Shown here piece after piece: positions 1 through 46,403 of a DNA stretch of 46,403 nucleotides. The position numbers were made by a program, and so were the translations under genes. Origin of the DNA: Actinomycetota bacterium (lineage in GTDB: Bacteria > Actinomycetota > Actinomycetes > Actinomycetales > Microbacteriaceae); assembly GCA_018268515.1 (NCBI GenBank), contig JAFDWK010000044.1, positions 1-46,403 on the forward strand, read 5' to 3'. Within the stretch, counting starts at the first letter, position 1; each line of letters begins with the position of its first letter. The notes under the pieces were generated by a model. That model was given only the letters and a program-made list of their open reading frames with translations, was not told where the DNA came from and ran no database searches.

Positions 1-329
1 ACCGGGTCCACCCCCGGGGCCGGTGCCGTGCCCGCCGTGTTCGTCATACCCCCATCCAACCCGGGGCCACCGACATTCCAGGCCCGAAAACAACCAGATC
101 AGACCCTGGAAATATCACGGTTCCATCACGACTCCAGGCCATGGCGAATACACGGCGCGCTGCGCCGCCACAGCACGCGGACGTCGACACAGCGCGCACG
201 TCGGTCCCCACGTCATCGCCATCCGAGAACAGGGCAGACACCTGAGGAGTACCGCCGCCGGCGTCCTCGCACGAGGTCGGCCATCCCCTCCTTCACAGGG
301 GCCGGATCGCTCCTCGGTACGCTCGGACC
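1..329. other. left-edge region without a confident gene
   Basis: I see no ORF here that resembles a known family. The open frames have the arginine/proline/alanine-rich composition typical of non-coding frames in high-GC DNA. The only functional signal is at the right end: TACGCT at 318-323 lies exactly 6 nt before the ATG at 330 and fits an actinobacterial -10 element for a leaderless transcript of the YihY gene. Confidence 0.5.
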
Positions 330-1370
330 ATGGCCACTCGCACCGGATCCGAGCACGCGCCGGCGCCGAAGCCGTGGCTCCCGCGCACGATCGACGCTGT
401 GCTGACCCGGGTGCTGCGCTGGCGGGTCGCCCGCGCGTGGTTGCTGTACTCCGAGAAGCACGGACCGGCGCTGGCGGACGGCATCACCTATCGCGCCCTG
501 TTCAGCGTGTTCGCGGCCGTGCTGCTGGGCTTCTCCGCGGCCGGGCTGTGGCTGGCCGGGAATCCGGAGGCGCTCGGCGCGCTCGTGCGGGCCGTCGACG
601 CCGCCATCCCCGGGCTCATCGGCTCCGGCGGCCTCGTGGACCCCGCCCAGATCACCGCCCCGGCCGGACTGTCGATCGCTGGTCTCGCCTCACTCGCCGG
701 ACTGATCGGCGCCGCACTCGGCGCGATCGGATCCCTGCGCATCGCTCTGCGCACCCTTGCGGGGGGCCTTGCCGACGACGTGCAGTGGTACTGGGTGATC
801 CTGCGCAACCTCGGCCTCGCGATCGGCATCGGGATCGCATTCGTGCTGAGCGCCGCCGCCACGGTGGTCGGCTCGCTCGGCCTGGATCGTATCGCCGGAC
901 TCCTCGGGCTGGCGCACTCCCCCGCAATGGCCTGGGGCGAGCGGATCCTGTCCCTCCTCATCGTCTTCGCCCTCGATGCCGCCCTGATCGCCGCGCTGTT
1001 CACGGTGCTGTCCGGCGTGCGCGCCGATCGCCGCATCCTGTGGACCGGATCCGCGCTCGGCGGGGTCGGGCTTCTCGTGCTGCAGCAGCTGTCCGCACTG
1101 TTCGTGGGCGGCGCCGCGGCCAATCCGCTGCTCGTCTCCTTCGCGGCGCTCATCGCGCTGCTGCTGTGGCTGAACCTGTCCGCACAGGTCGTGCTGCTCG
1201 CGAGCGCCTGGATCATCACGGGCGTCGAGGACGGGGAGGACCGCGCGTCCGGACACCCGCGCTCCTTCACCGAGCGCCGCCTCGATCGCGCAGAGCGCCT
1301 GCTCGCCGCGGCTGCCGCCGAGCGCGACATGGCCCGGGAGCAGGTCGCGAAAGAGCGGGCCTCCCGCTGA
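330..1370 (+). CDS. YihY/BrkB family inner-membrane protein
   Basis: Predicted polytopic membrane protein of the YihY/virulence factor BrkB family, 346 aa, about the usual family length. The N-terminal part carries the family's start region (residues about 36-55, with KHGPALADGITYRALFS), followed by about six hydrophobic segments and a charged, probably cytoplasmic tail rich in Arg/Glu/Ala (after residue about 300). The biochemical role of the family is not settled; the old annotation as ribonuclease BN is wrong. A TACGCT -10-like element 6 nt before the ATG suggests a leaderless mRNA, which supports this start. It converges with the LmeA-like gene, with only 4 nt between the two stop codons. 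The family call is confident; no function beyond an envelope location is inferred. Confidence 0.88.
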   Translation: MATRTGSEHAPAPKPWLPRTIDAVLTRVLRWRVARAWLLYSEKHGPALADGITYRALFSVFAAVLLGFSAAGLWLAGNPEALGALVRAVDAAIPGLIGSGGLVDPAQITAPAGLSIAGLASLAGLIGAALGAIGSLRIALRTLAGGLADDVQWYWVILRNLGLAIGIGIAFVLSAAATVVGSLGLDRIAGLLGLAHSPAMAWGERILSLLIVFALDAALIAALFTVLSGVRADRRILWTGSALGGVGLLVLQQLSALFVGGAAANPLLVSFAALIALLLWLNLSAQVVLLASAWIITGVEDGEDRASGHPRSFTERRLDRAERLLAAAAAERDMAREQVAKERASR

Positions 1371-1374
1371 CCGG

Positions 1375-2301
1375 TTATCCGGCCGGGCAGGTCCCGTTCT
1401 CGAGCAGTGCCGGATCGGTGGTGATCGCACTGTCGGCCGCGAACGTCGCCACCAGGGCGTCGCCGTCCACGCGCAGCCCGCTCAGGTGCACGCCCGCGGG
1501 AAGCCGGTCGGCGATGCACACCTTCTGCGTCTCGAACAGCGGCCTGAGCGCGGCGCCGAACGGAGACGATGCCGCCGTGGCTTGATCCACCGTCAGCGCG
1601 CCGATCGTCGCCGACGTGGGCGCGAAGGTCAGCTCACCACCCGCCGCACCCGGTGTGAGCGCGAGAGCGAGCGGCACGGTCGCGCCGAAGAGCTTCACGG
1701 ATCCGGTGGCTTTGACGTCCTTGCCGTCGAGCGTCACGGTCTCGATGGGAGTGGATCCGGTCGCGCTCTTCACCGCCTTCTCGAGCTGGTCCGCGGTGAT
1801 CCGGAAGGTGCCCTTCGCACTGCCCAGCTCGCCGCCGCGGATCGGCACGCCCGTCGCGTCGACGTGCACGGCGCTCGTGATCGGCCCGATCGCGACGCTC
1901 TTCGAGGAGAGGCGGACGTCGTCGAGGCGGCCGGTCACCAGCTGCGGCAGCACGATCCCGCCGACGTTCACGTCGAGCTGCTGATCCGCGGGGAGCTTGA
2001 GCGCCGTGATCACCTGCGAGCGGATCTGCTGCGCGACCACGGCGCGCGCCGCGAACTCGCCGCCCACCAGGAGCGCGGCGAGCACGACGACGGCGATCCC
2101 GACGGCCCAGGGCCAGCGCGCGCGACGGCGCCGGGGCGGAACCGCGATCGGGGCCGACGGCAGTGGCGGACGCGGGGGGACGACTCCGCCGCCCGGCGTG
2201 CCCGCGTCGGCGCCGCGCGGCAGCGGCACCGTGGGATGCTCCTGCCCGAGGCTCTGCGGATACGGCTCCGTGGGGTGCGTGCCCGCATCGGCGCCGCTCA
2301 C
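1375..2301 (-). CDS. LmeA-type phospholipid-binding lipoprotein-like protein (DUF2993)
   Basis: Membrane-anchored protein of the DUF2993/LmeA family, 308 aa. A Pro-rich cytoplasmic N-terminus (about 70 residues) and a basic stretch (RRRRARWPW) precede one membrane segment (about 15 hydrophobic residues ending in ALLVGGEF), then an extracytoplasmic domain with the family pattern VGGIVLPQLVTGRLDDVRL. LmeA-type proteins bind phospholipids and, in mycobacteria, act in mannan elongation in the periplasm; that role is known for the family only. The GTG start at 2301 lies one base after the argS stop codon, so it is translationally coupled to argS. A longer upstream reading would run into argS and is rejected. 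Confidence 0.8.
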   Translation of the reverse strand: MSGADAGTHPTEPYPQSLGQEHPTVPLPRGADAGTPGGGVVPPRPPLPSAPIAVPPRRRRARWPWAVGIAVVVLAALLVGGEFAARAVVAQQIRSQVITALKLPADQQLDVNVGGIVLPQLVTGRLDDVRLSSKSVAIGPITSAVHVDATGVPIRGGELGSAKGTFRITADQLEKAVKSATGSTPIETVTLDGKDVKATGSVKLFGATVPLALALTPGAAGGELTFAPTSATIGALTVDQATAASSPFGAALRPLFETQKVCIADRLPAGVHLSGLRVDGDALVATFAADSAITTDPALLENGTCPAG

Positions 2302-2302
2302 G

Positions 2303-3970
2303 TCACATCCGCTCCGGAGCGGACACTCCGAGCAGCCCGAGCCCGTTGCGCAGCACCTGTCCGGTCGCATCGTTCAGCCACAGGCGGGTGCGGTGCACGT
2401 CTTCGACCGGAGCGTCACCGAGCGGGATCACCCGGCAGCTGTCGTACCAGCGGTGGTAGAGCCCGGCGAGCTCCTCCAGGTAGCGCGCGATGCGGTGCGG
2501 CTCGCGCACCTCGGCGGCGAAGGCCACGATCCGCGGGAACTCCTGCAGCGCACCCAGGAGCGCCGACTCGGTCTCGTGGGTGAGCAGCTCGGGCGCGAAC
2601 GCCGAGCGGTCCACTCCCGAGTCGGCCGCGTTGCGGGACACGTTGTGGGTGCGCGCGTGCGCGTACTGCACGTAGAACACCGGGTTGTCGTTGGTGCGCT
2701 TCTGCAGCAGCTCGGGATCCAGCGAGAGCGGCGAATCGGCCGGCGAGCGCTCGAGCGAATACCGCAGCGCGTCGGTGCCGAGCCATTCCCGCAGGTCGTC
2801 CATCTCGATGATGTTGCCGGCGCGCTTGCTGAGGCGGGCACCGCCCACCGACACGAGCTGCCCGATGAGCACCTCGACGTCCTTCTCCGGATCGTCGCCG
2901 GCCGCGCCGGCGAGGGCCTTCAGGCGGTGCACGTAGCCGTGGTGATCGGCGCCGAGCAGGTAGATCTTGTGCTCGAAGCCGCGGTCGCCCTTGTTCAGGT
3001 AGTACGCGGCGTCGGCGGCGAAGTACGTGTACTCGCCGTTCGAGCGCCGGATCACGCGGTCCTTGTCGTCGCCGAAGTCGGTGGTGCGCACCCACACGGC
3101 GTCGTCCTCGTCGAACACGTGGCCCTGCGCGCGCAGCCGGTCCACAGCCTGGTCGACGAGGCTCGGCTCGCCGTCCTCGCCCTTCGCGTGCAGGATCCGC
3201 TCCGAGAACCAGACGTCGAAGACGACGTTGAACTTCGCGAGCGACTCCTTCTGCTCGGCGAGCTGGTACTGGTAGCCGAGTTCTCGGGCCACGACCAGCT
3301 GCTCGGCCTCGTCGAGGGCCAGCAGATCCGGCCTGTCGGCGAGCACGCGCTGCGCGATGTCGGCGATGTAGCTGCCCGCATACCCGCCCTCGGGCGTCGG
3401 CTCGCCCTTCGCCGCGGCCACGATGGATCCGGCGAAGCGCTCCATCTGGGCGCCCGCGTCGTTGATGTAGAACTCGCGCGCCACCGTTGCGCCGCTGGCG
3501 TCGAGCAGTCGGGCGATGGCGTCGCCGAGCGCGGCCCAGCGGGTGTGACCGATGTGCAGCGGCCCGGTCGGGTTCGCGGAGACGAATTCGACGTTGATCG
3601 ATCGCCCGGCCTGCGAGGCGTTGCGTCCGTACGCCTCGCCCTCGTCGACGATGATCTTCGCGAGCGCACCGGCGGCGCCCGCCTCCAGGCGCACGTTGAG
3701 GAAGCCGGGACCGGCGACCGAGGCCTCGGCGATGCCGTCGACGGCGGCGAGGCCCTCGGCGATCTGCTGCGCGAGCTCCCGCGGGTTCGCGCCGAGCTGC
3801 TTGGCGAGGCGCATGGCGACATTGGTCGCCCAGTCGCCGTGGTCGCGGTTGCGCGGGCGCTCCAGCACGATGTCGTCGGCTTCGAGTGCGAGCGGCTCCC
3901 CCGGTCGTCGCTCGTCCGCGATCGGGACGAGGACGGACAGGATCGCTGCGGCGAGGGCTTCGGGGTTCAT
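2303..3970 (-). CDS. argS: arginyl-tRNA synthetase
   Basis: Class I aminoacyl-tRNA synthetase that charges tRNA-Arg with arginine using ATP in the cytoplasm. 555 aa, normal length. The ATP-binding HIGH motif is at residues 139-142 (SANPTGPLHIGHTRWA), the KMSK-like loop reads RLSKRAGN, and the C-terminal DALR anticodon-binding domain begins near YVQYAHARTHNV. The N-terminal additive domain (residues 1-110), which recognises the tRNA D-loop, is present. The ATG is preceded by TAGAAT (minus strand, 3985-3980) with a 9-nt gap and no Shine-Dalgarno sequence, so the mRNA is probably leaderless or nearly so. It heads a two-gene unit with the LmeA-like gene. A tRNA-Arg gene lies 6.5 kb away. Confidence 0.97.
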   Translation of the reverse strand: MNPEALAAAILSVLVPIADERRPGEPLALEADDIVLERPRNRDHGDWATNVAMRLAKQLGANPRELAQQIAEGLAAVDGIAEASVAGPGFLNVRLEAGAAGALAKIIVDEGEAYGRNASQAGRSINVEFVSANPTGPLHIGHTRWAALGDAIARLLDASGATVAREFYINDAGAQMERFAGSIVAAAKGEPTPEGGYAGSYIADIAQRVLADRPDLLALDEAEQLVVARELGYQYQLAEQKESLAKFNVVFDVWFSERILHAKGEDGEPSLVDQAVDRLRAQGHVFDEDDAVWVRTTDFGDDKDRVIRRSNGEYTYFAADAAYYLNKGDRGFEHKIYLLGADHHGYVHRLKALAGAAGDDPEKDVEVLIGQLVSVGGARLSKRAGNIIEMDDLREWLGTDALRYSLERSPADSPLSLDPELLQKRTNDNPVFYVQYAHARTHNVSRNAADSGVDRSAFAPELLTHETESALLGALQEFPRIVAFAAEVREPHRIARYLEELAGLYHRWYDSCRVIPLGDAPVEDVHRTRLWLNDATGQVLRNGLGLLGVSAPERM

Positions 3971-4133
3971 AGGGTATCGATTCTAGGCGGTGCCGCCTGA
4001 CCGGAATCCCCGGGCCGCCGGCACGAGGCCGCCCCGTTCCGGAGCGTTCCTCGGCAGGGATCCTCGCCGGGAGGACGTGCCCGGAGGCCGTCACGGCGAC
4101 CCGGCCCGGATCATGTCGCGCGGCACGGAGGGT
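3971..4133. other. intergenic region upstream of argS
   Basis: 163 bp between the argS start and the end of the kinase gene. It holds the argS -10-like element (TAGAAT on the minus strand at 3980-3985). I see no other structured element. Confidence 0.5.
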
Positions 4134-5120
4134 TCAGCCGAGGATCCCCGCGCGCACCTGCGCGAGTGTGCCCTCATCCGCCTCGACGCCGCGGTGTCGC
4201 AGGGCGAGCATCGTCGCCCCGGCCGCGCCGCTGTCCACCGGGACGAACGGCTGATCGCCGAACGCCGCGGCGAAGTGCTGCCGCAGCAGCTGCTGCGGCG
4301 CACCGGCCCTGGCCACGATGCTGCCGCCCACCACGACGGGGCCCGGGCCCGCCTGCACGAGTGCGACCGTGCGCACGAGCTGCTCCCCCGCGCCGGCCAG
4401 GATGCGCCGCGCCACCGGGTCGCCGGCATCGGCCGCGTCGAAGACCAGCGGGGCGAGGCCGGCGAGCTGCACCGGCCGCTGCGCGTAGAGCGCGCGGATC
4501 AGCTGCTCGAGACCTGCGGGCCGTCCGTCCCCGCCTCGGGCATGGGCACCGTCCGCGGCCACTCCGGCCGCCTGCAGCACCAGAGGCGTCAGCGCCGTTC
4601 CCGGTCCGAGCCCGTCCAGCTCGTCCACCGCCGCAGCCGCCGCACGCCGCCCGATCCAGAAGCCGCTGCCCCGGTCGCCGAGCAGCCATCCCAGTCCATC
4701 CGCGGTCGCGACGATCCGGCCGTCCTCTACGCGCACCGCGCTCGCCCCGGTGCCGCACACGACGCCGTAGCCGACCGGATCGACCGCGCCGCTCGCATAC
4801 ATCGCCAGCAGATCCGACTCGAACGCAAGCCCGCCCGCGAACCCGTCCTCCCGCAGGGGATCCAGGATCCAGTCCGACACGCCGCCGCGGGCGTCGTGCC
4901 CGGCCATCGCGATGACGATCCCCGCCACGTCCGACAGCTCTGCCCCGGCGGCCGCGAGCGCGGTGCCGATCGCTCGCCGCACCTCGGCGAGCGCGATGGG
5001 AGATCCCGATGAGGTGGGGTTTCCGCTGCCTCCGCGGCCGAACCCGAGGACGCGTCCCTCACGCGTCGCGAGCACCGCTCTCGTGGACGTCCCACCCGCA
5101 TCCACCCCGATCACGAGCAC
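4134..5120 (-). CDS. BadF/BadG-type sugar kinase, probable N-acetylglucosamine kinase
   Basis: Actin-fold (ASKHA) ATP-dependent kinase of the BadF/BadG/BcrA/BcrD family that includes N-acetylglucosamine kinases. The phosphate-1 motif is at the extreme N-terminus (DAGGTSTRAVL, residues 7-17), the phosphate-2/adenosine elements follow as CGTGASAVR and VVVGGSIVARAG, and DRGSGFWIGRRA is typical of this family. About 328 aa, normal size. I chose the GTG at 5120, which puts the motif a few residues from the start as in relatives; a TTG at 5132 would add four residues. It is divergent from the RpiR regulator and ngc transport genes, so phosphorylation of imported GlcNAc is the likely role. Substrate is inferred from neighbours, not from residues. 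Confidence 0.82.
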   Translation of the reverse strand: MLVIGVDAGGTSTRAVLATREGRVLGFGRGGSGNPTSSGSPIALAEVRRAIGTALAAAGAELSDVAGIVIAMAGHDARGGVSDWILDPLREDGFAGGLAFESDLLAMYASGAVDPVGYGVVCGTGASAVRVEDGRIVATADGLGWLLGDRGSGFWIGRRAAAAAVDELDGLGPGTALTPLVLQAAGVAADGAHARGGDGRPAGLEQLIRALYAQRPVQLAGLAPLVFDAADAGDPVARRILAGAGEQLVRTVALVQAGPGPVVVGGSIVARAGAPQQLLRQHFAAAFGDQPFVPVDSGAAGATMLALRHRGVEADEGTLAQVRAGILG

Positions 5121-5149
5121 GTTGCACCCCAATTTGTTATCTGTCCTAC

Positions 5150-5179
5150 TTGATTTTTCGTCCGGGACCTGATGAGAAT
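5150..5179 (+). promoter_or_regulatory. probable promoter of the RpiR-SIS-ngc locus
   Basis: TTGATT at 5150-5155 and GAGAAT at 5174-5179 are separated by 18 nt and match -35/-10 elements at 4 of 6 positions or better. They lie about 50 nt before the preferred GTG start at 5232, leaving room for a leader with a Shine-Dalgarno sequence. The -10 element lies inside the palindrome at 5171-5189. Confidence 0.45.
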
Positions 5180-5189
5180 GTTTTTCATC
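5171..5189. promoter_or_regulatory. candidate operator palindrome (RpiR/MurR type)
   Basis: An imperfect 19-bp palindrome, GATGAGAATGTTTTTCATC, with perfect GATGA/TCATC ends and matching inner AA/TT pairs. It covers the proposed -10 element between the divergent kinase and regulator genes, the classic place for an autoregulatory operator. RpiR/MurR proteins bind as dimers to AT-rich palindromes, so this fits, but binding is inferred. Confidence 0.5.
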
Positions 5190-5231
5190 CGAACCATGTC
5201 GATCTACGACTCATTTTCACCGGAGGCAATG

Positions 5232-6173
5232 GTGCCACTCATGCAGGACGTCGGCAACGAGTTGTCGATCACGCAGCGCATCTCGCTGCGGCGTCCGGCG
5301 ATGCCCAAGGCCATGGCGAAGATCGCCGACGTGATCTCGGCCCAGCCCACCGCTCCGGTCGAGCTGACCATCACCGAACTCGCCGATCAGGCCGGCACCT
5401 CGGCGGCGACGGTCACCCGATTCTGCCGGGCGATCGGCTTCGAGGGCTACACGCAGTTCCGGGTCGGGGTCGCGGCGGAGTCCGGGCGCGGAGACGCGGG
5501 GACCACCTGGCGCACCGACATCGCCGAGGACATCGGCCAGGACGACCCCGCCGACCGGGTGCTACTGACGCTGCTCGGCCTGCACACCCGCAGCATGGAG
5601 ATCACCACCGGCCTGCTCGACCTCGACGACGTCCAGCTCGTGGCGCGCGCGATCTCGGAAGCGCGGCACGTCGACATCTACGGCGTCGGCGGCAGCGGCG
5701 TCATCGCCGACGAGTTCCGCGGCCGCCTCTACCGCATCGGCGTGAACGCGCACTCGTGGTCGGACGTGCACGACGGGCTCACCAGCGCCGTGCTGCAGGA
5801 CGGGTCGTCCGTGGCGGTCGGCATCTCCAACACCGGGCGCACCGAGGAGACCATCGAGATGCTCGCGCACGCCCGCGCGGCCGGCGCCCTCACCGTCGCG
5901 ATCACGACCGACGCCGATTCCTGGCTCGCCTCGAGCGCCGACGTCGCCCTGATCACGGCATCGGAGAATCCGGCACAGCGTCCGGACGACCTCTCCATCA
6001 AGCACGCGCAGCTGCTCGTCATCGACCTGCTCTACGTGCTCGTGGCGCAGCGGACGCTCGGGCAGGCCGCGACGCGGCTGGCCGCCAGCGCCATGGCCGT
6101 CTCCGCGCACCGCCGCAGCTCGTCGCCGCACGACGAACCCCACCCCCGCCGGCAGAAGGAGTCCCGTCGATGA
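5232..6173 (+). CDS. RpiR/MurR family transcriptional regulator
   Basis: Transcription factor with an N-terminal RpiR-type helix-turn-helix (TITELADQAGTSAATVTRFC) and a C-terminal SIS phosphosugar-binding domain (VDIYGVGGSGVIADEF followed by GISNTGRTEETIEML). It probably senses a phosphorylated amino sugar and controls the adjoining kinase, SIS and ngc genes. The frame is open from 5172, but I prefer the GTG at 5232: it has a GGAGG Shine-Dalgarno at 5222-5226 with 5-nt spacing, and starting there leaves the promoter and palindrome outside the coding region. Alternatives are ATG at 5172, 5196, 5229 or 5241. The stop overlaps the next start (ATGA). Confidence 0.88.
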   Translation: MPLMQDVGNELSITQRISLRRPAMPKAMAKIADVISAQPTAPVELTITELADQAGTSAATVTRFCRAIGFEGYTQFRVGVAAESGRGDAGTTWRTDIAEDIGQDDPADRVLLTLLGLHTRSMEITTGLLDLDDVQLVARAISEARHVDIYGVGGSGVIADEFRGRLYRIGVNAHSWSDVHDGLTSAVLQDGSSVAVGISNTGRTEETIEMLAHARAAGALTVAITTDADSWLASSADVALITASENPAQRPDDLSIKHAQLLVIDLLYVLVAQRTLGQAATRLAASAMAVSAHRRSSSPHDEPHPRRQKESRR

Positions 6174-6922
6174 GCGCCTCCCCCCTGGACCTCCTCCACG
6201 AAGCCGAGTCCCGCCTGGAGCGGCTCGCCGCCGACGCGCAGCACGGAGCGCTGGATACGGCGATCGACCTGCTCGTCGCCGCCCTCCGCGCCGGAGGCAT
6301 CATCCAGGCGTTCGGCACCGGGCACTCCGAGGCCTTCGCCATGGAGATCGCGGGGCGTGCGGGCGGGCTCATCCCGACCAACCGCATCGCGTTGCGCGAC
6401 ATCGTGCTGCACGGCGAGCGCACCGCCGACGTGCTCACCGGCTCTCTCGAGCGCGAGCCGTGGGTCGTCGACGAACTCATGGCAGTCTCCCCCATCGCCG
6501 AGAACGACGTGTTCGTGATCGCCTCCAACTCGGGCGTGAACGGATCCGTCGTCGGCGTGGCCCTGTGGGCCAAGGAGCACGGCCACAAGGTCATCGCCGT
6601 CACGAGCCTCGACCACACCGCCCGGGTCGACCCCAAGCACCCCAGCGGCAAGCGCCTCAGCGAGATCGCCGACGTCGTGATCGACAATCTCGCGCCCTAC
6701 GGCGACTCCACGCTGCAGGTCACCGAGACCATCTCCGCCGGCGCGATCTCGTCGATCACGGCCGCGTTCATCGCCCAGCTGCTCACGCTCGGCGTCGCCC
6801 GCTCGATCGCGGAGGCCGGCGATGTGCCGCCGATGTACATCTCGGCGAACATCCCGGGCGGCGACGCGCACAACGCCGCTCTCGAAGCCCGCTACCTCGA
6901 CCGGCTCCGCCGCGGCGCCTGA
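6170..6922 (+). CDS. SIS-domain phosphosugar-binding protein (UPF0309/COG4821 type)
   Basis: 250-aa protein with one SIS domain covering most of its length. Glycine/serine loops typical of sugar-phosphate binding are visible at GGIIQAFGTGHSEAF (residues about 42-56) and VIASNSGVNGSVVG (about 115-128), and the C-terminus has VPPMYISANIPGGDAHN. Length and pattern match the UPF0309 group rather than GlmS, MurQ or GmhA. The reaction is not established. Position between the regulator and the transporter, with a 4-nt overlap and an AGAAGGAG Shine-Dalgarno 8 nt upstream, suggests it handles the phosphorylated amino sugar or a related ketose/aldose phosphate. The isomerase role is inference. Confidence 0.85.
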   Translation: MSASPLDLLHEAESRLERLAADAQHGALDTAIDLLVAALRAGGIIQAFGTGHSEAFAMEIAGRAGGLIPTNRIALRDIVLHGERTADVLTGSLEREPWVVDELMAVSPIAENDVFVIASNSGVNGSVVGVALWAKEHGHKVIAVTSLDHTARVDPKHPSGKRLSEIADVVIDNLAPYGDSTLQVTETISAGAISSITAAFIAQLLTLGVARSIAEAGDVPPMYISANIPGGDAHNAALEARYLDRLRRGA

Positions 6923-6976
6923 GCGCCCCACAGACTCATCCTCTCCCTCACCCCTCACTAAGGAAGGCAAGAACAC

Positions 6977-8389
6977 ATGGAAACCAAAGACGCTTCCATC
7001 AGCCGGCGCAGTCTGCTGCGCGGCGCTGCCCTGGCAGCCGTGATGGTGCCGCTGGGCGTCAGCCTGGCATCCTGCGCGGCCCCGGGCGGCGGCTCGGGCG
7101 GCGGTGCCGCCGGCGGCACGAAGTCGGCCGACAACCCGTTCGGCGTGGCGGCAAACTCCAAGGTCGACGCCGTGATCTTCGACGGCGGCTACGGCGTAGA
7201 TTACGTCGAGAACGCAGCGAAGATCATGGAGAAGGGCAAGACCGGGGCCTCGGTCAAGGTCTCCGCCTCCACCAAGATCGCGCAGGAGCTGCAGCCGCGC
7301 TTCGTCGGCGGCAACCCGCCGGACCTCATCGACAACTCGGGCGCCAACCAGATCGGCTGGAACACCATCCTCGACCAGCTCGAGACGCTCGACGACGTCC
7401 TGGACGCGAACAACCTCGAGGGCACCAAGATCAGCGACACGCTCTACGGCGGCGTCAAGGATCCCGGCACCTTCAACGGCAAGTTCGTCGCCCTGAACTA
7501 CGTGATGACGGTCTACGGCATCTGGTACTCGGACAAGGTCTTCAAGGACAACGGCTTCACTGTCCCGAAGACCTGGCAGGACCTGAAGGCTCTCGGCGAG
7601 GCTGCGAAGGCCAAGGGCAAGTACCTCTTCGTCTGGGGCAAGGAGGCGGCGACGTACTACCAGACCCTCGTCGTCGACTCGGCCGTCATCCAGAGCGGTG
7701 ACGACGTGCGCCTGCCGCTGGAGAATCTGAAGGAAGGCTGCTGGTCGCACCCGACCCTGCAGTCGATCCTGACGATCTTCTACGACCTGATCCAGGCCGG
7801 CTACATGAAGCCGGGCGGCGCAGGCACGCAGTTCACCCAGGCGCAGTCGCAGTGGAGCCTCGACGAGGCTGCTCTCCTCTACCCCTCGGGTTCGTGGATC
7901 GAGAACGAGATGAAGAAGCAGACGGCCGACGGCTTCACCATGAAGGGCATCGGCGAGATCCCCCTCGACGACAAGCAGACCACTCCGGCGGGCACCCTGC
8001 GCGCCGAGGCCGGCGAGCCGTTCATCGTCCCGACCAAGGCGAAGAACCCCGCCGGCGGCAAGGAACTGCTGCGCACCATGCTGTCCAAGGAGTCCGCCAC
8101 CGCGTTCGCCAAGAGCAAGCTGGCCCCGACCATCGTGAAGGGCATCGTCCCCGACGACGGCTTCGGCTCCACCGCTCTGGTGTCGCAGAAGGAGCTCCTG
8201 GACAAGGCCGGCAACAACGTCTTCACGATCAAGGCGTTCGGTCTGTACGGCATGAACTCCGACCAGCTGCCGATCTGGAACTCGTTCCTCGACGGCAAGA
8301 TGACGGTCGCCGACATCACGAAGGCGCTGCAGGATCTGACCGACAAGATCCGCAACGACAGCTCCATCACCAAGATCGAGATCAAGTAA
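6977..8389 (+). CDS. ngcE: N-acetylglucosamine/chitobiose ABC transporter substrate-binding lipoprotein
   Basis: Extracellular solute-binding lipoprotein, 470 aa. The N-terminus has a twin-arginine-like signal (SRRSLLRG, residues 9-16), a hydrophobic core and a lipobox ending at Cys33 (LASC), so it is likely exported folded and lipid-anchored. The mature part begins with NPFGV and carries VIFDGGYG and LQPRFVGGNPPDLIDNSGA, which I recognise from the Streptomyces NgcE protein that binds GlcNAc and N,N'-diacetylchitobiose. A strong Shine-Dalgarno (AAGGAAGG) precedes the ATG. The stop codon TAA overlaps the permease start (TAATG). Neighbouring sugar kinase and SIS genes support the substrate call; other oligosaccharides remain possible. 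Confidence 0.88.
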   Translation: METKDASISRRSLLRGAALAAVMVPLGVSLASCAAPGGGSGGGAAGGTKSADNPFGVAANSKVDAVIFDGGYGVDYVENAAKIMEKGKTGASVKVSASTKIAQELQPRFVGGNPPDLIDNSGANQIGWNTILDQLETLDDVLDANNLEGTKISDTLYGGVKDPGTFNGKFVALNYVMTVYGIWYSDKVFKDNGFTVPKTWQDLKALGEAAKAKGKYLFVWGKEAATYYQTLVVDSAVIQSGDDVRLPLENLKEGCWSHPTLQSILTIFYDLIQAGYMKPGGAGTQFTQAQSQWSLDEAALLYPSGSWIENEMKKQTADGFTMKGIGEIPLDDKQTTPAGTLRAEAGEPFIVPTKAKNPAGGKELLRTMLSKESATAFAKSKLAPTIVKGIVPDDGFGSTALVSQKELLDKAGNNVFTIKAFGLYGMNSDQLPIWNSFLDGKMTVADITKALQDLTDKIRNDSSITKIEIK

Positions 8390-9411
8390 TGACCGTTAGC
8401 AGTCCGGAGACCGACGGTGGACTCGACACCGCCGCCGTGACTGCTGCTCGCGCGGGGGGCCGCAAGGCCCTCCGCCTCGGGCAGCGCCGGCTGACCCTCG
8501 ACTACGTGTCGTTCCTCCTGGTGTTCCTCGTGTTGCCAGTGGCGCTGTTCCTCGTGTTCGTGATCTCGCCCTTCATCCAGGCGCTTTATTATGCGATGAC
8601 CAACTGGACCGGCTTCTCGCCGAACATGAGCTTCATCGGCCTGAACAACTTCGTGAAGCTGTTCCAGGACTCCACGTTCCTGCAGGCCATGATGAACAAC
8701 ATCCTGCTCGCCATTGTTGTGCCGCTGATCACGATCGTCGTCGCCCTGATCTTCGCGAGCATGGTGACCGTCGGCGGTCCATCCAGCGGACAGGTGCGCG
8801 GGCTCAAGGGATCCAGCTTCTACCGCGTGGTGTCGTTCTTCCCCTATGTGATCCCGGCGATCGTCATCGCGATCCTGTGGAGCATGATCTACCAGCCCTC
8901 CAACGGCCTCCTGAATGGCGTGCTGCGCAGCCTCGGCGCCACCAACATGATCGATTGGCTCGGTGACCAGCGCACGGCCATGGGTGCCACGATCTTCGTG
9001 ATCGTGTGGAGCATGGTCGGCTTCTACATGGTGCTGTTCATCGCCGCGATCAAGGGGATCCCCGCGGAGACCCTGGAGGCGGCTCGCATCGACGGAGCCG
9101 GCCGGTTCCGAACGGTCGTCTCGATCCTGCTGCCGCAGATGCGCGACAATGTGCAGACCGCCTACATCTACCTCGGCATCATGGCGCTGGACGCCTTCGT
9201 CTATATGGCAGGCCTGAACGCATCCGGCGGACCGAACAACAGCACGCTGGTGATGAGCCAGTATCTATTCCGCACCGCGTTCGAGAAGGGCCAGTTCGGT
9301 CTGGCCACGGCCATGGGCGTCGTGCTGGCCGCGGTCACCCTGATCTTCGCCGGTCTCGTGGTCGGCGCGTTCCGCCTCATCGGCGGCAAGGACGAAGGAG
9401 GACGCGCATGA
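8389..9411 (+). CDS. ngcF: NgcF-type sugar ABC transporter permease
   Basis: Integral membrane permease of the MalF-like class, 340 aa, with a 45-residue cytoplasmic N-terminus and six or more membrane helices. The EAA loop that docks on the ATPase reads EAARIDGAGRFRTVVSILLP (residues about 228-247). It pairs with the downstream NgcG and upstream NgcE to form the importer. Start ATG overlaps the ngcE stop by one base. No ATP-binding gene accompanies the set, as in other actinobacterial sugar importers that share one MsiK-type ATPase. Confidence 0.88.
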   Translation: MTVSSPETDGGLDTAAVTAARAGGRKALRLGQRRLTLDYVSFLLVFLVLPVALFLVFVISPFIQALYYAMTNWTGFSPNMSFIGLNNFVKLFQDSTFLQAMMNNILLAIVVPLITIVVALIFASMVTVGGPSSGQVRGLKGSSFYRVVSFFPYVIPAIVIAILWSMIYQPSNGLLNGVLRSLGATNMIDWLGDQRTAMGATIFVIVWSMVGFYMVLFIAAIKGIPAETLEAARIDGAGRFRTVVSILLPQMRDNVQTAYIYLGIMALDAFVYMAGLNASGGPNNSTLVMSQYLFRTAFEKGQFGLATAMGVVLAAVTLIFAGLVVGAFRLIGGKDEGGRA

Positions 9412-10310
9412 CTCTCGACACGCGTGCCGCAGTGACTGTCGACCCGAAGGCGGCCAGGAAGATCCGCAGCACGAAGTCGACCACGAGCGACAAGGTGGTC
9501 GGCGGCGTTTCGCATGTCGTCCTCGGGATCTGGGCGATCATCGTGATCCTGCCGATGCTGTGGACGCTGCTCGGCTCGTTCAAGACGACCAAGGAGATCT
9601 TCAAGTCCCCGTTCGGCCTTCCCGCGAACTGGAATTTCGACAACTACGTCAACGCGTGGGTGAAGAACAACTTCGGTCCGATGTTCCTGAACACCGTCAT
9701 CGTGGTCGGCTGTGCGCTGATCCTGGTGATGCTGCTGGGGGCGATGTGCGCCTACGTGCTGGCGCGCTTCTCCATCCCGGGCAGCAGGGTGATCTACTAC
9801 CTGATGCTGGCAGGCCTCACCTTCCCGGTCTTCCTCGCCATTGTCCCGCTGTTCTTCATCCTGCAGGGCATGGGCCTGCTGAACACGCTGCCGGGTCTGA
9901 TCATCACGTACGTCGCGTTCGCACTGCCGTTCACGGTGTTCTTCCTGTTCTCGTTCTTCAAGTCCCTGCCTTACGAGATCCAGGAGGCCGCTTACGTCGA
10001 CGGCGCCAGCGAATGGCGAACGTTCTTCCAGGTGATGCTGCCGATGGCGAGACCCGGACTCGCAGCGGTGGCGATCATGAACTTCCTGGGCCTGTGGAAC
10101 CAGTTCCTGCTGCCGATCTCGTTGAACACGAACCGGGACAACTACGTGCTGTCCCAGGGCATGGCGAGCTTCGCCTCGTCGGCCGGCTATCAGGTTGACT
10201 TCGGTGCCCTGTTCGCCGCGGTGATCATCACGATCGTCCCCGTCCTGATCGTCTACATCCTGTTCCAGCGCCAGTTGCAGGGATCCGTGTCGCAGGGCAC
10301 CTCGAAGTAG
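9408..10310 (+). CDS. ngcG: NgcG-type sugar ABC transporter permease
   Basis: Second permease subunit of the MalG-like class, 300 aa, six predicted helices. The EAA motif reads QEAAYVDGASEWRTFFQVML (residues about 191-210). The ATG overlaps the ngcF stop (ATGA) and is preceded by a GAAGGAGG Shine-Dalgarno at 9394-9401. It is the last gene of the unit: a 17-bp stem-loop starts 17 nt after its stop. Together NgcF and NgcG form the transmembrane channel for amino-sugar or chitobiose uptake. Confidence 0.88.
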   Translation: MTLDTRAAVTVDPKAARKIRSTKSTTSDKVVGGVSHVVLGIWAIIVILPMLWTLLGSFKTTKEIFKSPFGLPANWNFDNYVNAWVKNNFGPMFLNTVIVVGCALILVMLLGAMCAYVLARFSIPGSRVIYYLMLAGLTFPVFLAIVPLFFILQGMGLLNTLPGLIITYVAFALPFTVFFLFSFFKSLPYEIQEAAYVDGASEWRTFFQVMLPMARPGLAAVAIMNFLGLWNQFLLPISLNTNRDNYVLSQGMASFASSAGYQVDFGALFAAVIITIVPVLIVYILFQRQLQGSVSQGTSK

Positions 10311-10326
10311 GTCCCGACTGCCCATC

Positions 10327-10365
10327 GAAGAAGCGCTCTCCGGCCTGTCCGGGGAGTGCTTCTTC
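10327..10365 (+). terminator. stem-loop at the end of the ngc operon
   Basis: A 17-bp stem (10327-10343 pairing with 10349-10365, two of the pairs G-U) around a 5-nt loop. No U-tract follows, which is common for actinobacterial terminators. It sits directly after ngcG. Confidence 0.75.
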
Positions 10366-10429
10366 GTCGCCGCCTGATCCCCCCCCCCGACCCGCCGTCT
10401 CAGCGTCGTGCCGGGGTCGGATCCGATGC

Positions 10430-10435
10430 TAGGCT
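10430..10435 (+). promoter_or_regulatory. -10-like element of tRNA-Arg
   Basis: TAGGCT ends 10 nt before the tRNA 5' end. The same hexamer or close variants recur before other genes in the window (12857-12862 minus, 21433-21438, 43699-43704). No clear -35 element was seen. Confidence 0.45.
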
Positions 10436-10445
10436 CGTTCGGTAC

Positions 10446-10518
10446 GCCTCCGTAGCTCAGCGGATAGAGCGCCGGTTTCCGGTACCGTAGGTCGCAGGTT
10501 CGATTCCTGTCGGGGGCA
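10446..10518 (+). tRNA. tRNA-Arg (anticodon CCG)
   Basis: A 73-nt cloverleaf: 7-bp acceptor stem with one G-U pair, D-stem GCTC/GAGC, 7-nt anticodon loop TTCCGGT giving anticodon CCG (reads CGG), 5-nt variable loop, T-arm GCAGG-TTCGATT-CCTGT, discriminator A. The first anticodon-stem pair (27-43) is a C-T mismatch, the other four pair. CCA is not encoded. A perfect hairpin follows. Confidence 0.95.
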
Positions 10519-10523
10519 CAGAT

Positions 10524-10561
10524 GCGAAGAGGGGCCGTCCAGACGGACGGCCCCTCTTCGC
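10524..10561 (+). terminator. perfect 17-bp hairpin after tRNA-Arg
   Basis: The arms 10524-10540 and 10545-10561 are exact reverse complements around the loop AGAC, starting 5 nt after the tRNA. No U-tract follows. It probably ends the tRNA transcript and could act in both directions. Confidence 0.8.
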
Positions 10562-10714
10562 GCACACGCTGAGATCCATCACACCCTCGGCGGGGCGGTG
10601 TGACTGTCCTTCGCCATGTTCGACGCGATCGCATCGATGCGGGCGATGATCGCCTGATCTGACCGCCCGCCCTGATCGCCTGGTCCGCTCCTCGGATCGG
10701 GCCCGGTCTCGTCG
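10562..10714. other. intergenic region
   Basis: About 150 bp between the tRNA hairpin and the end of the DUF1304 gene. I see no gene and no structured element in it. Confidence 0.5.
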
Positions 10715-11104
10715 TCAGATCAGCACGGCTCCGAGAAGTGCCAGCACGGCGAGCAGCGGGAACAGGCCCTGCACAGTCGCCGCACGGGCCTTGCTGCGGT
10801 CGGACAGGATCAGCACGAGCGCCGCGGCGAGCATCGAGGCGACGCCGGCCATCATGAGCGTCCAGCCGATCGCGAAGGACGCGGCCGGAGCCACGATCAG
10901 GCCGATGATCACGAGGATCGCGAGGAACAGGTTGTAGAAGCCCTGGTTGAAGGCGAGCGGCTTGGTGACCTCCGCGGTCTCGGCGGTCGTGCCGAACACC
11001 CGGCGCGTGGACGGGTGCGTCCAGCGCACGGACTCCAGCACGAAGATGTAGACGTGGATCAGGGCGGCGAGCCCGGCGAACACGGATCCCAGGATGAAGA
11101 GCAT
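10715..11104 (-). CDS. DUF1304 family membrane protein
   Basis: Small integral membrane protein, 129 aa, with four predicted helices. The family signature is clear: a first helix leading into HVYIFVLESVRWT, then FGTTAETAEV, and FNQGFYNLFLA before the second helix. The function of DUF1304 proteins is unknown. I chose the ATG at 11104 because relatives begin just before this first helix and because CAGAAT lies 6 nt upstream, as expected for a leaderless -10; an ATG at 11131 would add nine residues without a ribosome binding site. It appears to be transcribed alone. Confidence 0.82.
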   Translation of the reverse strand: MLFILGSVFAGLAALIHVYIFVLESVRWTHPSTRRVFGTTAETAEVTKPLAFNQGFYNLFLAILVIIGLIVAPAASFAIGWTLMMAGVASMLAAALVLILSDRSKARAATVQGLFPLLAVLALLGAVLI

Positions 11105-11170
11105 GGACCGATTCTGCCGCGCACTGTCCATGGGGGCGAGAGGCGCGCTGCGACGGCGGCCGGCCGCGCG

Positions 11171-11896
11171 TCAGCCCCGCGGCACCCGCCGATAGGTGAG
11201 ATCGCGGATGTCGCGGCCCTTTGCAATGCCCTTGCGCTCGAACGCCGTCATCACGCGGCCGTCGAAGCGCTCGGCCCACTCCCCGTCGAACGCGCGCTCG
11301 AACTCGGGCGCGTCGTCGAGCACCTCGCGCATCTGCAGCGCGTAGTCCTCCCAGTCGGTGGCGAGGCGCAGCAGCCCCCCATCGCGCAGCGCCGCGCCGG
11401 CCGTGGCTCCGAAGCCGGGACGCACCAGACGGCGCTTGGTGTGCCGCTTCTTGTGCCAGGGATCGGGGAAGAAGATCCACGCCTCATCGGCGGAACCTGT
11501 GGGAAGGTACGTGGCGAGCACCTCCGGCGCGTTCGCCTCGACCAGCCGCAGATTGCGCACGCCCTCGCGCTCGGCGTCGAGCATCGTGCGCGCCAGCCCC
11601 GCCCGGAACACCTCGACCGCGAGGAAGTCCCGCTCGGGGTGCGCCGCGGCGGCGGACACGATCGCATGCCCCTGCCCCGATCCGATCTCCACCGTCAGCG
11701 GCGCCTCGCGCCCGTAGGCGGAGGCGGGGTCGAGCCGCGCCTCGGGGTGCACCGAGGTCCAGGCGACGTCGCGCGGCACGTCCAGCACGTAGAAACCGGC
11801 GAGCTCGGCGAATGCCCGCTCCTGCGCCTCGGACATGCGGCCGCTGCGGCGGACGAACGAGACGGGTTCGTCGCGGAAGGTGCGGGGTTCGGGCAT
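11171..11896 (-). CDS. trmB: tRNA (guanine-46-N7)-methyltransferase
   Basis: SAM-dependent methyltransferase that makes m7G46 in the tRNA variable loop, 241 aa. The SAM-binding motif I is VEIGSGQGHAI (residues about 67-77), and the family-specific motif FFPDPWHKKRHTKRRL is complete, followed by LATDWEDYA. The minus strand reads TACCCT, then GGAGGG, then ATG: either a leaderless transcript with a TACCCT -10 exactly 6 nt upstream, or an unusually close Shine-Dalgarno; I prefer the former. It lies about 100 nt downstream of the DUF3097 gene, with a dispersed palindromic repeat between them. Confidence 0.95.
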   Translation of the reverse strand: MPEPRTFRDEPVSFVRRSGRMSEAQERAFAELAGFYVLDVPRDVAWTSVHPEARLDPASAYGREAPLTVEIGSGQGHAIVSAAAAHPERDFLAVEVFRAGLARTMLDAEREGVRNLRLVEANAPEVLATYLPTGSADEAWIFFPDPWHKKRHTKRRLVRPGFGATAGAALRDGGLLRLATDWEDYALQMREVLDDAPEFERAFDGEWAERFDGRVMTAFERKGIAKGRDIRDLTYRRVPRG

Positions 11897-11930
11897 CCCT
11901 CCAGGGTATCCGCCGTCCGTGCCATCTGCC

Positions 11931-11960
11931 GGTCGCTGAGCCTGTCGAAGCGCAGGGACC
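11931..11960. repeat. dispersed CTGAGCCTGTCGAAG palindromic repeat
   Basis: One copy of a repeat family found five or more times in this window. The core CTGAGCCTGTCGAAG is flanked by GGTC and GACC ends. It lies between the DUF3097 and trmB genes. Other copies are at 17099-17195 (three in tandem), 21354-21376 and 25706-25728. Confidence 0.7.
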
Positions 11961-11997
11961 GCGTCGGCGCGTCCGGCCCCGCGGGCCGAGCGTCCGC

Positions 11998-12849
11998 TCA
12001 TCGCGCGCCCCCGTCGATCGGCTCGGTCACGAAATCGATGAGCTCCTCGACCCTGCCGAGCAGCGACGGCTCCAGATCCCGGTAGCTGCTCACCCGCGAG
12101 AGGATGCGCTTCCAGGCGTGCGCGATGTCCGCCTGGGATTCGGCGGGCCAGCCGAAGGCCCGGCAGATCCCGGTCTTCCAGTCGGTCCCGCGCGGGATCT
12201 GCGGCCAGGCGCTGATTCCGAGCGCCGCGGGCGTCACGCACTGCCAGACGTCGATGTAAGGGTGCCCGACGATGCGCAGGTGCGCGCCGTGCGGACCACG
12301 CATGATCTGCTCCACGATGCGGGTCTCCTTGGATCCCGGCACGAGGTGGTCCACGAGCACGCCGTAGCGACGGTCGCGGCGTGGCGGGGCCTCGGCGAGC
12401 AGCTCCTCCAGCAGGTCGACGCCCTGGAGGTACTCGACCACGACGCCCTCGACGCGGAGATCGTCGCCCCAGACCTTCTCCACGAGCTCGGCATCGTGGC
12501 GTCCCTCGACGAGGATCCGGCTCGGCAGCGCGGTGCGCGCGCGGGAGTCGCCGACGGCGAAGGATCCGGATGCGGTGCGCTTGGTCGCGCCCTCCGCGCG
12601 CGCGGGGTGCACCAGCCGCACCGGCTCCCCGTCGATCATGAAGCCCGCGCCCATCGGGAAGAGCCGGCGGCGGCCGCGATAGTCCTCGAGTTCGACCTGT
12701 CCGCCCTCGATCCGGGTCACCGCCCCGCAGAAGCCGTCCACGGCGACCTCGACCACGAGGTCCTTCTCGGCGGCGACGTCCACGGCGACCTTCGCGCCGC
12801 GCTCGCGCCAGCCCTTGGCGAGCACATCCGATCCGTACCTGTCGTCCAT
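11998..12849 (-). CDS. DUF3097 family protein (TOPRIM-like segment)
   Basis: 283-aa protein of the actinobacterial DUF3097 family, function unknown. Visible features: an N-terminal beta-rich part (KVAVDVAAEKDLVVEV), then ILVEGRHDAELVEKVWG, which resembles the glutamate-containing start of a TOPRIM domain, then a conserved C-terminal half with VLVDHLVPGSKETRIV and HPYIDVWQ. The VDH/D and EGxxD elements could bind metal, suggesting nucleic-acid work, but that is only inference. TAGGCT on the minus strand lies 7 nt before the ATG, so the mRNA is probably leaderless, which supports this start over the longer open frame to 12957. It is divergent from the TPM gene. Confidence 0.85.
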   Translation of the reverse strand: MDDRYGSDVLAKGWRERGAKVAVDVAAEKDLVVEVAVDGFCGAVTRIEGGQVELEDYRGRRRLFPMGAGFMIDGEPVRLVHPARAEGATKRTASGSFAVGDSRARTALPSRILVEGRHDAELVEKVWGDDLRVEGVVVEYLQGVDLLEELLAEAPPRRDRRYGVLVDHLVPGSKETRIVEQIMRGPHGAHLRIVGHPYIDVWQCVTPAALGISAWPQIPRGTDWKTGICRAFGWPAESQADIAHAWKRILSRVSSYRDLEPSLLGRVEELIDFVTEPIDGGAR

Positions 12850-12856
12850 CGCGACC

Positions 12857-12862
12857 AGCCTA
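12857..12862 (-). promoter_or_regulatory. -10 element of a leaderless DUF3097 transcript
   Basis: TAGGCT on the minus strand, 7 nt before the ATG at 12849, so transcription would begin at the start codon itself. This is the same hexamer as before the tRNA and kgd. Confidence 0.5.
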
Positions 12863-12961
12863 CCGAGAGCGGCCCGGATCCCCCGGGCCGGTGGCCATGC
12901 GGGCGCGCTGGGCGCCCTCCGGATAGGGGCGGGACCAGGAGAAACAAATCCGGACACGCCC

Positions 12962-12967
12962 TAGACT
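12962..12967 (+). promoter_or_regulatory. -10-like element of the TPM-pspA unit
   Basis: TAGACT, 38 nt before the ATG at 13006. This leaves a short leader that contains the GGGAGGAG Shine-Dalgarno sequence. No convincing -35 element. Confidence 0.4.
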
Positions 12968-13005
12968 CGCTCCTGGGGGCCTGCCGGACCCCGGGAGGAG
13001 CGAAG

Positions 13006-15018
13006 ATGCGCGCACGCTGGGCTGTCGTCGTGGGTGTCGTCCTGGGCGTGCTCGGCATGTCCGTGCTCGCCGCGCCCGCCGGCGCCGCGCCCCTCGCCGA
13101 GACCGCGGCACCGCACCCGGCCACGGCGCCGGTGACCCTCGGCTCCGACTTCGTCACCGACGAGGCCGGAGTGCTGAGCTCCTCCGAGGCCCAGGAGCTG
13201 AACAGCCAGCTCGACCAGCTCAGCAGGTCCCAGAACATCCAGTTGTTCGTGGTGTTCGTCGACACCTTCTCCGACCCCGACAACAGCCAGCTGTGGACCA
13301 ACCAGGTCGCGCTCGACAACGGCCTCGGCCAGCAGCAGTATCTGCTGGCCGTCGCCACCCAGTCGCGGCAGTACTACCTGTCGGCGGACAAGGCGGGGCC
13401 GATCCCGCTGTCGCGCGTCGACCAGATCTCCCACTCCCTCGTGAACGACCTGCGTGCGAAGGACTGGGCCGCGGCCGTGCGCACCGCGGCGGCAGGATTC
13501 GAGGGATCCGGCTCCTCGGGAGCCGACCTCGGCGGGATCCTGCTGATCGTGCTGTGTGTGATCGCGATCGTGGTCGCGATCATCGTCCTCGTGGTGATGC
13601 GCCGTCGCGCCGCCGCGCGCGTGAAGCCGGCCGCGACCGATCCCGTCGGCGACCCTCTCGACGCCATCAGCGACGAGGAACTCGCCCGGCGGGCCGCCCT
13701 CGCCCTGGTGCACACCGACGACGCGATCACGTCCTCCACGGAGGACCTCGGCTTCGCGACCGCACAATTCGGCGATGCCGCGACGAGCACCTTCACCGAC
13801 GTGGTCGCCAAGGCCAAGGCCAGACTCGACGAGGCGTTCTCCCTCAAGCAGAAGCTCGACGATGAGATCCCCGACACCGACGAGCAGCGCCGCGACTGGC
13901 ACCTGCAGATCATCCGGCTGTGCGAGGCCGCAGACACCGCGCTGGATGCGAACGTCGCCGCCTTCGACGAGCTGCGCGCCCTCGAGCAGAACGCCGAGCA
14001 GGCGCTCGCGCAGCTGCAGGCACACCGGGAGACGGCCGCCGCGGCGGTCACGGCGGCCCCCGCCGCACTGCAGGCCCTCGCCACCGTCTACGACCCGGCC
14101 GCGCTGCAGACCGTCATCGGCAATCCCGCCGAGGCCGCGAGCCGGCTGGAGCTCGCCGACACCCATATCGCCGAGGCGACGGCGCAGCTCGCGGAGGGCA
14201 AGCGCGGCGAAGCGGCCTTCGCGATCCGCACGGCGGAGGAGGGCGTGCTGCAGGCGAACCAGCTCGCCCAGGCGATCAGCACGCTGCAGAACGACCTCTC
14301 CTCAGCCGAAGAGCAGGCGAAGGCGCTCATCGCCGACCTCGAGCAGGATCTCGCCGGCGCCGCCGCGCTGCCGCCCTCCCCCGACCTGAACGCCGCCGTC
14401 GCAGCCACGCGCACGGCGCTGGATCAGGCCCGCACCGATGCGAGCGGCACCGGACGCCGCCCGCAGGCGGTGCTCGAGTCGCTGACCGCGGCGAACACGC
14501 GCATCGACAGCACGGTCGACGCGATCCGCAACGCGCAGCAGCAGACCGAGCGCGCCCGGCAGGTGCTGGAGCAGACGCTCACGCAGGCCCGCGCGGAGAT
14601 CTCCACGGCGAACAGCTACATCACCACGCACCGCGGCGCGATCGGCGCGGACGCCCGCACCAGGGCCGCGCAGGCCTCCGCCGAGTACGACCAGGCCGAG
14701 GCCGCGCGCCTCGCGGATCCCGGCAGCGCCCTGCAGCATGCGCAGCGCGCCATCGCCCTGGCCAGGGAGGCGACCACCCTGGCGAGCGGATCCATCGACT
14801 CCTGGGGATCCGGCGGCTGGGGCGGCCCCGGCGCCGGTCGAAGCAGCAGCGGCATGGGCGATGCGATCCTCGGAGGCATCATCGGCGGCATCCTGTCCGG
14901 CGGCGGCCGCTCCCGCGGAGGCTGGGGCGGAGGCGGCGGCTTCAGCTCCGGTGGTGGCGGCTACCGCCCCTCCAGCTTCGGCGGCGGAGGCCGCGGCGGA
15001 TCGGGCGGGCGCTTCTGA
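13006..15018 (+). CDS. TPM-domain membrane protein with long coiled-coil and Gly-rich tail
   Basis: 670-aa envelope protein. Order: signal peptide (residues 1-28, ending AGAA), TPM domain (about 49-165, starting VTDEAGVLSS), one membrane helix (about 177-198), then roughly 350 residues of Ala/Glu/Gln-rich helical coiled-coil in the cytoplasm, and a Gly/Ser-rich tail from about residue 595 ending GGRGGSGGRF. Membrane-anchored TPM proteins of the YgcG/Psb32 group are linked to membrane and protein-complex maintenance. The coiled-coil half resembles PspA-like helical proteins in composition, and pspA follows 67 nt downstream, so a joint envelope-stress role is plausible. The start has a GGAGGAG Shine-Dalgarno; the upstream open frame from 11221 is a shadow of trmB and DUF3097. 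Confidence 0.88.
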   Translation: MRARWAVVVGVVLGVLGMSVLAAPAGAAPLAETAAPHPATAPVTLGSDFVTDEAGVLSSSEAQELNSQLDQLSRSQNIQLFVVFVDTFSDPDNSQLWTNQVALDNGLGQQQYLLAVATQSRQYYLSADKAGPIPLSRVDQISHSLVNDLRAKDWAAAVRTAAAGFEGSGSSGADLGGILLIVLCVIAIVVAIIVLVVMRRRAAARVKPAATDPVGDPLDAISDEELARRAALALVHTDDAITSSTEDLGFATAQFGDAATSTFTDVVAKAKARLDEAFSLKQKLDDEIPDTDEQRRDWHLQIIRLCEAADTALDANVAAFDELRALEQNAEQALAQLQAHRETAAAAVTAAPAALQALATVYDPAALQTVIGNPAEAASRLELADTHIAEATAQLAEGKRGEAAFAIRTAEEGVLQANQLAQAISTLQNDLSSAEEQAKALIADLEQDLAGAAALPPSPDLNAAVAATRTALDQARTDASGTGRRPQAVLESLTAANTRIDSTVDAIRNAQQQTERARQVLEQTLTQARAEISTANSYITTHRGAIGADARTRAAQASAEYDQAEAARLADPGSALQHAQRAIALAREATTLASGSIDSWGSGGWGGPGAGRSSSGMGDAILGGIIGGILSGGGRSRGGWGGGGGFSSGGGGYRPSSFGGGGRGGSGGRF

Positions 15019-15085
15019 CACCGCACACTCCTCCTCTCCCCCACATGAACGACCCTCTCGACCGGAAATCTGGAAAGGACATCCC

Positions 15086-15826
15086 ATGACCAAGCAGTCC
15101 ATCTTCGGCCGCATCTCCACCCTGGTGAAGGCCAACATCAACGCGCTCATCGATTCCGCGGAAGACCCGCAGAAGATGATCGATCAGCTGGTGCGCGACT
15201 ACACCAACAACGTCGCCGATGCCGAGTCGGCGATCGCCGAGACGATCGGCAACCTGCGCCTGCTCGAGCGCGACCACCAGGAGGACGTGCAGTCCGCCGC
15301 GGAGTGGGGCAACAAGGCGCTCGCCGCCAGCCGCAAGGCCGACGAGCTGCGCGGGGCCGGGAACACCGCTGACGCCGACAAGTTCGACAACCTCGCCAAG
15401 GTCGCCCTGCAGCGTCAGATCAGCTCCGAGCAGGAGGCGAGGACGGCCGAACCGCAGATCGCGGCGCAGACCGAGATCGTCGACAAGCTCAAGTCCGGCC
15501 TCAACACCATGAAGGAGAAGCTGGTCGAGCTGAAGAACAAGCGCAGCGAGCTGCTCGCCCGCGCCAAGGTCGCCGAGGCGCAGACCAAGGTGCAGGACGC
15601 GGTCTCCTCGATCAACGTTCTCGACCCGACCAGCGAGCTGGGCCGGTTCGAGGACAAGGTGCGCCGACAGGAGGCTCTCGCCCAGGGCAAGGCGGAGCTC
15701 GCGGCCTCGAGCCTCGACGCGCAGTTCGAGAGCCTCGAGGACATCGGCCAGCTGACCGAGGTCGAGGCCCGTCTCGCGGAGCTGAAGGCAGGATCCGCGA
15801 AGCCGCAGGAAGCGCTCGAGGGCTGA
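15086..15826 (+). CDS. pspA: PspA/IM30 family protein
   Basis: Phage-shock-protein A homologue, 246 aa, nearly all helical. The amphipathic N-terminus (KQSIFGRISTLVKANINALI) binds membranes; the next part, DSAEDPQKMIDQLVRDYT, is the family hallmark. The middle holds long coiled-coil heptads. PspA/IM30 proteins are bacterial ESCRT-III relatives that assemble on damaged membranes. A GAAAGGA Shine-Dalgarno lies upstream. It follows the TPM gene on the same strand and is followed after 1 nt by the arginase-fold gene, so all may be cotranscribed. Transcription control by PspF is not expected in this lineage and nothing in the sequence suggests it. Confidence 0.95.
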   Translation: MTKQSIFGRISTLVKANINALIDSAEDPQKMIDQLVRDYTNNVADAESAIAETIGNLRLLERDHQEDVQSAAEWGNKALAASRKADELRGAGNTADADKFDNLAKVALQRQISSEQEARTAEPQIAAQTEIVDKLKSGLNTMKEKLVELKNKRSELLARAKVAEAQTKVQDAVSSINVLDPTSELGRFEDKVRRQEALAQGKAELAASSLDAQFESLEDIGQLTEVEARLAELKAGSAKPQEALEG

Positions 15827-15827
15827 G

Positions 15828-16640
15828 ATGACCCGCTTCCTCGTCGTCCCGCAGTGGCAGGGCTCCCCTGCCCCGCGGGCGATGCTGCTCACGGACGGCG
15901 CGGCGGCCATCGCCGGCGACCTCCCCAGCGCGCGCACGACCGTGCTGGAGGTCCCGCTCGAGGCCGGCGACGCCGAGGGCACGGGAGTGCATCGGCTCAG
16001 CAGTCTGAGACGCACCGGGGAGCTCATCGAGGAAGCGGTCTCGGCGCACGCCGACGTCACACTCGTGGTGGGCGGTGACTGCGGCGTCAGCGTCGCCGCG
16101 GTCGCCGCCCTCCCCGGTGCGCTGCACGATGTCGCGATCGTGTGGTTCGACGCGCACCCCGATCTGCACACCCCGGAGTCCTCCGTTTCCGGCGCCTACG
16201 CCGGGATGGCGCTGCGCGCACTGCTCGGCCACGACTCCTTCCCGCTCGACGGCCCTGCGGGGCTGAGCCCCGAGCGCACGGTGCTCGTGGGCGCCCGCGC
16301 GGAGGACGACGCGGAGACCGAGTTCCTCTCCTCTTCCGGCATCGTCCGGGTGGACGCACTCGACGATGCCCAGCAGTTCGCCGAGGCCGTCGTCGCCACC
16401 GGCGCATCCCGCGTGTACGTGCACATCGACGTCGACGTGCTGGATCCGTCCGAGCTCGCCGGAGTGTCCTCCGCCGTGCCGTTCGGTCTGCGCACCGCCG
16501 AGGTCGTCGACGCCGTGAGGGCGCTGCGCCAGCGGATCCCTCTCGCGGGGGCGACGATCGCCGGGTTCGCCCCGCGCTCTCCCGGCGACGCGGTCGAGGA
16601 CATGGGCGCGATCCTGCGCCTGATCGGCGCTCTGGCGTGA
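15828..16640 (+). CDS. arginase/agmatinase-fold (ureohydrolase) protein with GGDC motif
   Basis: 270-aa ureohydrolase-fold protein. Metal-binding motifs are at residues 107-112 (FDAHPD) and 200-206 (IDVDVLD), both intact. The first motif reads GGDC (82-85) where classical arginases and agmatinases have GGDH; the histidine that binds one manganese is therefore a cysteine. The substrate may be a guanidine compound, but the changed ligand makes arginase activity uncertain. The ATG starts 1 nt after the pspA stop, and the stop overlaps the next gene's GTG start. Other reading: a formiminoglutamase-like hydrolase. Fold call is firm, substrate unknown. Confidence 0.85.
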   Translation: MTRFLVVPQWQGSPAPRAMLLTDGAAAIAGDLPSARTTVLEVPLEAGDAEGTGVHRLSSLRRTGELIEEAVSAHADVTLVVGGDCGVSVAAVAALPGALHDVAIVWFDAHPDLHTPESSVSGAYAGMALRALLGHDSFPLDGPAGLSPERTVLVGARAEDDAETEFLSSSGIVRVDALDDAQQFAEAVVATGASRVYVHIDVDVLDPSELAGVSSAVPFGLRTAEVVDAVRALRQRIPLAGATIAGFAPRSPGDAVEDMGAILRLIGALA

Positions 16641-17092
16641 CGGCGGGCGACGCCGCCCGGATCGCCGCCATCGAGGCCGCCGCCGCCGAGATCCTGGAAC
16701 GGGGGCGGCGGTTCGACCGGCGCATCCCGGGTGTGCTGCTGCGCTCCCCGATCAGCCGGATCGGTTACGCCTGGGGCATGGCCGTGGGCTGGATCTGGGG
16801 CGGGCTGTGGAGCACCGGTGCGATCGAGCGCCGGCAGGGCCTGTGGGTCTTCCGGGGCATGCCCGCGTGGACCTTCGCACGGGGCGGCGTCTGCGTCGCC
16901 GGGTGCTATCTCACCGGCGACCACGTGCCGGACGATCGCGTGCTGCGGCATGAGGCGGTGCACAAGCAGCAGTGGCTGCGATACGGGTTCCTGATGCCGT
17001 TCCTGTACCTGTTCGCGGGACGGGATCCCCTGCGCAACCGCTTCGAGATCGAGGCCGGCCTGGCCGACGGGCACTACCTGCCGCGCCGCTGA
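16637..17092 (+). CDS. small hypothetical protein with HEXXH motif
   Basis: 151-aa protein, no named family that I recognise. It has a hydrophobic stretch around residues 43-60, a Gly/Cys-rich segment (80-92), then HEAVH at 105-109, which fits the zinc-binding HEXXH motif of metallopeptidases, followed by QQWLRYG and, 29 residues after the motif, a conserved-looking FEIEAGLADGHY in which Glu138 or Glu140 could be a third ligand. This pattern is seen in short uncharacterised actinobacterial proteins. Start GTG overlaps the arginase-fold stop (GTGA), so it is translationally coupled. Peptidase activity is inference only. Confidence 0.72.
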   Translation: MTAGDAARIAAIEAAAAEILERGRRFDRRIPGVLLRSPISRIGYAWGMAVGWIWGGLWSTGAIERRQGLWVFRGMPAWTFARGGVCVAGCYLTGDHVPDDRVLRHEAVHKQQWLRYGFLMPFLYLFAGRDPLRNRFEIEAGLADGHYLPRR

Positions 17093-17098
17093 GCGCCC

Positions 17099-17195
17099 GG
17101 CCCCTGAGCCCGTCGAAGGGCCGGATCCGCAGATCGGCCCCTGAACCCGTCCAAGTGCCGGATCCGAGATCGGTCCCTGAGCCTGTCGAGGGGAC
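17099..17195. repeat. tandem array of three CTGAGCCCGTCGAAG palindromic repeats
   Basis: Three 24-bp copies of the dispersed repeat at 17099-17122, 17136-17159 and 17172-17195, joined by nearly identical linkers starting GGATCCG and ending AGATC, so the array has a 36-37 bp period. The first copy is self-complementary at its ends (GGCCC/GGGCC); the second has decayed (CTGAACCCGTCCAAG). The array begins 7 nt after the stop of the HEXXH gene and lies tail-to-tail with the SIP gene, so it may serve as a bidirectional terminator. Confidence 0.8.
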
Positions 17196-17236
17196 GCAGG
17201 CCCGACCTCTCGACGGCCTCTGCGACCTGCGATCGA

Positions 17237-17701
17237 TCAGAGCAGCCCGAAGCGCTCCGGCACGGTGATCTGCGCGGGGTCCAGCCCCAGGTGCCCGGTG
17301 AGGTGCTCGGCGATGTCGGCGGTGCCGAGGAAACCGCCGAGGAGCGTGACCGTGGTGCGATCCTCCGCGCCGTCGCACAGCATCTCGTCGGCCCACGCGA
17401 TCGCGGCGCGTGCGGCGGCGGCGCCGCGCGCGCACCGGCGTCCGGTGCCGGGGGCGCCGGAGCGGACGGCGCGCGGCAGCCAGGTGACGGTCATCCGCGG
17501 CGGGACCGAGACCGAGGAGATGGCGTCGGCGTCGGGCACCTCGATGAACACACGACCGGTCGCGCACAGCGGCAGGGTCGCCAGCTCCGCCTCCAGCTCA
17601 GCGAGCGATCCCTCGTCGGCGACGATGAGATGCTGGGCCTTCGTGGAGCGGCGCAGGGCGCGGCGCCCGGCGCGTGCGGTGGTGCGGATCGCGGTGGTCA
17701 T
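17237..17701 (-). CDS. stand-alone SIP (siderophore-interacting protein) domain protein
   Basis: 154-aa protein corresponding to the C-terminal NAD(P)H-binding half of siderophore-interacting ferric reductases: QHLIVADEGSLAELEAELA at the start, VFIEVPDADAI and TVTWLPR in the middle, then a helical stretch with a Gly-rich turn LLGGFLGT. The flavin-binding N-terminal half of the usual 280-aa protein is absent, and no remnant is visible upstream. The protein may pair with a separate flavoprotein or act in another way. An IdeR/DtxR-type iron box sits 25 bp before the ATG, so it should be switched on under iron limitation. Confidence 0.78.
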   Translation of the reverse strand: MTTAIRTTARAGRRALRRSTKAQHLIVADEGSLAELEAELATLPLCATGRVFIEVPDADAISSVSVPPRMTVTWLPRAVRSGAPGTGRRCARGAAAARAAIAWADEMLCDGAEDRTTVTLLGGFLGTADIAEHLTGHLGLDPAQITVPERFGLL

Positions 17702-17725
17702 GATGCCTCTACGATATCACCGGAT

Positions 17726-17744
17726 GAAGGGTTGCCTAACCTAC
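17726..17744 (-). promoter_or_regulatory. DtxR/IdeR-type iron box
   Basis: On the minus strand the 19 bases read GTAGGTTAGGCAACCCTTC, matching the DtxR/IdeR consensus TTAGGTTAGSCTAACCTAA at 14 of 19 positions, with the left half-site nearly perfect. It ends 25 bp before the SIP ATG at 17701, where it would cover the -35 region. Iron-loaded repressor binding is inferred from this match and the gene's role. Confidence 0.7.
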
Positions 17745-17778
17745 CTCCGGACTGCCCGAGCGGGCGACGGGTGGTCGA

Positions 17779-18483
17779 CTATCCGACCAGCGCTGCCTGC
17801 AGCGCCTCCAGCTCGGCCCGGGTCAGACCGGAGGCGAGCAGATAGTCCGCCGCCGATCCGTGCTGCTCGTCGATGCCCTTCAGCAGCTCGCGCATGACCG
17901 GCGCCGGCGACTGGGTCGCCACGGCGATCGCATCGTGCGCGATCGGCAGGCGCTCCTCCAGCCACTTCGCGATCGCCCGATTGCGCGACTCCGGCAGCTG
18001 CGACGCCGTCATCGCGTAATCCTCCACGATCGCCTCGCGGTCGGCGCCGACCGCGGCGAGCGCCAGCGCGACGCTCACGCCGGTGCGGTCCTTGCCGAGC
18101 GTGCAGTGCACGAGCGTCGGCTCCCCCTCGGACAGGATCCGGACCACCTGCACGATGCGGTCCGCTCCGTCCTGGACGATGCGCCGGTACAGGCCGGCGA
18201 GACTCACGTCGCCGAGCAGGAACGAGGCCACAGAGCCCGCGAACAGCGGCACGCGGTCGATCCGCAGCCCGGACAGCGCGCACGGCTCCGCGTTGACCTC
18301 GCTGTCGTCGCGCAGGTCCACGATGCGGGCGATCCGCGTGGTGAGGAAGTCCTGAGCCTCGGCGCCGACGTGGGCGAGGTTGCCGGAGCGGAACAGCACG
18401 CCGTCCCTGATCCGCGAGGTACCCGCGGACATGCCGCCGACATCACGCAGATTCGTGATGCCGGGCACGGCGAGCACGGTCAT
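17779..18483 (-). CDS. tyrosine-protein phosphatase (PTP-like, Y_phosphatase3)
   Basis: 234-aa protein phosphatase of the bacterial tyrosine/serine phosphatase family related to mycobacterial PtpB. The catalytic P-loop is HCTLGKDRTG (residues 126-135, nucleophile Cys127, Arg133), with the N-terminal NLRDVGG and FRSGNL elements and DLRDDSEV all typical of the family. Substrate unknown; members act on phosphoproteins or phosphoinositides. The ATG has an upstream GGAGGG, and TAGGCT lies on the minus strand at 18527-18522, giving a leader of about 30 nt. The gene seems monocistronic. Confidence 0.88.
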   Translation of the reverse strand: MTVLAVPGITNLRDVGGMSAGTSRIRDGVLFRSGNLAHVGAEAQDFLTTRIARIVDLRDDSEVNAEPCALSGLRIDRVPLFAGSVASFLLGDVSLAGLYRRIVQDGADRIVQVVRILSEGEPTLVHCTLGKDRTGVSVALALAAVGADREAIVEDYAMTASQLPESRNRAIAKWLEERLPIAHDAIAVATQSPAPVMRELLKGIDEQHGSAADYLLASGLTRAELEALQAALVG

Positions 18484-18592
18484 CCGCGCCCTCCGACCGC
18501 TCGCCGCTGCACCATGCGTCCAGCCTAGAGCGTGCCGGAGGTGCGATGCCGTGGCGCGGCCACGCCGCGAACGGACGAGTCCCGACGGTCCG

Positions 18593-18598
18593 TAGGAT
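18593..18598 (+). promoter_or_regulatory. -10-like element before the CoA-transferase remnant and acyl-CoA dehydrogenase
   Basis: TAGGAT, 40 nt before the ATG of the broken CoA-transferase gene. It would now serve to express the intact acyl-CoA dehydrogenase through the remnant. Confidence 0.35.
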
Positions 18599-18637
18599 GA
18601 GAGCCGTCACGGACGGACGGCGAAGGGGCTGACGGGG

Positions 18638-19060
18638 ATGAGCGTGCGGACCGGGCGGAACGGCGTGCTCGACGGAGTGCGCGTCGCCGACTTCTCCCGC
18701 GTGCTGGCCGGCCCCTATGCGACGATGGCCCTCGCCGATTTCGGCGCCGACGTGCTCAAGATCGAGCCGCCCACCGGGGACGACACCCGGCACTGGCATC
18801 CGCCCGTCGACGCCGACGGCACAGCGACCGACTTCGGCTGCTGGGCTTCGATGCCGTCCGCGCCGCCAATCCCGCGGTGGCGTATTGCTCGATCACGGGA
18901 TTCGGCACCGGCGCGGGGGCGACGCTCACCGGGTACGACCTGCTCGTCCCGGACGATCGCGAACCCGATCCGCCTCGGCGATGCACCCGCGGCCTACCGC
19001 ACCCCTCCCCCCGCCCTGAACGACTCCGCGCCCGCCGCCTGGCGCGCCGAAAGGACCTGA
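18638..19060 (+). pseudogene. decayed CaiB/BaiF-type CoA-transferase
   Basis: Three pieces of one family III CoA-transferase remain, in frames 2, 1 and 2. The first (about 68 residues) reads [20 protein letters not shown] through [11 protein letters not shown]. The second, in a different frame from about 18840, is [20 protein letters not shown] to GYDLLV. The third, back in the first frame from about 18957, is the family's C-terminal end, [20 protein letters not shown]. An intact enzyme has about 390-400 residues; only about 140 remain, so at least two internal deletions have occurred. The gene overlaps the start of the acyl-CoA dehydrogenase (TGAGATG), the usual partner of such a transferase. 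The call assumes no assembly error. Confidence 0.8.
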
Positions 19061-19061
19061 G

Positions 19062-20252
19062 ATGACGACCGCTCCCCGCATCGATGCCGTGTTCGATCTC
19101 GACGCCCTGCTCACGCCGGAAGAGCGCGACTGGCAGCAGCGCGCGCGGACATTCGCGCAGGAACGGATCCTTCCGGTCATCGAGGAGGATTTCGAGAACG
19201 CGTACTTCCGCCGCGAGTTCGTCGGCGATCTCGGCGCTGCGGGCTTCCTCGGCATGCACCTGACCGGATACGGCTGCGCGGGCGCCGGCGCCGTCTCATA
19301 CGGGCTCGCGTGCCTGGAGCTCGAGGCCGCGGACAGCGGCTGGCGCACCTTCGTCTCGGTGCAGGGGTCGCTCGCGATGAGCGCGATCGCGAAGTACGGC
19401 TCCGAGGAGCAGAAGCAGGCCTGGCTGCCGCGCATGGCGGCGGGCGACGCGGTCGGCTGCTTCGCGCTCACCGAGCCGCAGGGCGGCAGCGATCCGGCCG
19501 CGATGACGACCACGGCGCGGCGTGACGGCGGCAGCTGGGTGATCGACGGCGCCAAGCGCTGGATCGGGCTCGCCTCGCTCGCCGATGTCGCGGTCGTCTG
19601 GGCGCGTGTGGACGACCCGGCGCTCGGTGAGGGCGGACGCGCCGTACGGGGCTTCCTCGTGCCGACGGCGACCCCCGGTTTCACGGCGACCCCGATCGCC
19701 GGCAAGCTGTCGATGCGCGCCTCGGTGCAGTGCGACGTCGCGCTCGAGGGCGTCCGGCTGCCCGCGGATGCGATCCTCCCCGGAGCCGAGGGCCTGTCCG
19801 GCCCGTTCGGCTGCCTGAACGAGGCCCGGTACGGCATCATCTGGGGCGCGATGGGCGCGGCGCGCAGCTGTCTCGAGGCGGCGCTGGAGCGCTCCACGAG
19901 CCGCGAGGTGTTCGGCAAGCCGATCGGCGCCAACCAGCTCACCCAGGCGAAGCTCGCCGACATGCTCGTCGAGGTCGAGAAGGGGATCCTGCTCGCGCTG
20001 CATCTCGGACGGCTCAAGGAGCGGGACGCGCTGACTCCCGCGCAGATCTCGGTCGGCAAGCTGAACAGCGTGCGCGAGGCTCTCGCGATCGCGCATCAGG
20101 CGCGTTCGATCCTGGCGGGCGACGGCATCACGAACGCCTACCCGGTCATGCGCCACGCAGCCAACCTGGAGTCCGTCCGCACCTATGAAGGCACCGACGA
20201 GATCCACCAGCTCGTGATCGGACGCGCCCTCACGGGACTGAGCGCGTTCTGA
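19062..20252 (+). CDS. acyl-CoA dehydrogenase, glutaryl-CoA dehydrogenase-like
   Basis: FAD-dependent acyl-CoA dehydrogenase, 396 aa. Family marks: FALTEPQGGSDPAAM (FAD and substrate site), RYGIIWGAMGAARSCLE, FGKPIGANQLTQ, and the C-terminal LESVRTYEGTDEIHQLVIGR with catalytic Glu376. The pattern is closest to glutaryl-CoA dehydrogenase, which converts glutaryl-CoA to crotonyl-CoA in lysine and tryptophan breakdown; a short- or branched-chain acyl-CoA substrate cannot be excluded. It starts inside the same unit as the decayed CoA-transferase, a common partner that would activate glutarate. The gene itself looks intact. Confidence 0.9.
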   Translation: MTTAPRIDAVFDLDALLTPEERDWQQRARTFAQERILPVIEEDFENAYFRREFVGDLGAAGFLGMHLTGYGCAGAGAVSYGLACLELEAADSGWRTFVSVQGSLAMSAIAKYGSEEQKQAWLPRMAAGDAVGCFALTEPQGGSDPAAMTTTARRDGGSWVIDGAKRWIGLASLADVAVVWARVDDPALGEGGRAVRGFLVPTATPGFTATPIAGKLSMRASVQCDVALEGVRLPADAILPGAEGLSGPFGCLNEARYGIIWGAMGAARSCLEAALERSTSREVFGKPIGANQLTQAKLADMLVEVEKGILLALHLGRLKERDALTPAQISVGKLNSVREALAIAHQARSILAGDGITNAYPVMRHAANLESVRTYEGTDEIHQLVIGRALTGLSAF

Positions 20253-20414
20253 TCCGGATCCGGTCCCTCGAGAACACCTCGCGAATCAGTCCCGGATCGA
20301 TCTGCTTCACCTCCTGCGTGTGCGGACCACATATTCTTCGCGAACTACGCACTTTTGTTACGCACATTGATCCCTCATTTCGCGCCGACGACTGCACAGG
20401 AGCACAATGAGGGC

Positions 20415-21362
20415 GTGTCCCACGTCGCACCAGAAGAGATCACCGAGTTCTCCTTCCTGGCCGGTCAGGCCCGCACTCTCGGAGTGGCGGTTCCCCCCGT
20501 CCAGCGTCTGAGCCTGCCCCTCGCCGATGGCCGCACGCTGAGCGCCCTGCGCTACGGCGACGCACCGATCGAGATCACGCTGCTGCACGGGGCGGGCCTG
20601 AACGCGCACACCTGGGACACCACGGTGCTCGCTCTGGGCCGGCCCGCACTCGCGATCGACCTCGCCGGCCACGGCGACTCGTCGTGGCGCGACGACGCCG
20701 ACTACACCGGCCGCCCTCTCGCCGCCGACGTCATCGAGGCGCTCCGCGCCTGGACCGACCGCCCGCAGGTGCTGGTCGGGCAGTCCCTCGGAGGCCTCAC
20801 CGCCGCGGCCGTCGCCGCCCGCGCCCCGGAGCTCGTGCGCGAGCTCATCGTCGTCGACATCACTCCCGGCGTCGACCAGAGCGCCGGCCCGGCGGCCCTG
20901 CGCGAGTTCTACCGCGTCGTCGACACGGCCACCCGCGACGAGCTCGTGGATCGCGCGCAGCAGTTCGGCTTCGGCGGGTCGCGCGAGGACACCGCGCGCG
21001 GCGTCTTCCTCAACACGCGCGTGCGCGCGGACGGACGCGTGGAATGGAAGCACCACTTCGCGCACATCGCCGCACGACTGCTGGACGCACCGCCCGTCGG
21101 GTCGGCCGCCGCCGCACCCGGCGCCCCGGCTCCGAAGATCCTCGGCGAACACGGCTGGGCCGACCTCGCGTCGGTCACGGCTCCGATCACGCTCGTCCGC
21201 GCCGAGCTCGGCTTCGTGTCCGTCGACGCGGAGCAGGAGTTCCGCACCCGGGTGCCGCAGGCGCGCGTGCTGCACCTCGCGGGAAGCCACAACCTGCAGG
21301 AGACGGCGCCCACGGCCCTCGCCGAGATCATCCGCACCGCCGCCGACAGCATCGGCCCCTGA
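20415..21362 (+). CDS. alpha/beta hydrolase
   Basis: 315-aa alpha/beta-hydrolase fold protein. The oxyanion-hole motif is LLHGAGLNAHTW, the nucleophile elbow is VGQSLGGLTAA (Ser in GQSLGG), and the catalytic His is in LAGSHNLQE near the C-terminus; an acid residue is likely in the preceding strand. Substrate unknown. I chose the GTG at 20415, which follows AGGAG and GAGG stretches; the frame stays open to 20355 but without a good signal. The stop codon lies inside a copy of the dispersed palindromic repeat (21354-21376). It precedes the ABC operon but has a separate likely promoter after it. Confidence 0.85.
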   Translation: MSHVAPEEITEFSFLAGQARTLGVAVPPVQRLSLPLADGRTLSALRYGDAPIEITLLHGAGLNAHTWDTTVLALGRPALAIDLAGHGDSSWRDDADYTGRPLAADVIEALRAWTDRPQVLVGQSLGGLTAAAVAARAPELVRELIVVDITPGVDQSAGPAALREFYRVVDTATRDELVDRAQQFGFGGSREDTARGVFLNTRVRADGRVEWKHHFAHIAARLLDAPPVGSAAAAPGAPAPKILGEHGWADLASVTAPITLVRAELGFVSVDAEQEFRTRVPQARVLHLAGSHNLQETAPTALAEIIRTAADSIGP

Positions 21363-21376
21363 GCCCGTCGGCGGGC
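21354..21376. repeat. dispersed CTGAGCCCGTCG repeat overlapping a stop codon
   Basis: GGCCCCTGAGCCCGTCGGCG and the following GGC form a partly changed copy of the family seen at 17099-17195. The TGA stop of the hydrolase gene is supplied by the repeat itself. Confidence 0.6.
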
Positions 21377-21432
21377 TGCGGGGAATGTGACGTCGCGTCT
21401 CGCCGTCCGCATCCCGTGTCGAGGCGCCGCCC

Positions 21433-21438
21433 TAGGCT
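21433..21438 (+). promoter_or_regulatory. -10-like element of the dipeptide-type ABC operon
   Basis: TAGGCT, about 86 nt before the first ATG of the operon. The leader it would give contains the three 17-bp repeats. Confidence 0.45.
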
Positions 21439-21457
21439 CGACCGCACAGCACGACCC

Positions 21458-21508
21458 GCATCACAGCACCGCACGCATCACAGCACCGCACGCATCACAG
21501 CACCGCCC
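21458..21508 (+). repeat. three tandem 17-bp repeats in the leader of the ABC operon
   Basis: GCATCACAGCACCGCAC occurs at 21458-21474 and 21475-21491 exactly, and at 21492-21508 with one change (final CAC to CCC). A partial copy may precede them (CGCACAGCACGACC from 21443). The array ends 15 nt before the ATG at 21524, directly before GAGAGG. It could be simple slippage or a binding array. Confidence 0.85.
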
Positions 21509-21523
21509 GAGAGGATCCCCCGC

Positions 21524-23071
21524 ATGCACCGCACCCGCGCCGCCCTCGCACCGCGCCGACTCCGCGCACCGCGCCGCGGCGCCGTCGCCCTGCTCACCGG
21601 TCTGACGGCCGCCGCACTGATGCTGTCCGCCTGCAGCGGCTCCCCCTCGCCCGCCGGAAGCAGTTCCGCCGGCGCCGCCGATGCGAACGCGACCCTCACC
21701 GTGGGGCTCGTGCTCGAACCGTCCAGCCTCGACATCCGGCACACGAGCGGCGCCGCACTCGAGCAGGTGCTCGTCGACAACATCTACGAGGGCCTGGTCA
21801 GCCGCACCCAGGATGACAAGATCATCGACCGGCTCGCGAAGAGCCACGAGATCTCCTCCGACGGGCTCACCTACACGTTCGTGCTCAACGACGGGATCAC
21901 GTTCCACAGCGGTGCGAAACTCACCTCCGCCGACGTCGTCGCCTCGCTGCAGACCGCCAAGGACGACAAGACGGTGCAGGGGCACGCCGACCTCGCCGGC
22001 GTCGCCTCCATCACGGCGAAGGACGACAAGACCGTCGTGATCACGCTCACCCAGCCGAGCCAGAACTTCCTGTTCAGCCTCACCGGCACGGCGGGGCTCG
22101 TGTTCCAGAAGGGCGACACGACCGACCTCCAGGCCGCCGAGAACGGCACCGGCCCGTTCACCCTCACCCAGTGGAAGAAGGGCGACTCGCTCACCTTCGC
22201 CCGCAACGACACCTATTGGGGAACGAAGGCGGGGGTGAAGAGCATCGTGTTCGACTACATCCCCGACTTCACCGCCGGGGTGAACGCCGCGCAGAGCGGC
22301 ACGCTCGACGTGCTCACCGCGGTGGACGCGAACCTCGCCCCGCAGCTGGAGGGGAAGTTCGCCCTCACGAAGGGCCGCACCACCGACAAGGGCACGCTCG
22401 CGTTCAACAACGCCAAGGCGCCCCTGAACGACCAGCGCGTGCGCGAGGCCCTGCGCCTCGCCATCGACCACAAGGCGATCATCGCCGCGCGCGGCATCGG
22501 CACCACCCTGTACGGCCCCATCCCGCAGCTCGACCCCGGCTACCAGGATCTGTCCAGCACCGCGCCGTACGACCCGGAGAAGGCCAAGGCGCTGCTCAAG
22601 GAGGCCGGCCAGGAGAACCTCTCGCTCACCCTCACGATCCCCTCGTTCTACGGGGCCACGGTGCCGCAGCTGCTCACCAGCGACTTCAAGAAGGTCGGGG
22701 TGAGACTCACGGTGAACTCGGTCGAGTTCCCGGCCTGGCTCGACGGCGTCTACACCAAGCACGACTACGACCTCAGCTTCGTGCTGCACGTCGAGCCGCG
22801 CGACTTCGGCAACTTCGCGAACCCCGACTACTACTTCGGCTACGACAACCCGGAGGTGCAGAAGCTCTACGCGCAGTCGCAGACCGAACTGGACGCGAAG
22901 AAGTCGGCCGACCTGCTCTCCCAGGCGGCCGAGATCGTCGCGAAGGACGCTGCCGCGGACTGGCTGTACGAGGATCAGACGCTGACCGCGGTGCGCCCGG
23001 GCGTGAACGGATTCCCGAAGGACTCGATCAACTCGCGGCTCGACCTGCGCGGCGTGACCGTCTCGAAGTAG
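21524..23071 (+). CDS. dipeptide-type ABC transporter substrate-binding lipoprotein
   Basis: Solute-binding lipoprotein of the DppA/OppA/NikA family (SBP_bac_5), 515 aa. A basic N-terminus, hydrophobic core and lipobox LSAC with Cys37 mark lipid anchoring outside the cell. Family landmarks include LTVGLVLEPSSLDIRHT at the mature start, GLTYTFVLNDGITFHSGAKL and a later RVREALRLAIDHKAI. It is the first gene of a five-gene importer. Ligand could be a peptide, nickel complex or other small molecule; nothing in the sequence settles it. The next gene begins 10 nt after the stop. Confidence 0.9.
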   Translation: MHRTRAALAPRRLRAPRRGAVALLTGLTAAALMLSACSGSPSPAGSSSAGAADANATLTVGLVLEPSSLDIRHTSGAALEQVLVDNIYEGLVSRTQDDKIIDRLAKSHEISSDGLTYTFVLNDGITFHSGAKLTSADVVASLQTAKDDKTVQGHADLAGVASITAKDDKTVVITLTQPSQNFLFSLTGTAGLVFQKGDTTDLQAAENGTGPFTLTQWKKGDSLTFARNDTYWGTKAGVKSIVFDYIPDFTAGVNAAQSGTLDVLTAVDANLAPQLEGKFALTKGRTTDKGTLAFNNAKAPLNDQRVREALRLAIDHKAIIAARGIGTTLYGPIPQLDPGYQDLSSTAPYDPEKAKALLKEAGQENLSLTLTIPSFYGATVPQLLTSDFKKVGVRLTVNSVEFPAWLDGVYTKHDYDLSFVLHVEPRDFGNFANPDYYFGYDNPEVQKLYAQSQTELDAKKSADLLSQAAEIVAKDAAADWLYEDQTLTAVRPGVNGFPKDSINSRLDLRGVTVSK

Positions 23072-23081
23072 CCTCGGCTCT

Positions 23082-24035
23082 GTGCTCCGCTATGCGCTCA
23101 CCCGGGGGGCCCTGCTCATCGCGGGGCTCCTCGTCGCGAGCGCACTGATCTTCCTGGCCCTGCGGGTCTTCCCCGGAGACGTGGCGCAGCTGCTCGCGGG
23201 AGACAAGGCGACACCGGCACAGGTCGACGCGATCCGCAAGGCCCTGGGACTGGACCAACCGCTCGTGCTGCAGTATCTGGGCTGGATCGGCGGCGTGCTG
23301 CACGGCGATCTCGGCACCTCGCAGCTGAACGGCGCCTCGGTCGCCGCAGAGCTCGCGCAGAAGGCGCAGGTGACCGTGCCGCTGGCCACGCTGTCGCTGC
23401 TGGTCGCCCTGCTCATCGCGGTGCCGCTGGGGATCGGATCCGCGATGCTGCGCGGGCGGGCCGCCGGCACCGCCCTGAACGTCGCCGCGCAGGCCGTCGC
23501 CGCGGTGCCCGTGGTGTGGGCGGGCATGATGCTCGTCGTGGTGTTCGCGGTGTGGCTGGGCTGGCTGCCCGCGCAGGGCTTCCCCCGCACCGGCTGGGCG
23601 GATCCGGGCGCGGCCCTGCAGGCGCTGATCCTCCCCGCGATCACGATCGGCGCGATCGAGGGGGCGCTGCTGCTGCGCTTCGTGCGCAGCGCCACCCTGC
23701 AGGCCGCATCGCAGGACTTCGTGCGCACCGCCGCCGCGAAGGGCCTCACCCGCAGCCGCGCCCTGATCCAGCACGGGCTCCCCGCAGTCGGCCTCTCGAT
23801 CATCACGGTCCTCGGCATCCAGGTCGCGGGCATCATCGTCGGATCCGTCGTGGTCGAGCAGCTGTTCACGCTGCCCGGGATCGGACGCATGCTCGTCGCC
23901 GACGTCGGCACCCGCGACCTCGTCAAGGTCCAGGGCGAGCTGCTCGTGCTCACCGGCATGGTGCTCATCATCGGCTTCGTCGTCGACCTCGTGCATCGCG
24001 CGCTCGATCCCCGGCAGCGGGAGGCGGACGAATGA
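23082..24035 (+). CDS. DppB-type ABC transporter permease
   Basis: Integral membrane permease, 317 aa, with an N-terminal helix (LLIAGLLVASALIFLALRVF), the typical FPGDVAQ loop after it and about six helices. The EAA-type loop lies around VRTAAAKGLTRSRALIQHGL. The GTG start at 23082 is 10 nt after the stop of the binding-protein gene. The stop overlaps the next start (ATGA). Confidence 0.9.
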   Translation: MLRYALTRGALLIAGLLVASALIFLALRVFPGDVAQLLAGDKATPAQVDAIRKALGLDQPLVLQYLGWIGGVLHGDLGTSQLNGASVAAELAQKAQVTVPLATLSLLVALLIAVPLGIGSAMLRGRAAGTALNVAAQAVAAVPVVWAGMMLVVVFAVWLGWLPAQGFPRTGWADPGAALQALILPAITIGAIEGALLLRFVRSATLQAASQDFVRTAAAKGLTRSRALIQHGLPAVGLSIITVLGIQVAGIIVGSVVVEQLFTLPGIGRMLVADVGTRDLVKVQGELLVLTGMVLIIGFVVDLVHRALDPRQREADE

Positions 24036-24940
24036 GCGCCTCCCCGCGCCCGTCGCACGCGCTGCGCCGCCTCCTCTCCTCCGTCCCCGGGCTGTTCGGG
24101 CTGATCGTCGTGGCCGTGATCCTCGTCACCGCGGGCGTGTCGCTGTTCTGGACGCCTTTCGATCCGCGCGCCACCGACGTCGCCTCCCGCTGGCTGGCGC
24201 CGAGCTGGCCGCATCTGCTCGGCACGGACCTCACCGGGCGGGACATCCTGAGCCTGATCATGGCCGGGTCCCGCACGACCGTACTCGTCGCCGTCGGGGC
24301 GGGCTTGATCGCCACGCTGATCGGGATCGCGCTCGGCGCGCTCGGCGCCCTCACCGCGCGCTGGGTGCGCGAGACGGTGGCCGTGCTCGTCGACGTCCTC
24401 ATCGCGTTCCCCGTGCTCATCATCGCCATGCTGATCTCGACGGTGCAGGGCGGATCGCTCTGGGTCGTGATCTGGGCCGTCGGGATCGGCTTCGGCGTGA
24501 ATGTCGCCCGGGTCACCCGCCCCGAGCTGCGCCGCGTGCAGCACAGCGACTTCGTCACCGCCGGGAAGGCGTCCGGCCTGAGCCCGCTGCAGAACCTCGT
24601 GCAGCACCTGCTGCCCAACATCGCCCCGGTGTTCATCGTGCAGCTGAGCTGGGCCATGGCCACGGCCGTCCTCGCCGAGGCGGGGCTGTCCTACCTCGGC
24701 TTCGGCGCCTCGGTCGTCGATCCGTCCTGGGGGGTCCTGCTCGCCGACCTGCAGCGCTACATCCAGATCCACCCGCTCACCGTGGTGTGGCCGGGGCTCG
24801 CGATCACGATCACGGTGCTCGCGTTCAACCTGCTCGGCGACGCGCTGCGCGACGCGACGGATCCCACGCTGCGCACCGGTCGCCGTCCGGCGGGTCGGGC
24901 CCGTGCCGGACAGCCGCGCCTGCCGGAGGTGACCGCATGA
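24032..24940 (+). CDS. DppC-type ABC transporter permease
   Basis: Second permease, 302 aa. DppC features include FDPRATD after the first helix, LLGTDLTGRDILSLIMAGSR and the EAA-type loop VTAGKASGLSPLQNLVQHLL. Start and stop both overlap neighbouring genes (ATGA at each end), so the subunits are translationally coupled. Confidence 0.9.
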   Translation: MSASPRPSHALRRLLSSVPGLFGLIVVAVILVTAGVSLFWTPFDPRATDVASRWLAPSWPHLLGTDLTGRDILSLIMAGSRTTVLVAVGAGLIATLIGIALGALGALTARWVRETVAVLVDVLIAFPVLIIAMLISTVQGGSLWVVIWAVGIGFGVNVARVTRPELRRVQHSDFVTAGKASGLSPLQNLVQHLLPNIAPVFIVQLSWAMATAVLAEAGLSYLGFGASVVDPSWGVLLADLQRYIQIHPLTVVWPGLAITITVLAFNLLGDALRDATDPTLRTGRRPAGRARAGQPRLPEVTA

Positions 24941-25743
24941 CGCTCGAGGTGACCGACCTCGTCATCGAGGTCGACGGCCGCCCGGTCGTGGACGGCGTCT
25001 CCTTCGCCGTGCCGGACGGCGCGCGCGTCGGCCTCATCGGCGAGTCCGGATCCGGCAAGTCGCTCACAGCCCTCGCGCTCATGGGACTCCTGCCCGACGG
25101 CGCGACCGCCTCGGGCAGCGTGCGCTGGAACGGCCGCGAGATCCTGAACCTGCCCGACCGCGAACTCGCCAGGATCCGCGGCGACGAGATCGGCATGGTC
25201 TTCCAGGAGCCGCAGACGGCGCTCAACCCGATCCGCACGATCGGCCGACAGATCGCGGAGACCATCCGGATCCACACTCGCTCCGATCGTCGTGCCGCGC
25301 GCGTCCGTGCCGTCGCCGAGGCCGCGCGCGTCGCGCTGCCGGATCCCGAGCGCATCGTGGACCGCTACCCGCATCAGCTGAGCGGCGGCCAGCGTCAGCG
25401 CGCCGCGATCGCGATCGCCCTCGCCGCACGGCCCCGCCTGCTCATCGCGGACGAGCCCACCACAGCCCTCGACGTCACGATCCAGGCCGGCGTGCTGACG
25501 CTCCTGCTCTCGCTCGTGGAGTCGGACGGGATGTCGCTCGTGTTCATCACGCACGACCTCGCGGTGCTCGCGCAGGTCGCCACGCACGCCGTGGTTCTCG
25601 CCGGCGGCCGCGTGGTCGAATCGGGTCCGCTCGAGACGCTGCTGACGGCGCCGGCCTCGCCGATCACGCAGGGTCTGCTGCGCGATGCGACCGCGACCCT
25701 GTGGCGCCCTTCGACGGGCTCAGAGACCGAGGACGAGGGATGA
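24937..25743 (+). CDS. ABC transporter ATP-binding protein (DppD-type)
   Basis: Cytoplasmic ATPase subunit, 268 aa. Walker A is GESGSGKS (residues about 35-42), the Q-loop FQEPQTALNP, the signature LSGGQRQRAA, Walker B LLIADEPTTALD and the H-loop FITHDLAVL. It lacks the usual C-terminal oligopeptide extension with the Cys cluster: instead the last 13 residues (WRPSTGSETEDEG) are encoded by a copy of the dispersed palindromic repeat. Start and stop overlap neighbours. Confidence 0.92.
   Translation: MTLEVTDLVIEVDGRPVVDGVSFAVPDGARVGLIGESGSGKSLTALALMGLLPDGATASGSVRWNGREILNLPDRELARIRGDEIGMVFQEPQTALNPIRTIGRQIAETIRIHTRSDRRAARVRAVAEAARVALPDPERIVDRYPHQLSGGQRQRAAIAIALAARPRLLIADEPTTALDVTIQAGVLTLLLSLVESDGMSLVFITHDLAVLAQVATHAVVLAGGRVVESGPLETLLTAPASPITQGLLRDATATLWRPSTGSETEDEG
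25706..25728. repeat. dispersed repeat inside the 3' end of an ABC ATPase gene
   Basis: GCCCTTCGACGGGCTCAG is the reverse complement of the repeat core seen at 17099-17122. Here it is translated as part of the C-terminal tail of the upstream ATPase. Confidence 0.7.
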
Positions 25744-26543
25744 CCGAGAACCCGCTGATCCGCGCCCGCGGCCTGCGCCGGGAGTACTTTCGGGGACGGT
25801 CCCCGAGCCGGTCGCAGGGCGCCCGGCGCGCCCGCACCGTCGCGCTCGACGACGTGGACCTCGAGGTGACCGCCGGCCGCGCACTCGGGATCATCGGCGA
25901 ATCCGGATCCGGCAAGTCCACCCTGATCCGGCTGCTGCTGGGACTCGACCGCCCGACGGCGGGGACCGTGCAGGTCGACGGACGTCCGGTCGATGCGGCG
26001 GCCTCGGCGCGGGCGCTGCACTGGCTGCGCCGCGAGACGGGGCTCGTGTTCCAGGATCCGTACGCCTCGCTGGATCCCCGGCAGTCGATCGGACGGATCG
26101 TGTCGGAGCCGCTGCGGGCGCTGGACATCGACGGGGATCATCGCGCCAGGGTCGGCGAGGTGCTCGCCCAGGTCGGACTCGACCCCGCGTCGGCCTCGCG
26201 CCACCCGCACGAGTTCTCGGGCGGCCAGCGGCAGCGCGTGGCGCTGGCCCGGGCGATCGCGCACCGCCCGCGGATCCTCGTCGGCGATGAGCCGCTGTCT
26301 GCGCTCGACGTCACCGTGCGCGCGCAGATCCTCGACCTGCTCTGCGAACTCAGCCGCGACGGGATGACTCTCGTGCTCGTCTCGCACGACATCGGCGTGG
26401 TGCAGAACCTGTGCCAGGACGTCGCCGTGATGAAGGACGGCCGCATCGTCGAACACGGTCCCACCGCCCGCGTGCTGCACCACCCCGAGCAGGACTACAC
26501 GAAGCGGCTGCTGGCGGCGATCCCGGTCATCCCCGGGCGCTGA
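25740..26543 (+). CDS. ABC transporter ATP-binding protein (DppF-type)
   Basis: Second ATPase, 267 aa. Walker A GESGSGKST, Q-loop FQDPYASLDP, signature FSGGQRQRVA, Walker B ILVGDEPLSALD, H-loop VSHDIGVV. FQDPYASLDPRQ is typical of the DppF/OppF side of the dimer. The first 30 residues contain a basic insertion (RGRSPSRSQGARRAR). It ends the operon; the GNAT gene converges from the right with 46 nt between them. Confidence 0.92.
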   Translation: MTENPLIRARGLRREYFRGRSPSRSQGARRARTVALDDVDLEVTAGRALGIIGESGSGKSTLIRLLLGLDRPTAGTVQVDGRPVDAAASARALHWLRRETGLVFQDPYASLDPRQSIGRIVSEPLRALDIDGDHRARVGEVLAQVGLDPASASRHPHEFSGGQRQRVALARAIAHRPRILVGDEPLSALDVTVRAQILDLLCELSRDGMTLVLVSHDIGVVQNLCQDVAVMKDGRIVEHGPTARVLHHPEQDYTKRLLAAIPVIPGR

Positions 26544-26550
26544 GCGTTCC

Positions 26551-26602
26551 GCTCTACAGCGACCTCCTGCCCTACGGCAGCTTCTTGCTCTACAGCGACC
26601 TC
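26551..26602. repeat. 36-bp in-frame duplication at the 3' end of the GNAT gene
   Basis: GCTCTACAGCGACCTC occurs at 26551-26566 and 26587-26602, exactly 36 bp apart. The right copy encodes the final residues and stop (RSL-stop) of the GNAT protein on the minus strand; the left copy repeats these codons, in frame, after the stop. Confidence 0.8.
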
Positions 26603-27150
26603 TGCAGGAACAGCACGTCGAGCGTGCGGCCGAACTTCACGCCGACGCCCTTCAGGTGCCCGGCGTCCACGAAGCCGTACCGTCGGTGCAGGGCGATCGA
26701 TGCGGCCGCGGCCGTCGGCTCGATCACGGCGATGAGCTCGTGCAGCCCCGCCTTCGCCGACGCGTCCAGCAGCGCCTCCAGGAGCGCCTTCCCCCGCCCC
26801 CGCCCCGCGGCGTCGGGGCTCAGGTAGATCGTGTTCTCGGCGCTGAACCGGTAGGCCGACTTCGCGCGCCAGTGCTGCGCGTACGCGAAGCCGAGCACGA
26901 TGCCTTCTGCGTCCTCCGCGACGAGGAACGGCAGCCCGGTCGCGCCGAGCAGGTCGAGCTTGTGCTCCCAGACCGCGAGGTCCGTCTCCTCCTCGTCGAA
27001 GGTCACGGTGCTCGTGCGCACGTAGTGGTTGTAGATGTTGCGGATCGCGGCGAGGTCCTCCGCCGCCGCCGGGCGGATCCGCGCGGCGGGCGCGGCCTGC
27101 GGTGCCTGGGCCGAGACGCCCTGCTGCGGAACGGTCGGGGTGTCGCTCAT
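26590..27150 (-). CDS. GNAT family N-acetyltransferase (phosphinothricin acetyltransferase-like)
   Basis: 186-aa acetyl-CoA-dependent N-acetyltransferase. The pattern [20 protein letters not shown], then [25 protein letters not shown] (acetyl-CoA loop GRGRG) and [14 protein letters not shown] is that of the phosphinothricin/L-amino-acid acetyltransferase subgroup. The first 25 residues are Ala/Gln/Pro-rich and probably disordered. The ATG overlaps the ung stop (ATGA); it is the last gene of a four-gene minus-strand operon. Its natural substrate is unknown. Confidence 0.88.
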
Positions 27151-27836
27151 GCGATCCTCCAGTCGACGCGGGCGGCGCCCTGCTCCTCGAGCAGCGCGTT
27201 GACGCGGGAGAACGGCCGGGATCCGAAGAATCCGCGGCTCGCCGAGAGCGGCGACGGGTGCGCCGACGCCACGACCGGGGTCGCGCCGAGCATGGGCCGC
27301 AGGCCTTCGGCGTCGCGGCCCCACAGCACCGCGACGAGCGGGACGTCGCGCGCGACGAGGGCACGGATCGCGAGCTCGGTGACCTTCTCCCAGCCCCAGC
27401 CGCGATGCGACGCCGGCGTGCCGGGGCGCACCGTGAGCACCCTGTTCAGCAGCATGACGCCCTGGTCGCTCCACGCCGAGAGGTCGCCGTGCGGGGCCGG
27501 TGCGATGCCGAGGTCGGTCTCGAGCTCGCGGTAGATGTTGCCGAGGCTGCGCGGCAGCGGGCGCACGGCCCGGTCCACCGCGAAGGACAGCCCGATCGGA
27601 TGACCCGGGGTGGGATACGGATCCTGACCGACGATGAGCACCTTCACGTCGGCGAGCGGGCGGGAGAAGGCGCGCAGCACGTTCTCGCCGGCCGGCAGAT
27701 AGCCCCGGCCGGCCGCCGTCTCCGCACGCAGCCGGTCGCCGAGCTCCGCGACGAGCGGGGCGACAGGGGCGAGCGCCTCGGCCCAGCCCGCATCGAGCTT
27801 CCCGTCGGCGGCAAGCTCCGCGAGCGACTTCGGCAT
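27147..27836 (-). CDS. ung: uracil-DNA glycosylase
   Basis: Family 1 uracil-DNA glycosylase, 229 aa, removing uracil from DNA at the start of base-excision repair. The water-activating motif is GQDPYP at residues 70-75 (catalytic Asp72); the DNA-intercalation motif is [13 protein letters not shown] near the C-terminus. Length is normal. Start and stop both overlap neighbours (TGATG upstream, ATGA downstream), so expression is coupled with the S51-like peptidase and the GNAT protein. Confidence 0.97.
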
Positions 27837-28555
27837 CAGAGCGCCGCCCGGTCGCTCGAGACCGTCACGCCCTCGGTTCCGGCGAACACGCGCCAGACGC
27901 TGCCCTCGCCGGCGATCCGCAGACCCTCGGCATCTGCGATGAGCACCGTGCTCTCGTCGATCCCGAGCCCGCCGTCGATCGCCCCCGACTCGGTCGCCGC
28001 GATCAAGCGGCTGAGCGTGCCCCACTGCGCGACGTGCACGTCGATCGCGACGTCGACCAGGCCGATGCCGGGCACGACCGTGATCTCGTCGAGGTCCTCC
28101 GCGGTCTCCTCGGGGGCGACCGGGACCGCACTGATCCGCCAGCCGCCGAGGATCGCCCGCTCCGCGGCGAGCATCGCGCCGGCCGAGAAGCCGAGATAGG
28201 GGGTTCCGGCCTGCACCGCGGTGCGGATGACGTCGTACCCGCCCTCGAGCGCAGAGTGATACGCCGGGGTCAGGCCCCCGCCGATGACGATCGCGTCGAC
28301 GCCGTCGAACACGCCGGGATCCACGACATCGCTCGGCCCCACGGTCACGACCGTGGCGTCGACGGGCGTCGCCCCGTCGGCGGTGAGCGCTGCGAGGAGG
28401 TCCTCCGCGTGCGTCGTCGACGCGTCCTCGCGCACGGTCACCACCACGACGGACGCACGCTCGCGTCCCGCCGCCGCGGCGCGAGCCGTCGCCTCCGCGG
28501 CGAACGGCGCGTATGCGGCGCGGCCGAACCCGCCGCCGACCAGATGCACGCCCAC
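27836..28555 (-). CDS. peptidase S51-like (cyanophycinase/dipeptidase E fold) protein
   Basis: 239-aa protein with the class I amidotransferase-like fold of peptidase S51. The nucleophile elbow is [14 protein letters not shown] (Ser in SAG), preceded by [17 protein letters not shown], the typical Gly-rich strand. The His/Asp-Glu partners are likely in [11 protein letters not shown] and [12 protein letters not shown], the latter a family landmark. Probably cleaves acidic dipeptides or serves another hydrolase role; substrate unknown. GTG start at 28555 lies 2 nt after the SDR stop and has GAGGA upstream. Confidence 0.85.
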
Positions 28556-28557
28556 GC

Positions 28558-29352
28558 TCAGTCCTCCCCGCGCGGGCGCAGCGGCCCTCGGGCGAGCAGG
28601 TGCGCGGCGGCCTGCGCCACCGGGCGGATCACGACCAGGTCGAGGTTCACGTGCGCGGGCGCGTTCAGGGCATAGGCGATCACGTCGGCGACGTCCTCGG
28701 CGACCAGCGGCGCCTCGACCCCCGCGTAGACGGCCTCGGCGGCGACCGCATCGCCACCGAGCCGGCGCAGGGTGAACTCCTCGGTGTGCACGAGCCCGGG
28801 GGCGATCTCGGTCACCCGGATCGGCTCGCCGTTGAGTTCCTGGCGCAGCACCTGCGGGATCATCGCCTCCGCCGCCTTCGCCGCGTTGTACCCGGATCCG
28901 CCCGGATACGCGTCACGGGCCGCGACCGAGGTCAGGAAGAGCAGGTCGGCGTGTCCGCCACCGGCGGCCGCCGCGCGCAGCTGCGGCAGCAGGGCCGCGG
29001 TGAGCTGCTGCACGGCGAGCACGTTCGCCTCGAACATCCAGCGCCACTTCTGGGCGGATCCGTCCTCGACCCGGTCGGTGCCGCGGGCGCCGCCGGCGAC
29101 GTGCACGACCGCGTGCAGCGGGCCGGTCTGCGCGAGGTGCTCCGCGAGCCCCGCGATCTGCTCCGCGTCGGTGAGGTCCGCCGCGAACGCGGTGGAGCCG
29201 GTCTCCGCGGCGAGCGCCTGCAGGCGGTCCTCACGACGCGCGACGCCGACCACGTCCCAGCCGCTCACGCGGAGGGCCCGTACCGCGGCCTCGCCGATCC
29301 CGGTGCTCGCGCCCGTCACCACGGCACGCCTGATCACAGCATTGTTCGCCAT
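28558..29352 (-). CDS. short-chain dehydrogenase/reductase
   Basis: Classical SDR oxidoreductase, 264 aa. NAD(P)-binding TGASTGIG (residues 14-21), a basic residue pair at VARREDRL suggesting NADPH preference, [21 protein letters not shown] with catalytic Ser, Tyr and Lys, and [11 protein letters not shown]. Substrate unknown. It heads the four-gene operon SDR, S51-like, ung, GNAT. On the minus strand TAGCGT lies 7 nt before the ATG, so the operon mRNA is probably leaderless. Confidence 0.92.
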
Positions 29353-29592
29353 GGCGACAACGCTACGGGATCCGTCTGTGCGTGGCGATGCCCGGCGACC
29401 GGGTCCCGATCCGCGGATTTTCGGGCGCCAGGCGTGTTACGTCACATTTCCGGATCCTTGTTGACAGCGCCCGGCTGTTCGTACTCTCGATGCAACGCCC
29501 CTGGAGCATCCACCCGGTCCGGGGACGGCATACCTCTTACCTGCTCGACCTGCGACGCGGTTCCCGTGACGCCCCATCCCAAGGAGACACTC
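29353..29592. other. metY upstream region
   Basis: 240 bp between divergent SDR and metY. It holds the SDR -10 (minus) and a possible metY promoter: TTGTTGACA at 29458-29466 and TACTCT at 29482-29487. The remaining leader of about 100 nt is C/G-rich, with short complementary stretches (ACCCGGTCC and GGGGACGG near 29512-29526). I looked for SAM riboswitch cores such as GGCAACC or the SAM-II pattern and found none. Confidence 0.4.
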
Positions 29593-30915
29593 ATGACCGC
29601 CGCGGAGAACTGGCGCTTCGAGACCAAGCAGATCCACTCGGGCGCCGCGCCCGACCCCGTCACCAAGGCGCGCGCCACGCCGATCTACCAGACCACGTCG
29701 TACGTGTTCGACAACGCGGACCACGCGGCGAACCTGTTCGCCCTGGCCGAGTTCGGCAACATCTACACCCGGATCCAGAACCCGACGCAGGACGTGCTGG
29801 AGCAGCGCCTCGCCGCGCTCGAGGGCGGCACCGGCGCGCTCGTGCTCGCTTCCGGCCAGGCTGCCTCGACCTTCGCGATCCTCAACATCGCGCAGGCCGG
29901 CGACCACTTCGTCTCGAGCTCGTCGATCTACGGCGGCACGTACAACCTGTTCAAGTACACGCTCGCCAAGCTCGGCATCGAGGTCACCTTCGTCGAGAAC
30001 CAGGACGACCTCGAGGAGTGGCGACGCGCCGTGCGCCCGAACACGAAGCTGTTCTTCGCGGAGACCATCGGCAACCCGCAGGTCAACGTGCTCGACATCC
30101 GCGGCATCGCCGACATCGCGCACGCCGCCGGCGTGCCCCTGATCGCCGACAACACGATCGCGACCCCGTACCTGATCCGCCCGTTCGAGCACGGCGCCGA
30201 CATCGTGGTGCACTCGGTCACCAAGTTCCTCGGCGGCCACGGCACCACCATCGGCGGCGCGATCATCGACGGCGGTTCCTTCGCCTGGTCGCAGAACGTG
30301 GAGAAGTTCCCGGGCCTCACCGAGCCGGACCCCTCCTACCACGGCGCGTCCTACACCACCGCGGTCGGCGATGGCCTCGCCTACATCATCAAGGCCCGCG
30401 TGCAGCTGCTCCGCGACCTCGGCTCGGCCATCGCTCCGCAGAGCGCCTGGAACCTCATCCAGGGCATCGAGACGCTGTCGCTGCGCATCGAGCGCCACGT
30501 GCAGAACGCGCAGGAGATCGCCGAGTGGCTGGACGCGCGCGACGACGTCGCCGCGGTCAACTACTCGGGCCTGCCCACCTCGCCCTGGTACGCGGCGGCG
30601 AACACCTACGCGCCGAAGGGCGTCGGCGCCGTGCTGTCCTTCGAGCTGAAGGGCGGCGTCGAGGCCGGCCGCGAGTTCGTGAACAACCTCGAGCTGTTCA
30701 GCCACCTCGCCAACATCGGCGACGTGCGCTCGCTGGTCATCCACCCCGCCTCCACCACGCACGCCCAGCTCACCCCGGAGCAGCAGCTCACCGCGGGCGT
30801 CACCCCGGGCCTGGTGCGCCTGTCGGTGGGACTGGAGAACATCGACGATCTGAAGGCCGACCTCGATCAGGCCCTCGCCGCGGCGCGCAAGGTGACCGAG
30901 GCCGCCCGCGCCTGA
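29593..30915 (+). CDS. metY: O-acetylhomoserine aminocarboxypropyltransferase
   Basis: PLP-dependent enzyme that joins O-acetylhomoserine with sulfide to give homocysteine in methionine synthesis. 440 aa, normal length. PLP-binding Lys211 lies in HSVTKFLGGHG; other marks are TPIYQTTSYVF, YTRIQNPTQDVLEQRLAALE and SSSIYGGTYNLF, with the C-terminal LVRLSVGLENIDDL. The long form of Cys/Met enzymes (with an insert around PGLTEPDPSYHG) distinguishes it from MetB/MetZ. AAGGAG precedes the ATG. It ends in a UUCG hairpin, so it is likely transcribed apart from the distant metX. Confidence 0.96.
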   Translation: MTAAENWRFETKQIHSGAAPDPVTKARATPIYQTTSYVFDNADHAANLFALAEFGNIYTRIQNPTQDVLEQRLAALEGGTGALVLASGQAASTFAILNIAQAGDHFVSSSSIYGGTYNLFKYTLAKLGIEVTFVENQDDLEEWRRAVRPNTKLFFAETIGNPQVNVLDIRGIADIAHAAGVPLIADNTIATPYLIRPFEHGADIVVHSVTKFLGGHGTTIGGAIIDGGSFAWSQNVEKFPGLTEPDPSYHGASYTTAVGDGLAYIIKARVQLLRDLGSAIAPQSAWNLIQGIETLSLRIERHVQNAQEIAEWLDARDDVAAVNYSGLPTSPWYAAANTYAPKGVGAVLSFELKGGVEAGREFVNNLELFSHLANIGDVRSLVIHPASTTHAQLTPEQQLTAGVTPGLVRLSVGLENIDDLKADLDQALAAARKVTEAARA

Positions 30916-30938
30916 CCGCGCCCGCCGTTCACCGCACC

Positions 30939-30972
30939 GGAATGCCCCGGGTCTTCGGATCCGGGGCATTCC
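30939..30972 (+). terminator. UUCG-capped hairpin after metY
   Basis: A 15-bp stem (30939-30953 with 30958-30972, one G-U pair) capped by the very stable C(UUCG)G tetraloop, 24 nt after the metY stop. No U-tract. Confidence 0.85.
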
Positions 30973-31259
30973 CGCGTCCCTGCGGAATCGGCTGCCCCGT
31001 CGCTGCTGCGCGAGTCCCTGTCGCGCTGTCGCTGCGCCGCTGCGCCGGCTCGGCCTGTTCACCCCCCTCCACCGCCAATACCCCCACTGGCCGGCGCCGA
31101 TACGGGGAGGTAATGCCGCTCCGGAGGGGTGAACGCGCGCCGAATCGACGCAGGCCGCCGGGCGTGCGATCGTCCTCCACAGCCCGCGCAGGGCCGCGTT
31201 CGTGCACGGAGTACGTGCGCGCGCCCCAGGGATGCCAGCCCCGCGCCCAAGCTGGGTTC
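30973..31259. other. intergenic region with repeat copy 1
   Basis: Between the metY hairpin and the AbiEi-like gene. It contains the first 78-bp palindromic repeat. Left of it is a low-complexity run of CGCTG/CTGCG units (31001-31050). Nothing else recognisable. Confidence 0.5.
31057..31134. repeat. 78-bp palindromic repeat, copy 1
   Basis: Begins GTTCACCCCC and ends GGGGTGAAC. It aligns without gaps to copy 2 (32321-32398) at 59 of 78 positions by hand count. Its two arms are also complementary to each other (22 of 31 positions), with a shared half-site of the form GTTCACCCC then CGCC/CGGC then ACTACC/ATTACC. It lies about 125 nt before the AbiEi-like gene. Confidence 0.85.
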
Positions 31260-32243
31260 ATGGGCACGTCCATCACGATCGCTCGCGCGAGGGAGATCCT
31301 CCTCTCTCGAGAGGAGCTTCTCCTCGCAGGATGCAGCGAGCGGCAGATCCGCACACGGGTCGCCGAGGGCACACTCGTGCGGATTCGGCGCGATCGATAC
31401 GCTTTGACCGCTGATCTCACCGCCCTCTGGCCGGAAGACCGCCATCTGATCGACGTGGTCGCGATGCATCTGAACGGACGCGGATCCGATCCGGTCTTCT
31501 GGGGTCCTTCCGCCGCGGTGCTGCACAGGCTCCCGCTCTATCGGCTGAATCCGAAACACGTGCACACAGCGGTGCTCGGATCACGGCACGCGCGCACGAG
31601 AGCCGGCGTCGTCCAGCATGATGTCCTCCTGCCGGAGGACGACATCACGCAGGTCGAAGGGATCCGGTGCACGTCGCTCGACCGCACGATCCTCGACCTC
31701 GCCTGCACCGCGACCCCGGAAGCAGCGGTCGGTGTCGCCGATGCGGCGCTGCGTCGGGAGTGCGTCGATGGGCACCATCATGACGAGCAGCACGCCGAGC
31801 AGTGGCACTCCCGCATGTCGGAACGCGCCCAGCAGAGCCGCCTGCATGGGATCCGCCGGGCCAGGAACCTGATCGCATTCGCCGACGGGCGCGCCCAGCT
31901 ACCCGGGGAGAGCGTCAGCCGCCTGCAGCTGCATCGACTGGGTTTCCGCGACATGATGCTGCAGGTGCACATCGTCGGCGCCGCAGGCAACGACTACTGG
32001 CTGGACTTCGGCTTTCCCGGATCCCGGGTCTTCGGCGAGTTCGACGGTCAGGCCAAATACCTCGACGACGACCTGCGCGGAGGTCGTGCTCTGGCGCAGG
32101 TCCTGCTCGACGAGAAACGGCGCGAAGACGATGTCCGCGGTGTCACGGGGTGGCGCTTCGCTCGCTGGGAGGACCGGCACATCCGCACCGCGGAGACGCT
32201 CGGCCGACGCCTCTCCGCCTTCGGCCTGCGGCCGGCAGCATGA
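31260..32243 (+). CDS. AbiEi-type HTH protein with nuclease-like C-terminus
   Basis: 327-aa protein. Residues about 8-60 (REILLSREELLLAGCSERQI then GTLVRIRRDRYAL) resemble the winged-helix N-terminal domain of AbiEi-type antitoxins. Residues 78-165 match the following AbiEi-type region (FWGPSAAVLHRLPL, TSLDRTILDLAC). The C-terminus (about 217-307) looks like a PD-(D/E)XK nuclease of the DUF559/Vsr sort: GESVSRLQL, LDFGFP (Asp249), EFDGQAK (Glu260, Lys266), then DEKRREDDVRGVTGWRFARW. No AbiEii-type toxin gene is adjacent. The gene separates metY from metX and is bracketed by two 78-bp palindromes. Function unknown; defence, repair or mobility are possible. Confidence 0.75.
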   Translation: MGTSITIARAREILLSREELLLAGCSERQIRTRVAEGTLVRIRRDRYALTADLTALWPEDRHLIDVVAMHLNGRGSDPVFWGPSAAVLHRLPLYRLNPKHVHTAVLGSRHARTRAGVVQHDVLLPEDDITQVEGIRCTSLDRTILDLACTATPEAAVGVADAALRRECVDGHHHDEQHAEQWHSRMSERAQQSRLHGIRRARNLIAFADGRAQLPGESVSRLQLHRLGFRDMMLQVHIVGAAGNDYWLDFGFPGSRVFGEFDGQAKYLDDDLRGGRALAQVLLDEKRREDDVRGVTGWRFARWEDRHIRTAETLGRRLSAFGLRPAA

Positions 32244-32320
32244 GGCGCGCAGTCAGCGGGCGCCTGCGGTCAGCGGAGTTGCGCGCACGATCCGCGTGGT
32301 GCGCGTGAGAGCCCGTTCAC

Positions 32321-32398
32321 GTTCACCCCCTGATACCGCCACTACCCCCACTCGGCGACGCCGGTGGAGGGAGGTAGTGACGGCACGAGGGGGTGAAC
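32321..32398. repeat. 78-bp palindromic repeat, copy 2
   Basis: Begins GTTCACCCCCT and ends AGGGGGTGAAC, preceded by an extra GTTCAC. Arms match in reverse complement at 24 of 30 positions around an 18-nt centre; consensus half-site GTTCACCCCCT, 4 variable bases, then CCGCCACTACC. Same orientation, same length and about 76% identity with copy 1. It lies 77 nt after the AbiEi-like gene and 73 nt before metX. Confidence 0.88.
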
Positions 32399-32471
32399 AG
32401 CATGCGTCCGCGCGGCACTCCGGATCCGTAACCTTCCCCCGCTTCGGATCGCCACCCGGGAGAATGGATCC

Positions 32472-33680
32472 ATGGACTGGCAGACGACCTCGGAGGACAC
32501 GGTGCCCTCGGCGCGCGTGTCGGAGGCGGATGCCCGCCTGCTGCGCGCGCGTCCCCCGGCCACCGGCGCCTGGCGCGACGGGGATCCGGCCGGAGACCGC
32601 CGGTTCGAGGCGTTCGGGCCGTTCCGCACCGAGGGCGGCGCCGAACTGCCGCTGATCCGCGTCGCGTATGAGAGCTGGGGGCGCCTGAACGCGGCGCGCG
32701 ACAACGCCATCCTGATCCTGCACGCCCTCACCGGCGACAGCCACGTGGTCGGCCAGGCGGGGCATGGGCATGCGACCAGCGGCTGGTGGGGCGAGATCGT
32801 CGGCCCCGGCTGCGCGATCGACACCGACGAGTGGTTCGTGATCGCCCCGAACATGCTCGGCGGGTGCCAGGGATCCACGGGGCCGGCGAGCATCGCCCCG
32901 GACGGCTACGAGTGGGCCTCCCGCTTCCCGTACCTCACGATCCGCGACCAGGTCGCCGCGCAGGTGCTGCTGGCGGACGCCCTCGGCATCGACCGGTGGG
33001 GGGCGGTGATCGGCGGATCCATGGGCGGCATGCACGCCCTGGAATGGGCCGTGGGCCACCCCGAGCGCGTCGAACGGCTCGCGATCCTGTCCTCTCCCCC
33101 GGTCACCACCGCCGATCAGCTCGCGCTGAACTTCGTGCAGCTGGAGACGGTGCGGATGGATCCGCGCTTCGCCGGCGGCGAGTACTACGACGCGCCGGTC
33201 GGCGAGGGACCGCACCGCGGGCTCGCCCTGGCGCGGCGCATGGCGCTGCTGAACTACCGCAGCCCGATCGAACTGAACCAGCGGTTCCAGCGATCCTGGC
33301 AGTCCGATGTGTCGCCGCTCGGCCAGGGCGGCCGCTATGCGGTGGAGAGCTACCTCGACTTCCACGGCAACAAGTTCACCCGGCGTTTCGACGCGAACAG
33401 CTACCTCACGCTCGTCGAGGCGATGAACTCGCACGACATCGGGCGCGATCGCGGCGGCGTCGAGGACGCGCTGAGGCGAGTGACCGCGACCGCGCTCGTG
33501 CTCGGGATCAACACCGACCGGCTGTTCCCCGTGGACGGCCAGCACCGCATCGCCCGCGGCATCCCGCACACGCTGGACGGGAACGAGGCCGTGGTGCTCG
33601 CGAGCGACTTCGGCCACGACGGCTTCCTCATCGAGACGGACGAGGTCGGCGCGCACCTGCGGCGTCTGCTCCGGGCCTGA
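32472..33680 (+). CDS. metX: homoserine O-acetyltransferase
   Basis: Alpha/beta-hydrolase-fold acyltransferase, 402 aa, transferring acetyl from acetyl-CoA to homoserine; the product feeds MetY. Nucleophile Ser183 in GGSMGGMHALEWA, Asp in GINTDRLFPVDGQ and His in SDFGHDGFLIETDE form the triad. MetX family landmarks YESWGRLNAARDNAIL and NMLGGCQGSTGPAS are present. The ATG is 6 nt after GAGAAT, a weak -10-like sequence; a GGGAG lies 11 nt upstream. It converges with the Nudix gene with a 6-nt gap. Confidence 0.95.
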   Translation: MDWQTTSEDTVPSARVSEADARLLRARPPATGAWRDGDPAGDRRFEAFGPFRTEGGAELPLIRVAYESWGRLNAARDNAILILHALTGDSHVVGQAGHGHATSGWWGEIVGPGCAIDTDEWFVIAPNMLGGCQGSTGPASIAPDGYEWASRFPYLTIRDQVAAQVLLADALGIDRWGAVIGGSMGGMHALEWAVGHPERVERLAILSSPPVTTADQLALNFVQLETVRMDPRFAGGEYYDAPVGEGPHRGLALARRMALLNYRSPIELNQRFQRSWQSDVSPLGQGGRYAVESYLDFHGNKFTRRFDANSYLTLVEAMNSHDIGRDRGGVEDALRRVTATALVLGINTDRLFPVDGQHRIARGIPHTLDGNEAVVLASDFGHDGFLIETDEVGAHLRRLLRA

Positions 33681-33686
33681 GACCCA

Positions 33687-34331
33687 TCAGGAACGTTCGA
33701 GGCGCCAGGGCGGATCCTCGGCGACCAGCCGCTCCCGGGCTCCCCCGCCTGCGCCGGCCAGCTCGTCGCCGTCCCAGTAGAAGATCGTGCCCGTTTCCGT
33801 GCGCTGGAAACGGGTGCGGAACACCGGCGGATCCGCGCGCCGCGTGAGGGCATCCTCGACGTCCGTCGCCTCTCGCAGCTCGTCCAGGGTTCGCCAGGTC
33901 GGCGGCATGAGCGTGAGCCGCCCGTCATCGCGCGCGGCGAGCGCCGCGGCGGGTGCGCACCACCGCGTCTCGACGACCTCCTCCGGAGAGGCATGGATCT
34001 CCCCGCCCGGGTCCGCCGCGAGGAAGAACCAGGTGCGCACCCGCTTCGGGATCCCCGGCGGCGGCACCCAGCACGACAACGGCACCATCCGCCCGATTTC
34101 CAGCCCGACTTCCTCGCCCGTCTCGCGCACCGCGGCGCGACGCGCGTCCTCCCGCTCATCGGCGCCGGGGCGGCGATCGCCGGGCTCGATCATGCCGCCG
34201 GGGAAGACCCACGCGCCCGCGAACGAGCCGCGGTCAGGACGACGCAGCAGCAGCGCCTCGACGCCGTCCGCACCGTCGCGGAGGATCACCGCGGTGCCCG
34301 CGACGGGCAGGTCGTCCTCGCTGGAGCTCAT
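33687..34331 (-). CDS. Nudix hydrolase
   Basis: 214-aa Nudix hydrolase. The Nudix box runs from GGMIEPGD to RRAAVRETGEEVGLEI with an insertion of about ten residues in the variable part, as in the NUDT7/8/19-like group that handles CoA or nucleotide diphosphates; substrate not settled. A second conserved patch is LSCWVPPPGIPKRVRTWFFL. On the minus strand TAGCAT lies 6 nt before the ATG, so the mRNA is probably leaderless. Confidence 0.9.
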   Translation of the reverse strand: MSSSEDDLPVAGTAVILRDGADGVEALLLRRPDRGSFAGAWVFPGGMIEPGDRRPGADEREDARRAAVRETGEEVGLEIGRMVPLSCWVPPPGIPKRVRTWFFLAADPGGEIHASPEEVVETRWCAPAAALAARDDGRLTLMPPTWRTLDELREATDVEDALTRRADPPVFRTRFQRTETGTIFYWDGDELAGAGGGARERLVAEDPPWRLERS

Positions 34332-34515
34332 CCGCCCATGCTAGGCGCGCTCGGCCCCGTCTATCCGATGCGGCCCGGTGCAATGGCCTGCTCCGGGGCA
34401 GTGGCAGGGAGGCGACCGCATGACGCTGATCCTGCCGTGTGCGTCCGACATCCGGGATCCGGCTGGTCCGGCAGGCCCGACCCACCGGATCCGGGCCCCA
34501 CGGCCTTCGGAACGA
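34332..34515. other. intergenic region
   Basis: 184 bp between the MFS gene end and the Nudix start. It carries the Nudix -10 (TAGCAT, minus, 34338-34343) and GGATCC-containing inverted stretches near 34455-34490 that could end MFS transcription. No gene is supported. Confidence 0.45.
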
Positions 34516-35757
34516 CTACACCAGGTCGCGCACGCGCACGGATCCGGTCTCGGTGTGGAAGCGGCGCTGCACGGCGTAGGACGCGAGCGCGATCCCGAGC
34601 CCGATGACCGCGAGTCCCGCACCGACCCAGGACGGCGCGGCGAAGCCCCAGCCCCACGCGATCACGAGGCCGCCGAGGAATGCGCCCAGGCTGTTGCCGA
34701 TGTTCAGGGCGGAGTGGTTCAGCGCCGCAGCGATCGACTGGTTGTCGCCGGCGACCTCCATCAGGCGGGTCTGGATCGCCGGACTCAGGATCGACGAGAT
34801 CAGCGCGACGACGAACGACAGCGGCACGAGCAGCCAGATCGAGAAGGACAGCAGCGCGAGGAGCACGAGCACCCCCGCCATCGCGGCGAGCCCGACCAGC
34901 AGCGTGAGCCGCAGGTTGCGGTCGCCGAAGACGCCGCCGAGCAGGTTGCCGACGGTCATGCCCAGGCCGAACACGATCAGCGTGATCGGCACCATCCACT
35001 GCGGGGCGCCCGCACGCTCCGTGATCATCGGCGCGATGTAGCTGTACAGCGCGAAGAAACCGCCGAAACCGATCGCGCCGGTCGCGACCGCGAACCAGAC
35101 CTGCGGACGGCGGAAGACGCGCAGCTCGGCCCGGAAGGTGCGCCCCGGATCCCCCTCGTGCTCCGGAACGAACAGCGCGATGCAGACCGTGGCCACGGCG
35201 AACACGATCGTGACCACGAGGAACGCGCTGCGCCAGCCGACGTGCTGGCCGAGATAGGTGCCCGCAGGCACGCCGACCACGTTCGCGATGGTGAGTCCGG
35301 TGAGGATGAAGGCGACACCCTTCGCCCGGTTGCCGGGTCCCAGCACATCGGCGGCCACGAGCGCGCCGATGCCGAAGTAGGCGCCGTGCGGCAGACCTGC
35401 GATGAAGCGGGCGAGCCCGACCGTCTCGAAGGTGGGCAGCACCACGGCGAGGCCGTTGCCCAGGGTGAGCGCGATCGCGAGGCCGATCATGACCCGGTGG
35501 CGCGGGAACCGGGCGACCAGACCCGCGATCGTGGGGGCGCCGACGACGACGCCGAGCGCGTACAGGGAGACCAGGATCCCGGCGCGGCCGATGGCCTCGT
35601 CCGGGTTCTGCGCCCACAGCTGCGGCAGCAGGTCCTGCGCGATGTTCGGGAGCAGCCCCATGGCGACGAACTCGGTCATGCCGATGCCGAAGCTGCCGAT
35701 GGCGAGTGAGAGGAGCGCCCGCATCGCCGCACCCCTCGAGAGGCTCGAGGGTTTCAT
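34516..35757 (-). CDS. MFS transporter (DHA1, arabinose-efflux-like)
   Basis: 413-aa 12-helix major facilitator of the drug:H+ antiporter-1 type. The first helix has FGIGMTEFVAMGLLPNIA, the usual start of AraJ/SotB-like exporters; motif A-like ARFPRHRVMI follows helix 2, and motif C-like GVPAGTYLGQHVGWR lies at helix 5. Exports an unknown small molecule by proton exchange. TAAACT on the minus strand, 6 nt before the ATG, suggests leaderless transcription; this -10 overlaps the stop codon of the upstream thiamine-binding gene. Confidence 0.9.
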   Translation of the reverse strand: MKPSSLSRGAAMRALLSLAIGSFGIGMTEFVAMGLLPNIAQDLLPQLWAQNPDEAIGRAGILVSLYALGVVVGAPTIAGLVARFPRHRVMIGLAIALTLGNGLAVVLPTFETVGLARFIAGLPHGAYFGIGALVAADVLGPGNRAKGVAFILTGLTIANVVGVPAGTYLGQHVGWRSAFLVVTIVFAVATVCIALFVPEHEGDPGRTFRAELRVFRRPQVWFAVATGAIGFGGFFALYSYIAPMITERAGAPQWMVPITLIVFGLGMTVGNLLGGVFGDRNLRLTLLVGLAAMAGVLVLLALLSFSIWLLVPLSFVVALISSILSPAIQTRLMEVAGDNQSIAAALNHSALNIGNSLGAFLGGLVIAWGWGFAAPSWVGAGLAVIGLGIALASYAVQRRFHTETGSVRVRDLV

Positions 35758-35766
35758 CCGTCCAGT

Positions 35767-36114
35767 TTAGAGGGTGCCGGCCTCATCGATCGCGCGCTCC
35801 AGGCGCTCCACCTTGGCGTCGATCTCGCCCGAGTACCCCGGACGGATATCCGCCTTGAGCACGAGCGACACCCGGGATCCGTATGGCATCACGGCCTCGG
35901 TGGCGCGCTTGACCACGTCCATCACCGTGTCCCAGTCGGGACCCTCGATCTCGGTGAACATGCTCGTGGTGCGATGCGCGAGCCCGGAGGCGCGCACCAC
36001 GGCGACGGCGGCCGCCACCGCATCATGCACGGACGCGTCGCCGGCCTCGGGACGGTCGGGGGCGGATCCGCCCGACGGTGAACCGGACGGGGCGACGGAG
36101 AAGGCGACGAGCAT
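35767..36114 (-). CDS. thiamine-binding protein (MTH1187/YkoF family)
   Basis: 115-aa protein of the COG0011/DUF77 family. SGLAHRTTSMFTEIEGPDWDTVM and VSLVLKADIRPG are the family signature; members bind thiamine and form small oligomers. About 15 Ser/Gly/Pro residues are inserted after the first strand. The ATG overlaps the GT87 stop (TGATG). Its link to the mannosyltransferase and NnrD neighbours is not understood. Confidence 0.88.
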   Translation of the reverse strand: MLVAFSVAPSGSPSGGSAPDRPEAGDASVHDAVAAAVAVVRASGLAHRTTSMFTEIEGPDWDTVMDVVKRATEAVMPYGSRVSLVLKADIRPGYSGEIDAKVERLERAIDEAGTL

Positions 36115-37445
36115 CAGGACCTCCGGGTTTCGATGCGGTGGACGGCACGGCGCACGGGTGTGCGCACGATGGCCCGGATCGCGACGACGCAGATCGCCAC
36201 GACCAGGATGTTGCGGGCGCTCAGCAGCACGACCGCGAAGAGCTCGGCGCGCAGCAGGTGGTCGTACGCGACGGGGTAGACCAGCTGCGTGAGCACGAAG
36301 TCGACGAGCACCAGAACCACCGGCACCCGTGCGCGCGGGCCGTCGAACAGCAGCCACAGCACGACGGGCACGAGCATCCACACCTGGAACTGCGGGGAGC
36401 CCACCTTGTTGCCCGCGATCAGCACCGCGACCAGCGCCAGCGCGGTGGCGGGAAGGAGCCGCCGGGCGGAAGCGCCGGCGCGCAGCTTCCAGAGTCCGAG
36501 CGCCACGACCGCGAGCACGCCCAGCACCATGAGCGGGGTGAGCAGCGCGGCGACGAGGTCCACGCCCGGCCCCGCCAGCTGGAAGGTGAGGATCTGACGG
36601 TCGTACTCGATGCGCGTGACGCCGATCTGGGTCAGCCACAGCAGCGGCGTCGCGCCGACCGCCTCGATCTGCAGCCCGCGGCCGCTCATCTGGCTGAGGA
36701 ATCCGAGCAGGTTCGCGGATCCGCCCAGCAGCACCAGACCCAGCACCACCACGAACGTCACGATCGCGGCGGACGCGATCATGCGGATCCGTCCGCGCAG
36801 CAGGGCGAGGGCCGCGACGAACAGCGCCCCCGGCCAGATCTTGATCCAGGCGCCGATGGTGAACAGCGCCCCCGCGATCGCGGGACGGGCGAACAGCCAC
36901 AGCCCGCCGAGCACCGCGAGCGGCACGGTGATCGCGTCGATGCGGAACATCGCGATCGGCCCCAGTGCTGTCAGCGCCAGGACCCAGAACCACGCCGCAC
37001 GCCGCCGGCTGCGGCTGCGCCGCGCACGGGCTCCGCGCAGCAGCGCGGCGAACCCGATCGCGTCCAGGACCGTGACCAGGATCGCCCAGGCGACGACGTA
37101 GCTGGCGGATCCGACCGCATACGGACCGGCGATCAGCGGGTGGATCAGCTGCGAGAAGCCCTGCGCGATGAGCATCGGCACGAGAGCGAGCTGCGGATAC
37201 ACCCAGCTCTCGGTGATGCCGACGATCGCCCCGCCCTCGAGAGCGGTGCGCGACCAGGGCTCGTACACGTAGACCGTGTCGCCCATCGCGAGTGCGGGCA
37301 AGAACCAGCCGACGGTCGCCGCATAGACGTGCGCGACCACGAAGCCCAGCCACAGCGCGACGAGGGGCACGGTGGACGGCGCCGCCGCGGAGGTCGCGGA
37401 GCGCCCCGTCGACGGGGCGATCCCCGCCCGATCAGGAAGGCTCAT
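36114..37445 (-). CDS. GT87-like (DUF2029) polyprenol-linked mannosyltransferase
   Basis: 443-aa integral membrane protein with about ten helices, of the GT-C glycosyltransferase class (GT87/DUF2029). The first luminal loop has MGDTVYVYEPWSR, with an acidic residue where GT-C enzymes have their DxD/ExD-like catalytic site; GAWIKIWPGALFVAAL is a typical family segment. In actinobacteria such enzymes add mannose from polyprenyl-phosphomannose to cell-envelope glycolipids. Start and stop overlap neighbours on both sides (ATGA, TGATG). Donor and acceptor are inferred. Confidence 0.8.
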   Translation of the reverse strand: MSLPDRAGIAPSTGRSATSAAAPSTVPLVALWLGFVVAHVYAATVGWFLPALAMGDTVYVYEPWSRTALEGGAIVGITESWVYPQLALVPMLIAQGFSQLIHPLIAGPYAVGSASYVVAWAILVTVLDAIGFAALLRGARARRSRSRRRAAWFWVLALTALGPIAMFRIDAITVPLAVLGGLWLFARPAIAGALFTIGAWIKIWPGALFVAALALLRGRIRMIASAAIVTFVVVLGLVLLGGSANLLGFLSQMSGRGLQIEAVGATPLLWLTQIGVTRIEYDRQILTFQLAGPGVDLVAALLTPLMVLGVLAVVALGLWKLRAGASARRLLPATALALVAVLIAGNKVGSPQFQVWMLVPVVLWLLFDGPRARVPVVLVLVDFVLTQLVYPVAYDHLLRAELFAVVLLSARNILVVAICVVAIRAIVRTPVRRAVHRIETRRS

Positions 37446-38350
37446 GCGTCCCCTGCCTCGCCGTGCCGCCCGTCGTCCAGCGCCTGCGCGTACGCCCGCG
37501 GCAGAGCCTCGGCCACATCCAGCGCGGTGATCGGCCGCCCCGGAGCCGCCGCATCGACGCCGGCCGCGATCCGCCCTGCTCTGCCGTGCAGCCAGGTCGC
37601 CGCGGCGGCGAGCTCGGCGAGCGGGGTCGGACCGCCCGCTGCACGGTCCGCCGCGGTGACCGCCCCGATCGCGCCGGCCAGCACGTCGCCGGTGCCGGCC
37701 GTCGCAAGCCAGGACGTGCCCGCGTCGACCGCGAGCACCTCCGCACCGTCGGAGATCAGCGTGGTGGCGCCCTTGAGCAGCACCACGCCGCCCACGGCCC
37801 CCGCGGTCTCGCGCACGGCCTGAGCGCGCGCCGACGGATCCCGCAGCGCCTCGGGACCGAGCTCGACGAGCTCCAGCCCGCGTCGCAGCACCGCGAACTC
37901 GCGCTCATGCGGCGTCGCGACGACCGGCGCCGCCGCTGCGGGCAGAAGCGCGAGCGCCCCCGCATCGACGACGACGGGACGGGTGTCATCCAGCGGCTGC
38001 CCGGAGCCGGAGCCGGGATCGGCGGGCCCGCGGTCGTCGTGGCCGGATCCGATCACCCATGCATCCGGGCGGAGTGTCCGCTCGCCGGGCTCGATGACGA
38101 CGGTCTCCGGACGGCGTGCGAGCACGAGATCCGCGGCCCGGCGCGGCCCCTGGTAGACGACATAGCCGGCGCCGGCGCGCCACGCGCCCTCGACTCCGAG
38201 CACGGCCGCGCCGGGGAAGGCGTCGGACCCGGTCCGCAGCGCGACGACCCCGCGGGTGCGCTTGTCAGAATCCGCGCCGGGGATCCGCAGCACCCGGCGG
38301 GTGTCGGCGGCGGACCAGAGCCGCACGGAGCCGGCGAGGAAAGGGACCAT
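37442..38350 (-). CDS. nnrD: ADP-dependent NAD(P)H-hydrate dehydratase
   Basis: 302-aa ribokinase-fold repair enzyme that restores NAD(P)H from its hydrated form. Signature parts: KRTRGVVALRTGSDAFPGAAVLG at the N-terminus, VATPHEREFAVL, LLKGATTLISDG and WLATAGTGDVLAGAIGA. Stand-alone dehydratase without the NnrE epimerase domain. On the minus strand TAGCGT lies 6 nt before the ATG (leaderless). It heads a unit with the GT87-like and thiamine-binding genes and is divergent from the old-yellow-enzyme gene. Confidence 0.93.
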   Translation of the reverse strand: MVPFLAGSVRLWSAADTRRVLRIPGADSDKRTRGVVALRTGSDAFPGAAVLGVEGAWRAGAGYVVYQGPRRAADLVLARRPETVVIEPGERTLRPDAWVIGSGHDDRGPADPGSGSGQPLDDTRPVVVDAGALALLPAAAAPVVATPHEREFAVLRRGLELVELGPEALRDPSARAQAVRETAGAVGGVVLLKGATTLISDGAEVLAVDAGTSWLATAGTGDVLAGAIGAVTAADRAAGGPTPLAELAAAATWLHGRAGRIAAGVDAAAPGRPITALDVAEALPRAYAQALDDGRHGEAGDA

Positions 38351-38441
38351 GAGACAACGCTACTGGGCACGGGCTGTGCGCACCGTCAGGTGCCGCCCCC
38401 GGGCCGGCCCCCGCCGCTCCCCGGGCCGGTAGCGTCGAACC

Positions 38442-39509
38442 GTGAGTCTCCTCTTCTCCCCGCTGACCATCCGCTCCCTCACCCTGCGCAACCGCCTGTG
38501 GGTCTCCCCCATGTGCATGTACAGCGCCGTCGACGGCGTGCCGCAGGAGTGGCACCATGCGCACCTCGCGCAGTTCGCGTCGGGAGGCGCGGGCCTCATC
38601 GTCGCGGAGGCCACCGCGGTGGTGCCGGAGGGCCGGATCTCCCCGCGGGACACCGGCCTGTGGAACGACGCACAGCGCGACGCGTGGGCCCCGATCGTCG
38701 ACGCGGCGCACGCGCGCGGAGCCGGGATCGGGGTGCAGCTCGCGCACGCCGGGCGCAAGGCCTCCACCTGGTGGCCCTGGGCGGAGCGCAGCGGATCGGT
38801 CCCCGCAGCGGATGGCGGCTGGGGCACCGTGGCGCCCTCGGCGATCGCCTTCGACGGCTTCACCGAGCCGGCCGCCCTCGACGAGGCCGGGATCGCCGGC
38901 GTCGTCGAGGCCTTCGCGGCGGCGGCCGGCCGGGCGCTGGACGCCGGCTTCGACGTGCTGGAGATCCACGGTGCGCACGGCTACCTGCTGCACCAGTTCC
39001 TCTCCCCGCTCAGCAACCACCGCGAGGACGCCTACGGCGGCTCCCTGCAGAACCGCGCCCGCCTGCTGCTCGAGGTCACCGATGCGGTGCGCCGGGTCGC
39101 GGGCGAGGATGTCCCGGTGTTCGTGCGGATCTCGGCCACCGATCATGCGCCGGGCGGCTTCACGCCCGAGGAGGCCGCGCAGGTCTCGGACTGGGCGGTC
39201 GCACGCGGCGCCGACCTGATCGACGTCTCCAGCGGCGGGCTCGTCGCCCATCAGCGCATCGACGTGCACCCGGGCTACCAGGTGCCGCTCGCCGCGACGG
39301 TGCGCCAGGGCGGCCGGATTCCCTCCTCCGCCGTGGGCCTGCTGACCGACGGCGCCCAGGCCGAGGCGGTGCTCGCCGAGGGCGCGGCGGACGCGATCTT
39401 CGCCGGACGGGAATGGCTGCGCGACCCGCACTTCGGGCTGCGCGCCGCGCACGAGCTCGGCGCGGAGGTCGCCTGGCCCGATCAGTACCTGCGTGCCCGC
39501 TGGCGCTGA
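38442..39509 (+). CDS. NADH:flavin oxidoreductase, old yellow enzyme (YqjM-like)
   Basis: FMN-dependent ene-reductase, 355 aa. The YqjM-class marks are present: SPMCMYSA with the Cys that tunes the flavin, HLAQFASGGAGLIVAEATAV, HAGRKAS, and IHGAHGYLLHQFLSPLSN with the two active-site His region. Reduces activated C=C bonds with NAD(P)H; natural substrate unknown. The GTG start follows TAGCGT by 6 nt, the same arrangement as the divergent nnrD, so both genes appear leaderless. Confidence 0.92.
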   Translation: MSLLFSPLTIRSLTLRNRLWVSPMCMYSAVDGVPQEWHHAHLAQFASGGAGLIVAEATAVVPEGRISPRDTGLWNDAQRDAWAPIVDAAHARGAGIGVQLAHAGRKASTWWPWAERSGSVPAADGGWGTVAPSAIAFDGFTEPAALDEAGIAGVVEAFAAAAGRALDAGFDVLEIHGAHGYLLHQFLSPLSNHREDAYGGSLQNRARLLLEVTDAVRRVAGEDVPVFVRISATDHAPGGFTPEEAAQVSDWAVARGADLIDVSSGGLVAHQRIDVHPGYQVPLAATVRQGGRIPSSAVGLLTDGAQAEAVLAEGAADAIFAGREWLRDPHFGLRAAHELGAEVAWPDQYLRARWR

Positions 39510-39528
39510 GCGTCCTCGGGGCGCCCGA

Positions 39529-40611
39529 TCAGCGCCCGAAACCGCGTCGGGTGATGTCGCGCACCTCGCCCACGAGCTCCTCGATGATGTCCTCCAGGAA
39601 CAGGATCGCCGTGGTCCGGCCGTCCGCGTCGCGCACCTGGGCGAGGTGACGGCCCGCGCGGCGCATGATCGCGAGTGCGTCCTCGAGGTCGGTGTCCTCC
39701 TGCATGGGCACCATCTGATGGATCCGTTTCGGCGGGATCGGCTTGTCGGCGTAGTCGCCGGCGTCCGGTCCCTCCGCCGAGCGGATCACGTCCTTGAGGT
39801 GCACGTATCCCACCGGTACGCCCTGCGCATCGACCATCACGTAGCGGGAGAACCCGTGCTTGGCGACGGCTCGCTCCACGTCGTCCGGCGTCGCGCCGAG
39901 CGGCAGCGTCACGAGAGTGGCGAGCGGCACGGCGATGTCGCGCGCATCCTTGTCGGTGAACTCGACCACGGCGCTGACGGTGCCCGCGGAGTCGGCGAGC
40001 ACGCCCTCCCGCCGGGACTGGTCCACGATCGTGGCGACCTCGTCGAGGGTGAAGGTCGAGGCGGCCTCGTCCTTCGGCTCCACGCGGAACAGCCGCACGA
40101 CGCCGTTGGCCGTGGCGTTCAGCGCCCGGATCACCGGGTAGAACACCTTCGAGATCCACACGAGCGGCGTCGCGAGGATCAGCACGGCCCGGTCGGGCAC
40201 GGAGAACGCGAGGTTCTTCGGCACCATCTCGCCGAAGACCACGTGCAGGAACGACACGATGATCAGGGTGATGATGAACGCGATCGCGTCCACCGCCGCC
40301 GCGGCCAGCCCGAGCGCGCTCAGCGGCGCCGCGAGCAGATGGTGCATCGCGGGCTCCGAGACGTTCAGGATCAGCAGCGAGCACACGGTGATGCCCAGTT
40401 GCGAGGTCGCCAGCATGAGCGTGGCGTGCTCCATCGCGTACAGCGCCGTGCGCGCGGAGCGGGATCCGCGCTCGGCGAGCGGCTCGACCTGCGAGCGACG
40501 TGCGGAGATCACCGCGAACTCCGCCGCGACGAAGAACGCGTTGAAGGCGAGCAGCACGAACAGCCATGCGATTCCGGCACCGTCGTTCATCAGATCAGCA
40601 CCGTCGTTCAT
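39529..40611 (-). CDS. CNNM/CorC-type (hemolysin family) membrane protein
   Basis: 360-aa protein: DUF21/CNNM membrane domain (residues about 8-185, with AEFAVISARRSQVEPLA and FGEMVPKNLAF), then a tandem CBS pair. Proteins of this group are linked to magnesium and cobalt efflux, not haemolysis. The ATG overlaps the stop of the upstream paralogue (ATGA). The first seven codons are duplicated: ATGAACGACGGTGC occurs at 40611 and again at 40590 on the minus strand, so a second start lies 21 nt inside. It lacks the C-terminal CorC_HlyC domain of its neighbour. Confidence 0.9.
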   Translation of the reverse strand: MNDGADLMNDGAGIAWLFVLLAFNAFFVAAEFAVISARRSQVEPLAERGSRSARTALYAMEHATLMLATSQLGITVCSLLILNVSEPAMHHLLAAPLSALGLAAAAVDAIAFIITLIIVSFLHVVFGEMVPKNLAFSVPDRAVLILATPLVWISKVFYPVIRALNATANGVVRLFRVEPKDEAASTFTLDEVATIVDQSRREGVLADSAGTVSAVVEFTDKDARDIAVPLATLVTLPLGATPDDVERAVAKHGFSRYVMVDAQGVPVGYVHLKDVIRSAEGPDAGDYADKPIPPKRIHQMVPMQEDTDLEDALAIMRRAGRHLAQVRDADGRTTAILFLEDIIEELVGEVRDITRRGFGR

Positions 40612-41924
40612 CGCTCGCCCCCTTCCTCGGTCAGTGCTTCAGGGACGAAACGGATCCGATCCACCCTGCGCCCCTGCATGCGCATGACGTGCAGGGTGCC
40701 GCCCGGCACGGGCACCTCGTCGCCGGCCCTGGGCAGGCGCTCCAGCAGGCTCATCACATAGCCGCCGACGGTGTCGTACACGTCACCCTCCGGCACCTCG
40801 ATGCCGGTGCTCGCCCGCAGCTCGTCGGGGCGCAGCTCGGCCGGGAACGTGATCCCGTCGGCGCCCTTCACGACGCCGGTCCTGCTGCGGTCGTGCTCAT
40901 CGGACACCTCGCCGACGATCTCCTCCACGAGGTCCTCGAGGGTCACGATCCCGGCGGTGCCGCCGTACTCGTCCACGACGATGGCGAGCTGGTAGCCGCC
41001 GCCGCGAAGCTCCGCCACGAGTGCGTCCAGGTGCACCGTCTCCGGCACGCGCAGCGGCTCGGATGCGAGCGCCCCCACCGGCACCTCGGTACGGCGTTCG
41101 CGGGGCACCGACACGGCTGCCTTGAGATGGACCACGCCGGTGATGTCGTCGAGGTCCTCGTCGTAGACGGGGAATCGGCTGTGCCCGGTGCGCCGGGCCA
41201 TCCGGATCACGTCGTCGGCGATGTCGTCCGCCGCAAGCGCGTGCATGCTCGGGCGCGGGGTCATCACGTCTGCGGCCGTGAGCCGGGCGAAGCCCAGGCT
41301 GCGGTCCAGCAGCGTCGCGGTGTCCTCCTCGAGCAGGCCGGCGCTCGCCGAGCGGCGCACCAGCGAGCTGAGCTCCTCCGCGGAACGCGCGCCGCTGAGC
41401 TCCTCCTTCGGCTCGATGCCCATCGCCCGCAGCACCGCGTTCGCGGATCCGTTCAGGAGCATCACGATCGGGCGGAACACCCACGTGAACGCGGTCTGGA
41501 ACGGGACCACGACCTTGGCCGTGGCCACGGGCAGCGCCATCGCGAAGTTCTTCGGCACGAGCTCGCCGAGGATCATCGACAGCATCGTGGCCACCAGCAT
41601 CGCGATGATGACGGCGATCGTCGCCGTGACCGGATCCGGGATCCCCCACGAACTCAGCACGGGGCGCAGCAGGTTCGACAGGGCCGGTTCCATGGTGAAA
41701 CCGGTGAGGAGGGTGGTCAGCGTGATGCCGAGCTGCGCCGACGACAGGTGCGTCGAGGTGATCTTGAGCGCCGCGATGGTCATGCCCAGGCGGGTCTCCC
41801 CGCGATCCCGGCGCGCCTCCAGATCGGCGCGATCGAGATTGACCAGTGCGAACTCGCTGGCGACGAACAGTCCCGTCCCCACGATGAGCAGAAGCCCCAC
41901 GCCCAACCAGATGTAGTCCATCAC
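40608..41924 (-). CDS. CNNM/CorC-type (hemolysin family) membrane protein
   Basis: 438-aa paralogue of the downstream protein: CNNM domain with [19 protein letters not shown] and [17 protein letters not shown] pair around [12 protein letters not shown] and [19 protein letters not shown], and a full C-terminal CorC/HlyC transporter-associated domain ending [11 protein letters not shown]. Probable magnesium or cobalt transporter; two such genes in tandem could form a hetero-oligomer. Start is GTG 41924 or ATG 41921; GGAGG is 7 nt before the GTG and 10 nt before the ATG. It lies about 160 nt after guaB1. Confidence 0.92.
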
Positions 41925-42087
41925 GGTGTCACCTCCGCAGAAGCGGAGACCGGGCAGTGGGGCGAGGTACTACAAGAGGGAGGGTCGTCCATGGTGCGCT
42001 CGATTCTACTGGCACCCGACATCGGCGAAACTGAGGGAACGCCCCGGCCGGACCCGCGCGTCCGGCCCGATGCGGCAGCCGCCGCGC

Positions 42088-43551
42088 TCACCAGCTGACC
42101 GGGAGCGCCTTGCCCTCCTCGTAACCCGCCGCGGACTGCAGCCCGACCAGCGCGCGTTCGTGGAACTGCGGCACCGACGCCGCTCCGGCATACGTGAACG
42201 AGGAGCGCACCCCCGAGGTGATCATGTCGAGCAGGTCCTCCACACCCGGGCGCAGCGGATCCAGGTAGATCTTCGACGACGAGATCCCCTCGGCGAACAG
42301 CTCCTTGCGGGCGCGCTCGTAGGCGTCCAGGCGGCCGAACCGCGCCTGCACGGCCTTGGTCGAGGCCATACCCCAGGATTCCTTGTAGATGCGGCCCTCC
42401 GCGTCGGACTGCAGCTCGCCCGGCGCCTCGATCGTGCCGGCGAACCAGGATCCGATCATCACCGACGCGGCTCCGGCGGCGAGCGCGAGCGCGACGTCGC
42501 GCGGATAGCGCACTCCCCCGTCCGCCCACACGTGCGCGCCGAGCTCCGCGGCGGCCTGCGCGGTCTCGAGCACCGCCGAGAACTGCGGGCGCCCGACCGC
42601 CGTCATCATGCGCGTGGTGCACATCGCCCCTGGCCCCACGCCGACCTTGAGGATCGACGCGCCGGCGGAGACCAGGTCGCGCACGCCGTCCGCGGTGACG
42701 ATGTTGCCGGCCACGATCGGGATGCCCAGTTCGAGGGCGGCCACGGCGTGCAGGGCCCGCAGCATCCCCTCCTGGTGGCCGTGCGCGGTGTCGACCACGA
42801 GCACGTCGACGCCGGCGGCCGCGAGTGCTCTGGCCTTGGCTGCCACGTCGCCGTTGATGCCGACGGCCGCAGCCACCGCCAGGCGCCCGGATGCGTCGAC
42901 CGCGGGGCGGTAGAGAGTGGAGCGCAGTGCTCCGCGCGCGGTCTGGGTGCCGACCAGGTGCCCGTGCTGCAGCACGCAGGCCATCTCCGCATCGACCGCC
43001 GTGATCGCGTCGAAGGCCGCCCGCGGGTCGGTGAGGTCCTCCGCATCCAGCGACGGCGAATCGGCGCGGACCAGGTCGCCCAGCTGGGCGTCGCGCAGGG
43101 CCGTCGCGAGGCGTGCGGCCGGCAGGATCCCATGGATCGCCTCGGCGAGCAGCCCCTCAGGACCCTGCGGCGCGTCGGCGACGACGATGCCGTGCCCCTC
43201 GGTGGCGGGCAGCAGGCGCAGCGCGTCCTCCACGGTCGCACGCGGAGAGAGCACCAGCGGGGTGTCCCAGGACACCGGCTGGCGCTTGACCCAGCGGATC
43301 GCCTCGTCCAGCTCCTGCAGGGGCATGTCCTGCGGGAGCACGCCGATGCCGCCGCGTCGCGCGAGGGTCGCGGCGAGGCGCGGTCCGGTCACCGAGTTCA
43401 TGTTCGAGGACACCAGCGGGATGGTCGCCGGGGTGCCGTCGCGAGGTGCGAGATCGACTTGCAGCCGGCTCGTCACGTCCGAGTGGCGCGGCACCAGGAA
43501 CACGTCGGAATAGGTCAGATCGACCATGGGGAGTTCGCCGGAGAACTGCAT
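42088..43551 (-). CDS. guaB1: GuaB1 family IMP dehydrogenase-related protein
   Basis: 487-aa (beta/alpha)8 protein of the IMPDH/GMP-reductase superfamily with an inserted CBS pair (residues about 95-220). VSSNMNSVTGPRLA, VVDTAHGHQEGM, KVGVGPGAMCTTRMMT with catalytic Cys311, and WADGGVRYPRDVALALAAGA mark the catalytic core. Mycobacterial GuaB1 acts as a GMP reductase, so purine salvage is the probable role rather than GMP synthesis. On the minus strand TACCCT lies exactly 6 nt before the ATG (leaderless). The open frame extends to 46377 antisense to kgd, but that part is not coding. Confidence 0.93.
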   Translation of the reverse strand: MQFSGELPMVDLTYSDVFLVPRHSDVTSRLQVDLAPRDGTPATIPLVSSNMNSVTGPRLAATLARRGGIGVLPQDMPLQELDEAIRWVKRQPVSWDTPLVLSPRATVEDALRLLPATEGHGIVVADAPQGPEGLLAEAIHGILPAARLATALRDAQLGDLVRADSPSLDAEDLTDPRAAFDAITAVDAEMACVLQHGHLVGTQTARGALRSTLYRPAVDASGRLAVAAAVGINGDVAAKARALAAAGVDVLVVDTAHGHQEGMLRALHAVAALELGIPIVAGNIVTADGVRDLVSAGASILKVGVGPGAMCTTRMMTAVGRPQFSAVLETAQAAAELGAHVWADGGVRYPRDVALALAAGAASVMIGSWFAGTIEAPGELQSDAEGRIYKESWGMASTKAVQARFGRLDAYERARKELFAEGISSSKIYLDPLRPGVEDLLDMITSGVRSSFTYAGAASVPQFHERALVGLQSAAGYEEGKALPVSW

Positions 43552-43698
43552 GATCTCAGGGTAGCCGTCCGATCCAGGATCGGCCCGGTGCCACGTCGGC
43601 CGGACCACGCTGCGGGGCCGGGTGCCGAGAGGCACCGGGAAGGACCCGCGGACCCGCCGACCCGCCGCCTCGAGGCCCGCGCAGCATCCGGGACACGT

Positions 43699-43704
43699 TA
43701 GGCT
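43699..43704 (+). promoter_or_regulatory. -10-like element of kgd
   Basis: TAGGCT, 81 nt before the GTG start of kgd, identical to the hexamer before the tRNA and the ABC operon. No clear -35 element. Confidence 0.4.
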
Positions 43705-43785
43705 TGACACCCGGATGAGTGGCCATACCCGGAGACCACCGGGGACGGATCCCACCGATTCAGCGATGAAAGAGGGCGATCGAGC

Positions 43786-46403
43786 GTGTCGAGCCAGGTG
43801 ACCGGCGTCGGTCCTGTGGGAGAGGGAGAGTTCGGAGCCAATTCCTGGCTCGTCGACGAGCTGTACGAGCAGTTCAAGGTCGACCGCAACTCCGTCGACA
43901 AGGAGTGGTGGCCGGTTCTCGAGAACTATCACCCGTCTCAGCCCGCGGCGGCGCCTGCTGCTGCCCCCGCGGCCGCGCCGTCCGCAGCTCCCGCCGCCGC
44001 CCCGGCCGCGCACCCCGTCACCGCGCCGATCCCGGTGATCGGTCAGCAGCCGGTGGCACGCACGACCACGAAGCCCGCCCGCCAGGCCCCGATCCCCGCG
44101 CAGGCGCAGGACCGCGCCACCGCCGAGGCCGGCACCGAGCAGCATGAGGACCTCGTCACACCGCTGCGCGGCATGCCGAAGACCCTTGCGGCGAACATGG
44201 ACGAGTCGCTCACCGTGCCCACCGCGACGAGCGTGCGCACCGTGCCGGCGAAGCTGATGATCGACAACCGGATCGTCATCAACAACCACATGTCCCGCAC
44301 CCGCGGCGGCAAGGTGTCGTTCACGCACCTCATCGGCTGGGCGCTGATCCGCGCGCTCAAGGAGTTCCCGAGCCAGAACGTCTACTACGCCGAGGTGGAC
44401 GGCAAGCCCAGCGTGGTCGCGCCCGCACACGTGAACCTCGGCATCGCGATCGACGTGCCGAAGCCGGACGGCACGCGTGCGCTGCTCGTGCCGAGCATCA
44501 AGCGCGCCGATACCCTCACGTTCAGCGAGTACCTCTCCGCCTACGAGGACCTCATCGTCCGCGCCCGCGGCAACAAGCTCACCGCCGGCGACTTCCAGGG
44601 CACCACGCTCTCGCTGACCAACCCGGGCGGAATCGGCACCGTGCACTCGGTGCCGCGGCTGATGAAGGGGCAGGGCTGCATCATCGGCGCCGGCGCCCTC
44701 GAGTACCCGGCCGAGTTCCAGGGCTCCAGCCAGAAGACCATCGACGTGCTCGGCATCGGCAAGACGATCACGCTCACCAGCACCTACGACCACCGCGTCA
44801 TCCAGGGCGCCGGATCCGGCGAGTTCCTGAAGAAGGTGCACGAACTGCTCATCGGCGAGCGCGACTTCTACGACGACATCTTCCGCGCCCTGCGGATCCC
44901 GTATGCGCCGATCCGCTGGAACAAGGACATCGCGGTCGACCTCGCCGAGCGCATCGACAAGACGGCGCGCGTGCAGGAGCTGATCAACTCCTACCGGGTG
45001 CGCGGTCACCTGATGGCCGACATCGACCCGCTGGAGTATGTGCAGCGCACGCACCCCGACCTCGAGATCGAGACCCACGGGCTGACCTTCTGGGATCTGG
45101 ATCGCGAGTTCGTCACGAACGGCTTCGGCGGCCAGCGCCAGCTGAAGCTGCGCGACATCCTGGGCGTGCTCCGCGACTCGTACTGCCGCACGATCGGCAT
45201 CGAGTACATGCACATCCAGGATCCGGAACAGCGCCGCTGGTTCCAGGACAAGGTCGAGGTCAAGTACGTCAAGCCCGGCCACGACGAGCAGCTGCGCGTG
45301 CTCAGCAAGCTGAACGAGGCGGAGGCCTTCGAGACCTTCCTGCAGACCAAGTACGTCGGTCAGAAGCGCTTCTCGCTCGAGGGCGCGGAGTCGCTGGTGC
45401 CGCTGCTGGACGAGATCCTGCAGGGCGCGGCGGGCGCCGGCCTCGACGGCGCCGCGATCGGCATGGCGCACCGCGGCCGCCTGAACGTGCTCGCGAACAT
45501 CGCGGGCAAGACCTACGGCCAGGTGTTCCGCGAGTTCGAGGGATCCATGCAGCCGGGCAACCAGCGCGGATCCGGCGACGTGAAGTACCACCTGGGCAAG
45601 GAGGGCACCTTCATCGCCGATGACGGCGCCGAACTGCCCATCCTCCTCGCCGCGAACCCCTCGCACCTGGAGACGGTCGACGGCGTGCTCGAGGGCATCA
45701 CCCGCGCCAAGCAGGACCGCAAGCCCATCGGCACCTTCACCTGGCTGCCGATCCTCGTGCACGGCGATGCGGCCTTCGCCGGTCAGGGCGTCGTCGTGGA
45801 GACCCTGCAGATGTCGCAGCTGCGCGGCTACCGCACCGGTGGCACGGTGCATGTCGTCGTGAACAACCAGGTCGGCTTCACCACGCTGCCCAACGACTCG
45901 CGCACCTCGGTGTACGCGACCGACGTCGCCAAGACCATCCAGGCGCCGATCCTGCACGTGAACGGCGACGACCCCGAGGCCGTGGTGCACGTGGCCCAGC
46001 TCGCGTTCGAGTACCGCGAGCGGTTCCACCGCGACATCGTGATCGACCTGGTCTGCTACCGCCGCCGCGGGCACAACGAGGGTGACGACCCGTCGATGAC
46101 GCAGCCGCTGATGACCGACCTGATCCAGGCGAAGCGCTCGGTGCGCAGCCTCTACACCGACGCTCTGGTCGGCCGTGGCGACATCACCCAGGAGGAGTAC
46201 GACCAGGCCAAGGCCGACTTCCAGAACCGCCTGGAGATCGCCTTCGCCGAGACGCACGCGGCCGAGACCGGTGCCACGCCGATCGCCCCCGACCTCGCGC
46301 CGATGGACGACCAGGTCGGAACGCTCGACTTCTCCGGCGTGCCGCTCGAGGTCGTGCACCTCATCGGCGATGCGCACGCGAACAAGCCCGAGGGCTTCAC
46401 GGT
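43786..46403 (+). CDS. kgd: multifunctional 2-oxoglutarate enzyme (Kgd, E2/E1 fusion), 3' truncated by window
   Basis: First 872 codons of the actinobacterial 2-oxoglutarate dehydrogenase E1/decarboxylase fused to an E2-type acyltransferase (full length about 1250 aa). Order: short helix (NSWLVDELYEQFKVDRNSVD), Ala/Pro linker (residues about 47-85), acyltransferase domain (TPLRGMPKTLAANM to TSTYDHRVIQGAGSGEFLKK), then the thiamine-diphosphate E1 region with MAHRGRLNVLANIAGK, NPSHLETVDGVLEG, HVNGDDPEAVVHVA and YRRRGHNEGDDPSMTQP. No lipoyl domain. Works in the TCA cycle with separate AceF/Lpd partners; in relatives it is inhibited by the FHA protein GarA/OdhI. GTG start after AGAGGG; divergent from guaB1. 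Confidence 0.96.
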   Translation, partial: MSSQVTGVGPVGEGEFGANSWLVDELYEQFKVDRNSVDKEWWPVLENYHPSQPAAAPAAAPAAAPSAAPAAAPAAHPVTAPIPVIGQQPVARTTTKPARQAPIPAQAQDRATAEAGTEQHEDLVTPLRGMPKTLAANMDESLTVPTATSVRTVPAKLMIDNRIVINNHMSRTRGGKVSFTHLIGWALIRALKEFPSQNVYYAEVDGKPSVVAPAHVNLGIAIDVPKPDGTRALLVPSIKRADTLTFSEYLSAYEDLIVRARGNKLTAGDFQGTTLSLTNPGGIGTVHSVPRLMKGQGCIIGAGALEYPAEFQGSSQKTIDVLGIGKTITLTSTYDHRVIQGAGSGEFLKKVHELLIGERDFYDDIFRALRIPYAPIRWNKDIAVDLAERIDKTARVQELINSYRVRGHLMADIDPLEYVQRTHPDLEIETHGLTFWDLDREFVTNGFGGQRQLKLRDILGVLRDSYCRTIGIEYMHIQDPEQRRWFQDKVEVKYVKPGHDEQLRVLSKLNEAEAFETFLQTKYVGQKRFSLEGAESLVPLLDEILQGAAGAGLDGAAIGMAHRGRLNVLANIAGKTYGQVFREFEGSMQPGNQRGSGDVKYHLGKEGTFIADDGAELPILLAANPSHLETVDGVLEGITRAKQDRKPIGTFTWLPILVHGDAAFAGQGVVVETLQMSQLRGYRTGGTVHVVVNNQVGFTTLPNDSRTSVYATDVAKTIQAPILHVNGDDPEAVVHVAQLAFEYRERFHRDIVIDLVCYRRRGHNEGDDPSMTQPLMTDLIQAKRSVRSLYTDALVGRGDITQEEYDQAKADFQNRLEIAFAETHAAETGATPIAPDLAPMDDQVGTLDFSGVPLEVVHLIGDAHANKPEGFT

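Follow-up and report, generated by a model that had tools for sequence, protein, structure and literature searches.

A gene of a Microbacteriaceae genome lies between two matched palindromes, which are probably the cognate sites of the protein that it encodes. We propose a REPtron-like system in which a winged-helix nuclease, other than an HUH enzyme, is partnered with palindromes of four half-sites. The two brackets appear to be best explained as a pair of sites that are recognised by the product of the enclosed gene. The gene was analysed in the window, the whole stretch of 46,403 nucleotides, and in genomes of the same genus; the features of the window are listed in Table 1.

Table 1. Features of the bracketed unit and its surroundings in the window
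Feature	Position	Strand	Remarks
Left element, 84-bp frame	31054..31137	.	Visible palindrome 31057-31134; frame from 38 aligned copies
Left element, half-sites	~31054-31068, 31073-31087, 31104-31118, 31123-31137		Central CG 31095-31096
Right element, 84-bp frame	32318..32401	.	Visible palindrome 32321-32398
Right element, half-sites	~32318-32332, 32337-32351, 32368-32382, 32387-32401		Central CG 32359-32360
Bracketed gene, 327 aa	31260..32243	+	AbiEi-type winged helix (N-terminal, ~residues 11-50) and C-terminal Vsr/DUF559-like nuclease signature (putative)
Nuclease-like signature codons	31908..32057	+	E217 ... D249 ... E260-x-D262-G ... K266
metY-like left neighbour (presumed name)	29593..30915	+	Host context, outside the unit
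metX-like right neighbour (presumed name)	32472..33680	+	Host context, outside the unit

Matched palindromes bracket the gene

The original prediction of two 78-bp copies on either side of the gene was confirmed by a gap-free alignment with 59 of 78 positions identical, a value reached by 0 of 20,000 base shuffles. Both copies are palindromic, as had been claimed: their 29-nt arms pair at 72% (copy 1) and 83% (copy 2), and over 39 positions the pairing amounts to 26 and 28, respectively. Upon folding, copy 2 stands far above dinucleotide shuffles, with z values of -6.7 and -10.0 for the two strands, whereas copy 1 differs from them only modestly (-1.8 and -2.6). When delimited as in the relatives, the element of the window extends to 84 bp and comprises four half-sites with a 19-bp period and a central CG. 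Four related half-sites per element had been predicted and were indeed found, although the formula proposed for them proved approximate only. In the window's genome, an offset of 19 bp ranks first for both arms of copy 1 and for one of the two arms of a third copy, but for no arm of copy 2. The right element begins 78 bp after the stop codon of the bracketed gene, and a separate hairpin follows the metY-like gene at 30939-30972. An Rfam scan returned only matches of microRNA type and small-RNA matches, all of them under the gathering scores.

The protein family was found in 241 of 295 genus genomes (E 1e-20). Among 95 units, a palindrome scoring at least 16 is present in the left flank of 73, in the right flank of 62 and in both flanks of 49, compared to 2 of 281 control windows; some of the palindromes counted are ordinary hairpins (those to the left of the gene in L025 and L035, for instance), and the window's own left element scores below 16 and is not counted. 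Motif-free local alignment of the left against the right flank reached a score of 35 or more in 76 of the 91 units used (L018 and L019 were excluded as distant, and two units had short flanks), whereas 76 of 1082 mismatched flank pairs and none of 87 pairs of distant windows did so. A clear left-right match is absent in 15 of the 91. Matched flanks recur across the units of the genus, which bears out the earlier claim that the palindromes belong together and to the enclosed gene, and the bracketing arrangement is general in the genus.

The comparison was widened to 27 DUF559-type loci, which comprise 24 loci of a phylum sample (one from the window's own genome) and three of Tsukamurella. The left-right score is at least 31, the 99th percentile of mismatched pairs, in 12 of them and lower in 15. 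Two of the 12 matched loci hold short DUF559 genes of another type, and L240, the locus of the window's genome, falls into the unmatched group of 15 despite being flanked by palindromes. From the phylum sample, 24 of 30 loci were used (four had unreliable ORFs and two had short flanks), as were three of the five Tsukamurella matches. One DUF559-type gene outside the genus (L260) is flanked by inverted repeats of more than 200 bp (score 298), far above the usual length. In addition, four genus homologues (G252:C28, G040:C1, G002:C1 and G096:C1) contain one TGA inside the family match, possibly owing to gene decay or to an effect of the match end.

The bracketed gene encodes a putative winged-helix nuclease

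PADLOC models of AbiEi match the window protein with a best E of 4e-14, in matches confined to residues 7-194 and thus short of the nuclease-like part, and Pfam AbiEi_4 scores it at 18.4 bits, below the cut-off of 25. The Pfam scan gave no nuclease-domain match for this protein. Its C-terminal part carries an E/D/E/D/K pattern, which we take to be the signature of Vsr/DUF559 nucleases and which is kept in the 93 of 95 homologues taken into the alignment: E217 in 100%, D249 in 99%, E260 in 100%, D262 in 100% and K266 in 99%. The same kind of acidic signature presumably marks the Vsr, DUF559 and REase_MTES_1575 families, the last of which is named after a Microbacterium protein. Among relatives of like layout, three proteins (L019 from the window's genome, L248 and L251) pass the Pfam cut-offs of both DUF559 and AbiEi_4, and the L211 protein lies above that of DUF559; the proteins of L016, L017, L209 and L210 gave no nuclease match in the Pfam scan.

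A structure predicted from a five-sequence alignment has a mean pLDDT of 48.5 and is confident only at about residues 11-50, and solved structures gave no sequence match up to E 1. In Pfam and NCBIfam, no transposase family lies above its cut-off, the best NCBIfam match being a transposase model at 15.4 bits against 296, and no HUH Y1 transposase family was found in the scans of the gene product. Within the window, no AbiEii-type partner toxin lies between the brackets, which are preceded by the gene that we take to be metY and followed by the one that we take to be metX. A search of 50,697 phage records revealed no relative of the protein at E 1e-5.

The elements share a geometry

In a comparison across letterings, 216 of 250 arms have their best half-site offset at exactly 19 bp, and a central CG is present in 94 of the 105 even-centred elements (from 125 in total, the 20 odd-centred ones being left out). 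The dispersed copies of GCCCCCTC type measure 84 bp and consist of a 15-bp half-site, 4 bp, a second half-site and a 16-bp centre, followed by the inverse. Their edge is sharp, with the information dropping from 1.45 to 0.01 bits, and a target duplication of at least 3 bases was found in 0 of 38 copies (the edge and duplication analysis covered 38 of 42 dispersed sites). Three other patterns fetched 30 loci, of which 29 show the 19-bp offset, several of them being one site read on either strand; control palindromes elsewhere in those 30 loci show it in 3 of 16 arms. The window copies start with GTTC, the GCCCCCTC-type copies with CGTC and other letterings differently, and the ends are symmetric and paired. 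The geometry is fixed while the letters change, and it is the geometry, not the letters, that the elements have in common.

Additional half-sites in tandem, with the period of 19 bp retained, are present in some elements (L011:6015-6115 and G185:C1:2101137-2101201), suggesting that half-site arrays can grow by one half-site.

Dispersed copies and their presumed cognate nuclease

The pattern GTTCACCCC-N55..65-GGGGTGAAC is present three times in the window's genome, always with 60 bases between the ends, and gave 0 matches there when read backwards. The third copy, again of exactly 78 bp, is solitary (G000:C60:21500-21577) and lies about 170 bp beyond the end of a gene that is presumably purQ-like. 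A search of 149 genus genomes found the GTTCACCCC/GGGGTGAAC pattern in two, the window's own genome and one other, whose single match bears by eye no resemblance to the element. By the strict pattern, the window's own lettering has one dispersed copy.

Further repeats and related genes were observed in the same genome. On contig C23, a second matched palindrome pair (L295:1013-1091 and 2165-2243) surrounds a shortened family member of 219 aa, which matches only profile positions 35-190; this locus may be a decayed unit. On contig C60, about 2.5 kb from the third copy, four tandem repeats of about 22 bp (GGTGGTGAAACGGCGAG..., L008 at ~4890-4990) are arranged head to tail and apparently resemble half-sites of a further lettering. 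Two further DUF559-type genes are located on C24 (L292) and C21 (L293), the latter with CGGAG-type repeats of about 20-bp period on one side of the gene. Several related units that differ in lettering seem to be present in this genome.

Other letterings were counted as matching arms, with the own copies of the units included. Double half-sites of GAGGGGGC type number 25, 14, 14 and 10 in the four genomes of the sample in which the nuclease between metY and metX carries this lettering, 0 in 256 of 290 genomes, and 1 to 5 in 30 others, where some are simple tandem repeats and some are true elements (G068, G098, G185 and G256). Full elements of GCCCCCTC type occur in G068, G098, G185 and G256 as well, so the letterings are not strictly private. 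Three more patterns were each tried on 11 genomes. The GAAACCCCT type has 19 matches in G274 and 0 in its ten relatives; the TTTCCCTCC type has 19 in G266, 5 in G256, 3 in G110 and 0 in eight; and the ACCCCCAC type has 8 in G110, 4 in G075, 2 in G266, 1 in G256 and 0 in seven. In G075, the ACCCCCAC pattern read backwards gave 5 matches and thus exceeded the 4 real ones, of which two are parts of a second unit. The letters of dispersed copies mostly follow the genome's own nuclease, with exceptions, and the off-diagonal sites may be relics or parts of other units. According to the original prediction, elements scattered without relation to such genes would be general intergenic palindromes; dispersed copies do exist, but this reading mostly falls away because their lettering largely tracks the nuclease of the genome.

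The 38 classifiable copies of the lettering counted first (GAGGGGGC type) comprise 21 between convergent genes, 17 between same-direction genes and 0 between divergent genes (simple gene caller; 4 of 42 rows unclassed, one inside a possibly spurious frame). Nine of the 40 loci behind the 42 sites (L200-L208) come from genomes outside the four with the matching metY-metX nuclease. Comparison of identities by protein region revealed no region that stands out as a predictor of the lettering or as the DNA-reading domain.

Vertical inheritance and turnover in place

All 52 pairs of nucleases with at least 70% identity have a neighbouring gene family in common, and 43 of them on both sides; at 60-70% identity this holds for 133 of 183 pairs, the pairs not being independent of each other. 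The gene is vertically inherited, and the unit does not appear to be a travelling transposon, because a common neighbour gene accompanies all of the more similar nucleases. One syntenic group comprises eleven units, with metY beside nine, metX beside nine and both beside seven; in the remaining units a contig or locus edge intervenes. These eleven units carry five letterings, in which the left and right elements have changed together. Between the window's genome and six relatives, MetX is 94-97% identical and the nuclease 55-65%.

At an orthologous intergenic site (site A), where both neighbours are conserved, the element has the ACCCCCAC lettering in G110 and the GCCCCCTC lettering in G114 and G264. 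Here the element persists with changed letters, which appear to differ with the local nuclease. A second orthologous site, in G075 and G274, gives a similar picture, with a poorer alignment and with the G075 copy one half-site short. Point changes under selection may explain such re-lettering without copying, because the centre of site A is identical at 13 of 16 positions between G110 and G264 (a level that 2.7% of pairs reach), whereas the comparison of G110 with G114 (9 of 16) does not show it. One G114 copy is absent at the corresponding place in G110 and G000. Comparison with empty sites gave no single-base insertion borders, the intergenic DNA being too diverged.

Among 30 metX loci, three hold the gene, 14 have metY and metX only 104-193 bp apart, and three are not judgeable. 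At least three of the 14 gene-less intervals contain a solo palindrome (by eye), and the solo element of L078 sits where other genomes have the hairpin after metY. Seven loci (L060, L064-L067, L073 and L077) have about 1.1-1.2 kb of other DNA between metY and metX. In L056, L059 and L071, a different, oppositely oriented nuclease-like gene lies between other matched palindromes (by eye) in the metY-metX interval; one of these three proteins was scanned and matches REase_MTES_1575 with an E of 8e-7, under its cut-off. Because these three loci hold a different nuclease-like gene at that chromosomal spot, units of this kind may preferentially occupy the metY-metX interval.

Alternative explanations

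The main rival holds that the palindromes are regulator binding sites without cutting. An AbiEi-like regulator or nucleoid protein would bind all copies and influence chromosome structure or the ends of transcripts; autoregulation would fall to the upstream copy, the nuclease fold would be structural or rarely used, and the letters would shift by selected point mutation. The putative AbiEi-type winged helix and the possible in-place point change at site A agree with such a protein. Moreover, known AbiEi proteins bind inverted repeats, an example being Rv2827c of M. tuberculosis, which according to PMC7319586 binds four 23-bp repeats upstream of its own gene. The placement of copies between convergent or same-direction genes (21 and 17 of 38) also speaks for it, but none lies between divergent genes, where regulators are expected. 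The catalytic-type residues, kept at 99-100% in 93 homologues, are unexpected for a pure regulator, and autoregulation needs no downstream copy that is matched to the upstream one. We consider this explanation unlikely on balance. The suggestion of paired operators for the enclosed gene is too narrow, because copies also lie downstream of the gene and between other genes.

The unit might also be an anti-phage or intragenomic-conflict device, in which invading DNA would be the target of the nuclease and the palindromes would regulate or curb the enzyme. We regard this as improbable: the PADLOC match to AbiEi and the low identity of the nuclease compared to MetX, as expected for a fast-evolving conflict protein, speak for it, but the PADLOC matches miss the nuclease-like part, the brackets of the window leave no room for a partner toxin, and the phage records hold no relative at the threshold given above. 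In the AbiE type IV toxin-antitoxin system, the AbiEi protein has an N-terminal winged helix, which is predicted here too, with inverted-repeat sites upstream of the gene (PMC7319586); unlike AbiE, the unit in the window is without a toxin partner and has an added nuclease-like part, a second, downstream site and dispersed sites. An AbiE pair was rejected, the toxin gene being missing in the window and a downstream site being present.

The original prediction had also considered the palindromes as ends of a small mobile unit, a transposon-like cassette whose miniature non-autonomous relatives would be the dispersed copies. Matched ends, gene-less copies with sharp 84-bp edges, the 14 of 30 genomes in which metY adjoins metX and the gene is missing, a solo palindrome being visible by eye in at least three, and the G114 copy missing at the same place in G110 and G000 would all be in keeping with this. 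The mobile reading is nevertheless already disfavoured, and we judge it highly improbable: the neighbouring gene is kept in every pair of the more similar nucleases, target duplications are absent from the 38 dispersed copies, no transposase family lies above cut-off, the letters differ at the orthologous site, and each bracket is itself a complete palindrome.

Ordinary terminators or RNA hairpins standing on both sides by chance, which the original prediction had rightly set aside, are scarcely credible and already disfavoured, since the sites between convergent or same-direction genes, the good folding of copy 2 and the position of the L078 element would suit them, but a hairpin needs neither the fixed 19-bp direct repeat in each arm nor the central CG, other palindromes of the same loci rarely show that offset (3 of 16 arms), and a separate hairpin already follows metY; termination could be a side effect. 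Integron attC sites were rejected, as their end boxes do not fit.

A proposed nuclease with cognate palindromes

For a nuclease partnered with cognate palindromes, we propose the following course. The winged helix would read the half-site of about 15 bp, and several subunits would sit on the four half-sites with their fixed 19-bp spacing, and the nuclease domain would act on the central R-CG-Y or close to it. Nicks or breaks made there would be repaired from other copies, so that left, right and dispersed copies would stay alike, and such repair would occasionally seed new elements. We infer from these comparisons that the protein binds its sites, that it cuts them and that cutting drives copying; of these, the repair-driven copying between elements is held with less confidence than the partnership itself. 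The proposed re-lettering in place would be comparable to the joint turnover of PRDM9 and its hotspots.

The closest known parallel is the REPtron, composed of REP palindromes and the RAYT (TnpA-REP) HUH enzyme (PMC8266576, PMC6006769 and PMC3733652). Both have an enzyme gene flanked by cognate palindromes, with copies dispersed between genes of the same genome, several enzyme-repeat pairs per genome that co-vary, and vertical inheritance of the enzyme gene. They differ in the enzyme, which here would combine a winged helix with a Vsr/DUF559-like part in place of an HUH Y1 transposase, and in the repeat, which measures 78-84 bp with four half-sites at 19 bp, compared to a hairpin of 20-50 nt. 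The REPtron repeat ends on one side in a GTAG (or CGTC) tag that is unpaired, whereas the ends here are symmetric and paired; moreover, the letters here turn over while the geometry stays. CGTC is the tag of a REP group said in PMC3733652 to lack a dedicated transposase. The GCCCCCTC-type copies start with CGTC too, but there it is paired, present at both ends and absent from other letterings, which makes it a lead only. We do not file the system as a REPtron, because it has neither the defining HUH enzyme nor the tag nor the repeat size. For the Vsr, DUF559 and REase_MTES_1575 families, the available text of PMC3710099 describes domain fusions in conflict proteins and mentions no palindromes or dispersed sites. 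A literature search, mainly of the open literature, found no paper that describes palindromes next to actinobacterial genes of DUF559 or AbiEi-like type, and for this reason we take the system as undescribed.

We see about even chances that the same holds across Actinomycetota, as an HUH-independent REPtron-like system in which fast-evolving winged-helix nucleases would each own a genome-wide palindrome family, and a change of specificity would re-letter the sites in place. How REP-like palindromes spread and why hosts retain them is an open question, so far treated with HUH enzymes in the literature available to us, and a nuclease unrelated to them but organised in the genome in the same way would add an independent example. 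The many natural letterings offer ready-made matched and mismatched protein-site pairs for the study of specificity, cutting and copying. If true, the proposal would assign a function to a large set of genes in actinobacteria that are now labelled AbiEi-like or DUF559.
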